NCBI GenBank assembly: GCA_013215945.1
Contig: JABSOM010000010.1
Coordinates: forward strand, 64,001 to 126,935
Origin: Campylobacteraceae bacterium
GTDB lineage: Bacteria; Campylobacterota; Campylobacteria; Campylobacterales; Arcobacteraceae
Reading direction: 5' to 3'
Length of the DNA: 62,935 nt
Every line of letters begins with the position of its first letter. The stretch's first letter is position 1. Made by a program: the position numbers and the translations under genes. This document shows positions 1 to 62,935 of the stretch, in pieces. The notes under the pieces are model-generated. The model did no database searches. It saw only the letters and a program-made list of their open reading frames with translations, and was not told the DNA's origin.

Positions 1-861
1 AGTTAAAGATGTTAAATTATTATGTTCTCTTACTTTTTCTTCCGCAAATACTTCCACACCATCAAGTCTTGAACTTTTTAACATCTCTTTATACGCTGCT
101 TGATGAAGATGCAACTTGCCTGTTCTATACACCCAGTTTGGATGAGATAAGATGGCAAGGCCCTTGGCATCTTTTATTTTATTTATAACCCAAATATTTT
201 TTGCATAATGCGTCAAATTCAGGTCTTTTTCTAAATCTTGTGTTTTCAAATCTTCAACAATTTCTTCAAGTTCTTTTTCATACTTATCCACATCTTTTCT
301 TTGGTTCTCTATAGATGTATTTGCATTAATTGCTAACATATGCCCATTTCCTTGAGCAATTGACATATCTTTTCTACCACCAGTACTTACTTCTTCACCT
401 TTTATTAGTAGAATGTCAACATTGTGTTCTTCTACTTTCTCAAGTGCATTCAAACAGCCCTCATATCCATCATGATCAGTAATACTCAAAAAATCCATGC
501 CTGCATCAAGGGAAGCCAAAACCATTGCAAAAGGACTTGTTCTTCCATCAGAATAAGTAGAATGCATATGTAAATCACCTTTTAAGGGTCTTCTTTGCAT
601 CATATCTTTATCAAGACAATAAAGAGGAAGGGATTGGCTGTCTTTGTATTTATAATGAATTTTTACTAAAAATTCGCCTAAAAGAGGCATTTTATAGGAA
701 AAGAAAATATGATTTGTTTCTCTCTCAAAAGCTATCTCTTCTTTATAAAAAAAATCATTCTTAGATGATATTTCTATAGACTCAATCTGATCCACATTTT
801 GAAGGTTTACTTGGTAATTTACAAGAACATCTTGCTCTACCACTTTTGGAAGAATTTTCAT
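1..861 (-). CDS. PHP-domain metal-dependent phosphoesterase, 3' part outside window
   Basis: The reading frame stays open from an ATG at 861 to the left edge (287 codons), so the C-terminus is missing. Residues about 95-106 read GDLHMHSTYSDG and about 127-131 SITDHD, the first two metal-binding motifs of the PHP (polymerase and histidinol phosphatase) superfamily. A later LSHPNW supplies a further histidine motif. Residues 1-90 form a separate N-terminal region without a motif I know. Stand-alone PHP proteins of this kind hydrolyse phosphoesters, but the substrate cannot be read here. The gene starts 14 bp after the aapP stop, with an AGAGAAA ribosome-binding site, so it is probably the last gene of the amino-acid transporter operon. 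Confidence 0.85.
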   Translation of the reverse strand, partial: MKILPKVVEQDVLVNYQVNLQNVDQIESIEISSKNDFFYKEEIAFERETNHIFFSYKMPLLGEFLVKIHYKYKDSQSLPLYCLDKDMMQRRPLKGDLHMHSTYSDGRTSPFAMVLASLDAGMDFLSITDHDGYEGCLNALEKVEEHNVDILLIKGEEVSTGGRKDMSIAQGNGHMLAINANTSIENQRKDVDKYEKELEEIVEDLKTQDLEKDLNLTHYAKNIWVINKIKDAKGLAILSHPNWVYRTGKLHLHQAAYKEMLKSSRLDGVEVFAEEKVREHNNLTSLT

Positions 862-875
862 AATTTCTCTTTTTT

Positions 876-1613
876 TTAATCTGTAATAATCTGTTCTAAA
901 AACTGTCTTAGTCTTTCACTTTGGGGGTTCTCAAAAAACTCTTTTGGAGTATTTTCTTCAATGATTTGTCCCCCGTCCATAAAAATAACTCGATCAGCAA
1001 CTTTTTTTGCAAAACCCATTTCATGAGTTACACAAACCATTGTTTTTTTCTCTTTGGCTAATTCTATCATCACATCCAATACTTCATTAATCATTTCAGG
1101 ATCAAGTGCAGATGTTGGTTCATCAAAAAGCATAATCGCAGGATTTTTACAAAGTCCTCTAGCAATTGCAACTCTTTGTTGTTGACCCCCACTTAGTTGA
1201 TTTGGATATTTATGCGCTTGTTCTTCTATATTTACTCTCTTTAAATATTTCATTGCCGTTTTAGTAGCTTCTGTTTTTGAAACACCTTTTACATGCGTTG
1301 GTGCAAGTGTTAAGTTTTCTAAAATAGTAAGATGTGGGAATAAATTAAAATGTTGGAAAACCATCGTAACATTTTTTCTTAATTCTTTTATTTTTTTCAC
1401 ATCATCTTTTAGTTCAATACCATCCACTACGACAGTACCTTTTTGAAATTGTTCAAGATAATTTATACACCTTATTAACGTAGACTTCCCTGAACCACTG
1501 GGTCCACAGATCACTACTATTTCACCCTCTTTAACATTTAAATTAATATTTTTTAGTACATGAAAATCATCGTACCATTTATGTAAATTTTTCATCTCAA
1601 TAATATTATTCAT
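876..1613 (-). CDS. aapP: Amino-acid ABC transporter ATP-binding protein
   Basis: ATPase of a polar amino-acid uptake system of the GlnQ/AapP class, 245 aa, working at the inner face of the membrane. Visible motifs are Walker [10 protein letters not shown] (37-45), Q-loop Q87, signature LSGGQQQRV (140-148), Walker B IMLFDEP (160-166) and switch His197. Length is normal for the family. It follows the two permease genes (aapQ, aapM) by 56 bp on the same strand and should energise them. The AapJQMP systems known in other proteobacteria take up a broad range of L-amino acids; the exact substrate here is inferred from gene order and permease size. Confidence 0.9.
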
Positions 1614-1669
1614 CTAATATTCTCTCCTTTTATAACTTAAAGTAAGCTAATTATGTACTCTTTTTTTAT

Positions 1670-2755
1670 CTATCTTCCAGTATTTAATCGGTTTTCTAAA
1701 ACTTTAGAATATTTTGATAAACCCGAACAAAATATCAAAAATATTATTGTTACAAATACATAACCTTCTGTAACAAAACCAGTCCAATGTGAATCAGCAG
1801 ATGTTAAACCAACCATAGTAAGTAAATCAAATAAACCTATTATTAATACCAGTGTTGTATCTTTAAATAAACCAATGGCATTTCCAATTAAATTGGGTAT
1901 TGAAACTTTAATTGCTTGTGGTAATATAATTACTAAGGTTTTTTGCCAATAACCTAGTCCTTCAGAATCAGCTGCTTCGTATTGCCCATTTGGTATTGCT
2001 TGTAAACCACCTCTAATTACTTCTGCTATATAAGCAGATTGAAATAAAGTAACAACAATTAAAACCCGTAATAATTTATCGAAGGTCATACCTTCAGGAA
2101 AAAACATTGGCAATAAAACGGAACCCATAAATAAAATAGTAATAAGAGGCACACCTCTAATAAACTCAATATAAACCACACTTAAACTTTTTATTATAGG
2201 AAGATTACTTTGTCTTCCAAGAGCCAAGAGGACTCCTATTGGCATAGAGAATACTATTCCTATTGAAGAGATAACTAAAGTAAGCGTCAAGCCACCCCAT
2301 TTATCTGTAGGTACTTCAACTAAACCAAAAGACCCACCTGTTAATAAAAAATATGAGATTATAGGAAATAAAGAAAAAACAGCAATCTTTGTTTTATAAT
2401 CTTTTCCTGTGTATTTAAATAAAGCAATAAATACAATAGATAAAGCAAACATCAAGTTAATTCTATATATTTCACTCTCAGGATAAAAACCATAAATGAA
2501 AAAATCCATTTTATGTATGATAAAAACCCAACAGGCTCCATCTCCTGTACAGGATGCTTTTGTTGTTCCTATAAAATTAGCATCAATTAGTGCCCACGTA
2601 ACAAAAGGAGGAACACTTATATATAAAAATGCCAATATTAAAAGTGAAAAAAACACTTCAAGTGGCGAGGAAACAAGATTATTTAAAATCCATCTTAAGG
2701 GACCTTTTACAGAGGTAGGAGCTTCTTTTATTTCTTCTAATTTAAATATTGCCAT
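1670..2755 (-). CDS. aapM: General L-amino-acid ABC transporter permease AapM
   Basis: Integral membrane permease, 361 aa, much longer than the roughly 220-aa GlnP-type permeases, as is typical of AapM with its extra N-terminal membrane segments. The C-terminal half carries the conserved cytoplasmic loop (EAADSEGLGYWQ...ILPQAIKVSIP, about residues 259-285) that contacts the ATPase. The ATG overlaps the aapQ stop codon by one base (TAATG), indicating translational coupling. With AapQ it forms the heteromeric channel. Confidence in the general class is high; the precise substrate range is inferred. Confidence 0.88.
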   Translation of the reverse strand: MAIFKLEEIKEAPTSVKGPLRWILNNLVSSPLEVFFSLLILAFLYISVPPFVTWALIDANFIGTTKASCTGDGACWVFIIHKMDFFIYGFYPESEIYRINLMFALSIVFIALFKYTGKDYKTKIAVFSLFPIISYFLLTGGSFGLVEVPTDKWGGLTLTLVISSIGIVFSMPIGVLLALGRQSNLPIIKSLSVVYIEFIRGVPLITILFMGSVLLPMFFPEGMTFDKLLRVLIVVTLFQSAYIAEVIRGGLQAIPNGQYEAADSEGLGYWQKTLVIILPQAIKVSIPNLIGNAIGLFKDTTLVLIIGLFDLLTMVGLTSADSHWTGFVTEGYVFVTIIFLIFCSGLSKYSKVLENRLNTGR

Positions 2756-3906
2756 TATCTACCCTTTATTTCCATCTTTTTATTTACGTAATTTAATACA
2801 AGAGATATAATCAAACTAATGACTAGATATACACTCATAGTCATCATAATAATTTCTATTGCTTGTCCAGTTTGATTTAATGCTGTTCCAGAAAAAATGG
2901 TTACAAGTTCGGGGTAACCAATAGCGGTTGCTAAGGATGAGTTTTTTACAACATTCAAAAATTGGCTAATAATGGGAGGTAAAGCGATTCTAATTGCTTG
3001 AGGTAAAATTACATATTTTAAGGCTTCATATTTACTAAGACCTAAATCAATAGCTGCTTCTTTTTGACCATTATCAACGGCTTCTATCCCACTTCTTACG
3101 GCTTCTGCTGTAAATGTAGCCGTATAAATAGATAAAGAAAATGCCAAAGCTAAAAATTCAGGACTGTAAGTCATTCCGCCTTCATAATTAAAACCTTGTA
3201 ATACAGGAGTATCAAAACTCAAGGGACTTCCTGCTAATAAATACACAAGAAAAGGAACAGATACTAGAATAAGGATATTCCAAGGTAAAAGAAAAGTATC
3301 TTTACCTGTTTCTTCAAATTTTTTCTTTACTCTTCTTGTTAAATAAATAACCATAACAATAGCAGCAAAAAAAGCGAAAATAACCAAAGAAAAACCATCT
3401 TCCATTATGGGTCTTGGTACACTAAAGCCACGATTGTTTAATATCATGTCTCCCCCAAGTTCAATACTCTTTTTTGGACTAGGAAGGGAGGCTAAAACAA
3501 CATTGTACCAAAATAATATTTGTAATAATAAGGGTATATTTCTAAAAATCTCTACATATGCCCAAGCAAATTTAGAGACCAAAAAGATTTTTGATAATCG
3601 TGCAATACCTATTATTACGCCTATGATTGTAGAAAATATAATCCCAACTATTGAAACATAAAGAGTATTAGAAATACCCACTAAAAAAGAATCAAAAAAG
3701 GTGGAGTTAGAATCAAAAGGAATGGGAGATTCTGAAATTTCAAAACCTGCTCTCTCATTTAAAAAATCAAATCCTGTTTTGATACCTCTTGCTTCAATAT
3801 TAATAAATAAATTGGTGAACATAAACCACAAACCTATAACTAAAAGAGTAACAATAACAAATTGAAAAAATATAGCTCTAACTGTTTTATTATAAAAAAA
3901 TGACAA
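2755..3906 (-). CDS. aapQ: General L-amino-acid ABC transporter permease AapQ
   Basis: Second permease subunit, 383 aa, with a long N-terminal segment and several hydrophobic spans, the size expected for AapQ. The EAA loop (KEAAIDLGLSKYEAL...ILPQAIRIALPP) lies near residues 280-310. The start codon is TTG at 3906, placed six bases after AAAAGG, a good ribosome-binding site. It lies between aapJ (129 bp upstream) and aapM (one-base overlap). The gap to aapJ holds a strong hairpin, listed separately, that probably lowers permease expression relative to the binding protein. Confidence 0.88.
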   Translation of the reverse strand: MSFFYNKTVRAIFFQFVIVTLLVIGLWFMFTNLFINIEARGIKTGFDFLNERAGFEISESPIPFDSNSTFFDSFLVGISNTLYVSIVGIIFSTIIGVIIGIARLSKIFLVSKFAWAYVEIFRNIPLLLQILFWYNVVLASLPSPKKSIELGGDMILNNRGFSVPRPIMEDGFSLVIFAFFAAIVMVIYLTRRVKKKFEETGKDTFLLPWNILILVSVPFLVYLLAGSPLSFDTPVLQGFNYEGGMTYSPEFLALAFSLSIYTATFTAEAVRSGIEAVDNGQKEAAIDLGLSKYEALKYVILPQAIRIALPPIISQFLNVVKNSSLATAIGYPELVTIFSGTALNQTGQAIEIIMMTMSVYLVISLIISLVLNYVNKKMEIKGR

Positions 3907-4006
3907 GAATGACCTTTTAAATTTATTTTAAAGAGTAATATCTTGAGAAATTAAAAAGTCAAATATTTATTTATTTGATTTTTGAATTTTCCAAAAGATA
4001 TGAAAC

Positions 4007-4025
4007 TCAAGAGCAAAGCTCTTGA
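4007..4025 (-). promoter_or_regulatory. Intercistronic stem-loop between aapJ and aapQ
   Basis: Perfect 8-bp stem TCAAGAGC / GCTCTTGA with a 3-nt AAA loop, just after the aapJ stop codon. There is no long U-run behind it on the minus strand, so it is more likely a 3'-end stabiliser or leaky terminator than a full terminator. Such hairpins between a binding-protein gene and its permeases commonly raise the relative yield of the binding protein. Confidence 0.6.
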
Positions 4026-4035
4026 ATTTAAATTT

Positions 4036-5046
4036 TTATCTAAAGGGAGGAGAATAAAGAATCCCACCGTCGTTCCATAAAGCATTTACGCCTCTTTTGA
4101 TTCCAAGTGGTGTATTTACACCTAAATGTTTCTCAAATGACTCACCGTAGTTACCAACTTGTGTAATTATATTATAAGCCCATTTAGGATCTAAACCTAA
4201 CATTTTTCCAAGGTTACTGTTAACACCTAAAATTCTTTGAATTTCTGGGTTTTTAGAAGTTTTAGCTAAAGAAGCCGCATTTTTAGAAGTAATACCAAGT
4301 TCTTCTGCTGTAATCATTACATTTAATGACCATTTAACAATATTAAACCAACGATCATCACCCTGTCTTACAACTGGACCTAATGGTTCTTTTGAGATAA
4401 TATTTGGTAAAACTTTAAATTTACTTTTATCAAGTACTGTTAATTTAGAATATAATCCTGATTGATCTGTTGTAATAACATCACAACGTCCTGCTTTAAA
4501 ACCAGCAATAACTTGTGCATCTGTATCGTATAAAACAGACTTATATTTCATATTATGTTCCATAAAATAATCAGCAATGTTTAACTCTGTTGTATTACCA
4601 GTTTGCATACAAAAAGTTGCACCATCTAATTCTTTTACATCATTTACACCAAGTGATTTAGCTACTAAAAATCCTTGCCCATCATAATAATTGACTCCAG
4701 CAAAGTTAAGACCAAGAGATGCATCTCTAGTAAATGTCCATGTTGTTGATCTTGCTAACATATCAATTTCACCACTTTGAAGTGCAATGAATCTTTCTTT
4801 AGAAGTTAAAGGATGATTCGTTAATTTATCTGCATCTCCTAATACTGCTGCTGCAACTGCTCTACAAAGGTCAATATCAAAACCTTTCCAAACTTTGTCA
4901 TCTCCCATTTCAGCGAAACCAGCAAAACCAGTTGACATACCACAATGTACAACACCTTCTTTTTTTACTTTTTCAAAAGTACCTGCACTTGCACTCATTC
5001 CAATTACAGCTATTGCTGGTAATAACATTTTTAATATTTTCTTCAT
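4036..5046 (-). CDS. aapJ: Amino-acid ABC transporter periplasmic binding protein
   Basis: Family 3 solute-binding protein for L-amino acids. It has a Sec signal peptide (MKKILKMLLP...MSASA, cleavage after about residue 22) followed by GTFEKVKKEGVVHCGMSTGFAGF, the characteristic start of the mature domain. The rest matches the AapJ layout in length (about 336 aa). Three start codons follow one another (GTG 5052, ATG 5049, ATG 5046); the ribosome-binding site AGGAG is best spaced for 5046. First gene of aapJQMP-PHP; a promoter with a tandem 11-bp repeat lies upstream. Confidence 0.9.
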   Translation of the reverse strand: MKKILKMLLPAIAVIGMSASAGTFEKVKKEGVVHCGMSTGFAGFAEMGDDKVWKGFDIDLCRAVAAAVLGDADKLTNHPLTSKERFIALQSGEIDMLARSTTWTFTRDASLGLNFAGVNYYDGQGFLVAKSLGVNDVKELDGATFCMQTGNTTELNIADYFMEHNMKYKSVLYDTDAQVIAGFKAGRCDVITTDQSGLYSKLTVLDKSKFKVLPNIISKEPLGPVVRQGDDRWFNIVKWSLNVMITAEELGITSKNAASLAKTSKNPEIQRILGVNSNLGKMLGLDPKWAYNIITQVGNYGESFEKHLGVNTPLGIKRGVNALWNDGGILYSPPFR

Positions 5047-5182
5047 CATCACTCCTGTAGGGTTAATCTAAATTAAAATATCTTTTATTCTAAAGATAGG
5101 TAAATTAGTTATATTCTCTGTCTTAAGTTCAAGGCTTTACTAAAATTAAAAAGTCTCCGTAAAGTCTTCACCATATTAAAGC

Positions 5183-5214
5183 ATAATATATATTAATTAC
5201 AAAATGGTTACAAA
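5183..5214 (-). promoter_or_regulatory. Putative aapJ promoter with tandem 11-bp repeat
   Basis: On the minus strand a -10-like TATTAT (5183-5188) is preceded by two copies of TTTGTAA exactly 11 bp apart (plus-strand TTACAAA at 5197-5203 and 5208-5214). Direct repeats with an 11-bp period at the -35 position are the usual binding layout of OmpR/PhoB-type response regulators. A related TTACAAA repeat lies before pit. The regulator is unknown. Confidence 0.4.
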
Positions 5215-5397
5215 TAAACAACTATAGAATGATTACTCCTCCTTTTATTTTAAATAAACTTTTTCTCCTTCTTTTATCTTTTTTTACTATTTTTCAATAG
5301 AATGCCTATAATTTAGAGGTATTCTTCATGTTTTATTCTCTGTCTTTTTTTTTAATAACAATAAATAACAAGATAAATATATTATATTAAAAAAAAG

Positions 5398-5497
5398 AAG
5401 TGACAGTTTCCAGCCTTTATTATTAATTTAAATAAATGAAACACTATAGTTTTAGAATTTCAAGTTTTTTTAAGGTAACCACTGTTCCCTTTAATTA
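5398..5497. repeat. Inverted pair of REP-like motifs in the aapJ/VOC intergenic region
   Basis: The 558-bp gap between aapJ and the next gene has no plausible ORF. It contains a motif GTGACAGTTTCCAGCCTTTA at 5399-5418 and, inverted at about 5471-5497, AAAGGGAACAGTGGTTACC. The second resembles a motif at 21335-21357 (AAAGGGGACAG-N5-ACCTTTAA). Inverted pairs of this kind resemble REP/REPIN remnants. The similarity was judged by eye and is imperfect. Confidence 0.35.
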
Positions 5498-5610
5498 TTC
5501 TCTTTTTATGGCAATTAACAAGCTATTGGCCTTTAGTTTAAAATAAAAATAGCACAAAATGTCAAGATTAAAAAATTGAAACTTTATATACTTAAAGAAA
5601 AAGGCTTATT

Positions 5611-5991
5611 ATGGAATTAGAAACAATATTTAATGTTATTACAACAAAAAAAGTAAAAGAATCAGTGCAATTTTATACATCAATGTTCAACTTTGAGATT
5701 GTTGCCAACTTAGATTGGTACGTACACCTTAAACATGAGAGTAGTGGAATGGAATTGGCTTTTATGCAGCCAAATCATCCCTCTCAAGGAGCTATGTTTA
5801 AAAATGAATTAAACGCCAAAGGTTTGATATTAAGTTTTCAAGTTAAGGATGCTAAAAAAGAGTATAATTTAATGAAAAATAAGAGTATTGATATAGAATT
5901 TGATCTTAAAGAAGAAGAATGGGGGCAAATTCATTTTGGAATGTTAGATCCAAATAATATTTCTATCGATATAGTTCAACACTTGGAATAA
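5611..5991 (+). CDS. VOC-family (glyoxalase/bleomycin-resistance fold) protein
   Basis: A 126-aa single-domain protein of the vicinal-oxygen-chelate fold: N-terminal beta strand with NVITTKKVKESVQFYTSMFNF and a C-terminal FGMLDPNNISIDIVQ, the usual end of the second beta-alpha-beta-beta-beta module. The standard His/His/Glu metal ligands are not evident, so a ligand-binding or drug-sequestering role is more likely than catalysis. The stop is one base away from the start of the AraC/GyrI regulator, so the pair is co-transcribed and probably serves one small-molecule response. Confidence 0.75.
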   Translation: MELETIFNVITTKKVKESVQFYTSMFNFEIVANLDWYVHLKHESSGMELAFMQPNHPSQGAMFKNELNAKGLILSFQVKDAKKEYNLMKNKSIDIEFDLKEEEWGQIHFGMLDPNNISIDIVQHLE

Positions 5992-5992
5992 A

Positions 5993-6805
5993 ATGAATAA
6001 AAAAAGATTTGATACGTATTGTGAGTCTACTTTTAAAGCAATTATTTACATTCAAAATAATATAGAAGAAAACATTGACTTAAGTGATATAGCAAAAGAA
6101 GCAGGTTACTCCTTATATCACTTTCACAGAATTTTCAAAAAAGTCATAGGAGAGTCTCTTAAATCTTATATACGACGAATTAGGCTGGAAAATGCAGCCT
6201 TTTCTTTACAAATACAAAACAAGAGTATTATTGATATTGCACTTGACAGTGGTTTTTATACTCCTGAAACTTTTTCTAAAGCATTTAATAAATACTTTGG
6301 AAAACTTCCTTCTAAATATAAAAATAAAGTATCTTTATACAATGACTCAAATATTAACAGTATTAAAAAAATATATTTTAAAGGAAGAACCTGTATATTT
6401 AAGCGTCATACAGGCCTGTACACTAAAAGTGGCACTCCTTATGAAAAGAATTCTCTTTGGCACTCTATACTCTTACAAAGCGATTTAAAATCAAAAAATA
6501 TATTGGAGTATGAATTATTTGGAATAAGCCATGATGACCCTTCAATCACCAGTGAAAAGAATATAAGATATGACGCTTGTATTGCTGTAAAAAACGATAA
6601 AAAAACAGCTTCTTTACAGCAACAACTGCAAGAAGGTTTTTATATTGTAGCTGTTCATCAAGGTAGTTTTGAAGAATTAATTCAAAGTTATAATTATTTG
6701 ATTTATTCATGGTTAAAAAAATATAACTTTATAATGAACCACAAAATTCCTCCCTTTGAACAATTTTGTAACAAACATATAAAAATTTACATTCCTATCT
6801 TATAA
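5993..6805 (+). CDS. AraC-family regulator with C-terminal GyrI-like ligand domain
   Basis: 270 aa. Residues about 10-115 are an AraC/XylS double helix-turn-helix (LSDIAKEAGYSLYHFHRIFKK and IIDIALDSGFYTPETFSKAFNKYFG). The remainder resembles the GyrI/SbmC-like effector-binding domain (DACIAVKN...GFYIVAVHQGSFEEL...YNYLIYSWL). The arrangement, DNA-binding part first, matches Rob/SoxS-like drug-responsive activators. It directly follows the VOC gene and probably controls it and itself. The ligand cannot be deduced. Confidence 0.85.
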   Translation: MNKKRFDTYCESTFKAIIYIQNNIEENIDLSDIAKEAGYSLYHFHRIFKKVIGESLKSYIRRIRLENAAFSLQIQNKSIIDIALDSGFYTPETFSKAFNKYFGKLPSKYKNKVSLYNDSNINSIKKIYFKGRTCIFKRHTGLYTKSGTPYEKNSLWHSILLQSDLKSKNILEYELFGISHDDPSITSEKNIRYDACIAVKNDKKTASLQQQLQEGFYIVAVHQGSFEELIQSYNYLIYSWLKKYNFIMNHKIPPFEQFCNKHIKIYIPIL

Positions 6806-6845
6806 GTAAATTTTACCTCTGCTCATTATTGAACAAAACTTCTTT

Positions 6846-7031
6846 TTATTTATAGAACATAACTAAGCTAATTATTCCATAAGCAAGAAGAAGCATTGAT
6901 AATATTTTCATAAAATTTGAAAGTTTAATTAACATATTTGCTTCAATCTTACTTTGTATTTTACCTACAGCCACCAAATAAAGGTATATACCTGCAATTA
7001 TTGCTATTACGGCATCTATCATTTCGTACAT
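6846..7031 (-). CDS. Small two-helix membrane protein, unknown function
   Basis: 61 aa with two hydrophobic spans (about residues 5-22 and 40-58) separated by a short basic loop (GKIQSKIEANMLIKLSN). A good ribosome-binding site AAGGAAT precedes the ATG at 7031. No family recognised. It is convergent with the AraC gene and divergent from nhaA, so it is probably monocistronic. Confidence 0.6.
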   Translation of the reverse strand: MYEMIDAVIAIIAGIYLYLVAVGKIQSKIEANMLIKLSNFMKILSMLLLAYGIISLVMFYK

Positions 7032-7211
7032 TTTATTCCTTAAATATTATGATTTTTTTTGAAATTATAACATTTTTAAACAGCAATAAATAAAGTTATT
7101 CTGCTAAAAAAGTTTCAATTGTCAACAAAGTGTCAAGATATATGTACTTTTCAACTTTGCAAAAAAAGATTAAAATCACAATTCATAAAATAAATTATTT
7201 ACAGGAGTATT

Positions 7212-8543
7212 ATGAAAATATTTGCACCATGGGAAAAAGCATTTCAAAGAATTGCAACACCCTTTGAACATTTTATACATGCACAAACGACAACGGGTCT
7301 TGTACTAGCAGTAATGACAGTTTTGGCTCTTATTCTGGCAAACTCCCCCTTTTCGCAGACATATTTGGATTTTTTTCATATTAATATTGATTTTAAAGTT
7401 GGTTCTTGGGCTTTGTCTCATAGCCTTCATCACTGGATTAACGATGGTCTTATGGCTGTATTTTTCTTTATCATTGGGCTTGAAATAAAAAGAGAAATAA
7501 CAGCAGGAGAATTGTCAAATTTAAAAGTTGCAATCTTACCTATTATTGCAGCTATTGGGGGAATGGTATTTCCTGCTATGATTTATTTATATTTTAATTA
7601 TGATGGAGCAGGTGCAAATGGCTGGGGAATACCAATGGCTACAGACATTGCTTTTGCCATTAGTGCACTTGTTCTTTTAGGTAAAAGAGTCCCTACTGCA
7701 CTGGTGACTTTTTTAGTAGCACTTGCAATTGTTGATGATTTAGGAGCTGTTTTAGTCATCGCACTTTTTTATACAGATACTATAAATATGTTAGCTTTAG
7801 GATTGGCTGCGCTTATGTTTTTAGTCATGATAAGCTTAAACAGATTCGGAATTCATGCCATTTTGCCTTATTTTATTGTGGGATTACTTATGTGGTTTTT
7901 CATGCTGGAATCTGGGGTTCATGCCACGATTGCTGGGGTTTTAGCAGCTCTTACTATTCCTTCTAAACCCAAAAGAGCTCCCGCGTCATTTCCAGAAGAT
8001 ACAATAAAACTTATAAAAGAGTATGAAAAATATCCGAATGAAGAAAATCACGCCATGCATGAAAATCAAAAAGCGCTGATTATCAATATAAAAGATAAAA
8101 TAGATGCAATAGGAACTCCAGCAGCAAGACTTGAACATGGCCTTCATCTGCCAGTTGCACTTATTATTATTCCTCTTTTTGCTTTAGCAAATGCGGGGAT
8201 AGCCATTGATTTTTCCTCTCTTGCTACTACCGTTTTAGAACCCGTATCTCTTGGAATTATTGCAGGGCTAATAGGAGGAAAAGTACTTGGAATATTTGGT
8301 TTATCTTGGCTTGCTATAAAACTAAAAATTGCACAACTACCAAAAGGAAGCACTATGAGTCAAATATTTGGGGTGTCTTTTTTAGGTGGTATTGGTTTTA
8401 CAATGTCTATTTTTGTGGCAGATTTAGCTTTTATAAACACTCCTGAGCTAATCTTACAAGCAAAAGTCGGAATACTTTGTGCTTCTTTATTTGCTGGATT
8501 ATTTGGTTTTCTTTGGTTAAAGTATATTGCAAAGAGGGTATAA
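7212..8543 (+). CDS. nhaA: Na+/H+ antiporter NhaA
   Basis: Inner-membrane sodium/proton antiporter, 443 aa with about 12 spans. It contains the NhaA hallmark VALAIVDDLGAVLVIALFYT with the two adjacent aspartates that bind Na+, plus PMATDIAFAISAL and the C-terminal FLGGIGFTMSIFVADLAF. It is longer than the E. coli protein (388 aa) because of an insertion around residues 255-305 rich in charged residues (KEYEKYPNEENHAMHENQK). Ribosome-binding site ACAGGAG. The following two-component system starts 17 bp after the stop, so co-transcription is likely. Confidence 0.95.
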   Translation: MKIFAPWEKAFQRIATPFEHFIHAQTTTGLVLAVMTVLALILANSPFSQTYLDFFHINIDFKVGSWALSHSLHHWINDGLMAVFFFIIGLEIKREITAGELSNLKVAILPIIAAIGGMVFPAMIYLYFNYDGAGANGWGIPMATDIAFAISALVLLGKRVPTALVTFLVALAIVDDLGAVLVIALFYTDTINMLALGLAALMFLVMISLNRFGIHAILPYFIVGLLMWFFMLESGVHATIAGVLAALTIPSKPKRAPASFPEDTIKLIKEYEKYPNEENHAMHENQKALIINIKDKIDAIGTPAARLEHGLHLPVALIIIPLFALANAGIAIDFSSLATTVLEPVSLGIIAGLIGGKVLGIFGLSWLAIKLKIAQLPKGSTMSQIFGVSFLGGIGFTMSIFVADLAFINTPELILQAKVGILCASLFAGLFGFLWLKYIAKRV

Positions 8544-8560
8544 TAAATGAAAAGTGAAAT

Positions 8561-9235
8561 ATGAAAAAAGTACTGCTCGTTGAAGATGACTTAGTTTTAC
8601 AAAAGTTAATAAGTGAATATCTGGAAGAATACAGTTATTTATGCAGTGCGTTCTCAAATCCAGTAGAAGCATTACAAACATTTAGAGACAATCCAGATGA
8701 TTTTACTATTGCAATACTGGATTTAGGACTTCCTAATATGGATGGTTTTGATTTGTTTAAAAAATTAAAACAAATAAAAGACATTCCCATCATCATCTCA
8801 ACAGCAAGAGATGATATAGGAAATAAAATCTATGGTTATGAGTTAGGAACCGATGATTATCTCTCAAAACCCTATGAACCAAGAGAATTAGTACTTAGAA
8901 TTGAAGCCACCTTAAAAAGATACAATAAATCAGCATCTCTTAAAATACATGATTTAAGTATTGATATAAGCAGCTCAAGAGTTTTTTTAAATACGCTTGA
9001 AATTGAGTTTACCAAAATTGAAAAAGAAATCTTTTTATTATTTATCAATAATCTAAATAAAATCTTCTCAAGAGAAGATATAGTAAACCAAAGCTCCCTT
9101 AAACACGATACTAAAAACAGAACAGTAGATATGCATATAAGTAATATTAGATATAAGATTGATGACAATTCAAAAAAACCTAAGTATATAAAATCTATTT
9201 GGGGTATTGGGTATAAGTTTTTTTATGACAATTAG
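8561..9235 (+). CDS. OmpR-family response regulator (ArsR-like)
   Basis: 224 aa: receiver domain (acidic pocket ED at 8-10, phospho-acceptor Asp54 in AILDLGLP, Lys in YLSKPYEP) and a winged-helix output domain (about 130-222) ending in YIKSIWGIGYKFF. It pairs with the overlapping kinase. The kinase resembles the ArsS group of Campylobacterota, whose partner ArsR governs acid and nickel responses in Helicobacter. Target genes here are unknown, but a tandem 11-bp repeat lies next to the small peptide gene at 10.7 kb, and nhaA just upstream is a natural partner in ion or pH homeostasis. Confidence 0.88.
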   Translation: MKKVLLVEDDLVLQKLISEYLEEYSYLCSAFSNPVEALQTFRDNPDDFTIAILDLGLPNMDGFDLFKKLKQIKDIPIIISTARDDIGNKIYGYELGTDDYLSKPYEPRELVLRIEATLKRYNKSASLKIHDLSIDISSSRVFLNTLEIEFTKIEKEIFLLFINNLNKIFSREDIVNQSSLKHDTKNRTVDMHISNIRYKIDDNSKKPKYIKSIWGIGYKFFYDN

Positions 9236-10604
9236 AAAACAACTCTTTATCTCTTTTGCTTTAATATTAATAATTGTTGCTTTTATTATTGGCGTTTTTT
9301 TCTATACTATTTATAAACTAAACAGCATCAACTCCCAACAAAATCATCGTTATGACCAACTAATAAGAGTAAAAAAGTTAAGTGAGTTTAACAACTCTTA
9401 TTCGTGGATAGTGCTTGATGTGATAACTGATTTTGACAAAATACAAATAGTAAAACTAAGAATTAAAAAAGCCAACGCGCTTTTTAAAAACCTAAACTCT
9501 TTAAAAACTACAATTATAAATAATTCAGAATCACAAGAAGAAAAAAAGAATTTGCTTTTGATTTTTACGTATTTTGAAGAAATGCAAATAATGATAAAAG
9601 ATGATTTATATACATTAGTACTTAAGAAAAACAGTGACTTTAACGTTTTTAACAAAAAGTTTGAAAACATATATATAAATACACAAAAAGTACTCGCGCT
9701 AGAAATAAACTATCTAAAAAATAAACTAACACAAACACAAGATTTAAGAGATGCCTTTCTTGATACTATAAAACTTGAATTACTCGTTGTTTTTGTTATC
9801 TTGTTTTTACTTTCTTTTGTTATTTCTTCAAAAATCATAAGCGAGATAAAAGAGAAATTATACAGACTCAATCAAGGTGTATTGCAACTTTTTAAAAATG
9901 GAGAAAAAACGATCAAAGTAGATATTGGAGAAAACAATGAACTTTATGAAATCACCAAAAATCTTAATTCTTATTTAGAAAAACAAGCAGATATTATTCA
10001 TTCAAGAGAAGAGCTATTAAGAAACATAAGTCATGAGCTAAAAACCCCAATAGCCAAAGCAAAGTTTATGCTTGCGAAAATTAAGAATACAGAAGATAAA
10101 CAGACATTTAAGGATATAAATACCATTTTCTATGATATTGAAATGCTTACTTCAAAACTCTTAGAAAGAGAGAAACTAAACTTTGCTGTTTTAAAAAGAA
10201 GTAATTTTAAAGCAAGTTCTTTGATTCTTAAGTCTTTATCCAAGCTTTTAATTGAAGATGAAAGCAAAATAAAAGTAAACATCAAAAATGATTTTAATAT
10301 TGAAGCAGATTTTTATTACCTCAGCCTTGCACTAAAAAACTTGCTTGACAATGCCATAAAATATGCGAAAGATTTTCCTATTATAATAGAGAGTTATGAG
10401 AATACTATTTATGTCAAAAATATTTCAAATGAACTTTTAAATGATTTAATATACTATCTCCAACCTTTTACAAGAGAAGAAAACCAGCAACAAGGCCATG
10501 GTTTAGGCTTAAATATTGTTAGTAAAATTTTAGAATTACATAGTTTTGATTTAGAATATACGCATAAAGATAGCTACAATATATTTTCTATATCCTTTAA
10601 ATAA
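9225..10604 (+). CDS. ArsS-like sensor histidine kinase
   Basis: Membrane sensor kinase of 459 aa from the ATG at 9225, which overlaps the regulator stop by 11 bp. A TTG at 9207 would add six residues and is less likely. Two membrane spans (about 7-27 and 184-205) enclose a periplasmic region. Then come a HAMP-like linker, the phospho-acceptor motif NISHELKTPIAKAKF and an ATPase domain (NLLDNAIKYA, GHGLGLNIV). The SHELKTPIAK signature is that of the ArsS/HP0165 group. It phosphorylates the upstream regulator. Confidence 0.88.
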   Translation: MTIRKQLFISFALILIIVAFIIGVFFYTIYKLNSINSQQNHRYDQLIRVKKLSEFNNSYSWIVLDVITDFDKIQIVKLRIKKANALFKNLNSLKTTIINNSESQEEKKNLLLIFTYFEEMQIMIKDDLYTLVLKKNSDFNVFNKKFENIYINTQKVLALEINYLKNKLTQTQDLRDAFLDTIKLELLVVFVILFLLSFVISSKIISEIKEKLYRLNQGVLQLFKNGEKTIKVDIGENNELYEITKNLNSYLEKQADIIHSREELLRNISHELKTPIAKAKFMLAKIKNTEDKQTFKDINTIFYDIEMLTSKLLEREKLNFAVLKRSNFKASSLILKSLSKLLIEDESKIKVNIKNDFNIEADFYYLSLALKNLLDNAIKYAKDFPIIIESYENTIYVKNISNELLNDLIYYLQPFTREENQQQGHGLGLNIVSKILELHSFDLEYTHKDSYNIFSISFK

Positions 10605-10696
10605 ACATCTTTAGTTTTAATTAGGGATAAACACTACTTAGCTCCAGATTATTAGTAGTCAAGTAACAATATGAAACTAAGCACTGCTATCTTAGT

Positions 10697-10777
10697 TTAA
10701 GCTAAACTATGAGATAAAAAGCCTAAACCTATAAATAACACTGCGTCTATTATTATCAAGTTTCTTAAAAATTCCAT
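10697..10777 (-). CDS. 26-residue hydrophobic peptide
   Basis: Small ORF: ATG at 10777, stop at 10697-10699. The peptide begins MEFLRNLIII and ends GFLSHSLA, one membrane-spanning helix. A strong ribosome-binding site AAAGGAG sits seven bases upstream and a TATAAT (minus strand, 10800-10805) lies about 20 bp before that. This favours a real gene in an otherwise empty 353-bp gap. No family recognised; similar one-helix peptides often modulate transporters or kinases. Confidence 0.5.
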   Translation of the reverse strand: MEFLRNLIIIDAVLFIGLGFLSHSLA

Positions 10778-10799
10778 GATAGCTCCTTTTGATACTTTC

Positions 10800-10861
10800 A
10801 TTATAAAATACTTTTGTAAAGTTAAAAAGGTTATAGTCATTGACATATTCTTGACAAATTC
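10800..10861 (-). promoter_or_regulatory. Promoter of the 26-residue peptide gene with tandem 11-bp repeat
   Basis: Minus-strand TATAAT at 10800-10805. Further upstream two 11-mers stand in tandem: plus-strand TTGACATATTC (10840-10850) and TTGACAAATTC (10851-10861), ten of eleven positions identical. Read on the minus strand they are GAATTTGTCAA and GAATATGTCAA, centred about 57 bp upstream of the likely transcription start, the usual place for an OmpR/PhoB-type activator. Confidence 0.45.
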
Positions 10862-10957
10862 AAGTAAGATATTAAAAGCAGAACACGTGGCATGTCATTA
10901 GTGAGGAAAGAAGACTTAGTTACTTAAGTATAGGGTAATGTAGGAACTGCTTGAGAC

Positions 10958-12952
10958 TTACAAAGGGATGGAGATATGTATTTGAGCCCCGCTTAATGTT
11001 TTTTCTTTATATTTATACTCTTCATTACTTGCCCTAATAGAACCCATCATTCCTTCAACTATTAAATTATAGGTCATACTTAATCCTATACCCGTTCCTT
11101 GAAGCTGATGTTTGGTTGTAAAATAAGGTTCAAAAACTCTTTTTATAATACTCTCTTGAAAACCTTTGCCATTGTCTTTAAACGTTATATGTATCCTATT
11201 ATCTTCTAAATATGTTGTAATAAAAAGGTATTTTTGATTTTTACAAGAAGAAAAAGCATCCTTTGCATTGGAGAAAAGATTCATATAACATTGAATAAGT
11301 TCATTTGCTGAACCATAATACATAATTGAATCATCTAAGTTAGTTATTATTTCAATTTTATGTTCAATATTTAAAGAAGAAATTAAATTTAAAAATGTTT
11401 TTATATTTTCTGAAAAGTTAAAATTACTCTTTTCTCTTCGTGAAGAACTAAAGTTTCGAAAGTCATCAATCGTTTTAGATAAGTATTGTGCATTATTATT
11501 AATAATATTACAATACTCTACAATAATTTCTTTGCTTAACATATCTGTTTCTTGTCTAAGCATTAAACCCGTTGCGCAGGTTGAGACTATTGATAAAGGC
11601 TGTCTCCATTGATGTGCTATATTACCAATCATTTCTCCCATAGAAGCCATTTTTGATTGTTGAAGGATAATATCATCTTGTTCTTTTCTATTCGTAATAT
11701 CATGACCAATGCCTAAAACACCAGCAACTTCTCCTTTATCGTTAAATAATGCTTTTTTTGTAGTTTCTAAAAGAACTGTTTTATTGCTTTTGAAATAAGT
11801 AATCCACTCTTCATTAATTAATGCTTCTTGTGAATTCATTGCTCTTTTATCATGGAATCTAAAAGAATCTGCAAGCTCTTTTTTTACAAAATCATAATCT
11901 GTTTTTCCAATAATTTGATTCTCTTTTTTACCAAAAAAGAGCTCAAATTCAGGATTACAAGCCAGATATACACCTTCTTTATCTTTTAACCACAACATGT
12001 CTGGAATAGTTGCAAGAATATTCTTAAGCAGTATTTCACTCTCGCCTAATTGTTTGTTTGTTTTCTCTAATGCTCTATACGTAAGCTCTTTTTCAATTGC
12101 AATGGAGGCTAGGTTGGCATAAGAAGAAATCAATTTCAGTTCAAAGGAACTAGGTGCTTTGGGGCTGTTATTATAAATAGCAAAGGTTCCTAATATTTCT
12201 TTATTAGAAGATAAAATTGGCTCAGACCAACAAGCATGAAGATTCGCTTTTTGGGTTAATTCCAAAAATGCTGCCCAGTTTTCGTGGCTGTTAATATCTT
12301 CTACAATAACACGCTCTTTTTTATAAGCAGCTGCGCCACAAGAACCTATTTTTTCTCCAATTTCAACCCCTTCAATCGCTTCATTATAAAAAGCAGGCAA
12401 ACTGGGTGCAAAACCTTTACTTAGATGTTTTTTTTCTTCATCTAATAAAAGAATAGAACAAAGTATTTTGGGACTTCTTTTTTCAGCTAAAAATATAATA
12501 CTAAGAAGAATTGTTTCTAACTTACGCTCAATTGCAAGGGAAGAAAGAAGTTTTTCATTGTCTTCATAAATTATTTCATATTGTTTTTTTTCTGTGATAT
12601 TTCTTGCTATACAAAAGAGCCCCAGTTTTTCATTTTTATTATTATAAATAGTCTCTTTTGATGTATTAAAAAAGGAATACTCACCATTTTCTTTCAAAAA
12701 TGATTCTTCGTATCTTCTTATTTTTCCCTCTGTAATAATATCTTGATCTATTTTATTAAATTTTTCTGCATTAAGAGTATCAAATAATTCAAAATCTGTT
12801 TTATTTAAAACATCTGTTCTGTTTTTTTTAATAAAATCTAAAAATATTTTATTAAAATGTGTATATTCTCCCTTAATATTCTTAATAAATACTAAGTCTG
12901 GTATGAGTTCAACATACTCATCAATATATGGGAAGTTATTATCTATAATCAT
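10958..12952 (-). CDS. Cytoplasmic PAS-GAF-PAS sensor histidine kinase
   Basis: 664 aa without membrane spans. Order: PAS (about 8-125, including VFIKNIKGEYTHFNKIF), GAF (about 140-290, EKIGSCGAAAYKKERVIVEDI), PAS (about 305-425, MLWLKDKEGVYLACNPEF), a phospho-acceptor helix GEMIGNIAHQWRQPLSIV, and an ATPase domain (LFSNAKDAF, DNGKGF, GTGIGLSM). The HQWRQPL variant is very common in Campylobacterota. There is no adjacent response regulator, so its partner is elsewhere. Signals sensed by the GAF/PAS domains cannot be assigned. Confidence 0.88.
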   Translation of the reverse strand: MIIDNNFPYIDEYVELIPDLVFIKNIKGEYTHFNKIFLDFIKKNRTDVLNKTDFELFDTLNAEKFNKIDQDIITEGKIRRYEESFLKENGEYSFFNTSKETIYNNKNEKLGLFCIARNITEKKQYEIIYEDNEKLLSSLAIERKLETILLSIIFLAEKRSPKILCSILLLDEEKKHLSKGFAPSLPAFYNEAIEGVEIGEKIGSCGAAAYKKERVIVEDINSHENWAAFLELTQKANLHACWSEPILSSNKEILGTFAIYNNSPKAPSSFELKLISSYANLASIAIEKELTYRALEKTNKQLGESEILLKNILATIPDMLWLKDKEGVYLACNPEFELFFGKKENQIIGKTDYDFVKKELADSFRFHDKRAMNSQEALINEEWITYFKSNKTVLLETTKKALFNDKGEVAGVLGIGHDITNRKEQDDIILQQSKMASMGEMIGNIAHQWRQPLSIVSTCATGLMLRQETDMLSKEIIVEYCNIINNNAQYLSKTIDDFRNFSSSRREKSNFNFSENIKTFLNLISSLNIEHKIEIITNLDDSIMYYGSANELIQCYMNLFSNAKDAFSSCKNQKYLFITTYLEDNRIHITFKDNGKGFQESIIKRVFEPYFTTKHQLQGTGIGLSMTYNLIVEGMMGSIRASNEEYKYKEKTLSGAQIHISIPL

Positions 12953-13215
12953 AAAATCACCCTTTTATATTATTCATTACTCTTATATTATGATAGATAA
13001 AATATACTTAAAAATGCGTCAAAAATCATTTTACAAGGATAAAAAGAATTAAAGCATTACATAAGCGCCACTACCACTTTTCATTAAATGCCATGCCCCT
13101 TTTCAAGTGATTGTTAGACCTGCAATAATCAAGAAATTAAATCCTTATACCTAAATTGCAATCTTTATGCATTTGAGAGTTTTATACTTCTGTAATATTA
13201 AAAAAGGAGGATAAG

Positions 13216-14400
13216 ATGTTTAAAATAATTCTCTTTATCTTTATTTCCTTATTTATAAGCAGTTGTGGTTCTTCAAATAACAGTAATCTTACAAATAAGA
13301 AAACTGCATATTTCATTGATTCAGCTATTTCGGGAGTAGAATATACCTGTGATGATATTAAGGGTATTACTGCCTTTAATGGAGAGTTTACCTATAACAA
13401 CTCCTGTGAAATAGTATTTACAGTAGGCGGTATTTTATTAGGGAAAATAAACAGTACAGATATCAACGAAGATAAAAATGTCCTGCCTGCGGATTTATTT
13501 GGTCTTATGAGAGAGAATACACAAGATCAAAGACTTGTAAGGTTAATACAGTTTTTACAAACAATAGATAATGATAACAATCCCTACAACAGTATTGAAA
13601 TAACTCAAGACTTAAGAGACAAACTTAAATACCATTTTTTGGACTTTAGCAATGCAAGTATTAATGACAATGATATTCTTGCTCTAATTCAAGTTATCAA
13701 CAAAAAGCTTGTTTCAAAAGAAAAAGCTTTAAAACATTATAAAAAAACACTAAGATCAAAGTTTGACCTCACCTTAAATATAAACGATGAAATAAATGAT
13801 ATTTTTGAAGAAAAAACAGAAGTCAAAAACAGTCTTTTAGAAGAAGTACTTTCTAAAAAAATGCAAAAAACTCCTGCTAAGACTGAAGAAGAAAAAGAAG
13901 TACTTAGCGTTGACATACAAGAATTTATTCAAGAAAAAGTTGTACAAAAACAGCAGCCTCTTCCAAAAGATATTACTCAAGAAGAACGTGTTCAAGAGCA
14001 AGAAATTATTCAAGAAGAAGAAAGAGATGAAATCATAAAACCTAGCATAAGAGATGTTATTGTTAATCTTGAAAGTAACAATATTAAAGAACAAGAAGAA
14101 AAAGGCTTTTCTTATAATAACCAAAGGGATGTAAGAATAAATATTACAACAAAAGAGCTTTTATATAATAAAGAAATTGTTATTTATGAAAAGAACACTG
14201 TTTATAAGACTCCCGTAGGCAATACAGAAAGACTTGAAAACAGAATTGTGGCTACCGTTTTTGATGAAAAAGGAGAGTTAAATCTCACCTATACTTTAGG
14301 CAATCATATACAAAGTGTTTGGATTGTTATTCCCTATTATAGGCTAAGGTTAGAAGTATCCATTAGCAACAATAATATTAATTTAAACATAGAGAATTAA
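13216..14400 (+). CDS. Lipoprotein with Glu/Gln-rich middle, partner of LruC protein
   Basis: 394 aa. Lipoprotein signal peptide with lipobox FISSC, Cys17 being lipidated. Residues about 30-135 form one domain (SAISGVEYTCDDIKGITAFNG...). Residues 190-280 are low complexity, rich in Glu, Gln and Lys (EERVQEQEIIQEEE). The last 100 residues are a beta-rich domain opening DVRINITTKELLYNKEIVIYE. That layout resembles the N-terminal part often fused to LruC proteins. Strong ribosome-binding site GGAGG. It is followed after 9 bp by the LruC gene and should be co-expressed with it. Function unknown. Confidence 0.7.
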   Translation: MFKIILFIFISLFISSCGSSNNSNLTNKKTAYFIDSAISGVEYTCDDIKGITAFNGEFTYNNSCEIVFTVGGILLGKINSTDINEDKNVLPADLFGLMRENTQDQRLVRLIQFLQTIDNDNNPYNSIEITQDLRDKLKYHFLDFSNASINDNDILALIQVINKKLVSKEKALKHYKKTLRSKFDLTLNINDEINDIFEEKTEVKNSLLEEVLSKKMQKTPAKTEEEKEVLSVDIQEFIQEKVVQKQQPLPKDITQEERVQEQEIIQEEERDEIIKPSIRDVIVNLESNNIKEQEEKGFSYNNQRDVRINITTKELLYNKEIVIYEKNTVYKTPVGNTERLENRIVATVFDEKGELNLTYTLGNHIQSVWIVIPYYRLRLEVSISNNNINLNIEN

Positions 14401-14409
14401 GGATAAATC

Positions 14410-16158
14410 ATGAAAAAACTAATTTTATATCTTGTTTTAATAATAACAATCTTAGAAAGTAGAGATTTTATTCCCTCACAAGATGATCCTACGTGGAATT
14501 ATCAATTTGATACGTATACAAAATATTCTGGGCAAGGAGCAGGGATTAAAGATGAAAATATTACCACTGCCCCCTTTTCTATTGATGAAAATATTCTAAA
14601 TACTTTTTTGTATGCTTTGCCAGAAAGTTCTCAAGCAAATATTGACCATCCTGAGTATTTTCCAGCAAATGAACCTGAAATAGCACTTGACCAAAAAGCA
14701 GATGCTTTTGTAACATTCTACTCAGAAGGTGCGGGCTATAAAAATACGCTGGGATATTATACTTATGATGGAGATACAGGAAGAACTGCTCCAAGCTCGG
14801 TTGATGAACTAAAAGAACATGGAAAGATTATTTTTCCCAATACCTCTTTTGTTGATAGTGGGGGTCAAATGTATTATGGGCTTACCGTCTCTTTAGGTGA
14901 GTTTGAAGCAAATACAAAATTCATATTTTTTATCGTATCAAATGGCTGGACAGGTACAGGAATCAGAGATACCGACTGGATATTTTCTACAAAATCTGAT
15001 TTAAATTTAGAATATGATCCCGATTCAATACTGGAAGTACCCAATCATAAACATGTTGCCTTATTATGGAGCAATGTCGGAGCTGGAAATATTTTGCTTA
15101 TGGGCTTTGAAGATATTTTAAGAACACATGCTAGTTGTGATCATGACTTTAACGATGTTTTATTTTCATTTGCAACAAATCCAATGAATGCACTCGTAGA
15201 AGAAAATGGTAGTTTCTCTGTAGCTCCTGTAGAAGCAGATAGTGACAATGATGGAGTAAGTGATGCATTTGATGAGTTTATTAATGACCCAGAACGAGCC
15301 TATACCACTTATTATCCAAATCAAAATGACAAAGCAACTATTATGTACGAAGATATGTGGCCTAAAGAAGGTGATTATGATATGAATGACCTTAGCATCG
15401 AAATACAAATAGTGGAGATTAAAGACAGTCTGAATAAAATAAAAGAAATACAATTTGATAGCAGACTAAAAACCAATGGCGCAGCATATAAAAATGGTTT
15501 TGCCATACAAATAAACAGTCCTATGAATAATATTGAAAGCTCAGAGTTTTTTATAGACGGTATTAAATTAGAAACGAATCTTATAGCTGATGAAGAGAAT
15601 ACTATTATTACTTTTTTTACCGATGCAGTAAAAGAGTTTAAAAAAACAGACAGTTATTATGATTTTGCTATAGGTGATAAATTTGGCTGTAATGACCCCT
15701 ATAATAGATTTATCAATGTCTGTTTAAACAGAGTACAAGTATCCAGTCCCAATATTACAGGCTCTATTATATTTATAAATTCAGTTGATTTAATTAGCCC
15801 ACCTTATAACCCGTTTTTGATTGTCAATAATGGCGTGTTAGCATACAATGAAGTGCATTTGCCAAATTATATGCCAACTTCTTTAGCACCTACCCATCTG
15901 TTTAATACCATGCATGATGCGTCTAATTTAAATCTAAACATTACGTATAAAACCTCATCGGATAAACCATGGGCTCTTTTAATTCCAAGGTCTTTTGCTT
16001 ATCCTCTTGAAAGAAAGAATATATCTAATGTATATAAGTATTATAATGCCTGGGTAAATAGTGGGGGAGAAGAGTATTCTGATTGGTATTTACATAATAA
16101 AGTGGATGAAGAAGATAAACTTTATGCCAATCCTGATTTAATTTATCTTGAACAATAA
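14410..16158 (+). CDS. Secreted LruC-domain protein with DUF4114
   Basis: 582 aa with an N-terminal signal segment (about 1-17). Residues about 100-255 look like DUF4114, ending in the acidic HDFNDVLFSF. A calcium-loop-like DSDNDGVSDAFDEF lies at 277-290. The LruC domain (about 300-560) contains YEDMWPKEGDYDMNDL. These families occur on surface or secreted proteins of Bacteroidota and Proteobacteria and are thought to bind Ca2+ or carbohydrate; no enzymatic activity is established. It forms a two-gene operon with the upstream lipoprotein, which probably holds it at the cell surface. Confidence 0.8.
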   Translation: MKKLILYLVLIITILESRDFIPSQDDPTWNYQFDTYTKYSGQGAGIKDENITTAPFSIDENILNTFLYALPESSQANIDHPEYFPANEPEIALDQKADAFVTFYSEGAGYKNTLGYYTYDGDTGRTAPSSVDELKEHGKIIFPNTSFVDSGGQMYYGLTVSLGEFEANTKFIFFIVSNGWTGTGIRDTDWIFSTKSDLNLEYDPDSILEVPNHKHVALLWSNVGAGNILLMGFEDILRTHASCDHDFNDVLFSFATNPMNALVEENGSFSVAPVEADSDNDGVSDAFDEFINDPERAYTTYYPNQNDKATIMYEDMWPKEGDYDMNDLSIEIQIVEIKDSLNKIKEIQFDSRLKTNGAAYKNGFAIQINSPMNNIESSEFFIDGIKLETNLIADEENTIITFFTDAVKEFKKTDSYYDFAIGDKFGCNDPYNRFINVCLNRVQVSSPNITGSIIFINSVDLISPPYNPFLIVNNGVLAYNEVHLPNYMPTSLAPTHLFNTMHDASNLNLNITYKTSSDKPWALLIPRSFAYPLERKNISNVYKYYNAWVNSGGEEYSDWYLHNKVDEEDKLYANPDLIYLEQ

Positions 16159-16383
16159 GGGTTCCATGTTATTTGGATATTTTAACGTTTTCTTAAGAGT
16201 AGTCACCTAGTCTTTGAAAGAAAAAATATCTTAAGACTTGGTGGATAAAATCGGGGATAAAATACCATGGAAACAGTATGATTGATGTCTGTGTCGAAGT
16301 AAAGAGCAGAGAAGTTAAAGTATCTTGTCCTCTTTATTCCAACCCTAGGCCTGTGGTTTTTTCGTATTTGAATAAATATATTC
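16159..16383. other. Gene-free stretch, no assigned content
   Basis: 225 bp between two convergent genes. It has higher GC than its neighbours and a short direct repeat GATAAAATC / GATAAAATA (about 16231-16252). No ORF with a ribosome-binding site, tRNA or clear terminator was found. It may be a decayed gene end. Confidence 0.3.
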
Positions 16384-16590
16384 TTAATTTTTTTCTTTTA
16401 GTTCATTTTCTTTAATAATTACATCAAAATATGTTGAATCATTTGGTCTTTTTGAAATATTATTCATAAAATCGTCTCTGCATCCAGTATTGCAAAAACC
16501 AACAATATGGCCTTTATAGTTACATAAAGAATCAGAAACTATTCTTTTTCCCGAACGAGGACAAAACTTATTTATTGTTTCTTTAAACAT
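16384..16590 (-). CDS. Small YHS-like cysteine protein
   Basis: 68 aa from the ATG at 16590, chosen because AAGGAAG stands just before it; a longer frame to 16662 has no such site. The sequence contains FCPRSGKRIVSDSLCNYKGH and GFCNTGCRDDF, an arrangement of four cysteines close to YHS-type metal-binding domains. Homologues are often labelled glutathione S-transferase in databases although they have no GST fold. A metal-handling or structural zinc role is inferred. Confidence 0.65.
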   Translation of the reverse strand: MFKETINKFCPRSGKRIVSDSLCNYKGHIVGFCNTGCRDDFMNNISKRPNDSTYFDVIIKENELKEKN

Positions 16591-16723
16591 AATCTTCCTT
16601 TTCATAAAAATAAATTCTATTATATGTTTTTGTGTATAAAACTTGTCTGAATATACATTCAAAAATTACGCCATAGTATTGGATCTCCACCTCTTTTTTA
16701 TGTCCAAAAGGGGTAGCTTTGTT

Positions 16724-16729
16724 TATAAT
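16724..16729 (+). promoter_or_regulatory. Probable -10 box for the HtrA-like protease
   Basis: TATAAT in the context GTTTATAATAG, 54 bp before the ATG at 16783. The -35 region is weak, as usual for Campylobacterota sigma-70 promoters. Confidence 0.5.
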
Positions 16730-16782
16730 AGAGAAAAATCATTTACTCTTGAAGAAGGAATAAAACAAAGCTAGGTTTTATA

Positions 16783-18237
16783 ATGATTAAATATAATATC
16801 TCTTTCACTAATACTATTACATTCAAAGGACTTGACATTAAAAAGATACTACAACTTTTAATACTATTGTTTACTACCATAACATTCTCTTCAAACCTAG
16901 CAACAAATTCAGTTGTAAAAATATATACAGCAGCATCAATTCCTAACTATACCTACCCATGGCAAACAAGTAGAATAATAAAATTCACTGGTTCAGGTGT
17001 GGTTATAAGCGATAATAGAATAATAACATCTGCTCATGTAGTTTCTAATGCTAAGTTTATTGAAGTCAAAAAAGAGAATGAACATAAAAAATATATTGCC
17101 ACAGTTAAATACATTTCTCATCAAGCAGATTTAGCAATTTTAGAGATAAAAGACAAAACTTTCTTTAAAAACGTTCAACCTTTAATATTAACCAGCTCAA
17201 TAAGAGCCAGAGATGAAGTAACCGTATTAGGTTATCCAATTGGAGGTAATAATATATCAACTACAACTGGAATCGTATCAAGAATAGAATACAGAAGTTA
17301 TGTTTGGAGTAAATTTAATCTTTTAGCTATTCAAATTGATGCAGCTATTAACAGTGGAAATAGTGGCGGTGCAGTTATTAATAATAAAAATGAGCTGGTA
17401 GGTATTGCAATGATGAGAATATCTAAAGCAAGTAATATAGGATATATAGTGCCTTCAACAGTACTTCAATATTTTTTAGATGATACAAAAGACGGAATAG
17501 TCAATGGGTATCATCAAGACAGTTTCTATGCTCAAAAGATGAATAATCAGGCCCTAAAGGATTATTATAGTTTAAATAAGCGTACAGGTATTCTAGTAAC
17601 ACATGTAGGAATAAAAGAAGAGTCCCTAAAAGCCAATGATATAATTTTATCTATAGACAATATAGATATTTCAAATGAAGGTACTATAAAAACGGAATAT
17701 GGAAATGTAAGTTATTCAATGGCTTTTCACAGCAAACAAATTGGGGAAACTGTTAGCTTAAAAGTTTTGAGAGATAAAAAAGAACAAACAATCAACTTTA
17801 GACTTACAAAGTATAGATCTCTAATTTCACATGAGTTTGAGAAAGAGCCCAGGTATATAATCTATGGAGGATTGACATTCACTCCCTTAACAAGTAATTA
17901 TTTGAGTAAACTATCTTCATCAAGTGGAATGAATATGTTATTCTACCAAAAGAGCAGAACAGAAGACTATACAGAGCCAGTTGTAAGTTTAAGTACCATC
18001 TTTCCAAACAAAGTAAATAGAGGTTACCAACAAGGTTCCTATATTCTAACAAAAGTGAATGATATAAAAATCAAGAACTTCGAACATTTAATAAAAGTAC
18101 TTGATGCTGTAAATGATAAGTTTACTGTATTTGAGTATCTGGAAAAGAAGAAATTTATTCTTAATACACAAGAAGCAAAAGAAAGTATTAAAAGTATTAT
18201 GAAAACGTACAATATGAAAAGTGACAGAAGAGAGTAA
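16783..18237 (+). CDS. Trypsin-like (HtrA/Deg-type) serine protease with PDZ domain
   Basis: 484 aa. A hydrophobic segment at about 21-36 should act as signal anchor. Catalytic triad: His85 (ITSAHVV), Asp116 (QADLAIL), Ser194 (NSGNSGGAV). A PDZ-like region follows at about 250-330 (TGILVTHVGIKEESLKANDIILSI), then a second less clear C-terminal PDZ-like part (YILTKVNDIKIKNFEHLIKVL). The architecture matches DegP/DegQ or plant Deg9-like proteases. Monocistronic, with its own -10 box. Periplasmic or membrane-tethered protein quality control is the likely role. Confidence 0.85.
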   Translation: MIKYNISFTNTITFKGLDIKKILQLLILLFTTITFSSNLATNSVVKIYTAASIPNYTYPWQTSRIIKFTGSGVVISDNRIITSAHVVSNAKFIEVKKENEHKKYIATVKYISHQADLAILEIKDKTFFKNVQPLILTSSIRARDEVTVLGYPIGGNNISTTTGIVSRIEYRSYVWSKFNLLAIQIDAAINSGNSGGAVINNKNELVGIAMMRISKASNIGYIVPSTVLQYFLDDTKDGIVNGYHQDSFYAQKMNNQALKDYYSLNKRTGILVTHVGIKEESLKANDIILSIDNIDISNEGTIKTEYGNVSYSMAFHSKQIGETVSLKVLRDKKEQTINFRLTKYRSLISHEFEKEPRYIIYGGLTFTPLTSNYLSKLSSSSGMNMLFYQKSRTEDYTEPVVSLSTIFPNKVNRGYQQGSYILTKVNDIKIKNFEHLIKVLDAVNDKFTVFEYLEKKKFILNTQEAKESIKSIMKTYNMKSDRRE

Positions 18238-18350
18238 TATTATAAAAGAATAAGAATGAAAAAAAAGATTTAGTTTTAGAAAAATAATTTGACTCTAAAT
18301 ATCATATAAAGTCATTTTATATCAACTTATCTCTTTTTTGGTGGGCAGGA

Positions 18351-18387
18351 TGTGAGAAGTTTTTAAATTTCAAATAAAAATCTCACA
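18351..18387. terminator. Imperfect hairpin between convergent genes
   Basis: TGTGAGA (18351-18357) pairs with TCTCACA (18381-18387), with an inner TTTTT/AAAAA stem and a two-base bulge. It lies between the convergent protease and ABC ATPase genes. No long U-run follows, so the terminator role is tentative. Confidence 0.35.
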
Positions 18388-18416
18388 TTAGCTATCAGAG
18401 TTTAAATATTTAGGCC

Positions 18417-19220
18417 TTATACATCTAATAATAATTTGTCATCATCTAGTTCTTCACTATCCTCACGTGCACGTGCAAATAGATTAAGTAGATCTTTAAC
18501 TTCATAAGAAGAGCGTTCTTTTCCCGCTAAATCAAAGATGATCTTACCTTCATGTAACATGATTGTACGTGAACCATGATCCAGCGCTTGACGCATTGAG
18601 TGCGTTACCATCATTACCGTCAATGTTTTCTCTTCAATAATTTGTGAAGATATTTCCATAATAAGCGCGGCTGTTTTGGGGTCAAGTGCAGCGGTATGTT
18701 CATCTAATAACAAAATACTGCTTGGCTGTAATGCGGACATTAATAAACTAACAGACTGTCGTTGTCCACCAGATAAAAGTCCCATTTCAGAATCTAATCT
18801 ATCTTCAAGACCAAGATTAAGGCGACTTAACTGCTCTTTAAATATTTTACGTAATTTGCTATTCAAGGCAAAAGATAAAGTGCCCCTCTTTCCACGACCA
18901 TAAGCAATTGCCATATTTTCTTCTACGGTTAAATTACCGCAAGTACCCGCAAGGGGATCTTGAAATACACGTGCTATATCTTTAGTACGCCCAGTAGCTG
19001 GCAATTTTGTTACATCCCTATCATCAAAAAATATATGACCGTGAGTCGTTTCAATATCACCAGCAATGGTATTAAGTAAGGTTGATTTACCAGCACCATT
19101 TGAACCAATAACCGTAATAAATTCACCCGTAGGAATAGTTAAATCAATCCCACACAAAGCAAGTTTTTCAGTTGCTAAGCCAGCATTAAAGGTAACATGC
19201 AAATTTTCGCAACGTATCAT
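18417..19220 (-). CDS. ABC transporter ATP-binding protein (TrpZ-like)
   Basis: 267 aa from the ATG at 19220, which overlaps the permease stop as ATGA and has AAAGGAAAAG before it. A longer frame to 19259 would reach 42 bp into the permease gene. Motifs: Walker A GSNGAGKST, signature LLSGGQRQSV, Walker B ILLLDEHTAALDP (with His in place of the usual Pro). It belongs with the DUF534-type binding protein and single permease upstream, a TrpXYZ-like importer whose substrate is uncertain. The G+C content and use of GCG and CGT codons differ from surrounding genes. Confidence 0.85.
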   Translation of the reverse strand: MIRCENLHVTFNAGLATEKLALCGIDLTIPTGEFITVIGSNGAGKSTLLNTIAGDIETTHGHIFFDDRDVTKLPATGRTKDIARVFQDPLAGTCGNLTVEENMAIAYGRGKRGTLSFALNSKLRKIFKEQLSRLNLGLEDRLDSEMGLLSGGQRQSVSLLMSALQPSSILLLDEHTAALDPKTAALIMEISSQIIEEKTLTVMMVTHSMRQALDHGSRTIMLHEGKIIFDLAGKERSSYEVKDLLNLFARAREDSEELDDDKLLLDV

Positions 19221-20125
19221 ACTTCTTTTCCTTTTTGTTTCGCTTTTTTGGCTTTCCATTCACTGCGCAATTTTGGAAAGATTAATGATAAAGTAACGAG
19301 TACCGCCGTAAGCAGATTCAAATCCGATGCTTGAAAACCTAAGAAGTCAGCATTAAGTGCCATAGAAACAGCAAGACGATACAAAATAGATCCGACGATA
19401 CAGCCCATTACAATGACTAAAATCGAACGAGTAGCGAATAATGATTCTCCTATAATAACGGCTGCTAAACCTACAACAATTGTTCCTATTCCCATTGTTG
19501 AATCAGCAAAACCATTGGTTTGTGCAAATAAAGCGCCTGCAAGTCCCACTAATCCATTAGATAAAGCTAGCCCTACATATACTTTTTGATTAACAACAAT
19601 ACCATTTGCCTGCGCCATCCGCTTATTCGAGCCAACAGCGCGCATTGCTAAGCCGTATTGAGTGTATAAAAACCACGCCAACAATAGGCCCCCAATAACG
19701 GAACATACAGCCACAAATATAAGCTTCATATACATAGCTGGTATTCCTAATCCTTCAAAAGGACTAAGCATCGTTGGCTCCATAATCAAGGAGATATTAG
19801 GTTTCCCCATTATGCGCAGATTAATAGTATATAAAGCTGTCATGGTAAGAATACTGGCCAAAAGATGAAGAATATTAAAGCGTAGATTTAACCAAGCGGT
19901 AACTATCCCTGCACAAGCAGCTGCTAGTGTGCCAAATAATGTCGATAAATAAGGATTAATACCCGCAACAATTAGAGTAGCTGTTACAGCAGCCCCTAGT
20001 GTAAAGCTTCCATCAACGGTTAAATCAGGGAAATCTAAAATTCGGAACGTAAGATAAACCCCCATAGCTACTAAACCATAGATAAAGGCTATCTCTAGTG
20101 TTCCTAAAAAAGCATAAAGTGACAA
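19217..20125 (-). CDS. ABC transporter permease (TrpY-like, BPD_transp_2)
   Basis: 302 aa, about eight membrane spans, of the branched-chain/ribose permease superfamily: FRILDFPDLTVDGSFTLGAAV near the start and AVGSNKRMAQANGI in the middle. Single permease of the operon, presumably a homodimer. It overlaps the ATPase gene and lies 11 bp after the binding-protein gene. Base composition is richer in G+C than the flanks, as in the rest of this operon. Confidence 0.88.
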   Translation of the reverse strand: MSLYAFLGTLEIAFIYGLVAMGVYLTFRILDFPDLTVDGSFTLGAAVTATLIVAGINPYLSTLFGTLAAACAGIVTAWLNLRFNILHLLASILTMTALYTINLRIMGKPNISLIMEPTMLSPFEGLGIPAMYMKLIFVAVCSVIGGLLLAWFLYTQYGLAMRAVGSNKRMAQANGIVVNQKVYVGLALSNGLVGLAGALFAQTNGFADSTMGIGTIVVGLAAVIIGESLFATRSILVIVMGCIVGSILYRLAVSMALNADFLGFQASDLNLLTAVLVTLSLIFPKLRSEWKAKKAKQKGKEV

Positions 20126-20136
20126 TTTAACAACCC

Positions 20137-21099
20137 TTATTTTTCAATAATTTTAGTGGCACGAGCAAGAACTGCCTCTGGAATTTTAATTCCCATTAGT
20201 GCAGCCATTTTCGGATTAACAAACAAATTAGTACCTTTTGCCATTTTAACATCAATTGAACCAGGTTTTTCACCTTTTAAGATACGAACAACGATATCTC
20301 CAGTTTGACGACCTAAATCGAAATAATCATAACCAACAGCGGCAACAGCCCCACGTGCAACTGTATCGGTGTCACCAGCAAAAACTGGAATTTGGGCATC
20401 AATACCAACTCTTATAACAGCTTCAACAGCACTAATAATAGTATTATCAATTGGACAGTAAATAGCATCTACTTTACCGACTAATTGTTTAGTTGCAATC
20501 ATTACATCTGATGATTTTGGTGCTGCAGATTCTACAATTTTAATTCCCATTTTAGCAGCTTCCACTTTGATAGCAGCAAGCATTGAAACTGAGTTTGATT
20601 CACCTGGATTGTATGGAATTCCAACTGCTTTTAGATTAGGTAAAAATTCTTTGATTAAAGCAAGATGTTCTTTAACATTAGCCATATCCGATAAACCTGT
20701 AACATTACCACCTGGTTGGATAAGACGAGGAATGAGTTTCGCAGCCAGGGGATCTGTTACTGCTGAAAATACGACTGGAATTGTATCACTAGCAACTACG
20801 GCGGCTTGTGCCGATGGTGTTGCAATCGCAACAATTACATCTGGCTCATCACCCACCATTTTACGCGCAATTTGTGCTGCTATATCTGGTTTTCCCTGAG
20901 CACTTTGATAGGTGAATTTTAGTTGATCCCCACTATAACCATTTTCCTTTAATGTCTGTTTGATTCCATCTCTTACGGCATCGAGCGCTGGATGCTCAAC
21001 AATTGCTGTAACCGCAACATAAACTGGTTTCGCTTGAAGTGAACCGCTTAGTATTAGCGTTGATATAATCGCACTTTTAAAAATCGAACTTAATTTCAT
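20137..21099 (-). CDS. ABC transporter substrate-binding protein (DUF534/TrpX-like)
   Basis: 320 aa, signal peptide MKKLSS-like (actual start MKLSSIFKSAIISTLILSGS, cleaved after about residue 23, SLQA). The mature domain is of the ABC_sub_bind (DUF534) family: VAVTAIVEHPALDAVRDGI, IVAIATPSAQAAV, YCPIDNTIISA, VARGAVAAVGYDYFDLGRQTG. In Gram-positive bacteria relatives serve tryptophan or tyrosine uptake; in marine Gammaproteobacteria similar operons occur with unknown substrate. First gene of the operon. Composition suggests acquisition from another phylum or class. Confidence 0.85.
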   Translation of the reverse strand: MKLSSIFKSAIISTLILSGSLQAKPVYVAVTAIVEHPALDAVRDGIKQTLKENGYSGDQLKFTYQSAQGKPDIAAQIARKMVGDEPDVIVAIATPSAQAAVVASDTIPVVFSAVTDPLAAKLIPRLIQPGGNVTGLSDMANVKEHLALIKEFLPNLKAVGIPYNPGESNSVSMLAAIKVEAAKMGIKIVESAAPKSSDVMIATKQLVGKVDAIYCPIDNTIISAVEAVIRVGIDAQIPVFAGDTDTVARGAVAAVGYDYFDLGRQTGDIVVRILKGEKPGSIDVKMAKGTNLFVNPKMAALMGIKIPEAVLARATKIIEK

Positions 21100-21766
21100 A
21101 TTGAATCCCTTAGAATGAATTTATTATTTGCTTAAACTATAAAAAATCTTAATCATCGATTTTTTGAAAAAGTTTATGGACGTTTAGAATGATTGTATAG
21201 ATTTATAACTAAATGATTACTTAATACTTAAAGATAAGTAATCAATATATTGAGCCTAGCTTGATTTCTATATATCGGAATTTCTTAGGTATAAATTTAT
21301 TAAGTTACTGAGAATTAATTAAATAAGGCAAAATAAAGGGGACAGCTACCACCTTTAATTAAATAACGTTAAGAATTAAGAGATTATTAAAGAGCTCTTT
21401 CAAACTTCATTTGCGCTTTTTTCTTTTTCTTAATTGTTAGAAAAAGAAACAAAAAGAAGCAACTGACGAGTTGATAAAGCCCTTCGGGTACCTAAAGATT
21501 TTTATTTGTTAGCTAGGTTCAAAAACTCACTAAAACGTGCTAAAGAGCACATTTCTTTACGTTCAGACAGTTTTCACCTTTTTCCGCCAAAAAATAAAAA
21601 GATTTAGCTTTATCAAAGTCAGGGAAAAGAGCCTTAGGAAAGAATGATTCATTTAATGATTTGTTCTACATACTTTTATCTTATGATATAGAACTAGAGA
21701 AAATTAATTTGAATATAAAATATCATGCATGGGAATGGCCTGGTGAAAGTTTAAAATCGAGCATAA
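21100..21766. repeat. Gene-free stretch with REP-like motif and several hairpins
   Basis: 667 bp upstream of the transferred ABC operon without a credible gene. It holds an AAAGGGGACAG-N5-ACCTTTAA motif (21335-21357), a perfect 11-bp hairpin TTTCTTTTTCT/AGAAAAAGAAA (21420-21430 and 21439-21449), and a GTGCT-AAAG-AGCAC hairpin (21537-21550). The sequence around 21440-21510 is reminiscent of dispersed intergenic repeats of marine Gammaproteobacteria, from memory only. The promoter of the ABC operon should lie at its left end. Confidence 0.4.
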
Positions 21767-21768
21767 AA

Positions 21769-21812
21769 AAAGCCCGACATAAACACTATACATAGTGACT
21801 ATATCGGGCTTT
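21769..21812 (-). terminator. Terminator of tRNA-Arg
   Basis: AAAGCCCGA (21769-21777) pairs with TCGGGCTTT (21804-21812). The intervening sequence itself folds (CACTAT/ATAGTG). On the minus strand the stem is followed by TTTTATGC, so it terminates the tRNA transcript. Confidence 0.75.
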
Positions 21813-21816
21813 CTAA

Positions 21817-21893
21817 TGGTACGCCTGGCAGGATCCGAACCTGCAACCGCCGGGGCCGAAACCCAGTGCTCTATCCAGTTAAGCCACAGACGC
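21817..21893 (-). tRNA. tRNA-Arg (anticodon TCG)
   Basis: 77 nt including an encoded CCA. Acceptor GCGTCTG pairs with CAGGCGT (G-U at 1-72), D-arm GCTTAACTGGATAGAGC, anticodon stem CTGGG/CCCGG with loop TTTCGGC giving anticodon TCG (reads CGA, and with modification other CGN). T-arm GCAGGTTCGGATCCTGC. The terminator follows directly. Confidence 0.93.
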
Positions 21894-21927
21894 GTTTATT
21901 AGGTTGGAATTATAGTGAATCTTTTCT

Positions 21928-22785
21928 TTAGAAAAGATTATCTAGGATGATAAATGCGAAAAATACAATTCCTAAGTAACCGTTGATGGTAAAAAAGGCT
22001 CTATCTATCTTGGTAAAATCTTTATTTACTAAATAATGTTCATAACTTAACATAAGTGCAGATAGGCCTAGAGCCGTATATGCAAAAATTCCTGAGTCTG
22101 ATTCTTGTATAAATAAGAACCAAAAGATTATTGTTAAAACATGCAATATTTTTGAAAATAATAAAGTTTTTTGTGCTCCAAATTTTGAAGGTACTGAGTG
22201 AAGGCCTAGTTTTTTATCTACTTCTATATCTTGAAGAGAATACAGCAAATCAAAACCAGCTACCCAAAACATAACTCCAATACTTAAAAACAGTGACCAC
22301 AAAGGAATGCTCTCAGTTACTGCAACCACTCCTGCAATGGGAGCCAAACCTAAAGAAATTCCCAAGATAAGATGGGCTAAATAAGAAAAGCGTTTAAAAT
22401 AAGAATATGAACCTATGATTAATAAAATAGGAACAGCCAATAAAAAAGCCAGTTCATTTACAAAATAAGCCACTATTATAAAAGCAGCTGCATTAACAAA
22501 AGTAAATAAGAACATGGATTTAGCAGATATTCTTCCATCTACACTTGGACGTGAGGCTGTTCTTGGATTAAGGGCATCAATGTCTCTGTCTAAATAACGG
22601 TTAAAACCCATTGCAAAGTTTCTAGCACTAAGAGCTGCTAAAAGTCCTAATACTAATAAAGTCCATCCAAACCAGCCTTTTGCAGCAACAACCATTGCTA
22701 TAAAAATAAAAGGCAAGGAGAAAATAGAGTGTTTGAACATTACGAGTTCATTAAAATCGTTTAATAATTTAAATATATTTTTCAT
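21928..22785 (-). CDS. mqnP: Menaquinone prenyltransferase MqnP (UbiA family)
   Basis: 285-aa membrane prenyltransferase with about eight spans. It has the two Asp-rich motifs of UbiA enzymes: NRYLDRDIDALNPRTASRP (residues about 62-80) and DLLYSLQDIEVDKKLGLHS (about 178-196). In Campylobacterota, which make menaquinone by the futalosine route, this family member attaches the polyprenyl chain (MqnP). It was formerly annotated as UbiA. Followed at the 5' side by the tRNA-Arg on the same strand. Confidence 0.85.
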   Translation of the reverse strand: MKNIFKLLNDFNELVMFKHSIFSLPFIFIAMVVAAKGWFGWTLLVLGLLAALSARNFAMGFNRYLDRDIDALNPRTASRPSVDGRISAKSMFLFTFVNAAAFIIVAYFVNELAFLLAVPILLIIGSYSYFKRFSYLAHLILGISLGLAPIAGVVAVTESIPLWSLFLSIGVMFWVAGFDLLYSLQDIEVDKKLGLHSVPSKFGAQKTLLFSKILHVLTIIFWFLFIQESDSGIFAYTALGLSALMLSYEHYLVNKDFTKIDRAFFTINGYLGIVFFAFIILDNLF

Positions 22786-22850
22786 GGCGAGATTTTAGCA
22801 GATAATAGATTTATATTGAGTACTTTTATCAATGATTTTTCTAATCTTTT

Positions 22851-23288
22851 TTAAACTACGAACATAAGTTTTGCAATGATTACAATTAGTACAGTAAGTA
22901 CAAATGCAAACTTATGAAAATGTTCCATAAATGAGAAAGGAACTCTTTTTGTTACTTTGCAAAATAATGAATATACAATTCCAGAAGCAATAAGAAAAAC
23001 CAAAAAAACTTTTAACCATAATAGATATTGAAAAGTACTTTCAAAGTAACCCAATTCTGCATTTATATATTTTGAAAACATCATGGTTCCAGTGATTAAT
23101 AAAACAAGTACCATTAAAGGAAATATTTTAATGCCTCTTCCTCCTATACTCTTTTTGATATCTTGAACTTCTTTTTGCGAAAATGTTTTTGATAAAACAG
23201 GAAATACAAAAATATCTGTAAAAATAAAACCAATAAAAAATATTGCACATAATAAATGAATGATTAAAACAAGACTATAAGAATCCAT
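22851..23288 (-). CDS. CopD-like four-helix membrane protein
   Basis: 145 aa with four membrane spans. LLIIHLLCAIFFIGFIF-type first helix (actual VLIIHLLCAIFFIGFIFTD) and His in the last helix pair resemble CopD/HemJ-like haem or copper membrane proteins. No metal ligand set can be proven. It lies 65 bp upstream of mqnP on the same strand. Function unknown. Confidence 0.6.
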   Translation of the reverse strand: MDSYSLVLIIHLLCAIFFIGFIFTDIFVFPVLSKTFSQKEVQDIKKSIGGRGIKIFPLMVLVLLITGTMMFSKYINAELGYFESTFQYLLWLKVFLVFLIASGIVYSLFCKVTKRVPFSFMEHFHKFAFVLTVLIVIIAKLMFVV

Positions 23289-23391
23289 ATTTTTCCTTTG
23301 TAATTTGTGCTTATTTTAAAGAAAAAATTTTGCTTTTGCATTGATAGTGGTCAATAAGCAAAAACTTTAAGAAGTTTTGATAAAATTCTTT

Positions 23392-24264
23392 ATGAAAGAA
23401 ATAGCAATTATTGGCCCAACGGCTTCAGGAAAAACCTCCCTTAGCATAGAGATCGCCCACAAAACCAACTCTATCATTCTCTCTGTTGATTCTTTATCTG
23501 TGTATAAAGAAATTGATATAGCCTCTGCAAAACCTAGTTTAAAAGAGAGAGATGGTATTACACATTTTGGGATTGATGAAGTTAATGTAGATGAAAAATA
23601 CGATGTAATGGAATTTATTTCTACTTATGAAAGAGCCAAAAATTTCGCAAAAGAAAAAGGAAAAAACTTAGTAATCGTAGGTGGTACTGGTTTTTATGTA
23701 AAAACATTAAAAGAAGGTATTAGCCAAGGAATTAACGAAGAAGTTTCTTTGGACGTAAGTATTCAAGAAACCCATGCACTTTTAAGCGCATTGGATAAAG
23801 AGTATATGAAAAATATTGCTTCTAATGACACATATAGAATTAAAAAAGCCTATTCTATATACAAGATATCAGGCCTTGTTCCCAGTAAGTATTTTAAACA
23901 AAACCCTAAAGTACCTATTAGTCCAGATCTTAAAATATTTGAAATTTTATGGCCAAGAGAAGAATTAAAAAAACGAATCGCTTTAAGAAGCAAAATAATG
24001 TTAAATGATGGTCTTATAGATGAAGTCATATTTTTAGAGAAAAAATACGCAAGAGAAGCCAATGCTATGAACTCTATTGGTATTTTAGAAACACTACAAT
24101 ATCTCGATGGAAAACTTACAAGGGAAGAACTTGTTAACAAAATATCTATGAATACCGCAAGACTAGCAAAACGTCAGGTTACTTTTAATAAAGGGCAATT
24201 TGATGAGAACATGCATTCTAATATTATAGAAAACTTAAATAAAGTGATACTTAAGTTCTTTTAG
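23392..24264 (+). CDS. miaA: tRNA dimethylallyltransferase MiaA
   Basis: Transfers a dimethylallyl group to A37 of tRNAs reading UNN codons. The P-loop GPTASGKTSL sits right at the N-terminus, followed by ILSVDSLSVYKEIDIASAKPS. Start chosen at ATG 23392, giving MKEIAIIGPTASGKT as in homologues; an upstream TTG at 23377 is possible. 290 aa, usual for the family. The stop overlaps the rpmE promoter region. Confidence 0.93.
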   Translation: MKEIAIIGPTASGKTSLSIEIAHKTNSIILSVDSLSVYKEIDIASAKPSLKERDGITHFGIDEVNVDEKYDVMEFISTYERAKNFAKEKGKNLVIVGGTGFYVKTLKEGISQGINEEVSLDVSIQETHALLSALDKEYMKNIASNDTYRIKKAYSIYKISGLVPSKYFKQNPKVPISPDLKIFEILWPREELKKRIALRSKIMLNDGLIDEVIFLEKKYAREANAMNSIGILETLQYLDGKLTREELVNKISMNTARLAKRQVTFNKGQFDENMHSNIIENLNKVILKFF

Positions 24265-24265
24265 G

Positions 24266-24271
24266 TATAAT
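24266..24271 (+). promoter_or_regulatory. Probable -10 box for rpmE
   Basis: TATAAT in GGTATAATCTCGCAC, right after the miaA stop and 87 bp before the rpmE ATG, leaving a leader of about 80 nt. Confidence 0.55.
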
Positions 24272-24358
24272 CTCGCACTAAAATAAAAGAATATGATAAT
24301 AAAGGGCAACATCTAGACTTGACCTTTTGTTATATATGATAAAAAATAAGGAAAACCT

Positions 24359-24562
24359 ATGAAAAAAGATATTCACCCAGATTATAAATTATGTGCAGTT
24401 TCTTGTGCTTGTGGTAATGCATTCGAAACAAGATCAACTACTGAGACTTTAAGAGTTGATATTTGTAACGCTTGTCACCCATTTTTTACTGGTGAGCAAA
24501 AATTAGTTGATGCTGCTGGTAGAGTTGAGAAATTCAAAGCTAAGTACGAATTAAAAAAATAA
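24359..24562 (+). CDS. rpmE: 50S ribosomal protein L31, zinc-binding type
   Basis: 67 aa, [20 protein letters not shown], then DICNACHPF. The CxCG and CxxC pairs are the zinc ligands of the C+ form of L31. Its own leader and -10 box suggest separate expression, with rsmI beginning 12 bp after the stop. Confidence 0.97.
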
Positions 24563-24574
24563 GTTAGCCCATAT

Positions 24575-25390
24575 ATGTTAACATTAGTTCCAACTCCTAT
24601 AGGTAATTTAGACGATATGTCTAAACGTGCAATTATTGCCCTAGAAGAAGCGGAACTTATTTTTTGTGAAGATACACGTGTCACAAAAAGACTCCTTTCT
24701 CTCTTAAGCGAAAAACAAAACCTAAACTTCCCTTGTACTGAATTCAAATCTTTTCATTCACACAATGAAAAAGCTGTATTAGCAACATTAAAACCTGAAG
24801 ATTTTGAAAAAAATATTGTTTATGTATCTGATGCTGGAATGCCTTGTGTTTCTGATCCTGGTGCTTCTTTAGTAGCTTATGCTCTTGAAAATCAAATAAC
24901 TTATGACGTTCTTCCTGGTGCAAATGCGGTATTAACTGCTTATGCAATGAGTGGATTTTCTGATACTAAGTTTACTTTTTTTGGTTTTTTAGATCATAAA
25001 GGAAAATCACGCGTAGCTCAATTAGATAAAGTACTTTCTTGTGCTAATTTGAGTATTTTATACGAATCTCCTCACAGACTTTTAAAAACACTGGAAGAAA
25101 TTCAAGCTAAAGCACCTGAGCGAAAATTATTTTTGGCCAAAGAAATCACTAAAAAATTCCAAAAAGTTTTTAAAGACAGTGCAGAAAATATTTTTAAAAC
25201 AGTAAAAAATGAAACAATTAGAGGAGAATGGGTTATTGTACTAGAAGCCAGTTCAACTGATGGTTTACCAATCACCCTAGAAGACCTCGAAAACTTGGAC
25301 TTAGCTCCTAAAATAAAAGCCAAATTAATTGCTAAATTAAAAGGTGTTAATGTGAAAGATGTTTATCAACAAATTTTAGCTAAAATCTAG
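24575..25390 (+). CDS. rsmI: 16S rRNA (cytidine-1402-2'-O)-methyltransferase RsmI
   Basis: 271 aa. Tetrapyrrole-methylase fold with LVPTPIGNLDDMSKRAI at the N-terminus, FCEDTRVTKRLL, YVSDAGMPCVSDPGASLV and LPGANAVLTAYAMSG, all RsmI hallmarks. It modifies C1402 in the ribosomal decoding centre together with RsmH. It lies in a translation-related run rpmE-rsmI-rlmB with gaps of 2-12 bp. Confidence 0.95.
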   Translation: MLTLVPTPIGNLDDMSKRAIIALEEAELIFCEDTRVTKRLLSLLSEKQNLNFPCTEFKSFHSHNEKAVLATLKPEDFEKNIVYVSDAGMPCVSDPGASLVAYALENQITYDVLPGANAVLTAYAMSGFSDTKFTFFGFLDHKGKSRVAQLDKVLSCANLSILYESPHRLLKTLEEIQAKAPERKLFLAKEITKKFQKVFKDSAENIFKTVKNETIRGEWVIVLEASSTDGLPITLEDLENLDLAPKIKAKLIAKLKGVNVKDVYQQILAKI

Positions 25391-25392
25391 CC

Positions 25393-26082
25393 ATGATAAT
25401 ATATGGAAAACAAGTAGTACTTTATGTACTCAACAATCACCCTCAGTTAATAGATGAAGTATTTTTTGCAAAAGAAATTGACAAAAAAATGTTCTCTAAG
25501 TTTTTAAAGTTAGGTAAGAAAATACACAAACTTGATAATCAAAAAGCACAGGCTTTAGCAAAAGGTGGAAATCACCAAGGTTTTTTCTTAAAACTTAGTA
25601 TTTACGAATACAAAGATTTTTCTGAAATGAAAGAACTTAATTTTGTATTAGTACTTGATGGTTTAACCGATGTTGGTAATATTGGAGCAATTTTACGAAC
25701 AGCACACTCTTTAGGTGTTGATGGTGTTATTGCCTCTGGTATTAAAACATTAAAAGAATCAGGTCTAGTACGTACGAGCTCAGGAGCTATGTTAGATATT
25801 CCTTTTTGTAAACATCCCAATTCAGGAGATGTAGCAAATGAATTAAAACAAGCAGGTTTTGCTTTAATTGGTGCTACTACAGATGGTGTTGATTTAAAAA
25901 AATACGGAACCATTGAAAACAGTGGAAAAGTAGCTTTAGTTCTTGGAAGTGAAGGTACAGGAATCTCTAAAAAAGTGATTAATAAACTGGATTTAAAAGT
26001 TTCTATTGGAATGTGTAATGATTTCGATTCTCTAAACGTTTCAGTTGCAGCTGGAATCTTAATTTATAACTTAAAGAACTAA
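25393..26082 (+). CDS. rlmB: 23S rRNA/tRNA 2'-O-methyltransferase, TrmH/RlmB family
   Basis: 229 aa, SPOUT methyltransferase. Motif 2/3 region LVLGSEGTGISKKVI and SIGMCNDFDSLNVSVAAGIL form the knot and cofactor site; LDGLTDVGNIGAILRTAHSLGVDGVI is motif 1. The N-terminal 70 residues form the substrate-binding domain of RlmB-type enzymes (Gm2251 of 23S rRNA). Exact target inferred. Starts 2 bp after rsmI. Confidence 0.85.
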   Translation: MIIYGKQVVLYVLNNHPQLIDEVFFAKEIDKKMFSKFLKLGKKIHKLDNQKAQALAKGGNHQGFFLKLSIYEYKDFSEMKELNFVLVLDGLTDVGNIGAILRTAHSLGVDGVIASGIKTLKESGLVRTSSGAMLDIPFCKHPNSGDVANELKQAGFALIGATTDGVDLKKYGTIENSGKVALVLGSEGTGISKKVINKLDLKVSIGMCNDFDSLNVSVAAGILIYNLKN

Positions 26083-26083
26083 A

Positions 26084-26905
26084 ATGTTTAAAGCCGTTTT
26101 ACTGTCTTTTTTTCTAGTACTTAATCTTTCTTCTTCTGTTTTAAAAGAAAAAATAGAAAACCTTATTGGAGAAGAAGAATATGCTGTGCATAAAAACCTA
26201 GTAAAATTTTTATTTAAAAATGAAGACAAGTATTTAAATGGCGAAAACATTCTTTATATTCCACTTATAAAAAAACTAGAAGACAACGGTTTATTAAAAC
26301 TTGGTTTCTCTTCACCTCAAAATATCAACTTAGAGTTTAAAGCCTCTTATGATGCTATTAAAACACTTAAGATTCTTAGAAATACGCTTAAATCTTTAGG
26401 TTATTATTATTACTTTATTACTAATACAAGTTATTCTACACAAGGACAATTAACTTGGAGCATTCAGTTAAAAACAGAAGCCGCCATCAATCCTTTGATA
26501 CTATCAAAGGAATTGTTGAAAAATTCTTGTAAAGTTGTCGATATAACAAGAGTAGAAAACAACAAATGGATATATACAATCGATACGCAAAACGGCTCAA
26601 TATTTGAAGCCAAGAATGTATTAAACAATGAAAGCATTAAATTAAGTAAACCCTTAAGACCTTATTTTTTAACAGTAGATGCAAATGCAAAAAGCATTTA
26701 TATTAAAAGTAGAATCTTAAACAATTGGTTTCCTTATATTGCATTTTATGATGAAGACTTAAATATCTTGGGTGTAAAAAAACAAGATTATAAAACATCA
26801 CGAATGAATGTTTCATTGCCAGAAAATACAAAATATATAAAAATTAAAGACCAATTTTCATTAATTAATATTAAAAGAGGTCTTAGTATTACAATTAAGG
26901 AGTAA
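26084..26905 (+). CDS. Exported conserved protein, unknown function
   Basis: 273 aa with a cleavable signal peptide (MFKAVLLSFFLVLNLSSSV). Alpha-beta rich, with a Tyr-rich YYYYFITNTSYS at about residues 107-118 and a C-terminal beta region with IKDQFSLINIKRGLSI. No family recognised. It is packed between rlmB (1-bp gap) and the aminotransferase (1-bp gap), so it is expressed with them. Confidence 0.65.
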   Translation: MFKAVLLSFFLVLNLSSSVLKEKIENLIGEEEYAVHKNLVKFLFKNEDKYLNGENILYIPLIKKLEDNGLLKLGFSSPQNINLEFKASYDAIKTLKILRNTLKSLGYYYYFITNTSYSTQGQLTWSIQLKTEAAINPLILSKELLKNSCKVVDITRVENNKWIYTIDTQNGSIFEAKNVLNNESIKLSKPLRPYFLTVDANAKSIYIKSRILNNWFPYIAFYDEDLNILGVKKQDYKTSRMNVSLPENTKYIKIKDQFSLINIKRGLSITIKE

Positions 26906-26906
26906 T

Positions 26907-28115
26907 ATGTTTCCAGAGATTGAATTTGAAAGAATGAAAAGATTGCCAAATTATGTTTTTGCAGAGGTAAATAACATAAAAATGGAAGCACGACGAGCGG
27001 GCGAAGATATTATTGATTTTTCTATGGGAAATCCTGATGGTCCTGCCCCACAACATATTATTGATAAACTAAAAGAAGCAGCTAGCAAAGATAAAAATCA
27101 CGGTTATTCTTCAAGTGCTGGTATTTATAAACTAAGATTAGCTATTTGTAATTGGTATAAAAGAAAATACAATGTAGATTATTTAGATCCAGATAAACAT
27201 GCAGTTGCAACAATGGGTTCAAAAGAAGGTTATGTAAACCTAATTCAAGCAATAGTAAATGTAGGCGATGTAGCAGTAGTTCCCGATCCTACCTATCCTA
27301 TTCACTCTTATGCATTTATGTTAAGTGGTGCAGCTATTCACAAATTTGAATTGGCTTATGGAAAAGATTTTGCAGTTAATGAAGATGTGTTTTTTGAGCG
27401 TCTTCAAAAAACCTTGGATGAATCTATTCCAAAAGTAAAATATGTTTTGGTTAATTTTCCACATAACCCTACTTCAGCTACGGTTACACCAGAATTTTAT
27501 CAACGTTTGGTTGATTTAGCAAAAAAAGAACGTTTTTACATAATCTCAGATATTGCTTATGCAGATATTACTTTTGATGGATATAAAACTCCTTCAATTT
27601 TCGAGGCTATTGGTGCTATTGATGTTGCAGTTGAGAGTTTTACTTTAAGTAAATCTTACAATATGGCTGGCTGGAGAGTTGGTTTTATGGTAGGAAATGA
27701 AAGACTTATCGGGGCTCTTAAGAGAATTAAATCTTGGCTTGATTATGGAATGTTTACACCTATTCAAGTAGCAGCTACTGTTGCATTAGATGGTCCACAA
27801 GAATGTGTGGCTGAACATATTGAAAAATATAGAATAAGAAGAGATGTTTTATTAGAAGCATTTGAAGATGCAGGATGGGAAATGGACAAACCCAATGCTT
27901 CAATGTTTATTTGGGCAAAAATTCCAGAAAAAGCAAGACACTTAGGTTCAATGGAGTTTTCAAAACAACTCTTAACCCAAGCAAAAGTAGCAGTAAGTCC
28001 AGGTATTGGTTTTGGACATTATGGCGATGAATATGTTCGTATTGCATTGATTGAAAATGAAAAAAGAATCAGACAAGCGGCAAAAAATGTTAAAAAATAT
28101 TTAAAAACTTTATAA
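26907..28115 (+). CDS. PLP-dependent aminotransferase, AlaC / LL-DAP aminotransferase type
   Basis: 402 aa, fold-type I class I/II aminotransferase. N-terminal DFSMGNPDGPAPQHI, PLP lysine in ESFTLSKSYNMAGWR (about residue 251), NFPHNPTSA and the final Arg in VRIALIEN that binds the carboxylate. Closest in my memory are AlaC (glutamate-pyruvate transaminase) and the LL-diaminopimelate aminotransferases; the two cannot be separated by eye. It precedes hom by 17 bp, placing it in an amino-acid biosynthesis context. Confidence 0.85.
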   Translation: MFPEIEFERMKRLPNYVFAEVNNIKMEARRAGEDIIDFSMGNPDGPAPQHIIDKLKEAASKDKNHGYSSSAGIYKLRLAICNWYKRKYNVDYLDPDKHAVATMGSKEGYVNLIQAIVNVGDVAVVPDPTYPIHSYAFMLSGAAIHKFELAYGKDFAVNEDVFFERLQKTLDESIPKVKYVLVNFPHNPTSATVTPEFYQRLVDLAKKERFYIISDIAYADITFDGYKTPSIFEAIGAIDVAVESFTLSKSYNMAGWRVGFMVGNERLIGALKRIKSWLDYGMFTPIQVAATVALDGPQECVAEHIEKYRIRRDVLLEAFEDAGWEMDKPNASMFIWAKIPEKARHLGSMEFSKQLLTQAKVAVSPGIGFGHYGDEYVRIALIENEKRIRQAAKNVKKYLKTL

Positions 28116-28132
28116 AAAGTACAGGAAAAGAA

Positions 28133-29395
28133 ATGTTAAAAGTAGGAATAATTGGAGTAGGAACTGTTGGTGCAAGTGTTGCGAATATATTAAAAGATAA
28201 TGAAGATATTATCACAGCACGTGCAGGAAAAAAAATTGTTCCTGTTATTGGAGTGGTTAATAACTTAAAAAAAGACAGAAATGTCAGCATTGAGCTTACG
28301 GATGATATTAACAAAGTGCTTAACGATGATTCAATTGATGTAATTGTTGAATTAATGGGAGGCATTGAACTGCCTTTTGATGTTGTTAAAAAAGCACTTA
28401 AAAAAGGGAAAGCAGTGGTTACTGCTAATAAAGCCCTATTGGCTTACCACCGTTACGAGTTACAAGATTTAGCAGGGGAAACTCCTTTTGAATATGAAGC
28501 AGCAGTTGCTGGTGGGATTCCTATTATTAATGCATTAAGAGAAGGTTTAAGTGCCAATCATATTGAAAGTATAAAAGGTATCATGAATGGTACTTCAAAT
28601 TATATGCTTACGAAAATGATTAATGAAGGTATTGACTACGATTCTATTTTAAAAGAAGCCCAAGATTTAGGTTATGCTGAAGCTGATCCTACTTTTGATG
28701 TCGGTGGTTATGATGCTGCACATAAATTACTTATTTTAGCTTCTATTGCTTATGGAATTGATGCTAAACCTGAAGATATTTTAATTGAAGGTATTCAAAA
28801 TATTGCTCCTGCTGATGTAGATTTTGCAAAAGAATTTGATTATGCAATTAAACTTTTGGCAATTGCAAAAAAAGTAGGTTCAAAAATTCAATTACGAGTA
28901 CATCCTGTTCTTATTCCAAATACACAAATGATTGCAAGAGTAGATGGTGTTATGAATGGTATTTCTGTAATAGGAGATAAAGTTGGGGAAACAATGTATT
29001 CAGGACCAGGTGCAGGTGGAGATGCTACGGCTTCTGCTGTAGTTGCTAACTTAATTGATATTGCAAGAAAAGGAAAAGGTTCTCCTATGCTTGGATTTGA
29101 AAAATCTCATAACGAAGAATTAAGCCTAATGCCTAGAGAAGAAATTGAATCTAAATATTATATTCGATTAGAAATAGAAGATAAAGCAGGCGTTTTAGCA
29201 AAAATATCCTCTTTATTTGAAGAGAATAATATTTCAATTGAAAAAATGATTCAAAAACCCTTAGAAAACAATAATTCGAATTTATTATTAGCTACTCATA
29301 TCTCACTTGAAAAAGATATATCAAATGCATTAAGTGCATTAAAACAAACAAGTGAAGTTAAAAGCACACCTTCCATGATAAGAATAGAGGACTAA
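28133..29395 (+). CDS. hom: Homoserine dehydrogenase
   Basis: Reduces aspartate semialdehyde to homoserine for threonine and methionine synthesis. 420 aa: NAD(P) fold GIIGVGTVGASV at 5-16, catalytic domain GIMNGTSNYMLTKM and DVGGYDAAHKL (about 150-210), and a C-terminal ACT domain (about 343-420, YIRLEIEDKAGVLAKI) that should mediate threonine feedback inhibition. Typical length for the ACT-containing form. Confidence 0.96.
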   Translation: MLKVGIIGVGTVGASVANILKDNEDIITARAGKKIVPVIGVVNNLKKDRNVSIELTDDINKVLNDDSIDVIVELMGGIELPFDVVKKALKKGKAVVTANKALLAYHRYELQDLAGETPFEYEAAVAGGIPIINALREGLSANHIESIKGIMNGTSNYMLTKMINEGIDYDSILKEAQDLGYAEADPTFDVGGYDAAHKLLILASIAYGIDAKPEDILIEGIQNIAPADVDFAKEFDYAIKLLAIAKKVGSKIQLRVHPVLIPNTQMIARVDGVMNGISVIGDKVGETMYSGPGAGGDATASAVVANLIDIARKGKGSPMLGFEKSHNEELSLMPREEIESKYYIRLEIEDKAGVLAKISSLFEENNISIEKMIQKPLENNNSNLLLATHISLEKDISNALSALKQTSEVKSTPSMIRIED

Positions 29396-29429
29396 GCCTC
29401 TATTCACCCTATTTCTCAAAGGAGAAAAT

Positions 29430-30773
29430 ATGTCAAATGAATATTTACTCAAAGATGATATTCCATCCCTCTTAAAACAAATAGCCATTCCTGCATCTAC
29501 TGGAATGTTTTTTAATACTATGTACAATGTTGTCGATACTTTTTATGCAGGACTTATTTCTACCCAAGCTATTTCTGCACTTACTTTATCTTTTATGATA
29601 TTTTTTGTCATCATTGGTTTAGGATATGGATTTTCATCTGCTATTACTGCTTTAATTGGAAATGCTTTTGGGAAAAAGAAAAATCATCTGGCTTCCATCT
29701 ATGCCCATAAAGGTATTATGTTTTTTATCATATTAAGCCTTATACTTACTGTTGTAGGCTTTATAATATCGCCTTATATGTTTGAGGTTTTAGGGGCTAA
29801 AGATGAGTATTTAAGTGATGCTTATGCTTATATAGATGTTATTCTATATGGTACGATCTTTTTTATGATCAATTTTGCTTTAAATGCTATTTTAGTAGCA
29901 CGTGGAGATACAAAATCGTATAGAAACTCTTTGATTTTTGGTTTTTTTGCCAATTTAATCCTAAATCCTTTGTTTATTTATGGGTTTTTATTTATTCCAC
30001 CTATGGGTATTGCAGGACTTGCATTATCAACGGTTTTAATTCAATTCTTTAATAATCTTTATTTATTTAAAAAAGTATTAGATACAAAACTTATTCATTT
30101 TAATAAACTTGAATATTTTTTGCCTCATAAAAAAATATATCTTGATTTTATTCAACAAGGAACAGCATCATCTTTAAATATGTTAATTATGGCTTTTGGA
30201 TCTTTAATTCTGATGTATTTTGTAGCATCTTATGGAGTAAATGCAGTTGCTGGTTATGGAATAGGTTTTAGAGTTGAACAGTTAATGTTACTTCCAGCCC
30301 TTGGATTAAGTACTGCTGTTTTAACGCTTGTTGCTAATAATTATGGGGCAAAAAAATATGACAGAGTATATTTAATTGTTAAAAAAGCTTTTATTTATGG
30401 TTCTGTTATTTCTACATTTGGAATAGCTTTTTTGTATATATTTGGAAAATTGATTATTTCTCAGTTTGATGACAATCCAGAAGTAATTGCCTATGGTTAT
30501 GATTATATACTTATTGAAGTATGGATTTTTTATGCTTATATTATTTTGTTTATTTCTATTTCTACCTTGCAAGCCATTAAACAACCTAAAATGATATTTT
30601 ATATAGCTTTATACAGACAAATTATTGCAAAACTGTTGGTAGCTTATATTATTGTAATTTATTTAGAACTTGATTTTATTTATTTATGGGTAGGAATACT
30701 TGTAATGATTTATTCAGCTGCTATTTTTACCTTTATTTATACCAAAAAGAAATTAAAAACTCTGTGTAATTAA
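29430..30773 (+). CDS. MATE-family multidrug/Na+ efflux transporter
   Basis: 447 aa, about 12 membrane spans in two halves. N-terminal IPASTGMFFNTMYNVVDTFYAG is the MATE motif, and ALNAILVARGDTKSY and YGIGFRVEQLMLLPALGLSTAV are further family signatures. The last gene of the run; a strong terminator follows. Substrate unknown. Confidence 0.9.
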   Translation: MSNEYLLKDDIPSLLKQIAIPASTGMFFNTMYNVVDTFYAGLISTQAISALTLSFMIFFVIIGLGYGFSSAITALIGNAFGKKKNHLASIYAHKGIMFFIILSLILTVVGFIISPYMFEVLGAKDEYLSDAYAYIDVILYGTIFFMINFALNAILVARGDTKSYRNSLIFGFFANLILNPLFIYGFLFIPPMGIAGLALSTVLIQFFNNLYLFKKVLDTKLIHFNKLEYFLPHKKIYLDFIQQGTASSLNMLIMAFGSLILMYFVASYGVNAVAGYGIGFRVEQLMLLPALGLSTAVLTLVANNYGAKKYDRVYLIVKKAFIYGSVISTFGIAFLYIFGKLIISQFDDNPEVIAYGYDYILIEVWIFYAYIILFISISTLQAIKQPKMIFYIALYRQIIAKLLVAYIIVIYLELDFIYLWVGILVMIYSAAIFTFIYTKKKLKTLCN

Positions 30774-30775
30774 TG

Positions 30776-30809
30776 AAAAAAGAAGAGCATTATTATGCTC
30801 TTCTTTTTT
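30776..30809. terminator. Strong intrinsic terminator, bidirectional
   Basis: Perfect 15-bp stem AAAAAAGAAGAGCAT / ATGCTCTTCTTTTTT with a 4-nt loop TATT. The right arm ends in a U-run for the MATE gene and the left arm serves the oppositely directed lipoprotein gene. Confidence 0.88.
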
Positions 30810-30848
30810 AATGTAATATTCTTATGTTTACGGCAATAAAATAAGAAT

Positions 30849-31049
30849 TTACATAGAATCCATTTTTTTCTTTTTCATCATGGCTTCATCATCTTTCATC
30901 ATTCCATCTTTTTTCATCATTGTACTTTCTTTCTTCATCATAGTACTTTCGTTTTTCATCATACCATCATCCATATTGTCCGCTTTATTAGCACAACCTG
31001 CTATTACAAACGCAAGACCTAGTGTTACTACCATCATTAATTTTTTCAT
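30849..31049 (-). CDS. Met/Lys-rich small lipoprotein (MXKDX-repeat type)
   Basis: 66 aa. Lipoprotein signal MKKLMMVVTLGLAFVIAGC with lipobox at Cys19. The mature part consists of repeats of the form MMKKES/MMKKDG/MMKDDE. Related pentapeptide MXKDX-repeat proteins occur in proteobacteria. Methionine clusters of this kind bind Cu(I) in other proteins, and the adjoining two-component and DUF411/cytochrome genes favour a metal role. That is inference. Confidence 0.75.
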   Translation of the reverse strand: MKKLMMVVTLGLAFVIAGCANKADNMDDGMMKNESTMMKKESTMMKKDGMMKDDEAMMKKKKMDSM

Positions 31050-31069
31050 TGTTTCTCCCTTTAATATAC

Positions 31070-31654
31070 TTATTTTTCTATTGCTTCTACATCAATAGTA
31101 ATTTTTACTTTTTCACCTACAGCAAATCCACCAAATTCTAAAGCTTTGTTCCATGTAAGCCCAAAATCTGCCCGATTAATCTTGCTTACTAAAGTAAAAC
31201 CAACTCTGTTATTTCCCTTAAAATCTTTTATAACACCTAAGTCTTCAACATCAAATTGAACAACTTTACTTATATTTTTAATTTTTAATTCACCCGTCAT
31301 AACACCATGATTATCACTCATTTTTTTGTATTCAGCCATTTTAAAAGTCATTTTTGGATACATATTGGCTTGAAAAAAGTCTTTACTTCTTAAATGTTTA
31401 TCTCTTTTTTCGTTTTGAGTGTTTACTGATGCTAAATCAACTGTTGCATTAAAAGTATTAAAAGATTTTGTTTTGTAATCAAAATCAATAGCAGCTTCAT
31501 ATGTTTTAAAATTTCCTTTAACATTACTAATCATTAAATGTTTAATCGAAAAACCAACATTGCTGTGTGCAAAATCTAATTTGTGAACACTGGCATTTAA
31601 TGCCATGGTCCCCACAACACATAATGATCCTAAAATCCCAAGTACTTTATTCAT
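31070..31654 (-). CDS. YceI-family periplasmic lipocalin-like protein
   Basis: 194 aa with a signal peptide (about 1-22). YceI signatures include VHKLDFAHSNVGFSIKHLMISNVKG at the mature N-terminus, NFNATVDLASVNTQNEKRDKHLRSKDFF-like region and NRADFGLTWNKALEFGGFAVGEKV near the end. Members bind polyisoprenoids and are often induced by osmotic, base or metal stress. It lies 20 bp upstream of the Met-rich lipoprotein gene on the same strand and they are probably co-transcribed. Confidence 0.92.
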   Translation of the reverse strand: MNKVLGILGSLCVVGTMALNASVHKLDFAHSNVGFSIKHLMISNVKGNFKTYEAAIDFDYKTKSFNTFNATVDLASVNTQNEKRDKHLRSKDFFQANMYPKMTFKMAEYKKMSDNHGVMTGELKIKNISKVVQFDVEDLGVIKDFKGNNRVGFTLVSKINRADFGLTWNKALEFGGFAVGEKVKITIDVEAIEK

Positions 31655-31758
31655 ATTAACTCCTAAGGTTTTGATGAAATGATTTTATATATTTTTTGTG
31701 TAGAGAGTGTAAAGAATCTTTTTTTGCATTATTTTAGAATAAGTAGAATAATTATTTT

Positions 31759-32919
31759 TTATAATTTTAAAGTGAAGGTTGTTCCTATTTTTTCTTCTGA
31801 TTTTACTTGAATATTAATATTATATTCTTCACAAATGCGCTCAACTATACTTAAACCAATTCCAAAACCACCCTGTTCACTCGTTGCTCTGTAGTAACGT
31901 TTAAAAATATCTTTGATTTTATCTTTGTTAATTCCAATACCTGAATCTTCTATACTTAGAGTATTGTTTTTTAAAAAAATACTTATTTTCCCATCTATTT
32001 TATTGTATTTGATAGCATTATTTAATAAGTTTAAGAACAGCCTTTCAAAGTCTTCTTGTTTGATTTTATACAAAGTACTTTGCAAATCTAAAATAATATT
32101 TATCTTTTTTTGTTTTATTTGAGGAGATAAAGATTCTACTTGCTCTTTTATTAATAAAGATAAATCTAAGTCTAAATCAATTGAGTCTTTTTTTTCCTTG
32201 TTATTTTCTAAAAATAAGTAACGCAAATCTTTATAAATATCTGAAATTCTTTTTGCACTAATACGTATTCTTTGGATTTGTTTTGTGCTTAGATTATCAT
32301 TTTGAATGGACATTAAAATTGCAGTAAGAGGAGTATTTAATTCATGAGTACTGTCTTTGATAAAATTATTAAGTTTTATTCTCTCTTCTTTAATAGGTGC
32401 AATAAAAAGTTTTGCTAAATAAAATGCTAACAAAGTAACAAAAAAATAAATACTTGAAAAGAAAATAAAGATTTCTATTTGTAAATGTTCTACTTTATTC
32501 GTATAAGAATGTTCTTCAAGAGTAATATAATATACGCCTAAATGTCCTAGCGCTGAATCATCAGTAAGTACGTAGTTATTACCATGTTTACGAAAACTTA
32601 GATCAAAATCAATTTTATGTACAAGATTACCAAGAATTTTTTCTTTATTTACATTGTACAAAGCCATTTTGTATTTTTTGTTTGCTAATAAAATAGATGG
32701 ATCAAAATCATTGTTTGTCATATGTGCATAAATTATTTTTGAAGACAATAAAGAAACCTCATAATTCATATTTGATTTAATTAAATCAGCATAGAGTTTT
32801 TTTTCATTTTCATAATAAAAAAAAGCAATAATAAGTATTAAAATAAAAGAAGATCCTAAATATAAAAATAAAAACCTTAAGAGTGCTTTTTTTTCACCGC
32901 TAATTAAATTGATAGCCAA
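31759..32919 (-). CDS. Sensor histidine kinase of the metal-type two-component system
   Basis: 386 aa, two membrane spans (about 12-36 and 148-168) around a periplasmic sensor of about 110 residues. Phospho-acceptor His192 in DSTHELNTPLTAI, ATPase motifs LLNNAIKYN, IEDSGIGI and GGFGIGLSIV. The reading frame overlaps the regulator by 20 bp. The first available codon is TTG at 32919, only two bases after AGAGGA, so the exact start is uncertain. The setting next to DUF411/cytochrome suggests Cu or redox sensing. Confidence 0.85.
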   Translation of the reverse strand: MAINLISGEKKALLRFLFLYLGSSFILILIIAFFYYENEKKLYADLIKSNMNYEVSLLSSKIIYAHMTNNDFDPSILLANKKYKMALYNVNKEKILGNLVHKIDFDLSFRKHGNNYVLTDDSALGHLGVYYITLEEHSYTNKVEHLQIEIFIFFSSIYFFVTLLAFYLAKLFIAPIKEERIKLNNFIKDSTHELNTPLTAILMSIQNDNLSTKQIQRIRISAKRISDIYKDLRYLFLENNKEKKDSIDLDLDLSLLIKEQVESLSPQIKQKKINIILDLQSTLYKIKQEDFERLFLNLLNNAIKYNKIDGKISIFLKNNTLSIEDSGIGINKDKIKDIFKRYYRATSEQGGFGIGLSIVERICEEYNINIQVKSEEKIGTTFTLKL

Positions 32920-33553
32920 GTCCTCTTATGTTTATAATATGATCTGCACCAAGAATCTTTCTTAAATTTTTAATATAGGTTCTTATTGTTGAACCAAGAG
33001 GTGCTTCTTCATAAGCCCAAACATTTAAACAGATATTCTCAACGGAAAGCATTTTGTTTTTATTACGTATTAAATAGTCTAAAACATCTGCTTCTTTTTG
33101 AGATATTTTTATTTTTTTATTGTCTTTTTTTATTACTAATCTTTTTTTATCAAAAAATAAATCTTTTGCAATCTCTATTTCTTTGTTACTAATATTAAAA
33201 AGTCTTATCAGATTGTTTATTCTTAAATCCAATTCTTTTAAATCAAAGGGTTTTTTAATGTAATCATCACAACCTGCTTCAAAACCTTTTTCAACATCAC
33301 TAAGCATATCTAGGGATGTAATGAAAATAGCTGGAGTTAGTATAGATTTTTCACGTAAGTCTTTTAATAAAGTAAAACCATTAATACTAGGAACATTCAC
33401 ATCAAAAAGAAGCAAATCAAAGGTCTGGGAATACAAAAGACTTTCAGCATCGGCACCATTAAATACACTTATTACTTCATAATTATTTTTTAATAAATGT
33501 TCTTCTATAATCTCATTTAACATAGGATCATCTTCTAATAATAATATTTTCAT
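32900..33553 (-). CDS. OmpR-family response regulator
   Basis: 217 aa: receiver (acidic ED at 7-9, phospho-acceptor Asp in LLLFDVNVP near residue 51, Lys in YIKKPFDL) and winged helix (about 125-217, ending NIRGLGYQFN). First gene of the two-component operon, preceded by a TATAAT and divergently placed from the DUF411/cytochrome operon, which is its most likely target. In layout it resembles CrdRS/CusRS systems, but it cannot be assigned to either by eye. Confidence 0.87.
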   Translation of the reverse strand: MKILLLEDDPMLNEIIEEHLLKNNYEVISVFNGADAESLLYSQTFDLLLFDVNVPSINGFTLLKDLREKSILTPAIFITSLDMLSDVEKGFEAGCDDYIKKPFDLKELDLRINNLIRLFNISNKEIEIAKDLFFDKKRLVIKKDNKKIKISQKEADVLDYLIRNKNKMLSVENICLNVWAYEEAPLGSTIRTYIKNLRKILGADHIINIRGLGYQFN

Positions 33554-33659
33554 ACTTTTTCCTTGAAAAATTATATCATAAGTTTATTAGTAGAAGATAT
33601 ATTTACTCTCCACATAACTTGCACAAAAAACTGCTACAATTAAGGCTAAAAGGACAAAA
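33554..33659. promoter_or_regulatory. Divergent promoter region
   Basis: 106 bp between two divergent operons. The minus strand has TATAAT at 33570-33575 for the regulator; the plus strand has TACAAT at 33635-33640 for the DUF411 gene. No clear direct or inverted operator was found between them. Confidence 0.5.
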
Positions 33660-34115
33660 ATGATAAATATAAAATTACCAATATTAAAAAAATCTCTCTT
33701 AATACTTACTCTTTTAGCAAGTAATGTTTTCGCAATTGAAGGCAAAAAGATGACTGTTTATAAATCTCCTTTTTGTGGATGTTGCACAGAATGGACAAAA
33801 ATTATGGAAAAAAAGGGTTTTGATATTACGGTTATTAAAACAGAAGAAATGAATGAAATAAAAAATAAACTTAATATTAAAAACGAACATGCTTCTTGTC
33901 ACACAGCAATTGTAGATGGCTATTATATTGAAGGTCATGTAAATTATTCAGCAATTAAAAAACTTTTAAGCGAAAAACCAAGTAATATTGCAGGATTAAG
34001 TGTTCCAGGTATGGTTGTGGGAAGTCCAGGAATGGAATACAAAGATATTAAAAAACCTTATAATATTTTATCAATAAACAAAAAGGGAACAAGTAGTATT
34101 TACGAAAAACATTAA
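33660..34115 (+). CDS. DUF411 (CopG-like) periplasmic metal protein
   Basis: 151 aa with an N-terminal signal (about 1-25). Mature start MTVYKSPFCGCCTEW carries Cys39, Cys41 and Cys42; later ASCHTA and PGMVVGSPGME complete the DUF411 pattern. The family is thioredoxin-like, often found with copper-resistance genes; CopG of Vibrio and Pseudomonas binds copper through these cysteines. It adjoins the next cytochrome gene without any gap. Copper binding is a family-based inference. Confidence 0.85.
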   Translation: MINIKLPILKKSLLILTLLASNVFAIEGKKMTVYKSPFCGCCTEWTKIMEKKGFDITVIKTEEMNEIKNKLNIKNEHASCHTAIVDGYYIEGHVNYSAIKKLLSEKPSNIAGLSVPGMVVGSPGMEYKDIKKPYNILSINKKGTSSIYEKH

Positions 34116-34556
34116 ATGAAAAAGATTATTTTACTTCTTGTTTTTTTTCTTCTGCTTTTTTTATTAAATTATATTTACCTAACTCCAAGTGCTTATGATA
34201 AGCGCTGGTTTAATGAATCAAATGTAAATAAGGGAAAAAGTATTTTTTTAACAAATTGTGCCAGCTGTCATAAAGAGGATGCAAGTGGTACTAGATTATG
34301 GAAAAAAACAAATAAAGATGGGTTTTATCCCCCTCCTCCTTTAAATGGGCAAGCTCATACTTGGCATCATGATTATAATACTTTAGCAGAAATCATTACT
34401 AAAGGAGGCAAACTTTATAATGGGAAAATGCCTGCTTTTGAAAAAGAACTAAATAAAAATGATATTAAAAATGTAATCGCTTATTTTCAAAGTTTTTGGA
34501 AAGATGATGTTTATGATATTTGGAAAAGTATGAAAAAGAATAGTGATTTTGAATGA
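34116..34556 (+). CDS. Membrane-anchored mono-haem c-type cytochrome
   Basis: 146 aa: uncleaved N-terminal helix (about 4-22), haem motif CASCH at 48-52, and NGKMPAF with the likely distal Met ligand. GQAHTWHHDYNTL adds extra histidines. It starts directly after the DUF411 stop and forms one operon with it. Cytochromes of this type beside DUF411 are found in copper-oxidation or detoxification clusters. Electron partner unknown. Confidence 0.85.
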   Translation: MKKIILLLVFFLLLFLLNYIYLTPSAYDKRWFNESNVNKGKSIFLTNCASCHKEDASGTRLWKKTNKDGFYPPPPLNGQAHTWHHDYNTLAEIITKGGKLYNGKMPAFEKELNKNDIKNVIAYFQSFWKDDVYDIWKSMKKNSDFE

Positions 34557-34676
34557 TTTCTCTCTTATACCTTCTAATTAAATTATAAAAAGAGTACTTT
34601 GCCTTCAGATAGTTACTTTTTGTCTTTAAGGGCATTTAAAATTCGTTTATGAGTATTTTATAAATTGAGGGTAATA

Positions 34677-34717
34677 TCTTTTCATTAAATAATTATAATT
34701 ATTATTTAATGAAAAGA
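34677..34717. terminator. Long AT-rich terminator hairpin between convergent genes
   Basis: A perfect 17-bp stem (core TTTTCATTAAATAAT / ATTATTTAATGAAAA) with a 7-nt loop, between the cytochrome gene and the convergent RRM gene. Almost entirely A/T, so stability comes from length. Confidence 0.65.
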
Positions 34718-34744
34718 AAACTAAAGATTTAGTTCTCTTTTAAA

Positions 34745-35011
34745 CTAGTAAGATTGACCTGGTTTTTCTTCTCTTGGTTTTGCTTCATTGACTCTTAATG
34801 TTCTTCCATCACATTCATTTCCATTTAAAGCTTCAATTGCTTCGTTTCCTGCGAGAGATGTTTCCATTTCTATAAATCCAAAACCTTTAGATCTTCCAGT
34901 TTCTCTGTCTGAAATAATAGTAGAATTTTTTACAGCTCCAAATTTAGCAAAAACTTCTTCTAAATCTTTACTGTCCATTTTATACGACAAGTTCCCTACA
35001 TAAATATTCAT
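34745..35011 (-). CDS. RRM-domain RNA-binding protein
   Basis: 88 aa, a single RNA recognition motif. RNP2 IYVGNLSY at residues 3-10 and RNP1 KGFGFIEM at 43-50. Short C-terminal tail EEKPGQSY. Bacterial RRM proteins of this size are abundant in Campylobacterota and cyanobacteria, often linked to cold or mRNA localisation. Monocistronic. Role inferred only from the fold. Confidence 0.93.
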   Translation of the reverse strand: MNIYVGNLSYKMDSKDLEEVFAKFGAVKNSTIISDRETGRSKGFGFIEMETSLAGNEAIEALNGNECDGRTLRVNEAKPREEKPGQSY

Positions 35012-35069
35012 GTTATATTTCCTTTTTAGTATATAGAATTATACTAGCAAAAAAAATATAACAAATAGA

Positions 35070-36476
35070 TTAGTTTTCTACATCTTTGTTGAAATTTTTA
35101 GCAATAGCAGTAGAAAATCTTTTAATAGTTTCTTGCCATCCTAAAACAGCCATTATGTCATAAACAGAAGGGGCTTGTGTTACTCCCGTAAGTGCAATGC
35201 GAATAGGTTGAAAGATTTGAGGAAATTTTAATTCATTTTCTTCAATAAATGGTTTTGTAATTAACTCGTAATCATCTGCCACTAATAAAGTATCTTTTTT
35301 TGATTCTAACAAAGAGATATATGATTTTAAAATATCTAAAGTATTTTCTTTCACAAATTTTTTGCTTCCTTTTTTCTCATACGAAGCGGGAACAAGCAAA
35401 ATTTTATTAACAGATGCTTTTAATTCTACCAGCGTATTTGCTCGCTCTTTTGATAAATCCAAAATCATATCTTTTTTATCATAAGAACTTAAATCACAAT
35501 CAAAAAATTTAAGCTCTTTTATTAGTCTTTCATTTGTTGCATTTTTTATATAGTGTGAATTTAACCATAAAAGTTTTTCTTCATTGTATGCAGAAGCAGA
35601 TTTATTAATTGTATTGGGATCAAATAATTCTAACATTTCATCCATTGAAAATATTTCTTGATCTCCATTTGACCAACCAAGTCTTACCAAAAAGTTCAAT
35701 AGTGCTTCTGGTAAATATCCCAATCTTTTGTATTCCATAACATCCATCGCCCCATCTCTTTTAGAGAGTTTTTTTCCAGCAGGATTATTAATCATAGGAA
35801 CATGATAAAATTTAGGAATAGAAAAACCCAAAGCATTGTAAATTACAATTTGTTTTGGCGTATTTGTTAAATGGTCATCGCCTCTAATAACATCTGTCAT
35901 TTTCATTAATGCATCATCAATAGCAACAACAAAATTATAGGTAGGCATACCATTTGATCTTGCAATTACAAAATCATCTACTTCAGAAGCTTGAAAACTC
36001 ATAGATGATTTAACACCATCTTCAAAATTAATCACACCTTCTAATGGGGCTTTAATTCTAATAACTGGAGTAACTCCTTCTGGGGGAGTTCCTGTAAAAT
36101 CTCTGTATCTTCCATCATATCTTGGTGTTTGTTTTTTACTCATTTGATCTTCACGTAAAGCATCAAGTTCATCTCTGCTCATATAACACTTATATGCTTT
36201 TCCTTCATCAAGAAGTTGTTTGATGTATTTATTATATATATCAAGACGTTTTGATTGATATTCAACTTCTCCATCATAAGATAAACCAACCCAGGCAAAA
36301 GCTTCAATAATGGCCTTCATTGCTTCTTCATTATTTCTTGCTGTATCTGTATCTTCAATTCTTAATTTGAATTCACCCTTAGTTTTTCGTGCCCAAAGAT
36401 AAGCATATAATGCTGTTCTTAATCCACCTATATGTAAATATCCAGTAGGACTTGGTGCAAATCGTGTTATTGCCAT
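35070..36476 (-). CDS. gltX: Glutamyl-tRNA synthetase
   Basis: 468 aa class I synthetase. HIGH-type motif SPTGYLHIGGLR at about 8-19, and KLSKRDGA as the KMSKS loop. The C-terminal third is the anticodon-binding domain. Campylobacterota usually have two GltX proteins, one of which charges tRNA-Gln for GatCAB; which copy this is cannot be decided here. It directly follows rlmN (start codon adjacent to the rlmN stop), so the two are co-transcribed. Confidence 0.95.
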   Translation of the reverse strand: MAITRFAPSPTGYLHIGGLRTALYAYLWARKTKGEFKLRIEDTDTARNNEEAMKAIIEAFAWVGLSYDGEVEYQSKRLDIYNKYIKQLLDEGKAYKCYMSRDELDALREDQMSKKQTPRYDGRYRDFTGTPPEGVTPVIRIKAPLEGVINFEDGVKSSMSFQASEVDDFVIARSNGMPTYNFVVAIDDALMKMTDVIRGDDHLTNTPKQIVIYNALGFSIPKFYHVPMINNPAGKKLSKRDGAMDVMEYKRLGYLPEALLNFLVRLGWSNGDQEIFSMDEMLELFDPNTINKSASAYNEEKLLWLNSHYIKNATNERLIKELKFFDCDLSSYDKKDMILDLSKERANTLVELKASVNKILLVPASYEKKGSKKFVKENTLDILKSYISLLESKKDTLLVADDYELITKPFIEENELKFPQIFQPIRIALTGVTQAPSVYDIMAVLGWQETIKRFSTAIAKNFNKDVEN

Positions 36477-37583
36477 TTATTTTCCCTTAATTTTATTAGT
36501 CTTATTAACTTCTTCAAAATTGCTAGCGTCTTTTTCTTTTAACTGTCCACAAGCAGCAGAGATATCTAAACCTTTTGATTCTCTAATAGTACTTAATTGA
36601 CCTTTTGATATTAAAAAGTTTTTGAAGCTCTCCATTGTCTCAACACTTGGTCTTTTGTAAGGGGTTCCAGGATAAGGATTAAAGTAAATCAAGTTTACCT
36701 TGGCTTTTATACCATCAAGTAATTTGATTAATTTAGCTGCATCTGCTAAAGAGTCATTTTTATCTTTTATTACTAAGTATTCAAACATAACTTTTTTTCT
36801 GGCATCAACAGGAAAAGCTTTTACCGCATCAATAATAGATTGAATATTATAAGCTTTATTCATAGGAATTAGCTCTGATCTTAATTTATCATCAACAGCA
36901 TGCAATGAAATTGCCAACTGAATACCTAAATCTGCTTCCCCAAGTTTAATTATCTTAGATGAAATACCAGAAGTTGATACCGTTTGTCTTCTCCTTGCAA
37001 TTGATAAACCATCTTCTTCAGAAAATATTTTTACAGCTTGTACAAAGTTTTTATAATTATCAAGAGGTTCACCCATTCCCATATAAACAATATTTACTGC
37101 TTTATTAGCTGCAATATTATTGTCTCTTTTTAAATGAACAATTTGTGCAATGTATTCTCCTACTGTTAAGTTTCTTACGAAACCACCTTTTGCCGTTAGA
37201 CAAAAAGTACAGCCTATTTTACAGCCAACTTGAGAAGAAATACATACAGTATATTTTTCACTTCTCTCAACAATTCCTTCTTCATTAATCTTCTTTTTTT
37301 TCATCAATAAAAGAACAGCTTCAATAGTATGTCCATCTCTTAATTTAAATAAATACTTAATACTACCATCTGTGCTTTCTTCTTTTCGTACTTGCTCTAA
37401 GATAGAAATATCATAATTATTTGATATCAAGTTGTCTTTTAAATCTTGAGGTATGTTCTTCATATCGTCGTAAGAAGTTACGTATTTTTTATAGATCCAA
37501 TCATAAATTTGTTTGGCTCTAAATGAAGGTTTCACTTCTTCTTTTAATTCTTCTAAGGTGTAATCATAAATTGATTTCAACAT
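36477..37583 (-). CDS. rlmN: Dual-specificity 23S rRNA/tRNA methyltransferase RlmN
   Basis: 368-aa radical-SAM enzyme that methylates C2 of A2503 in 23S rRNA and A37 in tRNAs. The cluster-binding motif CKIGCTFC (CxxxCxxC) lies near residue 125, GGEPL-like MGMGEPLDN at about 168, and the methyl-carrying C-terminal cysteine in ISAACGQL. Length is standard. Its 5' side faces the parS-bearing intergenic region. Confidence 0.95.
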   Translation of the reverse strand: MLKSIYDYTLEELKEEVKPSFRAKQIYDWIYKKYVTSYDDMKNIPQDLKDNLISNNYDISILEQVRKEESTDGSIKYLFKLRDGHTIEAVLLLMKKKKINEEGIVERSEKYTVCISSQVGCKIGCTFCLTAKGGFVRNLTVGEYIAQIVHLKRDNNIAANKAVNIVYMGMGEPLDNYKNFVQAVKIFSEEDGLSIARRRQTVSTSGISSKIIKLGEADLGIQLAISLHAVDDKLRSELIPMNKAYNIQSIIDAVKAFPVDARKKVMFEYLVIKDKNDSLADAAKLIKLLDGIKAKVNLIYFNPYPGTPYKRPSVETMESFKNFLISKGQLSTIRESKGLDISAACGQLKEKDASNFEEVNKTNKIKGK

Positions 37584-37851
37584 TATCCTTTGTCTATATT
37601 ATTTTGTATTTTAACATTATTTGTAATATTTTGATCTATTTTATTTACTATTATTTTACAAATTTCAAAACTCTTTTTTCAAGCCAATGTTTCATTTTAT
37701 ACATGAACAATAAATCGAAAAGAGGAATATGGATTTACTTATAGAATCATATTTTAAAGCTTAATGAATTTATTTTAATATATATATTCTTCTTTAAAAA
37801 ATTTTTGCTTTTACCTATTAAGTTTGTGTGTTAGAAAATAAGGACTAATAT

Positions 37852-37867
37852 TGTTTCACGTGAAACA
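37852..37867. other. parS centromere-like site
   Basis: TGTTTCACGTGAAACA, a perfect 16-bp palindrome identical to the bacterial parS consensus TGTTNCACGTGAAACA bound by ParB/Spo0J. It lies in the 418-bp non-coding gap between rlmN and the phosphorylase-like gene, where no other gene is apparent. parS sites cluster near oriC in most bacteria. Confidence 0.88.
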
Positions 37868-37957
37868 TCAATCCTATATCAAGTAGATAAAGTACATATC
37901 TTATCCTTACATAGCGGTATAGAGGCATTTTATTAAAAAATGTAAAATAGATAGAAG

Positions 37958-38004
37958 TTGATAAATAAACAATACTAGCTCATTTATCAAGTAGTTATTG
38001 TTTA
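37958..38004 (-). terminator. Interleaved inverted repeats at a gene end
   Basis: Two stems overlap in ABA'B' order: TTGATAAAT (37958-37966) with ATTTATCAA (37982-37990), and AAACAATA (37967-37974) with TATTGTTT (37996-38003). They cannot form simple nested hairpins, only alternative folds or a pseudoknot. The location at the stop codon of the minus-strand gene suggests a 3'-end or terminator function. Confidence 0.45.
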
Positions 38005-38535
38005 GATAAGATCTTTATTTAAGACATAAGAACTTAGTTTAGACATTGCTAAGTGATGATTCTTCAAGAAGGTTTTATGCGCATCTTTATTGGTATAGTT
38101 AGAAACAATGAAGATTCCAGCAGCTGGAATATTAAACTTTTTTGCTACTTCAAGAACAGCAAAAAACTCCATATTTTCTATTCCAATTCCTTCTTCTAAA
38201 AAAGTAGCTGTAAGATTTTTGTTTGTAGAAATGTAATTACTAGAGTTAACAATAGTATCATTTTTTACAATTTTATTTTGAGATTCTATAAGAGTATTTA
38301 AAGGGGTATAAGAGTCCTTACGTAAAAAAGACAATTCAATATTAGCTGCGCTTCTTGACTCAATAATATCAAATATATTGTACTCACCATAAGAACCTGC
38401 TGTGCCTATAAAAAGTATATTTTTGGGCTTATTCTCCAAACAAATCTCAGTAAGATTAATAGCAGATTCAATTAACCCTACGCCAATAATTTTGGCAAAT
38501 TCAAAAGTTTCTTTTCTTCCAGCACAAACTATCAC
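38002..38535 (-). CDS. Nucleoside phosphorylase/nucleosidase-like protein
   Basis: 177 aa, shorter than the 230-260 residues of usual PNP_UDP family enzymes. It has ILFIGTAGSYGEYNIFDII (phosphate/purine pocket glycines) and GIENMEFFAVLEVAKKFNIPA, the counterpart of the family's DMEGAAVA segment with the ribose-binding Glu. The N-terminal strand begins MIVCAGRKETFEFAKIIGVGL. Purine salvage or MTA/SAH/futalosine cleavage are possible. It overlaps the next upstream gene by 4 bp. Confidence 0.65.
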   Translation of the reverse strand: MIVCAGRKETFEFAKIIGVGLIESAINLTEICLENKPKNILFIGTAGSYGEYNIFDIIESRSAANIELSFLRKDSYTPLNTLIESQNKIVKNDTIVNSSNYISTNKNLTATFLEEGIGIENMEFFAVLEVAKKFNIPAAGIFIVSNYTNKDAHKTFLKNHHLAMSKLSSYVLNKDLI

Positions 38536-39194
38536 TTACAATCCAAAGAATATAAAGCATCCAAAGCTAAGTTTTCCAAAGCAAAAGTAGGAAGAATAAA
38601 ACCATCATGTTTATCAAAAGAAGTGAATGATGAATCAGCTTTATTTGAATTTAACTTAATTTTTATTGCTTTGATTTTACATTGGGTATTTAAAGATACT
38701 GATAAATTTTTAGCGTAAGTATTCCCCCATTTAATTGCTTGAAAACGAAGTAATTCATAAGCACTTTCTTCAGAAGATTTTTTAATTTTCCAGGATAAAG
38801 AAGAAAGTTCTACAGAAGTCTGTCTCTTTTCTTTTAATTGATTAATACTGTATATGAAAGAATTCAAACTTGAAGCACTGTTGCTTGAAACTTTATACTG
38901 TAGTTTACCAAGATAAGAAATTATTTTAGGAAGATTATTTGTATCCTTCTTATATAAAGGATATACGAGATAGTTTTTAAAATAAATATCAACATGATTA
39001 TTAGACTTTATTTCTTTACTAAATCTATTTAATATCTTTGATACAGTTATAATAGAATTACTTTTGGTAGTAATTTCAATCTGCGTAGATAAAGTATCTG
39101 GTTTCAGTTCTTTAACAAATCTTTTTTCAAATTCAACTTCATAGGAGAAAAGGCTTAGAGGCAAACAAGTAAATAATAAATAATGCTTTTTCAT
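38532..39194 (-). CDS. Exported protein, possibly SIMPL/DUF541-like
   Basis: 220 aa with a short signal peptide (MKKHYLLFTCLPLSLFS). The middle part, DTLSTQIEITTKSN near the start and a long amphipathic helix with SINQLKEKRQTSVELSSLSW, faintly recalls SIMPL (DUF541) proteins, but this is not secure. Its stop overlaps the phosphorylase start, and it follows hisF without gap (stop/start adjacent), so all three are one operon. Confidence 0.55.
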   Translation of the reverse strand: MKKHYLLFTCLPLSLFSYEVEFEKRFVKELKPDTLSTQIEITTKSNSIITVSKILNRFSKEIKSNNHVDIYFKNYLVYPLYKKDTNNLPKIISYLGKLQYKVSSNSASSLNSFIYSINQLKEKRQTSVELSSLSWKIKKSSEESAYELLRFQAIKWGNTYAKNLSVSLNTQCKIKAIKIKLNSNKADSSFTSFDKHDGFILPTFALENLALDALYSLDCK

Positions 39195-39956
39195 TTATAA
39201 CCTTACAGCAATGCCATTGCTATCCAAATATCTTTTTAAATCCATAATATCAATTTCTTTAAAATGAAAGATTGATGCTGCTAATGCTGCACTTGCTCCG
39301 CAATCAAAAGCTTCTTTAATATGACCCATTGTTCCAGCCCCACCTGAGGCAATTACAGGAATATCCAATAAAGAAGATATAGCTGAAGTGATATTAAGTT
39401 CATAACCAGTTTTAGCCCCATCTGTATCCATAGAAGTTAAAAGTATCTCTCCTGCACCTCTGTTATAAACTTCTTTAGCCCAAACCAGAGCATCAAGACC
39501 TGTATCTTCACGTCCACCTTTAACAAAAACATGATAAGAACCATCTGCAACTTTTTTAACATCAATTGCAACTACAATACATTGAGAGCCAAATCGTTTT
39601 GATGCTTCATTAATAAAGTCTGGATTACTTACAGCACTAGAATTAATAGAAACTTTATCACAACCTACATTTAGTAGTTTATAAATATCATCGAGTTTTC
39701 TAATACCTCCACCTACTGTTAAAGGAATGAAAACTTCTTTTGCAACATCTCTTACAATATCAACAATTGTATCTCTGTTTTCAACAGATGCTGTAATATC
39801 CAAAAAAGTGATTTCATCTGCACCTTCATTGTTATATCTCTTAGCAACTTCAACAGGATCCCCTGCATCTCTTAAACCTACAAAATTTACACCCTTAACT
39901 ACGCGTCCGTCTTTTACGTCCAGGCAAGGTATTATTCTCTTAGCAAATGTGCTCAA
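39195..39956 (-). CDS. hisF: Imidazole glycerol phosphate synthase subunit HisF
   Basis: 253 aa cyclase subunit of histidine biosynthesis, a TIM barrel. [15 protein letters not shown] holds the first catalytic Asp and VVAIDVKKV the second; phosphate sites TVGGGIR and [10 protein letters not shown] are visible. Start codon is TTG at 39956 with AAAGGA six bases ahead. HisH is not in the window. Co-transcribed with the two following small genes. Confidence 0.96.
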
Positions 39957-40027
39957 TTTATATCCTTTACGACATATTTTGTTGATATTATCTAATTGTA
40001 AGTTAAAAGAAGCTATACTCTTTGCTT

Positions 40028-40828
40028 ATGGAAAAAATTAAAGCAAAAAAAAGATACGGACAGAACTTTCTGAAAGACGAAAGCATTTTATTAAGAATCA
40101 TCGAATCGATGCCCTACAACAAAAACAAGCTAATTGAAATCGGGCCTGGCTTAGGTGATTTGACACAAAAATTAGTCAAGTACAAAAATGTGAGAGCTTA
40201 TGAGGTAGATAATGATTTAATCAAAATTCTACGAACAAAATTTGCTGTACAAATAGATGATAACAAACTAGAACTGATTCACACAGATGTTTTAGAGGCT
40301 TGGGATGACCAAGGAACATTATTTGAGAGTAAGTACGATATGATAGCAAATTTGCCTTATTATATCGCAACGAATATTATTTTAAGAGCCTTGGAAGATG
40401 ATAACTGTGAACATATTATAGTTATGATCCAAAAAGAAGTTGCACTAAAGTTTGCAGCAGAAGTGAAAGAAAAAACATTTTCTTCCTTATCTGTTATAAC
40501 CAAACTTTTATCACTTGAAGCGAAGATACTTTTTGATGTACCTCCCACTTCATTTGAACCTGCACCTAAGGTAATGTCATCAATTTTATATATAAAAAAA
40601 GACTCATTAAAGAGTATTGAACCTGGATTCAAGAAGTTTTTAAAAGCCTGTTTTGTACAGCCAAGAAAAAAACTTTCGAGGAATATATCTTCAATTATCC
40701 CTAGAGATACAGTAAATAAAATTTTTGAAGAACTTAATATTCATGATAATGTTCGCCCTCATGAAATTGATGCATTTTTGTATAGCCAAATGTACAAAAA
40801 GGTAGATAATTATGGAAGAAAACAATAA
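40028..40828 (+). CDS. rsmA: 16S rRNA dimethyladenosine transferase RsmA (KsgA)
   Basis: Dimethylates A1518 and A1519 of 16S rRNA. 266 aa from the ATG at 40028 (a TTG at 40022 adds two residues). [11 protein letters not shown] at the start, SAM motif [14 protein letters not shown] and catalytic [10 protein letters not shown] are diagnostic. It overlaps the RNase J gene by 17 bp; the pair is conserved in Campylobacterota as far as I recall. Confidence 0.96.
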
Positions 40829-42848
40829 TGTTACGGAAATTAGTGCAGAAATTGGTTCAGTAGAAAAAGAACAAAAACAAGTACCTGCAACAAAAGTAGC
40901 TTCAAAAACAGAAGTTACAAGTGAAGCTAAAACAGAAAATACGCAAGAAGCTCAAAAAGCTCCTGCAAAAAAACCTGTTCACAATCACAATAAAAAACCT
41001 GTTCACAATCACAATAAAAAACCAGCAAATGGTCCACGTGGTAGAAACAATCAAGGTGGAGTAAAACCTAAAATCAAAGTTACAACGGGTGAGGGTTGGA
41101 CCAGTGATTTACAAAAAGGTTTTAATATAAATGAGCGTGTTCAAAAAGACAGATTAAATCCACACAATAAACTAAACTTAGGAACAACAGCTAAAATTAA
41201 AGTTACTCCTTTAGGTGGTTTAGGTGAAATTGGTGGAAACATGATGATCATTGAAACTGAAAAAGAAGCAATTATTGTTGATGTTGGAATGAACTTTCCA
41301 GATGAAACAATGCATGGTGTTGATATTTTAATTCCAGATTTTACTTATCTTAGAGAAATCAAACATAAAATTGTAGCTGTTATTATTACTCATGGACATG
41401 AAGATCATATTGGAGCTATACCTTATTTATTTAAAGAAATGCAATGGCCAATTTTCGGAACTGCTTTACCTTTAGAAATGATTGGTTCAAAATTTGATGA
41501 ACATAGAATGAGACAACACAGAGCTTTATTTAGATGTATTGAAAAAAGAAGACCTATTAGAATTTCTGAAGATTTTGAAGTTGAATGGATGCATGTTACT
41601 CACTCAATTATTGATTCATCTGCAATTGCTATTATTACAGATGCAGGAACAATGATTCATACTGGTGATTTTAAAATAGATCATACTCCTGTTGATGGTT
41701 ACCCTACTGATCTTCATAGACTTGCACATTATGGAGAAGCTGGTGTTATGTTATTAACATCTGATTCAACAAATTCTCACTCTCCAGGATTTACAAGAAC
41801 AGAAAAAACAGTTGGACCTACTTTTGATAAAATTTTTGCAAATGCAAAAGGTAGAGTTATTATGTCTACTTTCTCATCAAATATTCACCGTGTTTCACAA
41901 GCAATAGTACGTGGAATTGCAGCAGGAAGAAAAGTCTGTGTTATTGGTAGATCTATGGAGAAAAACTTAGACTTAGCACTTGGACTTGGATATGTAAAAT
42001 TTCCAAAAGATAAATTCATTGATGCATATGAAGTTAATAAATATACAGATGATGAAGTATTAATCGTAACAACAGGATCACAAGGTGAACCAATGTCTGC
42101 ATTGTTTAGAATGTCTATTCATGAACACAGACATATTAAAATCAAACCAGAAGATACAATTGTACTGTCGTCAAAAGCCATTCCTGGAAATGAAGCAAGT
42201 GTATCTGGTTTAGTTAATAACATCTTAAAAGCGGGTGCCGTTGTTGCATATCATGATTATCCGGATTTACACGTATCAGGACATGCTGCGCAAGAAGAAC
42301 AAAAATTAATGTTACGTTTAGTTAAACCTAAATTCTTTTTACCAGTTCATGGTGAATACAATCATGCTTTAAAACATGGAAGAACAGGAATTGATTGTGG
42401 TGTTTTAGAGCGAAATATGTATGTAATGAATGCAGGAGAACAAATTGAAATTACTCCTAAATACATGAAAAAAATCAAAACAATCAAATCTGGTAAAACA
42501 TATATTGATAATCAAATGAACCACAGAATTGCAGAAGATATTGTAATTGACAGACAAACAATGGCCAATGAAGGTATTGTAATGTTAGTAGCTCAAATCA
42601 ATGCAAATGAGAGAAAACTAGAAGGAAAAATGAGAGTTGCCTCTTTTGGTTTGGTTTCAAATAAACAAGACAGATTTTTTGCAAAAGAAATTGAAGACTT
42701 ATTAGAACTGTTCTTAAGTAATGCAAAAGAAAGTATTTTTGCTAATAATAGAATGTTTGAAGATGAAATAAGAAAAGTAGTAAGAAAACATTGTATTAGA
42801 AAATACAAAAAATACCCAATGATTGTACCTACATTATTAGTACAATAA
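40812..42848 (+). CDS. rnj: Ribonuclease J
   Basis: 678 aa, metallo-beta-lactamase/beta-CASP ribonuclease, the main mRNA decay and rRNA maturation enzyme in these bacteria. Residues 1-130 are a disordered extension with a twice repeated KKPVHNHN; the catalytic motif ITHGHEDHIGA follows at about 194-204, and later GEYNHALKHG. The extension is typical of Campylobacterota RNase J. Starts inside the rsmA end and precedes kdsD by 12 bp. Confidence 0.95.
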   Translation: MEENNNVTEISAEIGSVEKEQKQVPATKVASKTEVTSEAKTENTQEAQKAPAKKPVHNHNKKPVHNHNKKPANGPRGRNNQGGVKPKIKVTTGEGWTSDLQKGFNINERVQKDRLNPHNKLNLGTTAKIKVTPLGGLGEIGGNMMIIETEKEAIIVDVGMNFPDETMHGVDILIPDFTYLREIKHKIVAVIITHGHEDHIGAIPYLFKEMQWPIFGTALPLEMIGSKFDEHRMRQHRALFRCIEKRRPIRISEDFEVEWMHVTHSIIDSSAIAIITDAGTMIHTGDFKIDHTPVDGYPTDLHRLAHYGEAGVMLLTSDSTNSHSPGFTRTEKTVGPTFDKIFANAKGRVIMSTFSSNIHRVSQAIVRGIAAGRKVCVIGRSMEKNLDLALGLGYVKFPKDKFIDAYEVNKYTDDEVLIVTTGSQGEPMSALFRMSIHEHRHIKIKPEDTIVLSSKAIPGNEASVSGLVNNILKAGAVVAYHDYPDLHVSGHAAQEEQKLMLRLVKPKFFLPVHGEYNHALKHGRTGIDCGVLERNMYVMNAGEQIEITPKYMKKIKTIKSGKTYIDNQMNHRIAEDIVIDRQTMANEGIVMLVAQINANERKLEGKMRVASFGLVSNKQDRFFAKEIEDLLELFLSNAKESIFANNRMFEDEIRKVVRKHCIRKYKKYPMIVPTLLVQ

Positions 42849-42860
42849 AGAAGGAAAAGA

Positions 42861-43826
42861 ATGAATTATAAATCAATTGCAAGAGATGTTTTATTAACAG
42901 AAGCAAAAGAGTTAGAATTAGCTGCTTTAAATCTGGATGAAATAGCCTTAGAAAAAGCAGTTGATTTAATTGTACAAACATCAGGAAAATTAATTATTAC
43001 TGGTGTTGGAAAGTCTGGTTTAGTAGGAGCTAAAATAGCTGCTACTCTAGCTAGTACTGGTACATCTTCATTCTTTTTACACCCTACTGAAGCAATGCAT
43101 GGGGATTTAGGAATGATTTCCAAAGGTGATGTAGTTCTGGCTTTGTCTTATTCAGGAGAAAGTGAAGAGTTGATTCGTTTACTTCCACATTTAAAACGTT
43201 TTGATATACCATTGATTTCAATGGCCAAAGATATTAAGTCAACCCTTGGAAAACATTCAGACATCTTTTTTAATATAAGTATTACAAAAGAAGCCTGTCC
43301 TTTAAATATAGCCCCTACTTCTTCCACCACCTTAACAATGGCAATGGGTGATGTATTAGCTGTTTGTTTAATGGAAAAAAGAAAGTTTAAAAAAGAAGAT
43401 TTTGCATCTTTTCACCCAGGGGGTTCACTTGGAAAACAACTTTTTGTTAAAGTATCTGACTTATTAAGAAAAGATTCTTTACCAATAGTTTCACGTGAAA
43501 CCAAATTAAAAGATGCAATAGTAAAAATGAGTGAAGGCAGAATAGGTTCTGTTTTAATACTTGATGATGATAAAAAAGTGATAGCATTATTAAGTGATGG
43601 AGATTTAAGAAGAGCATTAATGAAAGATAATTTTTCACTTAACTGTTCTGTTGAATCAATTGCAACAAAAAACCCAAAAACAATTCAAAATAAGAATTTA
43701 TTGGCAAGTGATGCTTTAGAGATTATAGAAAACTTTAAAATACAAGTACTAATAGTAGAAGATGAAAATAAGAAACTATTAGGTGTATTGCATATTCATG
43801 ATCTTATTGAAGCTGGAATAAAATAG
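42861..43826 (+). CDS. kdsD: Arabinose-5-phosphate isomerase (KdsD/KpsF family)
   Basis: 321 aa: SIS domain (about 30-170; ITGVGKSGLVGAKIAATLAST and LSYSGESEEL) and two CBS domains (about 205-321). It interconverts ribulose-5-P and arabinose-5-P for Kdo and lipopolysaccharide synthesis. A parS-like site overlaps codons 210-214 (VSRET, where the CBS region begins). Confidence 0.94.
   Translation: MNYKSIARDVLLTEAKELELAALNLDEIALEKAVDLIVQTSGKLIITGVGKSGLVGAKIAATLASTGTSSFFLHPTEAMHGDLGMISKGDVVLALSYSGESEELIRLLPHLKRFDIPLISMAKDIKSTLGKHSDIFFNISITKEACPLNIAPTSSTTLTMAMGDVLAVCLMEKRKFKKEDFASFHPGGSLGKQLFVKVSDLLRKDSLPIVSRETKLKDAIVKMSEGRIGSVLILDDDKKVIALLSDGDLRRALMKDNFSLNCSVESIATKNPKTIQNKNLLASDALEIIENFKIQVLIVEDENKKLLGVLHIHDLIEAGIK
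43488..43501. other. Second parS-like site, inside kdsD
   Basis: GTTTCACGTGAAAC, the 14-bp core of parS, perfect; the outermost bases are A and C instead of T and A. It lies 5.6 kb from the perfect site, within kdsD codons 210-214. B. subtilis and others also have parS sites inside genes. Confidence 0.75.
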
Positions 43827-43834
43827 GAAATAAT

Positions 43835-44623
43835 ATGGAAAACAAACAAAACGATTTAGTTAGACTTAATAAATTTATCTCACATAACTCAAAGTTCTCA
43901 AGAAGAGAAGCAGATAAAGTAATAGCAGAAGGCCGTGTAAAAATCAATAAAAAAGTTATTGATAACTTAGCAACACAAGTTGATCCCAGAAATGATTTAG
44001 TTATGATTGATAATAAAATCATTAAAATTGATGATGATAAAACCTATACGGTAATTGTATATAATAAACCAAAAGGTGAATTAGTAACTAAGAATGACCC
44101 CAGAGGAAGAAGAATCATTTATGATACTTTAGGTAAAAAATATTTACACTTCAGACCTGTTGGAAGATTGGATTATTCTTCAGAAGGAGTACTATTATTA
44201 TCTGATTCAATTGATATTGTAAATGGACTAATGCACTCACCTTTAGAGCGAACGTATAAAATTAAAGTTGATGGACCTATTAGTAAAACGCTTGAAATGG
44301 CAATGCAAGAAGGTTTAGAATTAGAAGATGCAAAAATTGGTGGCCATGCTCATTCAAAAATAGTTTCTATGAATTTTAAGCCTTTTGCGGCTTATCAGAT
44401 TTTAACCAATGGTGATAAATTCTCAAAATTGAAAGTTATCATTACTGAAGGAAAAAACAGAGAGTTAAGAAGATTTTTTGCACATTTTTCTTTAGATATT
44501 ATGGATTTAAAACGTGTTGATTATGGTGGAGTATCACTAAATAATCTACCTACAGGAAAAAGCAGATTTTTAAGTAAAGACGAATATAAAAATTTACGAT
44601 CATATTTAAAAGACAATGGATAA
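43835..44623 (+). CDS. rluB: Ribosomal large-subunit pseudouridine synthase (RluB/RsuA family)
   Basis: 262 aa. N-terminal S4 RNA-binding domain (about 5-60, LNKFISHNSKFSRREADKVI), then the catalytic domain with the key Asp in RPVGRLDYSSEGVLLLS and KLKVIITEGKNRELRRFF near the end. RluB versus RsuA cannot be fully resolved, but the size and GGVSLNNLPTG ending favour the 23S enzyme. Overlaps rarA by 8 bp. Confidence 0.87.
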   Translation: MENKQNDLVRLNKFISHNSKFSRREADKVIAEGRVKINKKVIDNLATQVDPRNDLVMIDNKIIKIDDDKTYTVIVYNKPKGELVTKNDPRGRRIIYDTLGKKYLHFRPVGRLDYSSEGVLLLSDSIDIVNGLMHSPLERTYKIKVDGPISKTLEMAMQEGLELEDAKIGGHAHSKIVSMNFKPFAAYQILTNGDKFSKLKVIITEGKNRELRRFFAHFSLDIMDLKRVDYGGVSLNNLPTGKSRFLSKDEYKNLRSYLKDNG

Positions 44624-45800
44624 ACTGGCCAATATTCTTAGACCAACAAATTTAGAAAACTTTGTTGGTCAAAGCCATATTATTTCAAAATCAAAAGTTT
44701 TATACAAACTTATTAAAAAAAAAGAAATTCCTCACTTATTTTTTCATGGGAAACCAGGTACTGGAAAAACTACTCTAGCCAAAATTATTGCAAAAGAAAT
44801 TGACACAGATTATTATTATTTTAATGCTACAGGTCTAAAAATTGATGATCTTAGAAAAGTTTTTGATCGTTATAAAAACTCCCTTATAAAACCCCTTATT
44901 TTTATTGATGAAGTGCATCGTTTAAACAAAGTGCAACAAGAAGTTTTATTGCCAATAATGGAAAATTATTCAGCAATAATCATAGGCGCTTCAACTGAAA
45001 ATCCTTTTTTTACTTTAACCTCGGCAATACGTTCACGATCCTTTTTATTCGAGTTTTTAGCCCTTAATAAAGAAGAACTTGAAGATATACTTGTATATGC
45101 ACAAAAAGAGCTGGACTGTATATTAAAACCTGATGAAAAAGAGTACTTAATTAATACCTCTTCTGGTGATGCAAGAGCTATGCTTAATTTAATCGATTTT
45201 GCCTATAAAGTTGAAGGAAATATTACTCTAGAAATTTTAAAAGAATTGCGTCAAAATGTAATAGGAGATGGTGTATCAAGCTCTAATTCACATTATGATT
45301 TGGCTTCAGCTATGATTAAATCTTTAAGAGGCTCAGATGTTGATGCTTCGTTATATTATTTAGCTCGTTTGATAGAAGGTGGAGAATCGGTTGATTTCAT
45401 TGTTAGACGATTGGTTATTTTTGCCAGCGAAGATATTGGAAATGCAAACCCCAATGCACTTAATTTAGCGGTAAGCACTATGTTAAGTGTTAATAAAATT
45501 GGTTATCCAGAATCTCGTATTATTTTAGGTCAATGTGCTATATATTTAGCCTCTTGTCCCAAATCAAATTCCTCTTATTTAGGAATTAATAAAGCACTTG
45601 AAGAAGTAAAAAAGGGAAACATCCTAAACATCCCTACTCACTTAAACTCCTTGCACTTAGGATATAAATATCCCCATGATTATGGGGGATATGTTAAACA
45701 AGAATACTTAGAAAAAACGATAGAATTATATAAGAGCAAAAATATAGGTTTTGAAAAAACACTTAATGAATGGCTAAAAAAAATTAAGAACGAGGACTAA
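44616..45800 (+). CDS. rarA: Replication-associated recombination protein A (RarA/MgsA)
   Basis: 394-aa AAA+ ATPase that acts at stalled replication forks. NFVGQSHIISKSKVLYKLI, Walker A HGKPGTGKTTL, Walker B PLIFIDEVHRLNK, sensor ASTENPFFTL, and the C-terminal tetramerisation part ASEDIGNANPNAL are all family-specific. It follows rluB with an 8-bp overlap and is followed by hemJ directly. Confidence 0.95.
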   Translation: MDKLANILRPTNLENFVGQSHIISKSKVLYKLIKKKEIPHLFFHGKPGTGKTTLAKIIAKEIDTDYYYFNATGLKIDDLRKVFDRYKNSLIKPLIFIDEVHRLNKVQQEVLLPIMENYSAIIIGASTENPFFTLTSAIRSRSFLFEFLALNKEELEDILVYAQKELDCILKPDEKEYLINTSSGDARAMLNLIDFAYKVEGNITLEILKELRQNVIGDGVSSSNSHYDLASAMIKSLRGSDVDASLYYLARLIEGGESVDFIVRRLVIFASEDIGNANPNALNLAVSTMLSVNKIGYPESRIILGQCAIYLASCPKSNSSYLGINKALEEVKKGNILNIPTHLNSLHLGYKYPHDYGGYVKQEYLEKTIELYKSKNIGFEKTLNEWLKKIKNED

Positions 45801-46319
45801 ATGGAATACTATACATGGATATTAAGTTTTCATATTGTTGCTTTTATGTCTTGGATGTCAATGCTATTTTATTTGCCAAGATTATTTGTTTATCATGTTG
45901 AAAATAAAGAAAGTCAAGAATTTGTAAAAATTGTAAAAATACAAGAATATAAACTCTACGCATATATTGGTAACCCAGCGATGTATGCAGCCATAATTTC
46001 AGGCCTTACAATGCTTATTATGCACCCAGACTTATTTAATACAGGACCTTGGTTATACGCAAAACTAATCACGGTAATACTAATGATTATGTATTCACTT
46101 TCACTAAATTATTACAGAAAACAATTAGAAAATAATACCTGTAATAAAAGTTCAAAATTTTTTAGAGCCTATAATGAATTACCTACAGCTTTAGCCATTT
46201 TAATTGTGACCTATGTAATTGTAAAAAGTGTATCAATACTATTTACAAGTTTGATAATACTACTCTTTGTTTTTACTATATATAAAATTATGACAAAAAA
46301 GGATAAGAATGAACTTTGA
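45801..46319 (+). CDS. hemJ: Protoporphyrinogen IX oxidase HemJ
   Basis: 172 aa, four or five membrane spans. LSFHIVAFMSWMSMLFYLPRLFVYH with the conserved His and Arg, plus GPWLYAKLITVILM and FRAYNELPTALAI are HemJ marks. It oxidises protoporphyrinogen IX in haem synthesis, in place of HemG or HemY. Overlaps phoH by 11 bp. Confidence 0.88.
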   Translation: MEYYTWILSFHIVAFMSWMSMLFYLPRLFVYHVENKESQEFVKIVKIQEYKLYAYIGNPAMYAAIISGLTMLIMHPDLFNTGPWLYAKLITVILMIMYSLSLNYYRKQLENNTCNKSSKFFRAYNELPTALAILIVTYVIVKSVSILFTSLIILLFVFTIYKIMTKKDKNEL

Positions 46320-47712
46320 TAAGTATTATGTTTTAGATACAAATATTTTATTAGAAGACGCAAAAAATATTTATAAGATATCGGATGAAAATAAAAATCT
46401 CATTATTCTTCCAGAAACTGTTTTAGACGAAATAGACAGTAAAAAATCTGGTTTTGATGAGATAAATTATCAAGCAAGAGAATTTGCACGAATTTTAGAA
46501 AATGCGAAAGTGTTAAAATCACAAAGTATTGATGGCTATAAAATCATTCGTTTAGAAATAAGTGACTTAAGTGTATCAACTATTGATATTATTTCTAAAG
46601 AATCATATGATCTTGATTCTAAAAATACTTCTTTAAATATAATAAATGATAGAAAAATACTTGAAATTGCAAGTTTTTGTAATACATTTTATGACAAAAA
46701 AATAAAATTTTTATCACTTGATATTATGGCTAGAACCAGAGCTTTATCTCTGGATCTTAAAGTAGATTCACTTCTAGGAACTAGCAGTGAAAAATTCTCT
46801 TATGAATTTATCAAACAAATTGAAATAAATTTTAGTGAAATAGAACACTTAGACAATAAAAATATAGAAGAAATTGACAAAAACTATGAAATATTTAATT
46901 TTTCTTACTGTTTTAAAGTCAAAGATTCAGATCAAATGATTTTAGCTAGCATTGAAAATAAAAAAATTCAAGTACTAAATGAAGAAGAAGTGAGAAATCA
47001 AATTGTTACGCCTTTAAATACAGAACAATTACTCTTCTGTAATGCTATTTTAAGCCACCACTACAATGTTATAATTGTAGAAGCTAAGGCTGGTTCGGGA
47101 AAAACATTACTCGCGCTCTCAGGTGCCTTAAAATTAATCAAACAAAAAAATAAACAAAAAGTAATTTACATAAGAAACTCTATCGAATCCTTAGATAAGG
47201 GTGAAGATGTAGGTTATTTACCAGGTCTGGAAGAAAAATTTGCTATTTATAATCATCCTTTAATGGATTCACTTGATTATATGATTAGAAGTGAGCACAA
47301 AAAAAGAAGAGCAAATAAAAAAGACAGTTTTGAAGATTTAGAAGATAAAGAAGTGCAGCAAAGAGTTGAACTCTTAATTCAAAACTATTCCATAGAAACG
47401 ATGTGGGTAGGAGAGATGAGAGGAAGAACCTTATCAAACGCTTTTGTAATTATAGATGAAGCGCAAAATATGTCAAATAAAACTATGCAAATGGTTTTAT
47501 CACGAATAGACAGCACTTGTAAAGTTGTAGTTTTAGGATCGAATAAACAAATTGACAACTTTTATGTTAATAAACATACTAATGCTTTAACAACCCTACT
47601 AAAATCAACAAAAATTGACTCATCTTTGGTTAATATTTTTGCAATAAGACTAAAAAAAGTACTAAGAGGTCCAATTACTGAATGGGCAGAAAGTATTTTC
47701 TCAAAAAAATAA
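46309..47712 (+). CDS. PhoH-family protein with N-terminal PIN domain
   Basis: 467 aa. PIN-like ribonuclease domain first (YYVLDTNILLEDAKNIY, ILPETVLDEIDSK), then a PhoH ATPase/helicase domain with Walker A VEAKAGSGKTLLAL and Walker B FVIIDEAQNM. PIN-PhoH (PhoH2-type) proteins couple RNA cutting with unwinding. It is the final gene of a run starting at rsmA. An AT-rich hairpin follows. Confidence 0.9.
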   Translation: MNFDKYYVLDTNILLEDAKNIYKISDENKNLIILPETVLDEIDSKKSGFDEINYQAREFARILENAKVLKSQSIDGYKIIRLEISDLSVSTIDIISKESYDLDSKNTSLNIINDRKILEIASFCNTFYDKKIKFLSLDIMARTRALSLDLKVDSLLGTSSEKFSYEFIKQIEINFSEIEHLDNKNIEEIDKNYEIFNFSYCFKVKDSDQMILASIENKKIQVLNEEEVRNQIVTPLNTEQLLFCNAILSHHYNVIIVEAKAGSGKTLLALSGALKLIKQKNKQKVIYIRNSIESLDKGEDVGYLPGLEEKFAIYNHPLMDSLDYMIRSEHKKRRANKKDSFEDLEDKEVQQRVELLIQNYSIETMWVGEMRGRTLSNAFVIIDEAQNMSNKTMQMVLSRIDSTCKVVVLGSNKQIDNFYVNKHTNALTTLLKSTKIDSSLVNIFAIRLKKVLRGPITEWAESIFSKK

Positions 47713-47740
47713 GTATATAAGATTTTTTTCTTATATACTT
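47711..47740 (+). terminator. Hairpin after phoH
   Basis: AAGTATATAAGA (47711-47722) pairs perfectly with TCTTATATACTT (47729-47740) around a TTTTTT loop, overlapping the phoH stop. No U-run follows the stem, so it is a probable weak terminator. Confidence 0.5.
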
Positions 47741-47758
47741 ATACTTAAACAAATAATA

Positions 47759-47871
47759 ATACGTATCTTTTTACTCATAATTAAAAAATTTAGCTACAAT
47801 ATTTATTAATACAAGTATACAAAATAGCTGTAAGTGCAATAGTTATACGTATTAAATCTCAATATACGTAT
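47759..47871 (+). promoter_or_regulatory. Three ATACGTAT palindromes before the Phd-like gene
   Basis: The 8-bp palindrome ATACGTAT occurs at 47759-47766, 47845-47852 and 47864-47871, the last two 19 bp apart, and GTATAC lies near 47813. All sit within the 189 bp before the Phd/YefM-like ORF at 47902. Phd and YefM repress their own promoters by binding short palindromes, so these are candidate operators. Confidence 0.5.
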
Positions 47872-47901
47872 TTAAATACATAAATATTAACAGGAAATAA
47901 A

Positions 47902-48243
47902 ATGAATTATTTACAATACACATCCAAAGAAATGATCTCAGCTACTGAGTTGGTAAGAAAAAGTAAAAAAGTTTTTAACAGTGTTCAAAAAGGTGAAATA
48001 GATAAAGCAGTTATTTTAAGAGATGGGAAACCCAGTTTCATCTTAATAGATTTTAATAAATATGAAGAGATAATGAGTGAATATATGATATTAAAAGAAG
48101 AAAAAAAATCTAAAAAACCAAAAGTAAAAAATGAAGATGAACTTGAAGAAAAAAAAGTACAAAAAGCCTTAAAAGATATTGAAGAACTCTCTGATGAAGA
48201 CAATAAAAAAGAAAAAAATGAGTTAAAGGATTTTTGGGAATAA
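47902..48243 (+). CDS. Phd/YefM-like antitoxin, orphan
   Basis: 113 aa. Residues about 10-60 (MISATELVRKSKKVFNSVQKGEIDKAVILRDGKP, then SFILIDFNKYEEI) follow the Phd/YefM DNA-binding fold. The C-terminal half is a highly charged Glu/Lys region. No toxin ORF (Doc, YoeB or RelE-like) is next to it; the gene downstream is convergent. It may be a free-standing repressor or the remnant of a toxin-antitoxin pair. Confidence 0.7.
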   Translation: MNYLQYTSKEMISATELVRKSKKVFNSVQKGEIDKAVILRDGKPSFILIDFNKYEEIMSEYMILKEEKKSKKPKVKNEDELEEKKVQKALKDIEELSDEDNKKEKNELKDFWE

Positions 48244-48244
48244 A

Positions 48245-48306
48245 ACAAAGAAATAAAAATATGTTTTATTTCTTTGTATAAATTAACACAGAAAAAACTC
48301 TGTGTT
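48245..48306. terminator. Two adjacent terminator hairpins between convergent genes
   Basis: First: ACAAAGAAATAAAA / TTTTATTTCTTTGT, 14 bp, loop ATATG (48245-48277). Second: AACACAGA / TCTGTGTT, loop AAAAAC (48285-48306). They separate the Phd-like gene from the TRAP protein gene and should stop transcription from both sides. Confidence 0.75.
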
Positions 48307-49372
48307 ATTTTGTAAGATTATCTCTTAGATATAAATAATCAGACATTTCTGACCAAGGTCTAACTTGTTTTAAGTATGATGCTTGGTGATCAAGTACTTC
48401 TTTTAATAAAGCAGATTTTTTCGATACTACCTCTCGTAAAAGGGTATTGGCTTTTTTCATTCCATCCATTACTTCTTTTGGAAAAGCTTTAATTTTAATA
48501 TTTGGATATTCTTTTAACATTTTTCCTAAAGCAAGACCGCTTAAGTGGTAGTTTTGAATAAACATATCATAAGCAGAGGCTCTCATTGCAACAATTAAAA
48601 TTTCTTGTAAATCTTTTGGAAGTTTATTGAAAGACTTTTTATTCACTAAATACTGAGTTTCAGCACCTGGTTCATGCCAACCCGTATAATAATAAGATGC
48701 GATTTTATGAAATCCCATTTTAATATCCATAGAAGGTCCAACCCACTCTAAAGCATCAATAGTTCCACGCTCCAGCGCAGTGTATAACTCACCAGGTGCT
48801 AAATTTGTAACCAAAACACCAAGTTCTGCCATTATTTCACCAGCAAAACCAGGAATTCTCATTTTTAAACCTTTTAAATCTTCAAGTGTTTTAATTTCTT
48901 TTTGAAACCATCCACCCATTTGAACACCCGTATTTCCACCAGGAAAAGAAAGAACCTTATGTTTAGCATAGGCTTTTTGCATTAATTCCATTCCACCACC
49001 GTTGTAAAACCAAGCGTACTGCTCTAAAGCAGTCATACCAAAAGGCATAGTAGTAAAAGGCAAAGTATCAATATCTTTACCCTTCCAAAAATATGAAGTA
49101 GAATGGCCCATATCATATTGACCCCCCTTAACCATATCTAAGATACCTAAAGGTGCTTTGTGTTTATTAGAAGCATCTACTTTAATAAGTAAACGCCCAT
49201 TAGACATTTTTTTAACCATTGCAGCCATATTCTTTGGTGCATCAATTAAAGGTATTGCTGTTGGTCCCCATGTAGTAGCTAATTTTAATTTATACACTTT
49301 TTCTTTTCCAAATAAAGAACTTGCAAATAAAAGTGAAAAAGTTAAAATTATTTTTAAAAAATTTGATTTCAT
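48305..49372 (-). CDS. TRAP transporter solute-binding protein (DctP family), orphan
   Basis: 355 aa with a signal peptide (about 1-22, LFASSLFG). Mature part of the TakP/DctP type: LKLATTWGPTAIPLIDAPKNM, the carboxylate Arg in LKMRIPGFAGEIMAELG (about residue 172) and GTIDALEWVGPSMDI. That subgroup binds 2-oxoacids or related carboxylates. No DctQ or DctM membrane genes adjoin it, so it must serve a transporter elsewhere or act as a periplasmic sensor. Confidence 0.88.
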   Translation of the reverse strand: MKSNFLKIILTFSLLFASSLFGKEKVYKLKLATTWGPTAIPLIDAPKNMAAMVKKMSNGRLLIKVDASNKHKAPLGILDMVKGGQYDMGHSTSYFWKGKDIDTLPFTTMPFGMTALEQYAWFYNGGGMELMQKAYAKHKVLSFPGGNTGVQMGGWFQKEIKTLEDLKGLKMRIPGFAGEIMAELGVLVTNLAPGELYTALERGTIDALEWVGPSMDIKMGFHKIASYYYTGWHEPGAETQYLVNKKSFNKLPKDLQEILIVAMRASAYDMFIQNYHLSGLALGKMLKEYPNIKIKAFPKEVMDGMKKANTLLREVVSKKSALLKEVLDHQASYLKQVRPWSEMSDYLYLRDNLTK

Positions 49373-49427
49373 TGTTTCTCCCTAATAAAATATATTAAAT
49401 ATTAGCAAAATAATATTTAATAAGAAT

Positions 49428-49682
49428 TTAAGAACGTTTATTTGTTCCCATATAATTTCTAAAGTTTTCCATAGCGCTTAATTCAGTAAAATTATTTTTA
49501 TGCTTCCTAGACCCAATCTCTTTTTCATAATATAAGTCAATTGCTTCTTCTATGATTCTACTTTTCGTTTTTCCACAAAGTATTGTTAATTTGTTCAAGA
49601 CATTATTACTTTCTCCTTCAAGAGAAAGACCAATTTTAACTCTATTTTTTTTAGTAATGGGTCTACCAACTTTATTATTCAT
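49428..49682 (-). CDS. Small ribbon-helix-helix-like regulator
   Basis: 84 aa. NRVKIGLSLEGESNNVLNKL followed by KTKSRIIEEAIDLYYEKEI has the beta strand-helix-helix pattern of CopG/Arc type DNA-binding proteins. The basic N-terminus (NKVGRPITKK) resembles plasmid or TA regulators. No toxin lies next to it. Function beyond DNA binding unknown. Confidence 0.65.
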   Translation of the reverse strand: MNNKVGRPITKKNRVKIGLSLEGESNNVLNKLTILCGKTKSRIIEEAIDLYYEKEIGSRKHKNNFTELSAMENFRNYMGTNKRS

Positions 49683-50049
49683 TATATAGCACCTTTATCA
49701 GTATAAATATTTATTTCTAATTTTATCTAGTTTTATTAAGACATAATTATAACAAAAAGTATATAAAAATGTTTATTTTTAAAAAAATACATAAAATATA
49801 ATATAAAAGCTGAAAATTTACCTATTATATTGAAAAAAAATAGAAAATCAAGGAGAAGATAAGAAGATATTATAGAATAATATATCTATGGATTAAAATT
49901 ATTTTATTAGCTAAAAGGAATAAAAGTGAAATGAGAAATTATAGAAATTTCTCATAATTAAAAACAATAAATAATAAAATATGAAGCTTAAAAATGAAAA
50001 AAAGTATTAGGGCATAAAATGGTTTTTATAATATAACGCTAATTATTAT
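49683..50049. other. AT-rich gene-free stretch
   Basis: 367 bp of very AT-rich sequence between the RHH-like gene start and the asnB stop. Poly-A tracts and a few TATAAT-like strings are present, but there is no ORF with a ribosome-binding site and no stable hairpin. Confidence 0.4.
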
Positions 50050-51828
50050 TTACATATATTCTTTTTTATACCATTTTGAAAAAACGTATATTGCCCAAAG
50101 ATGTTGTTTGAATTTTTTGTTTTTTGCTAAGATAAAAATATGTTCTAAATAACTTTCATTAAATAAAGAACTTTCATCATTGACTTCTTTAATCAAATCA
50201 AAAATACTGTTTCCGTATTCAGCAAAAATCCATTCATTAAAAGGAGAATTAAATCCCTTCTTACTTCTAGTTATAATTTCATCAGGAATATATTTACTGG
50301 CTATTTTTTTTAGTAGATATTTGTTGGTATTTCCTACTTTTAACTTAGAATCAATAGCAAATACATAATTAACTAAATTGACATCTAAAAAGGGTGTTCT
50401 GACTTCAAGTGAATTAGCCATTGAAATTTTATCAACTTTTGATAAAAGAGCTTGACCCAACCATACTTTCAAATCCGCATAAGACATCCAGTCAACAGGG
50501 TCACTCTTAGGTTTTTCTTTTTTGTAAGTAGGTCTTTTAACAAACAATCGTTTGATTTGTATATCAGTATATATTTCTCCAAAACTGTTATACAAGGTTT
50601 CTTTTTTAACTATTCTTCTTAAATACTCACTCTCTTTTGTATTGTTTTGTAAAGCAGAGATAATGGAATTTAAAAAATCATTCTGAGGAGTTTTCAAACT
50701 CTCTTGGAACTCATAATACTTAAGAAATTTTGCATAATTATCGTAACCTAAAAAGAGTTCATCACTTCCTTCGCCACTTAATACAGTTTTAATTCCCATT
50801 TTATTGATCTTTTTTGTTAAATGATACAAAGGGATAGCAGCAGCATCTGCATGAGGTTCTTCCAAAGCATCAAATACCTCTTCAAGTGAATCAATAAAGT
50901 CTTTTTGTCCTATTTCTAAAGGATGGTGTTGCGAACCTATATGCAAAGATGCAGTTTTGGCATACTCTAGTTCATCATAGTTTTTATACTCTTTGTATCC
51001 CACAGAAAAAGTATGAATCTTTTTTCCAGAGATTTTTGTGTATAAAGATGAAATCAAAGAACTATCAATCCCACCACTTAATAAGGACCCTACTTCTACA
51101 TCTCCTACTAAACGACGCTCAACTGCAGAAATTAATTCATTTTCAATACCAATTAAAGCTTCTTTCTCATCTTTATAACGTTTATACGTATTGATTTTGT
51201 AATATTTTTTTATAAAACACTTCTTATTTTCATATATTAAATACGAAGATGCTTCTAGTTTTTTGATGTCTTGATAAAAAGTATTCTCACCCAAAGGCAC
51301 AAAATATTGCAAATACTGGGCAAGTGCAACTTTATTTAGTTTTGGTTTTTTAGGCAAGATGGCAAGTATTGATTTAATAGATGAAGAAAATATAAATTGG
51401 CCGTCTTTTAGATAATAAAAAAATGGTTTTTTCCCATAACGATCCCTCGCACAAAAATATTTATTTGTACTTTTATCGAATAAACAAAAAGAGAACATAC
51501 CATTTAGTTTATTTAAAAAATCAATACCATATTTTTGATACAAACGAATTATGACTTCTGAATCAGAGGAAGTAATACACTTAAGATTTTCTTCAATAAT
51601 CAAATCTTTATAATTGTATATTTCACCATTAAAAACAAGAATTAAATCATCAAAATGCATGGGCTGATTCGCTTCTTTGTCCAAGTCAATAATAGCTAAG
51701 CGTGTATGAGCAAAAGTATTGTTCTCGTAAAAAGATTGCCCTGTATTATCAGGCCCCCTACTCTTAATATGAGAAATAGCCTGAGTTAAAGAAGATGAAG
51801 TAAAATTAAAACCTAAAATTCCACACAT
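50050..51828 (-). CDS. asnB: Asparagine synthase (glutamine-hydrolysing)
   Basis: 592 aa. The N-terminal nucleophile Cys2 (MCGILGFNF) marks the glutaminase domain (about 1-190). The synthetase domain has the PPi loop GSLLSGGIDSSLISSL (about 245-260) and LSGEGSDELFLGYDNYAKF. Makes asparagine from aspartate, or acts on a related acid in polysaccharide or peptide modification, which the orphan context leaves open. Its start abuts the AEC-carrier stop, suggesting co-transcription. Confidence 0.92.
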   Translation of the reverse strand: MCGILGFNFTSSSLTQAISHIKSRGPDNTGQSFYENNTFAHTRLAIIDLDKEANQPMHFDDLILVFNGEIYNYKDLIIEENLKCITSSDSEVIIRLYQKYGIDFLNKLNGMFSFCLFDKSTNKYFCARDRYGKKPFFYYLKDGQFIFSSSIKSILAILPKKPKLNKVALAQYLQYFVPLGENTFYQDIKKLEASSYLIYENKKCFIKKYYKINTYKRYKDEKEALIGIENELISAVERRLVGDVEVGSLLSGGIDSSLISSLYTKISGKKIHTFSVGYKEYKNYDELEYAKTASLHIGSQHHPLEIGQKDFIDSLEEVFDALEEPHADAAAIPLYHLTKKINKMGIKTVLSGEGSDELFLGYDNYAKFLKYYEFQESLKTPQNDFLNSIISALQNNTKESEYLRRIVKKETLYNSFGEIYTDIQIKRLFVKRPTYKKEKPKSDPVDWMSYADLKVWLGQALLSKVDKISMANSLEVRTPFLDVNLVNYVFAIDSKLKVGNTNKYLLKKIASKYIPDEIITRSKKGFNSPFNEWIFAEYGNSIFDLIKEVNDESSLFNESYLEHIFILAKNKKFKQHLWAIYVFSKWYKKEYM

Positions 51829-52746
51829 TTATACAACTTTAAAAAAATGATTTATGATTAATAGATAAACATAAATAAGGGCTACAAAAACGATTGTACT
51901 TACTAAAATACTAAAGGTTGCATCTATAGGATTTCTGTTAAACAAAGAAGCCAAATTAACATTGTTAATAGCCAAAGGTACCATTAATTCCAAGAAAATT
52001 ATAGAAGCAAGAAAAGGTTCTACTTCAAAATAAACCAAACCAATAAGACCTACTAGTGGTAAAATAATATGTTTGAATAAAACAACATTAAGACTTAATT
52101 TCCAATTTGCTTTTTTGATTGAAATTTGGCTCATAAAAATACCAAAAACAATTAATTGCATAACAATAGCAGTATATGCGGCCATTGTAAAAACTTTATC
52201 AAAATGCATATTAAGTGTAAAATCAAAATAATTAAATAAAATAGCAAAAAAAGTAACTGTTATTGCAGGAATTTTAAAAATATTTTTTAAAGATTTTATA
52301 AGAGAGAATTTCTCTCCAGCTAAAAAATATACAGAAAAAATAAAAATGAAAAATATATTTGCTATATTTAATATTGAAGTATAAGGAACAGATGAAACCC
52401 CAAATAAAGCAATACCTAAAGGAATTCCTAAGTTCCCAGTATTTCCAACAAGAGCTGAGGCTAAAAAAAGTGCTTTATCATTGCTATTATTAAATACAAA
52501 ACGCACATAAATCAATGCCATTAAAAGTACTATAAAAATAGCAGAAAAATATATCAAGGGAGAAATGAAAAAATCGAAGTCTAGTTTTTCTCTGGTTAAT
52601 CCCCAAAAAACTAGAATAGGTTGTAAAAAATATAAACTTAATAAAACAAAACTTTTTTCGTGAATTTCATCTTTAAAAATTTTTTTAAGTAAAAAACCAA
52701 TAACTATTAATAAATAGATAGTGGCAACAGAAGTAAGAGCTTCGAT
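51829..52746 (-). CDS. AEC-family carrier with apparent non-standard ATC start
   Basis: Auxin-efflux-carrier family membrane protein. The first conventional start codon (TTG 52557) gives only 242 aa, but the frame runs upstream without stops and encodes IEALTSVATIYLLIVIGFLL, the normal first helix. From ATC at 52744-52746 the protein has 305 aa, the family size. AAAGGA lies six bases before this ATC and no ATG, GTG or TTG occurs between it and the upstream stop. So the start is ATC, or ATG mutated. Members export or import organic acids; substrate unknown. Confidence 0.7.
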   Translation of the reverse strand: MEALTSVATIYLLIVIGFLLKKIFKDEIHEKSFVLLSLYFLQPILVFWGLTREKLDFDFFISPLIYFSAIFIVLLMALIYVRFVFNNSNDKALFLASALVGNTGNLGIPLGIALFGVSSVPYTSILNIANIFFIFIFSVYFLAGEKFSLIKSLKNIFKIPAITVTFFAILFNYFDFTLNMHFDKVFTMAAYTAIVMQLIVFGIFMSQISIKKANWKLSLNVVLFKHIILPLVGLIGLVYFEVEPFLASIIFLELMVPLAINNVNLASLFNRNPIDATFSILVSTIVFVALIYVYLLIINHFFKVV

Positions 52747-52750
52747 AAAG

Positions 52751-52776
52751 AATCCTTTATAAAATAATAAAGGATT
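52751..52776 (-). terminator. pit terminator that masks the AEC ribosome-binding site
   Basis: AATCCTTTAT (52751-52760) pairs with ATAAAGGATT (52767-52776) around a 6-nt loop, with TTCTTTATC following on the minus strand. The Shine-Dalgarno AAAGGA of the AEC gene lies in the second arm of this stem as read in the transcript. Confidence 0.65.
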
Positions 52777-52811
52777 TTATCATAAAAGCGCTAAGCCTCT
52801 TTGTGAATATC

Positions 52812-54383
52812 TTATGACATAATACCTTTTATCATAAAAAACACACTAGCAGAGAGTAAAGCAGCAGCAGGAACAGTAATAACCCAAGCAGCAATAATCT
52901 TTTTAACAGCATCTCTTTTTACATATTTTACGCTCTTAGCAGATTTAAATTGTTTTTTGTCTTCTTTTACTACTTCAATATTATTATCAATTAATTTATA
53001 CAATTCTACAATTCTTTGATAATCACTTTTTGATTTTTTTTCAATCTTTTCTATACTAGAGAGTTCACTTTCAAATGAGTTCAAAATCTTTTTATCTCTT
53101 TTAAGTCGTTTTCTCATTTGTGAAATCATTTTGCTTTCAGATGAATCTAAATATTCACGTAAAAAACCAACTCCAAATACTCCTCCCACTGCAATATGCG
53201 TAGAAGAAACAGGAAGTCCAAGCTGTGAGGCAATAATAACAGTAATAGCAGCAGCCATAGCTATAGAGAACGCTCTAACTTGATCAAGCTCAGTGATTTC
53301 ACTTCCAACTGTTTTAATAAGCTTAGGGCCATACAATGCTAAACCAACAGCAATACCTAAAGCCCCTATTCCCATAATCCACAAAGGAATCTCAACTTTT
53401 GAAGATACTCCCATATTTACAACCGCATCATTTATAGCAGCCAAAGGTCCAATTGCATTTGCAACATCATTTGCACCATGAGCAAAAGAAAGTAAAGCAG
53501 CTGCAAAAATTAAAGGAATAGTAAATAAAGTATTGACCTGAACTCTTGTATTGTCAAGTTTTGAAGCCGCTTTTACAATAAAAGGTTTAACAATAATAAA
53601 TACAAGAACTGCAAGAAGTAGCGCTATTCCAGCTGCTTCAAATAAATCTAACTTAATCAGTTTTTTTAAACCTTTTAAAATTAAATACGTAGAAAATACA
53701 AAAGTCATCAGTGCTATTAAATAAGGAACAATATTTTTGGCACTTTGTATCATATCTTTTTTATACATGATTTTTTTCTTAATAAAAAATAAGAAAGCCG
53801 CGGCGATAATACCACCTAATAAAGGAGAAATAATCCATGATGCAGCAATTTTTGCCATCGTTCCCCAAGCAACAATAGAAAAACCAGCAGCAGCAATACC
53901 GGATCCCATAACTCCACCTACAATAGAATGAGTAGTAGAAACAGGAGCACCTATAGCAGTTGCAAAATTAAGCCAAATTGCTGCTGATAATAAAGCAGCT
54001 GCCATGACCCAAATAAATACTTCGGGATCAGAAATTAAAGCAGGATCAATAATTCCTTTTTTAATGGTTTTGACAACATCTCCACCAGCAATAAAAGCAC
54101 CTAAAGCCTCAAAAACAGCAGCTAATATAATAGCCCACATCATTGTTATAGCTTTAGACCCAACAGCAGGCCCTACATTATTTGCAACATCATTCGCACC
54201 AATATTCATAGCCATATATGCACCAAATACAGCACCCAAAACTAAAAATGTATTATTAGGTAAACCTTCATGAACGGTATACGACCAAATAAATACTAAA
54301 ACTATAAAAAGTAATGCCAAAGAAAACTTAGCAAATGCCGATAGAGAGTTAGTTGTAACTGTATCAATTTTACTGATATTCAA
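52812..54383 (-). CDS. pit: Inorganic phosphate transporter, PiT family
   Basis: 523 aa. Both halves carry the Pit signature: GANDVANNVGPAVGSKA (about 63-79) and GANDVANAIGPLAAI (about 308-322). About ten membrane spans, with a Lys/Glu-rich cytoplasmic region at about 420-485 predicted to form a coiled coil. Cotransports phosphate with H+ or Na+. Start is TTG at 54383 with AAAAGG six bases ahead. Its promoter carries two tandem 11-bp repeats. Confidence 0.94.
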   Translation of the reverse strand: MNISKIDTVTTNSLSAFAKFSLALLFIVLVFIWSYTVHEGLPNNTFLVLGAVFGAYMAMNIGANDVANNVGPAVGSKAITMMWAIILAAVFEALGAFIAGGDVVKTIKKGIIDPALISDPEVFIWVMAAALLSAAIWLNFATAIGAPVSTTHSIVGGVMGSGIAAAGFSIVAWGTMAKIAASWIISPLLGGIIAAAFLFFIKKKIMYKKDMIQSAKNIVPYLIALMTFVFSTYLILKGLKKLIKLDLFEAAGIALLLAVLVFIIVKPFIVKAASKLDNTRVQVNTLFTIPLIFAAALLSFAHGANDVANAIGPLAAINDAVVNMGVSSKVEIPLWIMGIGALGIAVGLALYGPKLIKTVGSEITELDQVRAFSIAMAAAITVIIASQLGLPVSSTHIAVGGVFGVGFLREYLDSSESKMISQMRKRLKRDKKILNSFESELSSIEKIEKKSKSDYQRIVELYKLIDNNIEVVKEDKKQFKSAKSVKYVKRDAVKKIIAAWVITVPAAALLSASVFFMIKGIMS

Positions 54384-54391
54384 AATAAACC

Positions 54392-54469
54392 TTTTGTAAC
54401 TGTTTTGTAACTAAATATTCGTAGGATTATAATGGATTTTTCTTTATAAAAAACTTAAGAAAAACTTAA
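54392..54469 (-). promoter_or_regulatory. pit promoter with two sets of tandem 11-bp repeats
   Basis: Minus-strand TATAAT at 54426-54431. At the -35 place two 11-mers stand in tandem (plus strand AAAAAACTTAA 54448-54458 and GAAAAACTTAA 54459-54469). A second tandem pair, TTTTGTAACTG (54392-54402) and TTTTGTAACTA (54403-54413), lies in the leader next to the ribosome-binding site. The first pair has the layout of a PhoB-type box. Confidence 0.55.
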
Positions 54470-54546
54470 ACTTATATGACTAAAAGCCCTATCTTGTGCA
54501 ATTTCTCTATATTATGTTCTTATATTTTTGAGCTTTTAAAGGTATT

Positions 54547-55395
54547 TTATAATAAAACCAGCCAAGCTTTCATTATTTCATCTTTTTCTAAATAGGCTTT
54601 TGCTAATTCATGGCTATTTATATCACTTTTAATATTATTTTTAAAGTCTTTTATTTCTTCTTCATTTGGTAAAACTTCTACACTTGCTAGTTTTCCTAAA
54701 TCATTTCCACTTAAAATTTTGCTGTTTATTATCTCTTTTGGAAGATTATCAAAACCAATACCTAAAGCTCCAAAGGGTTTTGCTATTTCAAAGTATCCTG
54801 TTTGTGCTCTTGTGTAAAAATTACCCCCAGCGCGTGCTACTAAATCTATTTTATAAGGGTCTATTCTATTTTTAGGCGTTAAAATGTTTTTATTAAAGTG
54901 CATTTTTACAATTTCACAAATAATAAGATTACCAGCGCCTCCATTAGGAGCTATATGAATAATATCTTTTACTATACATTCAAATTGAACAGGTGCTTCT
55001 TTTACTCTAAAGGGGTTTATTTTTTCTGATTGAAGCATAGTAAAACCTGCTTTTTCAAACTCATTTACGCCCCTTGGATAATCCGCACTGCTTAAAGACA
55101 TTTGTTGCACCATGTCATAATTAACTATATTAATTACAACTTCTTTTGTTTCTTCTATATTAAGTAAAGTATCTTTTTTAGAAGCATCTTTTCCTCTGTT
55201 TACAGGAGAAAAGATTAACATAGGAGGATTGGCAGAAATGACATTAAAAAAACTAAAAGGGGAGAGATTTACTTCTCCTTTTTTAGATACAGTACTAGCA
55301 AAAGCAATAGGTCTAGGAGCTACTGCGCTTACTAAATAATTATACACATCAATAGGTGCTTCATCTTTTGGATTTAGGCTTAAAAATTCTTCCAT
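54547..55395 (-). CDS. Flavin reductase-like (FMN-binding split barrel) protein
   Basis: 282 aa. YNYLVSAVAPRPIAFASTVSKKG and NLSPFSFFNVISANPPMLIFSP are the FMN-binding N-terminal strands of the flavin-reductase/HpaC-like family; a C-terminal extension of about 70 residues follows. It is the last gene of the aromatic-degradation operon, 10 bp after the FAH gene. It might supply reduced flavin to a monooxygenase or act as an oxidoreductase of a ring-derived intermediate. Confidence 0.82.
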   Translation of the reverse strand: MEEFLSLNPKDEAPIDVYNYLVSAVAPRPIAFASTVSKKGEVNLSPFSFFNVISANPPMLIFSPVNRGKDASKKDTLLNIEETKEVVINIVNYDMVQQMSLSSADYPRGVNEFEKAGFTMLQSEKINPFRVKEAPVQFECIVKDIIHIAPNGGAGNLIICEIVKMHFNKNILTPKNRIDPYKIDLVARAGGNFYTRAQTGYFEIAKPFGALGIGFDNLPKEIINSKILSGNDLGKLASVEVLPNEEEIKDFKNNIKSDINSHELAKAYLEKDEIMKAWLVLL

Positions 55396-55405
55396 ATTCT
55401 TCCTT

Positions 55406-56422
55406 CTACTTTATATACTGTGTTACACTTTGTTTTATTTCTCCAAAAATACTTTTTCCCTCACCATCATTCATTGAAATTTTAATGCTGTCATTAAACT
55501 TCATAAATTCACTTTTAATATTTCCTGTTTGAATCTTTTCAACCATACGTTTTTCTGCGATACAGGAATAACCTCTTCCACCCTCTTCTATACTTTTGCC
55601 TTCTTTACCATTTAACTTATTAGAAACCGTTCCAGAACCAATAATAGTTCCAGCACTTAAGTGTCTTGTTTTAGCAGCATGAGAAACAAGTTTTGAGAAT
55701 GAAAAAGTCATATCTACATTACACAAGGGATTTCCAAATAAAGCTTCATTGTAAAAAACATCAATACTCAACGCTACTTTATCATCACTCCAAGCCTCAC
55801 CTAATTCATCAGGAGTTACACAAACAGGAGAAAAAGAACAAGAAGATTTGGATTGAATAAAACCAATACCTTTTGCTAATTCTTCTGGAATTAAATTACG
55901 TAAACTTACATCATTAATTAACATCAATAATATAATATGTGAAGAAGCTTCTTCTTGTGTACAAGACATAGGTACATCATTGGTAATAACTGCCACTTCT
56001 GCTTCAAAATCAATACCATAAGATTCGCTTTCTAAACAAATATTTTCTCTTGGGCCTAAAAAAGTATCAGAACCCCCTTGATACATCAAAGGGTCTTCAT
56101 AAAAAGAGCTAGGAATACTAGCTCCTCTTGCTTTTCTGGTTAATTCAACATGATTTACATAAGCAGAACCATCCAACCAAGCATAAGCTCTAGGAAGGGG
56201 AGATTCACAATCCTCTTGTTTAAAAACCTTGGATTCTAATAACTCATTATTATTTAATTGTTTATACACTTTTTCTAAAAGAGGTTTAACTTTTTCCCAA
56301 GAATCTAATGCTTCTTGTAAAGTTCTTGCTATATCTTTAACTTCAACATAAGAAGTCAAAGTTTTATTAACGAGAACTAAAAGTCCATCTCTTGTATTGT
56401 TTTTTAAGCTGGCTAATTTCAT
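55406..56422 (-). CDS. Fumarylacetoacetate hydrolase family protein
   Basis: 338 aa, with the FAH catalytic domain (about 85-335): the metal-binding Glu in GIDFEAEVAVI, the acidic DVSLRNLIPEE and IGSGTVSN. It cleaves C-C bonds of acylpyruvates such as fumarylacetoacetate. It has a variant N-terminus of about 80 residues shared with bacterial FahA-like enzymes. Adjacent to HPPD and VOC genes it is very likely the last step of tyrosine degradation. Confidence 0.87.
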   Translation of the reverse strand: MKLASLKNNTRDGLLVLVNKTLTSYVEVKDIARTLQEALDSWEKVKPLLEKVYKQLNNNELLESKVFKQEDCESPLPRAYAWLDGSAYVNHVELTRKARGASIPSSFYEDPLMYQGGSDTFLGPRENICLESESYGIDFEAEVAVITNDVPMSCTQEEASSHIILLMLINDVSLRNLIPEELAKGIGFIQSKSSCSFSPVCVTPDELGEAWSDDKVALSIDVFYNEALFGNPLCNVDMTFSFSKLVSHAAKTRHLSAGTIIGSGTVSNKLNGKEGKSIEEGGRGYSCIAEKRMVEKIQTGNIKSEFMKFNDSIKISMNDGEGKSIFGEIKQSVTQYIK

Positions 56423-56974
56423 TTATTTACTTTCAAACTCATCTTTATGCAACCATTTTGCGTGTTCTGGTGCTCTTTTAGTTACAGACCATTCTTCTAA
56501 CATAGCCCATTTAACTTCATCCATTTTTTTCATAGCCAAAGCAGCTTCTTCTTTACTTCCTACATTTACACTTAATTCCAAACGGTGACCATCTGGATCA
56601 AACACATAAATAGATTTAAACAAACCATGATTCGTAGGCCCAACAACATCAAGACCTGCTTTTACCCATTTATCTTTTGTTTCAACTAATTCTGCATAAG
56701 ATTCAATTTCAAAAGCAATATGCTGTACCCAATCAGGGGTATTTGGATCTTTAATGGGAGCATCATAGGTTGGTATTTCAAAAAATGCCAAAATATTACC
56801 TGCTCCTGCATCTAAAAAGATATGCATATAAGGATCTGGTTGTTTCGTAGATGGAACTTCGTTTTCAGCTATTGCTAAAACGAAATCCATATTAAAATGT
56901 TCTTTGTACCATAAAACCGTATTTTTCGCATCACTACAACGATAAGCAACATGATGTATCTTTTTGATTTTCAT
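56423..56974 (-). CDS. VOC-superfamily protein with complete metal triad
   Basis: 183 aa. KKIHHVAYRCSDAKNTVLWYK at the N-terminus. The 2-His-1-Glu set is visible: His8, His85 (VQHIAFE) and Glu133 (RLELS), as in extradiol dioxygenases and glyoxalases. It lies between HPPD (19-bp gap) and FAH (directly adjacent). A ring-cleaving or isomerising role in the pathway is a hypothesis; glyoxalase-like activity is equally possible. Confidence 0.75.
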   Translation of the reverse strand: MKIKKIHHVAYRCSDAKNTVLWYKEHFNMDFVLAIAENEVPSTKQPDPYMHIFLDAGAGNILAFFEIPTYDAPIKDPNTPDWVQHIAFEIESYAELVETKDKWVKAGLDVVGPTNHGLFKSIYVFDPDGHRLELSVNVGSKEEAALAMKKMDEVKWAMLEEWSVTKRAPEHAKWLHKDEFESK

Positions 56975-56993
56975 CTTTTATTCCTTTGAGTGA

Positions 56994-58031
56994 TTAAAGA
57001 ACACCACGTTTTTCTTGTTCTCGTTCAATAGATTCAAATAAAGCGGTGAAGTTACCTTCTCCAAACCCTTTATCGTCTTCTCTTTGAATCATTTCAATAA
57101 AAATAGGACCAAAAAGATTTTTGGTAAATATTTGTAAAAGGTAGGTGTTTTTGGCTTGTGAATCTACTAAAATTTGGTGATGTTGTATTCTTTTTCTATC
57201 TTCTTTAACCCAAGGAACTCTGTCCCAAATAGTATCGTAGTACTCAGGAATAATATCAAGGGTATCAATATGAGAAGCATCTAAAGAATCACATGAAGCT
57301 ACTAAATCATTTGTTCTAAATGCCAAATGCTGCACACCTGGACCATCATACATATCTAAATATTCATCAATTTGATTGTTTTTGCTTCCTTTTCCTTCAT
57401 TAATAGGAATACAGAATGTTCCACAAGGACTTGCAAGTGCATAAGAAATGAGTGCTGTTTTTACACCTTTGATATCAAAATATCGAACTTCAGTGAAACC
57501 AAAAACATTTTTATAAAAATCAGCCCATTTTTCCATGGTACCTTGATAAACATTATTGGTTAAGTGATCAATTTCGATAAAACCCTTATCTTTTTGAACA
57601 ACAGGATTCTCTAAGGCTTCAAAATCTTTATCCCAAATAGTATTTTCACCTTCGTAAGCCTCAATAAAATAAATAAGACTGTTACCAATACCATAAATAG
57701 CAGGATACGGAAAATCCGTTTCATTAGCAGGTTTAGCGCCTCTTCTTACAGCTTCATCATATGCGAATTGTGCATTTTTTACGCGCCAACCCATAGATGA
57801 GATTGCGGGACCATGTGTTTTAGTGAATTGTGCTGAGAAACCAGCCTTTTCTTTGTTAAGTAAAAAGTGAATTTTATTTTGACTAAAGTGTAGAATATCT
57901 TTACCAACGAACTTTTGTGTTTTTGAAAAACCAAAATCCATAAACACATCTTCCATAAACTGTGTATCTGCAGATGCAAACTCTGTAAACTCAATACCAG
58001 TTAAACCTAATGGGTTTTTTAAATTTTCCAT
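56994..58031 (-). CDS. hppD: 4-Hydroxyphenylpyruvate dioxygenase
   Basis: 345-aa Fe(II) enzyme that converts 4-hydroxyphenylpyruvate to homogentisate. Two VOC domains; iron ligands His in FIEIDHLTNN (about 175), His in VQHLAFRTND (about 255) and Glu in PIFIEMIQRE (about 330). First gene of the operon hppD-VOC-FAH-flavin reductase. Ribosome-binding site GGAGG. An inverted repeat about 70 bp upstream is a candidate operator. Confidence 0.93.
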   Translation of the reverse strand: MENLKNPLGLTGIEFTEFASADTQFMEDVFMDFGFSKTQKFVGKDILHFSQNKIHFLLNKEKAGFSAQFTKTHGPAISSMGWRVKNAQFAYDEAVRRGAKPANETDFPYPAIYGIGNSLIYFIEAYEGENTIWDKDFEALENPVVQKDKGFIEIDHLTNNVYQGTMEKWADFYKNVFGFTEVRYFDIKGVKTALISYALASPCGTFCIPINEGKGSKNNQIDEYLDMYDGPGVQHLAFRTNDLVASCDSLDASHIDTLDIIPEYYDTIWDRVPWVKEDRKRIQHHQILVDSQAKNTYLLQIFTKNLFGPIFIEMIQREDDKGFGEGNFTALFESIEREQEKRGVL

Positions 58032-58097
58032 TATATTCCTCCAATTATTTTATTTACTCCAAGGAATTAAAGACAGAACGATAGATGGTTCAAAATA

Positions 58098-58119
58098 TTT
58101 AATACCTTAAAGTATTAAA
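58098..58119. promoter_or_regulatory. Inverted repeat upstream of hppD
   Basis: TTTAATAC-CTTAAA-GTATTAAA, a perfect 8-bp inverted repeat with a 6-nt spacer, 67 bp before the hppD start. The size and place suit an operator for a dimeric regulator; no regulator gene is adjacent. The remaining gap up to 58543 is AT-rich with no gene seen. Confidence 0.45.
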
Positions 58120-58543
58120 GATTTCATCCCAAATATAAACTCTATATTCTAAATATACATCAAATAATATATACTTAGACTTTAATCTCACTTCTAATAA
58201 ATGAATTAATTAAAGAACTTTACAAATGTGCTTTGGAAAAGTATAACACAGACTTATGACATTTTTGTCATTTGCTTATCAAAAATATCAAATTTTTAAT
58301 AAATAATTTTTCTATAAAATATTTATTTTATTTTTTGACATATTCTAAAATCTATTTTTAAAGAATACATTATATTAGATACCACAAAATAGTTATATCA
58401 CTAATTATTTTTAAATCCTTGAGAATATTAAATTAAATTATTTAAATAATAAATAATTTAATTTTATTAAAATTAATCTATTTTAAATACAAAATTAGTA
58501 GTAAATTTCACACAATATAACTCAAATAATTATTATAATGTCA

Positions 58544-58720
58544 TTATCTTACAAAAAGAATATACTTTTTAATATAAATATTGATCCAGATCATGGCAAG
58601 TATTATTTTATTGTGCTTAAATTTCACGCTTGGAATTAATAAAGAACCTTCATCTCCTTCTATATAAATAGCATCGAGTTCATTTCTTGGGTAAATGAAA
58701 TTTTTATATTTAATAAGCCC
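58544..58720 (-). pseudogene. Possible decayed gene fragment
   Basis: A 59-codon open stretch on the minus strand without a start codon reads like coding sequence in its first half (KNFIYPRNELDAIYIEGDEG), then degenerates into AT-rich sequence. No family recognised. It may be a remnant of a gene lost between hppD and the orphan regulator. Confidence 0.25.
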
Positions 58721-58762
58721 AAAGGTTTACAGAAAATAAGCACTTTGAAAAAGAATTTTATT

Positions 58763-59482
58763 CTATGAAAGTTTTAATCTATACCCATACTCATATACAT
58801 CTTCAAATAATTCGTCTTCAAGTTTTGCACTTAATTTATGCGCTAAACTTCTTAATAAAGATAGCTCTGAATACTCATCACGGTAAATAAACGATATAAT
58901 TCTATCAAAACTAAGAGGTTCACCGACTTTGGAAGCCAAAACATCAAAAAACTTAATTTCATTTCCACTTAATTTTAACGCTACATCATTTTTATATAAA
59001 ATCTTTTTTGCAATATTATAGCTGTGGTTCTTTGCTAAAATTATCAAAGAGTCTTTTTTTAAACATTCTTGATTTTTAAAAAAATATTTATGTTGATGTA
59101 AAGCAGTTTTAATAGCGATATCTAGATTTCTATCCCTACAAGGTTTTGTTAAATAGGAATAAGATTCACTTCCCATTGCATCTTTAAACTTAGAATCATC
59201 GTTAGAGGAAGTTAAAAATACTATAGGAATTTGATATTTTTTCCAAATTGTTTTTGCAGCTTGAATTCCTGTTTTTTTCCCTTTTAAATTAATATCCATA
59301 ATTACTATATCAAAACTATATTCTTTTAGACTCTTTAAAGCAGCATCTACACTTGTTGTAATGGAAGGTACTTTATAACCTAAATCCTCTAGTGAAGCTT
59401 CCATTCCTAAAGCCAATACTATTTCATCTTCTACAATTAATACTTCTATCGTTTTATCTTGTAAATTCATTAATTTTGTCAT
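58763..59482 (-). CDS. Orphan response regulator
   Basis: 239 aa. Receiver domain (about 13-130; EDE at the acidic pocket, phospho-acceptor Asp in VIMDINLKGKKTGI, Lys in YLTKPCR) and a C-terminal winged-helix-like part (about 150-237, LKLSGNEIKFFDVLASK...YEYGYRLKL). There is no kinase next to it. Its receiver is of the type with GKKTGIQAA often seen in regulators paired with PAS kinases, so the lone kinase at 11-13 kb is one possible but unproven partner. Confidence 0.82.
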   Translation of the reverse strand: MTKLMNLQDKTIEVLIVEDEIVLALGMEASLEDLGYKVPSITTSVDAALKSLKEYSFDIVIMDINLKGKKTGIQAAKTIWKKYQIPIVFLTSSNDDSKFKDAMGSESYSYLTKPCRDRNLDIAIKTALHQHKYFFKNQECLKKDSLIILAKNHSYNIAKKILYKNDVALKLSGNEIKFFDVLASKVGEPLSFDRIISFIYRDEYSELSLLRSLAHKLSAKLEDELFEDVYEYGYRLKLS

Positions 59483-59650
59483 TATTTCTCCAATTATTAG
59501 GTGAGTGTTTTATTAAGGTTATGATACTCAATATCATTTTAAAGTTTGTTGAAACAATTATTTATTACAATGTTTTTTATAAATCAAATAAGCATAAAAT
59601 AGATGTAATGCCTAAGCGGGTGATAATTTGAGCAAAAATATTATCCGTTT

Positions 59651-59688
59651 AAAATAAATAAAAGAGCTTAGGTTCTTTTATTTATTTT
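59651..59688. terminator. Long perfect AT-rich hairpin
   Basis: AAAATAAATAAAAGA (59651-59665) pairs perfectly over 15 bp with TCTTTTATTTATTTT (59674-59688), loop GCTTAGGT. It overlaps the 3' end of the 36-residue ORF on the minus strand and is a likely terminator for it. Confidence 0.65.
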
Positions 59689-59778
59689 TGATTGATACTT
59701 ATCAAAATAATATATAGCAATATTTAAAAGTATTCCAATAACAACAATGCCAATAGCTAAATTATAAAAGTCTTGCAT
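59668..59778 (-). CDS. 36-residue single-helix membrane peptide
   Basis: Small ORF from ATG 59778: MQDFYNLAIGIVVIGILLNI, then AIYYFDKYQS with a basic tail (KINKRT), so the N-terminus should lie outside and the C-terminus in the cytoplasm. Ribosome-binding site AAAGGA is well spaced, and a terminator overlaps the end. Such small one-helix proteins are typical accessory subunits (for example of oxidases), but no family was recognised. The surrounding 553-bp gap is otherwise empty. Confidence 0.55.
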   Translation of the reverse strand: MQDFYNLAIGIVVIGILLNIAIYYFDKYQSKINKRT

Positions 59779-60036
59779 ACTTATCCTTTATAAAGAAAGT
59801 TTATACTCTTTTAATTACAGAAGAGTTACGAAGTTTATTATTACTTTAGCAATGGTGATAATAGTAGGAAAGCTTTAGAGATATCTTTAAAAAAACAATG
59901 CATTTAAAACCATAGATTTAATATTTTCAATATTTCTTTATTGATATCGATTTTTATTATTAATTAATAAAAGCTTTAATATACTTAGCCAAATATAATT
60001 TATTTTAGATGTAAGTATATAAAAGGATTCTAAACA

Positions 60037-61245
60037 ATGGAAAAAGTCGTAATAATTGGCGGGGGATATGCAGGAATTTACGCATTAAAAGAACTAGTAA
60101 AAAATAAAAATATTAAAATAACACTCATTGACAAACACACTTATCATAATTTACAACCTGAAGTTTATGATTTAATAGCAAATAAATCTACAATTGCTGA
60201 TGTTACTATTGATTTAACAACCTTATGTATGGGCTTTAATCACAACTACTTAGAGTATAAAAATTTAAAAGTTTCTAATGTAGATTTAGAGAAAAAAGAG
60301 ATTTATACGGATGAAAAAGAAATCCTTAGTTTTGATTATTTAATTATTGCAGCAGGGACCAGAACATTTTTTCCTAAGAGTATTACAGGATTAAATCATG
60401 CTAATGATATTAAAAAACTTCATCATGCAGTATTTTTTAAACAAAGTTTTGAAAACCAGCTTTTTAAAAAGATTGCCGATGAAGCAAAAATTTGTGACGA
60501 TACACATATTGCTGTTATTGGTGCTGGTTTATCTGGTGTTGAGATTGCTGCAGAAATGGCATACAATTCTAGAAAGTTTTTCACTCGTGGAAACTTTTCT
60601 TGTGATAACTTAAAAATAACCCTTATTAGTAGCTCAGCTACTATTTTACCAGGGCTTACTCCCAAACTAATCAGTATGAGCCATAACAGGCTTAAATCGT
60701 TAGGTATTAACGTAGTAACGGGTACAAAACTAGTGAAATGTGAAGACGGCTTTTTATACCTTTCAAATGGAACTAAAATGTATCATTCCTTTTTGATTTT
60801 TGCAGGAGGAATTATTGCTTCGAGGGTTTCAGTTAATTTAGATCTTGAAAAAAATAAAAAAGGGCAAGTTATTGTAAATGAATATTTACAAGCAAAAAAT
60901 CATAACAATATTTTTGCCATAGGAGATATAGCAGAAATAAAAAATAAAAAAGGCGAGATAATGCCTCCCAATGTCACGATTGCAAGAGAAAGTGGCATAA
61001 GAGCAGGTAGAAATATTCTACGTAAAATCAAAAAAAGAAAACTAAAAAAATGTGACCCCAAACTTGAAGGTATTTTAATAGCCCTTGGAGGAAAGTACGC
61101 AGTTGGAAACTTATATGGTTTAGTTCATGTAAAAGGACTTCTTGCTTATATTATAAAAAGATACGTTTTTCGCTCCTACAGAAATCCACTATTAGATCTT
61201 ATTAAAATAGGATATAAAAAACTAAAAAAAAGAACCTTTAATTAA
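60037..61245 (+). CDS. NDH-2-like FAD-dependent NAD(P)H dehydrogenase
   Basis: 402 aa. FAD-binding GGGYAGIYALKEL at 8-20, the second Rossmann motif AVIGAGLSGVEIAAEM (about 163-178) for NAD(P)H, and NIFAIGDIAEI (about 290) closing the FAD site. Type II NADH:quinone oxidoreductase is the most likely role, feeding electrons to menaquinone; sulfide:quinone reductase relatives share the fold but typical redox cysteines are not evident. C-terminal basic amphipathic tail suits membrane attachment. Confidence 0.85.
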   Translation: MEKVVIIGGGYAGIYALKELVKNKNIKITLIDKHTYHNLQPEVYDLIANKSTIADVTIDLTTLCMGFNHNYLEYKNLKVSNVDLEKKEIYTDEKEILSFDYLIIAAGTRTFFPKSITGLNHANDIKKLHHAVFFKQSFENQLFKKIADEAKICDDTHIAVIGAGLSGVEIAAEMAYNSRKFFTRGNFSCDNLKITLISSSATILPGLTPKLISMSHNRLKSLGINVVTGTKLVKCEDGFLYLSNGTKMYHSFLIFAGGIIASRVSVNLDLEKNKKGQVIVNEYLQAKNHNNIFAIGDIAEIKNKKGEIMPPNVTIARESGIRAGRNILRKIKKRKLKKCDPKLEGILIALGGKYAVGNLYGLVHVKGLLAYIIKRYVFRSYRNPLLDLIKIGYKKLKKRTFN

Positions 61246-61269
61246 GCAGTAAATATTTTCTGCTTAATT
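61240..61269 (+). terminator. Hairpin at the end of the NDH-2-like gene
   Basis: AATTAAGCAG (61240-61249) with CTGCTTAATT (61260-61269), 10 bp, 10-nt loop rich in A/T, overlapping the stop codon. No U-run follows, so it is a tentative terminator. Confidence 0.5.
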
Positions 61270-61337
61270 CTTAAGCTCATAAACTAGGCTTTTTTCTAAG
61301 CTTGTACTAATAATAAGCTATGTTATACTTATATATT

Positions 61338-62189
61338 ATGAGAAAAATATTTGTGATATTCTTCGCTTTATTAATACTTTCAAACAACATTTATGCTTAT
61401 ACATGGGATGAGTGTATTAACAAATATGAAAAAGCAAAACGCTTTAGTGACAATACGCGTTTATCTTATATATATTTAAAATCTACTAAAAATTGTTTGA
61501 TAAAATTTAAAGATTTTTTAGTACAAAACCCTGACCCAGAGTTTAAAATTGAATCAATGGACGATAATATACTAATGCTTGATAAATATATATACACCCT
61601 ACTTCCACGATATACTTTTTTACAAAATAATTTAGAAGCTATACCTAAATACTTACACCTTAATTCTTCAAAACCAATTTTGAACAAAGAATATGAGTAT
61701 TTTAAAAAATTTAAAAACTGTAATGGCGTGCATGCTAATAATAAAATATATACAGCAAAACATTGTAAAATAAAAGACTCTAAAAACATACATTTTGACT
61801 TAAGTTATATAAATACTACGCTACGTTCAAAATTAGAAATAAACAAACTAACACTAAGTAAAGTGGGGACCTTCATCTATTATTCTATGTCAAAAGAAGG
61901 AATGTTTTATAATGTACTTCTAAAAGAAAAAAACTGCGTGTTTTATAAAGCTCCTAATGTTCTTACAGGACTTAATACCAGTCTTGATTATACAGATTTG
62001 GCAAAAAAATATGAAATTAGAAGTAATTGTCTGGCTATTCCTTCTAATAGTGGAGGTGGTGTATTTCAAGAAGGGAAACTTGTAGCTATCATTTCAAAAA
62101 CAGTTTTTAACAAAAATACATTTTTATACAGCGTAGTTGAACCTATTTTAGTTTTTGAGCAGATGAAAGTAGAAAATGATAATCCCTAA
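61338..62189 (+). CDS. Divergent secreted trypsin-like protein
   Basis: 283 aa from ATG 61338, which gives a clean signal peptide (MRKIFVIFFALLILSNNIYA); an ATG at 61320 adds six residues. Residues about 20-120 are a helical region; then a chymotrypsin-like part with His in IYTAKHCK (about residue 142) and Ser in IPSNSGGGVF (about 238), where SGGG replaces the usual GDSGG. An Asp may be in HFDLSY (about 154). Five or six cysteines suggest disulphides. Probably periplasmic; activity unproven. Confidence 0.7.
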   Translation: MRKIFVIFFALLILSNNIYAYTWDECINKYEKAKRFSDNTRLSYIYLKSTKNCLIKFKDFLVQNPDPEFKIESMDDNILMLDKYIYTLLPRYTFLQNNLEAIPKYLHLNSSKPILNKEYEYFKKFKNCNGVHANNKIYTAKHCKIKDSKNIHFDLSYINTTLRSKLEINKLTLSKVGTFIYYSMSKEGMFYNVLLKEKNCVFYKAPNVLTGLNTSLDYTDLAKKYEIRSNCLAIPSNSGGGVFQEGKLVAIISKTVFNKNTFLYSVVEPILVFEQMKVENDNP

Positions 62190-62288
62190 GTATCTAAAGA
62201 CTGGAATAAAACAAGAATGTTAAAAGATTATAAGTCCTATTTTATCACTTCTTGAAGATTGTATTTGAATAAGGTTAAACCTTAAGTT

Positions 62289-62315
62289 ACAAGCACCTAA
62301 GTATTTGGTGCTTGT
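62289..62315. terminator. Terminator hairpin between convergent genes
   Basis: ACAAGCACC / GGTGCTTGT, 9 bp, 9-nt loop, in the 147-bp gap between the secreted protease-like gene and the convergent DUF350 gene. It should serve both directions; the right arm ends TTTA. Confidence 0.7.
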
Positions 62316-62336
62316 TTAGTATGAGCGCTTCTTTAA

Positions 62337-62741
62337 TTAATAACTCATTGCTCCAGCATTTAAAAGTCCTATACAAATAGATAAAAATGCCATTAAAATT
62401 CCAACCGCAACAACATCTTTTTCAATTTTAGCTTCAAGTGAAAACTTCCCTTTAAGTCTGGTTACAATAAATGCAAAAATCAACTGAATAATAATCGCAA
62501 CACTTCCCCAAATAACAAAATCAAAATAAGACACTGAACTTACTAGTGCGCTGTATAAAGGAATAGAAACCCCAATAACAGCTCCTCCAAAACTAAGAGA
62601 TGCTGTTGTATTATTTTCTTCAAAAATAAGCTTGTAATCATCGTATGGTGTAACAATAGCATACAGATAAAGAAAAATTCCCACCATTAAAAGTGCTGTC
62701 CCAAAAAACAATATAAATCCAATAAATGATTCCATAATCAT
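62337..62741 (-). CDS. DUF350 (YjfL-like) membrane protein
   Basis: 134 aa, four membrane spans. NNTTASLSFGGAVIGVSIPLYSALVSSVSYFDFVIWG and KIEKDVVAVGILMAFLSICIGLLNAGAM, split here into two parts, are DUF350 repeats. The family sits next to PspA-like, YjfK or spermidine synthase-like genes in many bacteria. A gene cut by the right edge ends 28 bp upstream of this start. Function unknown. Confidence 0.8.
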   Translation of the reverse strand: MIMESFIGFILFFGTALLMVGIFLYLYAIVTPYDDYKLIFEENNTTASLSFGGAVIGVSIPLYSALVSSVSYFDFVIWGSVAIIIQLIFAFIVTRLKGKFSLEAKIEKDVVAVGILMAFLSICIGLLNAGAMSY

Positions 62742-62768
62742 AATGTAAATCCTTTTTTTACTAGAATC

Positions 62769-62935
62769 TTATCCAAAAAAGGCTGTATTTAAAGCACTTA
62801 AATCATCTGAATTTTCTTTATCAGAGATTTGGATATCTCCCTTTCCTAAGGTTGCTAAAGATTTTGTTTTTGAAAAGCCTAATTCATTGTTTAGTTTTAA
62901 AGAGACAGTTGAATCTCCTGCTCCTACAGTCACAC
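62769..62935 (-). CDS. 3' end of an unrecognised gene, cut by window edge
   Basis: The minus-strand frame is open from the right edge to TAA at 62769. The last 54 residues include VTVGAGDSTVSLKLNNELG, then KSLATLGKGDIQISDKE, and end SALNTAFFG. It lies upstream of DUF350 and is probably in the same operon. The family could not be named; the DUF350 neighbourhood suggests an envelope-stress-linked protein. Confidence 0.6.
   Translation of the reverse strand, partial: VTVGAGDSTVSLKLNNELGFSKTKSLATLGKGDIQISDKENSDDLSALNTAFFG

Follow-up and report, generated by a model that had tools for sequence, protein, structure and literature searches.

A convergent peptide gene beside nhaA and a two-component system

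The window (the whole 62,935-nucleotide stretch of DNA analyzed) carries, in plus-strand order, genes for a Na+/H+ antiporter, an OmpR-type response regulator and a sensor histidine kinase, followed by a small convergent gene (Table 1). The latter runs on the minus strand from an ATG at 10777 to a TAA ending at 10697 and encodes MEFLRNLIIIDAVLFIGLGFLSHSLA. An alternative upstream start would extend the product to 49 aa; conservation among homologues starts at MEFL. A sequence-only reading of the window had proposed a hidden 26-residue membrane peptide at this site, and homologues in 24 of 104 genomes of the family bear it out. The ribosome-binding site, TATAAT and tandem 11-bp repeat that it placed upstream are likewise all present and all conserved in relatives, and the peptide gene does adjoin an OmpR-type two-component system, on its 3' side, with the kinase ending at 10604.

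Table 1. Features of the peptide locus (counts of 27 refer to the boxed ORFs behind the promoter, comprising 26 homologues and the ORF of genome G076)
Feature	Position	Strand	Basis or remark
Box upstream of nhaA, with TTTGCA (7156) and TAAAAT (7171)	7120..7136	+	Pattern search; same distances as in the peptide promoter
nhaA, Na+/H+ antiporter	7212..8543	+	PF06965, E 1.1e-147; TIGR00773 above cut-off
OmpR-type response regulator	8561..9235	+	PF00072, 1.7e-22; PF00486, 8.1e-17
Sensor histidine kinase, distantly ArsS-like	9207..10604	+	PF00512 and PF02518
26-codon ORF, small single-span membrane peptide	10697..10777	-	Homologues and hydropathy
Shine-Dalgarno sequence AAAAGGAG	10783..10790	-	5 nt before the peptide ATG
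-10 element TATAAT	10800..10805	-	TANNNT 51 bp after box start in 27/27
TTTACA (TTKRCA element, near-inverted TGTCAA)	10815..10820	-	36 bp after box start in 27/27
Tandem 11-bp repeat, GAATTTGTCAA and GAATATGTCAA	10840..10861 (core box 10840-10856)	-	Sequence and genome pattern search

The response regulator contains both the receiver and the Trans_reg_C domain of the OmpR/PhoB type. For the kinase, the tabulated start belongs to the longest listed ORF; translation more likely begins at the ATG at 9225. The sequence-only reading had called the system ArsRS-like, and this stands as a loose label: the best NCBIfam match of the kinase is indeed ArsS_fam_HK (NF038389), but its 174.5 bits lie below the curated cut-off of 250. 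A structure model of the kinase with low overall confidence (mean pLDDT 76.4, pTM 0.43) predicts a long helical sensor region between two hydrophobic stretches, which by eye appear to be membrane spans. Compared with the PDB, the model returned kinase cores among the 50 matches listed, and nothing clear for the sensor region among those same 50.

On the evidence of its homologues, the predicted 26-residue membrane peptide is a real gene, conserved in related bacteria. These homologues are 25-27 aa long and share M1, R/K5, N6, L7, F15, G19 and S22. Differences among 24 pairs of peptide genes, which are related and non-independent, are distributed 96:51:165 over the three codon positions; changes thus favor position 3, and the ORF reads as a protein gene. 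The frame is open in each of the 26 homologous genes examined, rather than broken in relatives as a spurious ORF might be. Defective copies also exist: G062 has a broken second copy and a boxed stub of 9 codons, and G097 has a remnant. All 27 boxed ORFs have a purine-rich site of the AAGG/AGGA type at most 18 nt from the ATG. The mean Kyte-Doolittle value of the best 19-residue window is 2.1 to 2.5 in the homologues and 3.3 in the G076 ORF. Lysine and arginine are confined to the first 8 residues in all 26 homologues, which suggests an N-in orientation in the membrane, and cysteine and tryptophan are absent from all of them. Searches with the peptide gave no match in Pfam, 0 matches in a PDB profile search and, in NCBIfam, a sole match to BcsF at 15.3 bits, below the cut-off of 56. 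No Rfam match was found in window positions 6500-11200, and a terminator scan found no site between the kinase and peptide genes.

Two neighboring ORFs have a close counterpart in G001. One, a 61-aa hydrophobic ORF (MYEMIDAVIAIIAGIYLYLVAVGKIQ...; 7031-6846, minus strand) divergent from nhaA, shows 79% identity there (L027), and a search of the other 29 loci produced no credible match. The second (12952-10958, minus strand) lies upstream of the peptide promoter and encodes, by Pfam, a PAS/GAF sensor kinase of 664 aa; its G001 counterpart is 92% identical, and the remaining loci searched yielded only weak matches of at most 39%.

Co-occurrence of the peptide with the kinase

A first search with the single peptide sequence matched 23 of the 104 family genomes at E<=10, with chance matches among them. 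A second pass, with a profile built from 19 peptides, matched 25 genomes at E<=0.01, or 24 once G014 was dropped; its match overlaps a long opposite-strand ORF and has no box. We also regard as chance a second match in G093 (L105), which lacks a box, and first-pass matches in G011, G017, G032 and G064 (C51), whose 3-kb loci contain none. Kinase-positive genomes, defined by a kinase match at E<=1e-80, number 29 of the 104, and all 24 peptide genomes are among them. The profile search found no accepted match in the other 5 kinase-positive genomes or in the 75 kinase-negative ones, a class that means only a match below this threshold and includes genomes (G010, G012) with a kinase about 42-43% identical. 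The association has a Fisher p of 5e-19 (shared ancestry ignored), and kinase-positive and kinase-negative species occur within the same genera (g1, g2, g10). The kinase of G001 is 91% identical to that of the window.

Among 397 genomes of the phylum (part of the family included), the kinase search found one close relative, at 72% identity, in a Sulfurospirillum MAG outside the family (G331). This genome carries the box and the peptide as well as the kinase, bringing the peptide genomes to 25. Weak kinase relatives in G344 and G373 are 43-44% identical. Other phylum peptide matches outside the family, all of them weak at E 0.0006 or worse, were left uncounted.

The peptide lies 3' of the kinase, within 1.1 kb, in 24 of the 25 peptide genomes, G070 being the exception. 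It is convergent with the kinase in 11 and co-directional in 13, at a distance of 0 to 118 bp in 22 genomes, 506 bp in G062 and 1077 bp in G087. An nhaA of the window's type is present at 19 of these 24 loci. Five genomes (G036, G062, G094, G098, which is only 85% complete, and G331) have peptide and kinase without an NhaA above about 52% identity (E<=1e-30). The peptide therefore follows the kinase rather than the window-type NhaA, and we reject it as an obligate partner of that antiporter. The same comparison weakens the proposal that window-type NhaA is the peptide's only target.

The five kinase-only genomes differ in what they hold. G097 has a short peptide remnant, MYIVRNLTIINFRVL followed by a stop. 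In G038 and G091, a boxed nhaA (second type, 44-45% identical) follows the kinase, and no peptide match was found. G076 has, at the same place, a boxed 28-aa hydrophobic ORF (MENIGL...) without clear alignment to the peptide; we excluded it from the 25 peptide genomes and included it in the 27 boxed ORFs and the 23 peptide sites described below. An ORF of about 222 codons follows the box in G075, a genome 84% complete. Conservation of peptide and box beside the same kinase in other Arcobacteraceae had been suggested as a check on the original reading, and we find it: frame, Shine-Dalgarno sequence, box and -10 element recur.

A shared promoter layout and its candidate regulon

The peptide promoters follow a fixed layout, TGTCAA-N5-TGTCAA-N19-TTKRCA-N9-TANNNT. 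OmpR/PhoB-type response regulators bind 11-bp direct repeats, and the correlation between box and two-component system leads us to predict that the response regulator of the window binds this box. The exact core, TGTCAAN5TGTCAA, occurs at 4 sites in the 3.24-Mb genome. Two of these are intergenic, before nhaA (7120-7136, plus strand) and before the peptide (10856-10840, minus strand); the others lie inside coding genes, a lipoate-ligase gene (Pfam) and a FAD-binding-2 gene that we read as nadB. With mismatches allowed, the two-repeat core alone is near chance: 22 genome sites at up to one mismatch versus 17 for the reversed pattern, and 17 window sites at up to two mismatches versus 14.9 expected. 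Support for the promoter consequently comes from the complete layout and from its conservation. A generic sigma-70 scan of positions 6800-11000 found 14 promoter-like sites versus 22.2 in shuffles; the peptide promoter, which lacks a canonical -35, is not among the sites listed. We rejected TTTACA/TTGACA as an ordinary -35 element, since only 9 bp separate it from the -10 in the peptide promoters, and treat TTKRCA as a regulator element or an unknown one.

The three-element pattern TGTMAAN5TGTMAAN19TTKRCA was searched in 62 genomes. It gave 47 sites in 27 of 30 kinase-positive genomes and none in 32 kinase-negative genomes (of the 75 in the family); its reversed control gave none in any of the 62. 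With the shorter pattern TGTCAAGN4TGTCAA, 23 of the 30 kinase-positive genomes had a total of 36 sites, against 4 sites for its reversed control. Of the 47 three-element sites, 23 are assigned to peptide ORFs (among them the ORF of G076 and the second, broken copy of G062), 15 to window-type nhaA genes, 3 to second-type nhaA genes and 6 to others. Among 17 window-type nhaA genes retained, 16 have TTKRCA at the corresponding position and all 17 have TANNNT there; three of 20 were dropped, their best box having at least two mismatches, and the G093 gene has no box nearby. In the second nhaA type both elements are in place in 3 of 3. A small, regulated membrane peptide, as proposed in the sequence-only reading, is strongly supported by its joint conservation with the kinase and by the shared layout before nhaA.

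The box is common to nhaA of two types (18 of the 47 sites) and extends to other antiporters. In G070, the box and peptide are followed by mrpE onward, such that a boxed peptide heads the Mrp operon, and another boxed peptide precedes an NhaC-type antiporter gene (PF03553/PF13726). In G062, a peptide whose box has 1 mismatch precedes mrpE. This distribution before peptides, nhaA, Mrp and NhaC-type genes indicates that Na+/H+ antiport is probably under the control of the two-component system, whose regulon would include the peptide as a dedicated member. The match between the peptide's box and that before sodium-pump genes indicates that the peptide probably takes part in sodium balance. The nhaD genes are possible further targets: 8 genomes have possible boxes near nhaD, differing in orientation and spacing from those of peptide and nhaA. 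The box linked to nhaD in the window genome, whose nhaD is the one covered by our family check, falls inside a neighboring gene.

Several boxed sites have no antiport link, including cytochrome c genes (G004, G089), another response regulator (G067) and a 179-aa ORF (G038). The cytochrome c-like genes of L158 (G004) and L186 (G089) belong to an operon headed by the two-repeat box, which may be the target of another regulator; those of L158 include a DHC domain. The G038 site (L292, G038:C76, 5166, minus strand) is a full three-element box, and its ORF has no Pfam match. A 234-aa response-regulator paralogue with no adjoining kinase ORF lies in L291 (G070:C1:660000-675000) and L188 (G062:C6:85000-95000), adjoining the Mrp operon with its own boxed peptide. 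The broken second copy in G062 (L032, about 8011-8175, minus strand) is about 360 bp from the first.

Possible roles of the peptide

Taking together the co-occurrence of peptide, box and kinase and the promoter layout that the nhaA and peptide genes have in common, we tentatively propose an inner-membrane peptide of 25-27 residues in an antiport regulon, most likely acting on the transmembrane region of the kinase. Sodium, alkaline pH or a related signal would cause the kinase to phosphorylate the response regulator, which would bind the direct repeats and switch on nhaA-regulator-kinase and peptide together; the system would sense such a signal and induce antiporters. The peptide would insert N-in, act through its helix and, with the kinase as likeliest target, damp the signal much as MgrB does for PhoQ. 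Like MgrB, a member of the PhoQ/PhoP regulon of enterobacteria, it is predicted to be a small single-span membrane protein under the two-component system that it may regulate, and the shared promoter supports such regulon membership. According to excerpts of PMC8404706, MgrB has 47 aa and needs its periplasmic region, with two conserved cysteines, and the transmembrane residue W20. The 26 homologous genes differ: their products are 25-27 aa, without Cys or Trp and almost without a periplasmic part. This near absence of an extramembrane portion counts against action on the kinase, as do G038 and G091, with kinase and boxed nhaA and no peptide match, and the two G070 peptides and one G062 peptide, whose neighbors are Mrp or NhaC-type genes instead of the kinase. 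Co-occurrence with the kinase could also be explained by dependence on the promoter alone, whatever the peptide's target.

We favor feedback on the kinase over a direct action on antiporters, although the latter is a real, if less probable, possibility. Here the peptide would stabilize or tune antiporters that the same regulator induces (NhaA, NhaC-type and Mrp), much as MgtS acts on MgtA and KdpF on Kdp. The boxed peptides before the Mrp operon, mrpE (1-mismatch box) and the NhaC-type gene fit this, as does the presence of window-type nhaA at 19 of 24 loci linked to the two-component system. Against it, a single partner would have to serve antiporters of unrelated families, five genomes with peptide and two-component system lack a close NhaA, and G038 and G091 have a boxed second-type nhaA and no peptide match. 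That helices of about 26 residues serve as a shared brake or stabilizer across these unrelated families under one two-component system is an unlikely idea. KdpF and MgtS are single-span peptides of about 30 aa in cation-homeostasis regulons that act on a transporter, and the peptide resembles them in size class and regulatory logic. It differs from them in its linkage to several Na+/H+ antiporter families and their presumed regulator; it has no family match, and its neighbors are nhaA, response regulator and kinase genes rather than kdp or mgt. On the features compared, the peptide belongs to none of the MgrB, MgtS and KdpF families.

A general membrane effect with no specific partner, on ion gradients or toxin-like upon overexpression, is quite improbable. 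Size and hydropathy do resemble those of single-span toxic peptides such as DinQ (as described in part of PMC3567139), but the ordered conservation of R/K5, N6, G19 and S22, the constant linkage to one two-component system and the dedicated promoter argue otherwise. Type I toxin peptides are paired with an antisense RNA antitoxin, and the one search bearing on such an RNA, against Rfam in positions 6500-11200, gave no match. Least credible is a leader peptide or regulatory RNA whose transcript controls the next gene, as a short intergenic ORF might suggest: at 11 of 24 loci that gene is the kinase, in convergent orientation, and elsewhere it varies, and changes favor codon position 3. An open frame alone proves little, since 20 of 27 sequences also have an open frame in one antisense reading.

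The peptide would constitute a new family among ultra-short membrane regulators, with a defined promoter. In Vibrio cholerae, DbfQ is a small protein encoded, like the peptide, beside a two-component system (DbfRS), whose kinase it acts on (PMC12714742); unlike a 26-aa membrane helix, DbfQ resides in the periplasm once its signal peptide has been cleaved. Helicobacter pylori ArsRS also pairs an OmpR-like regulator with an ArsS-type kinase, and its phosphorylated ArsR activates acid-acclimation genes (PMC9449129). By comparison, the kinase of the window falls below the ArsS equivalog cut-off and the presumed targets are Na+/H+ antiporters; no such peptide is mentioned in the available part of that paper. 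Among the matches listed from the titles and abstract starts of openly licensed literature, we found no such Arcobacter antiporter and small-protein system, though prior publication is possible. Our results point to a two-component regulator of Na+/H+ antiport in Campylobacterota. Escherichia coli likewise has a dedicated regulator of nhaA, which according to part of PMC6307784 is the LysR-type NhaR, whereas the candidate here is a two-component system.
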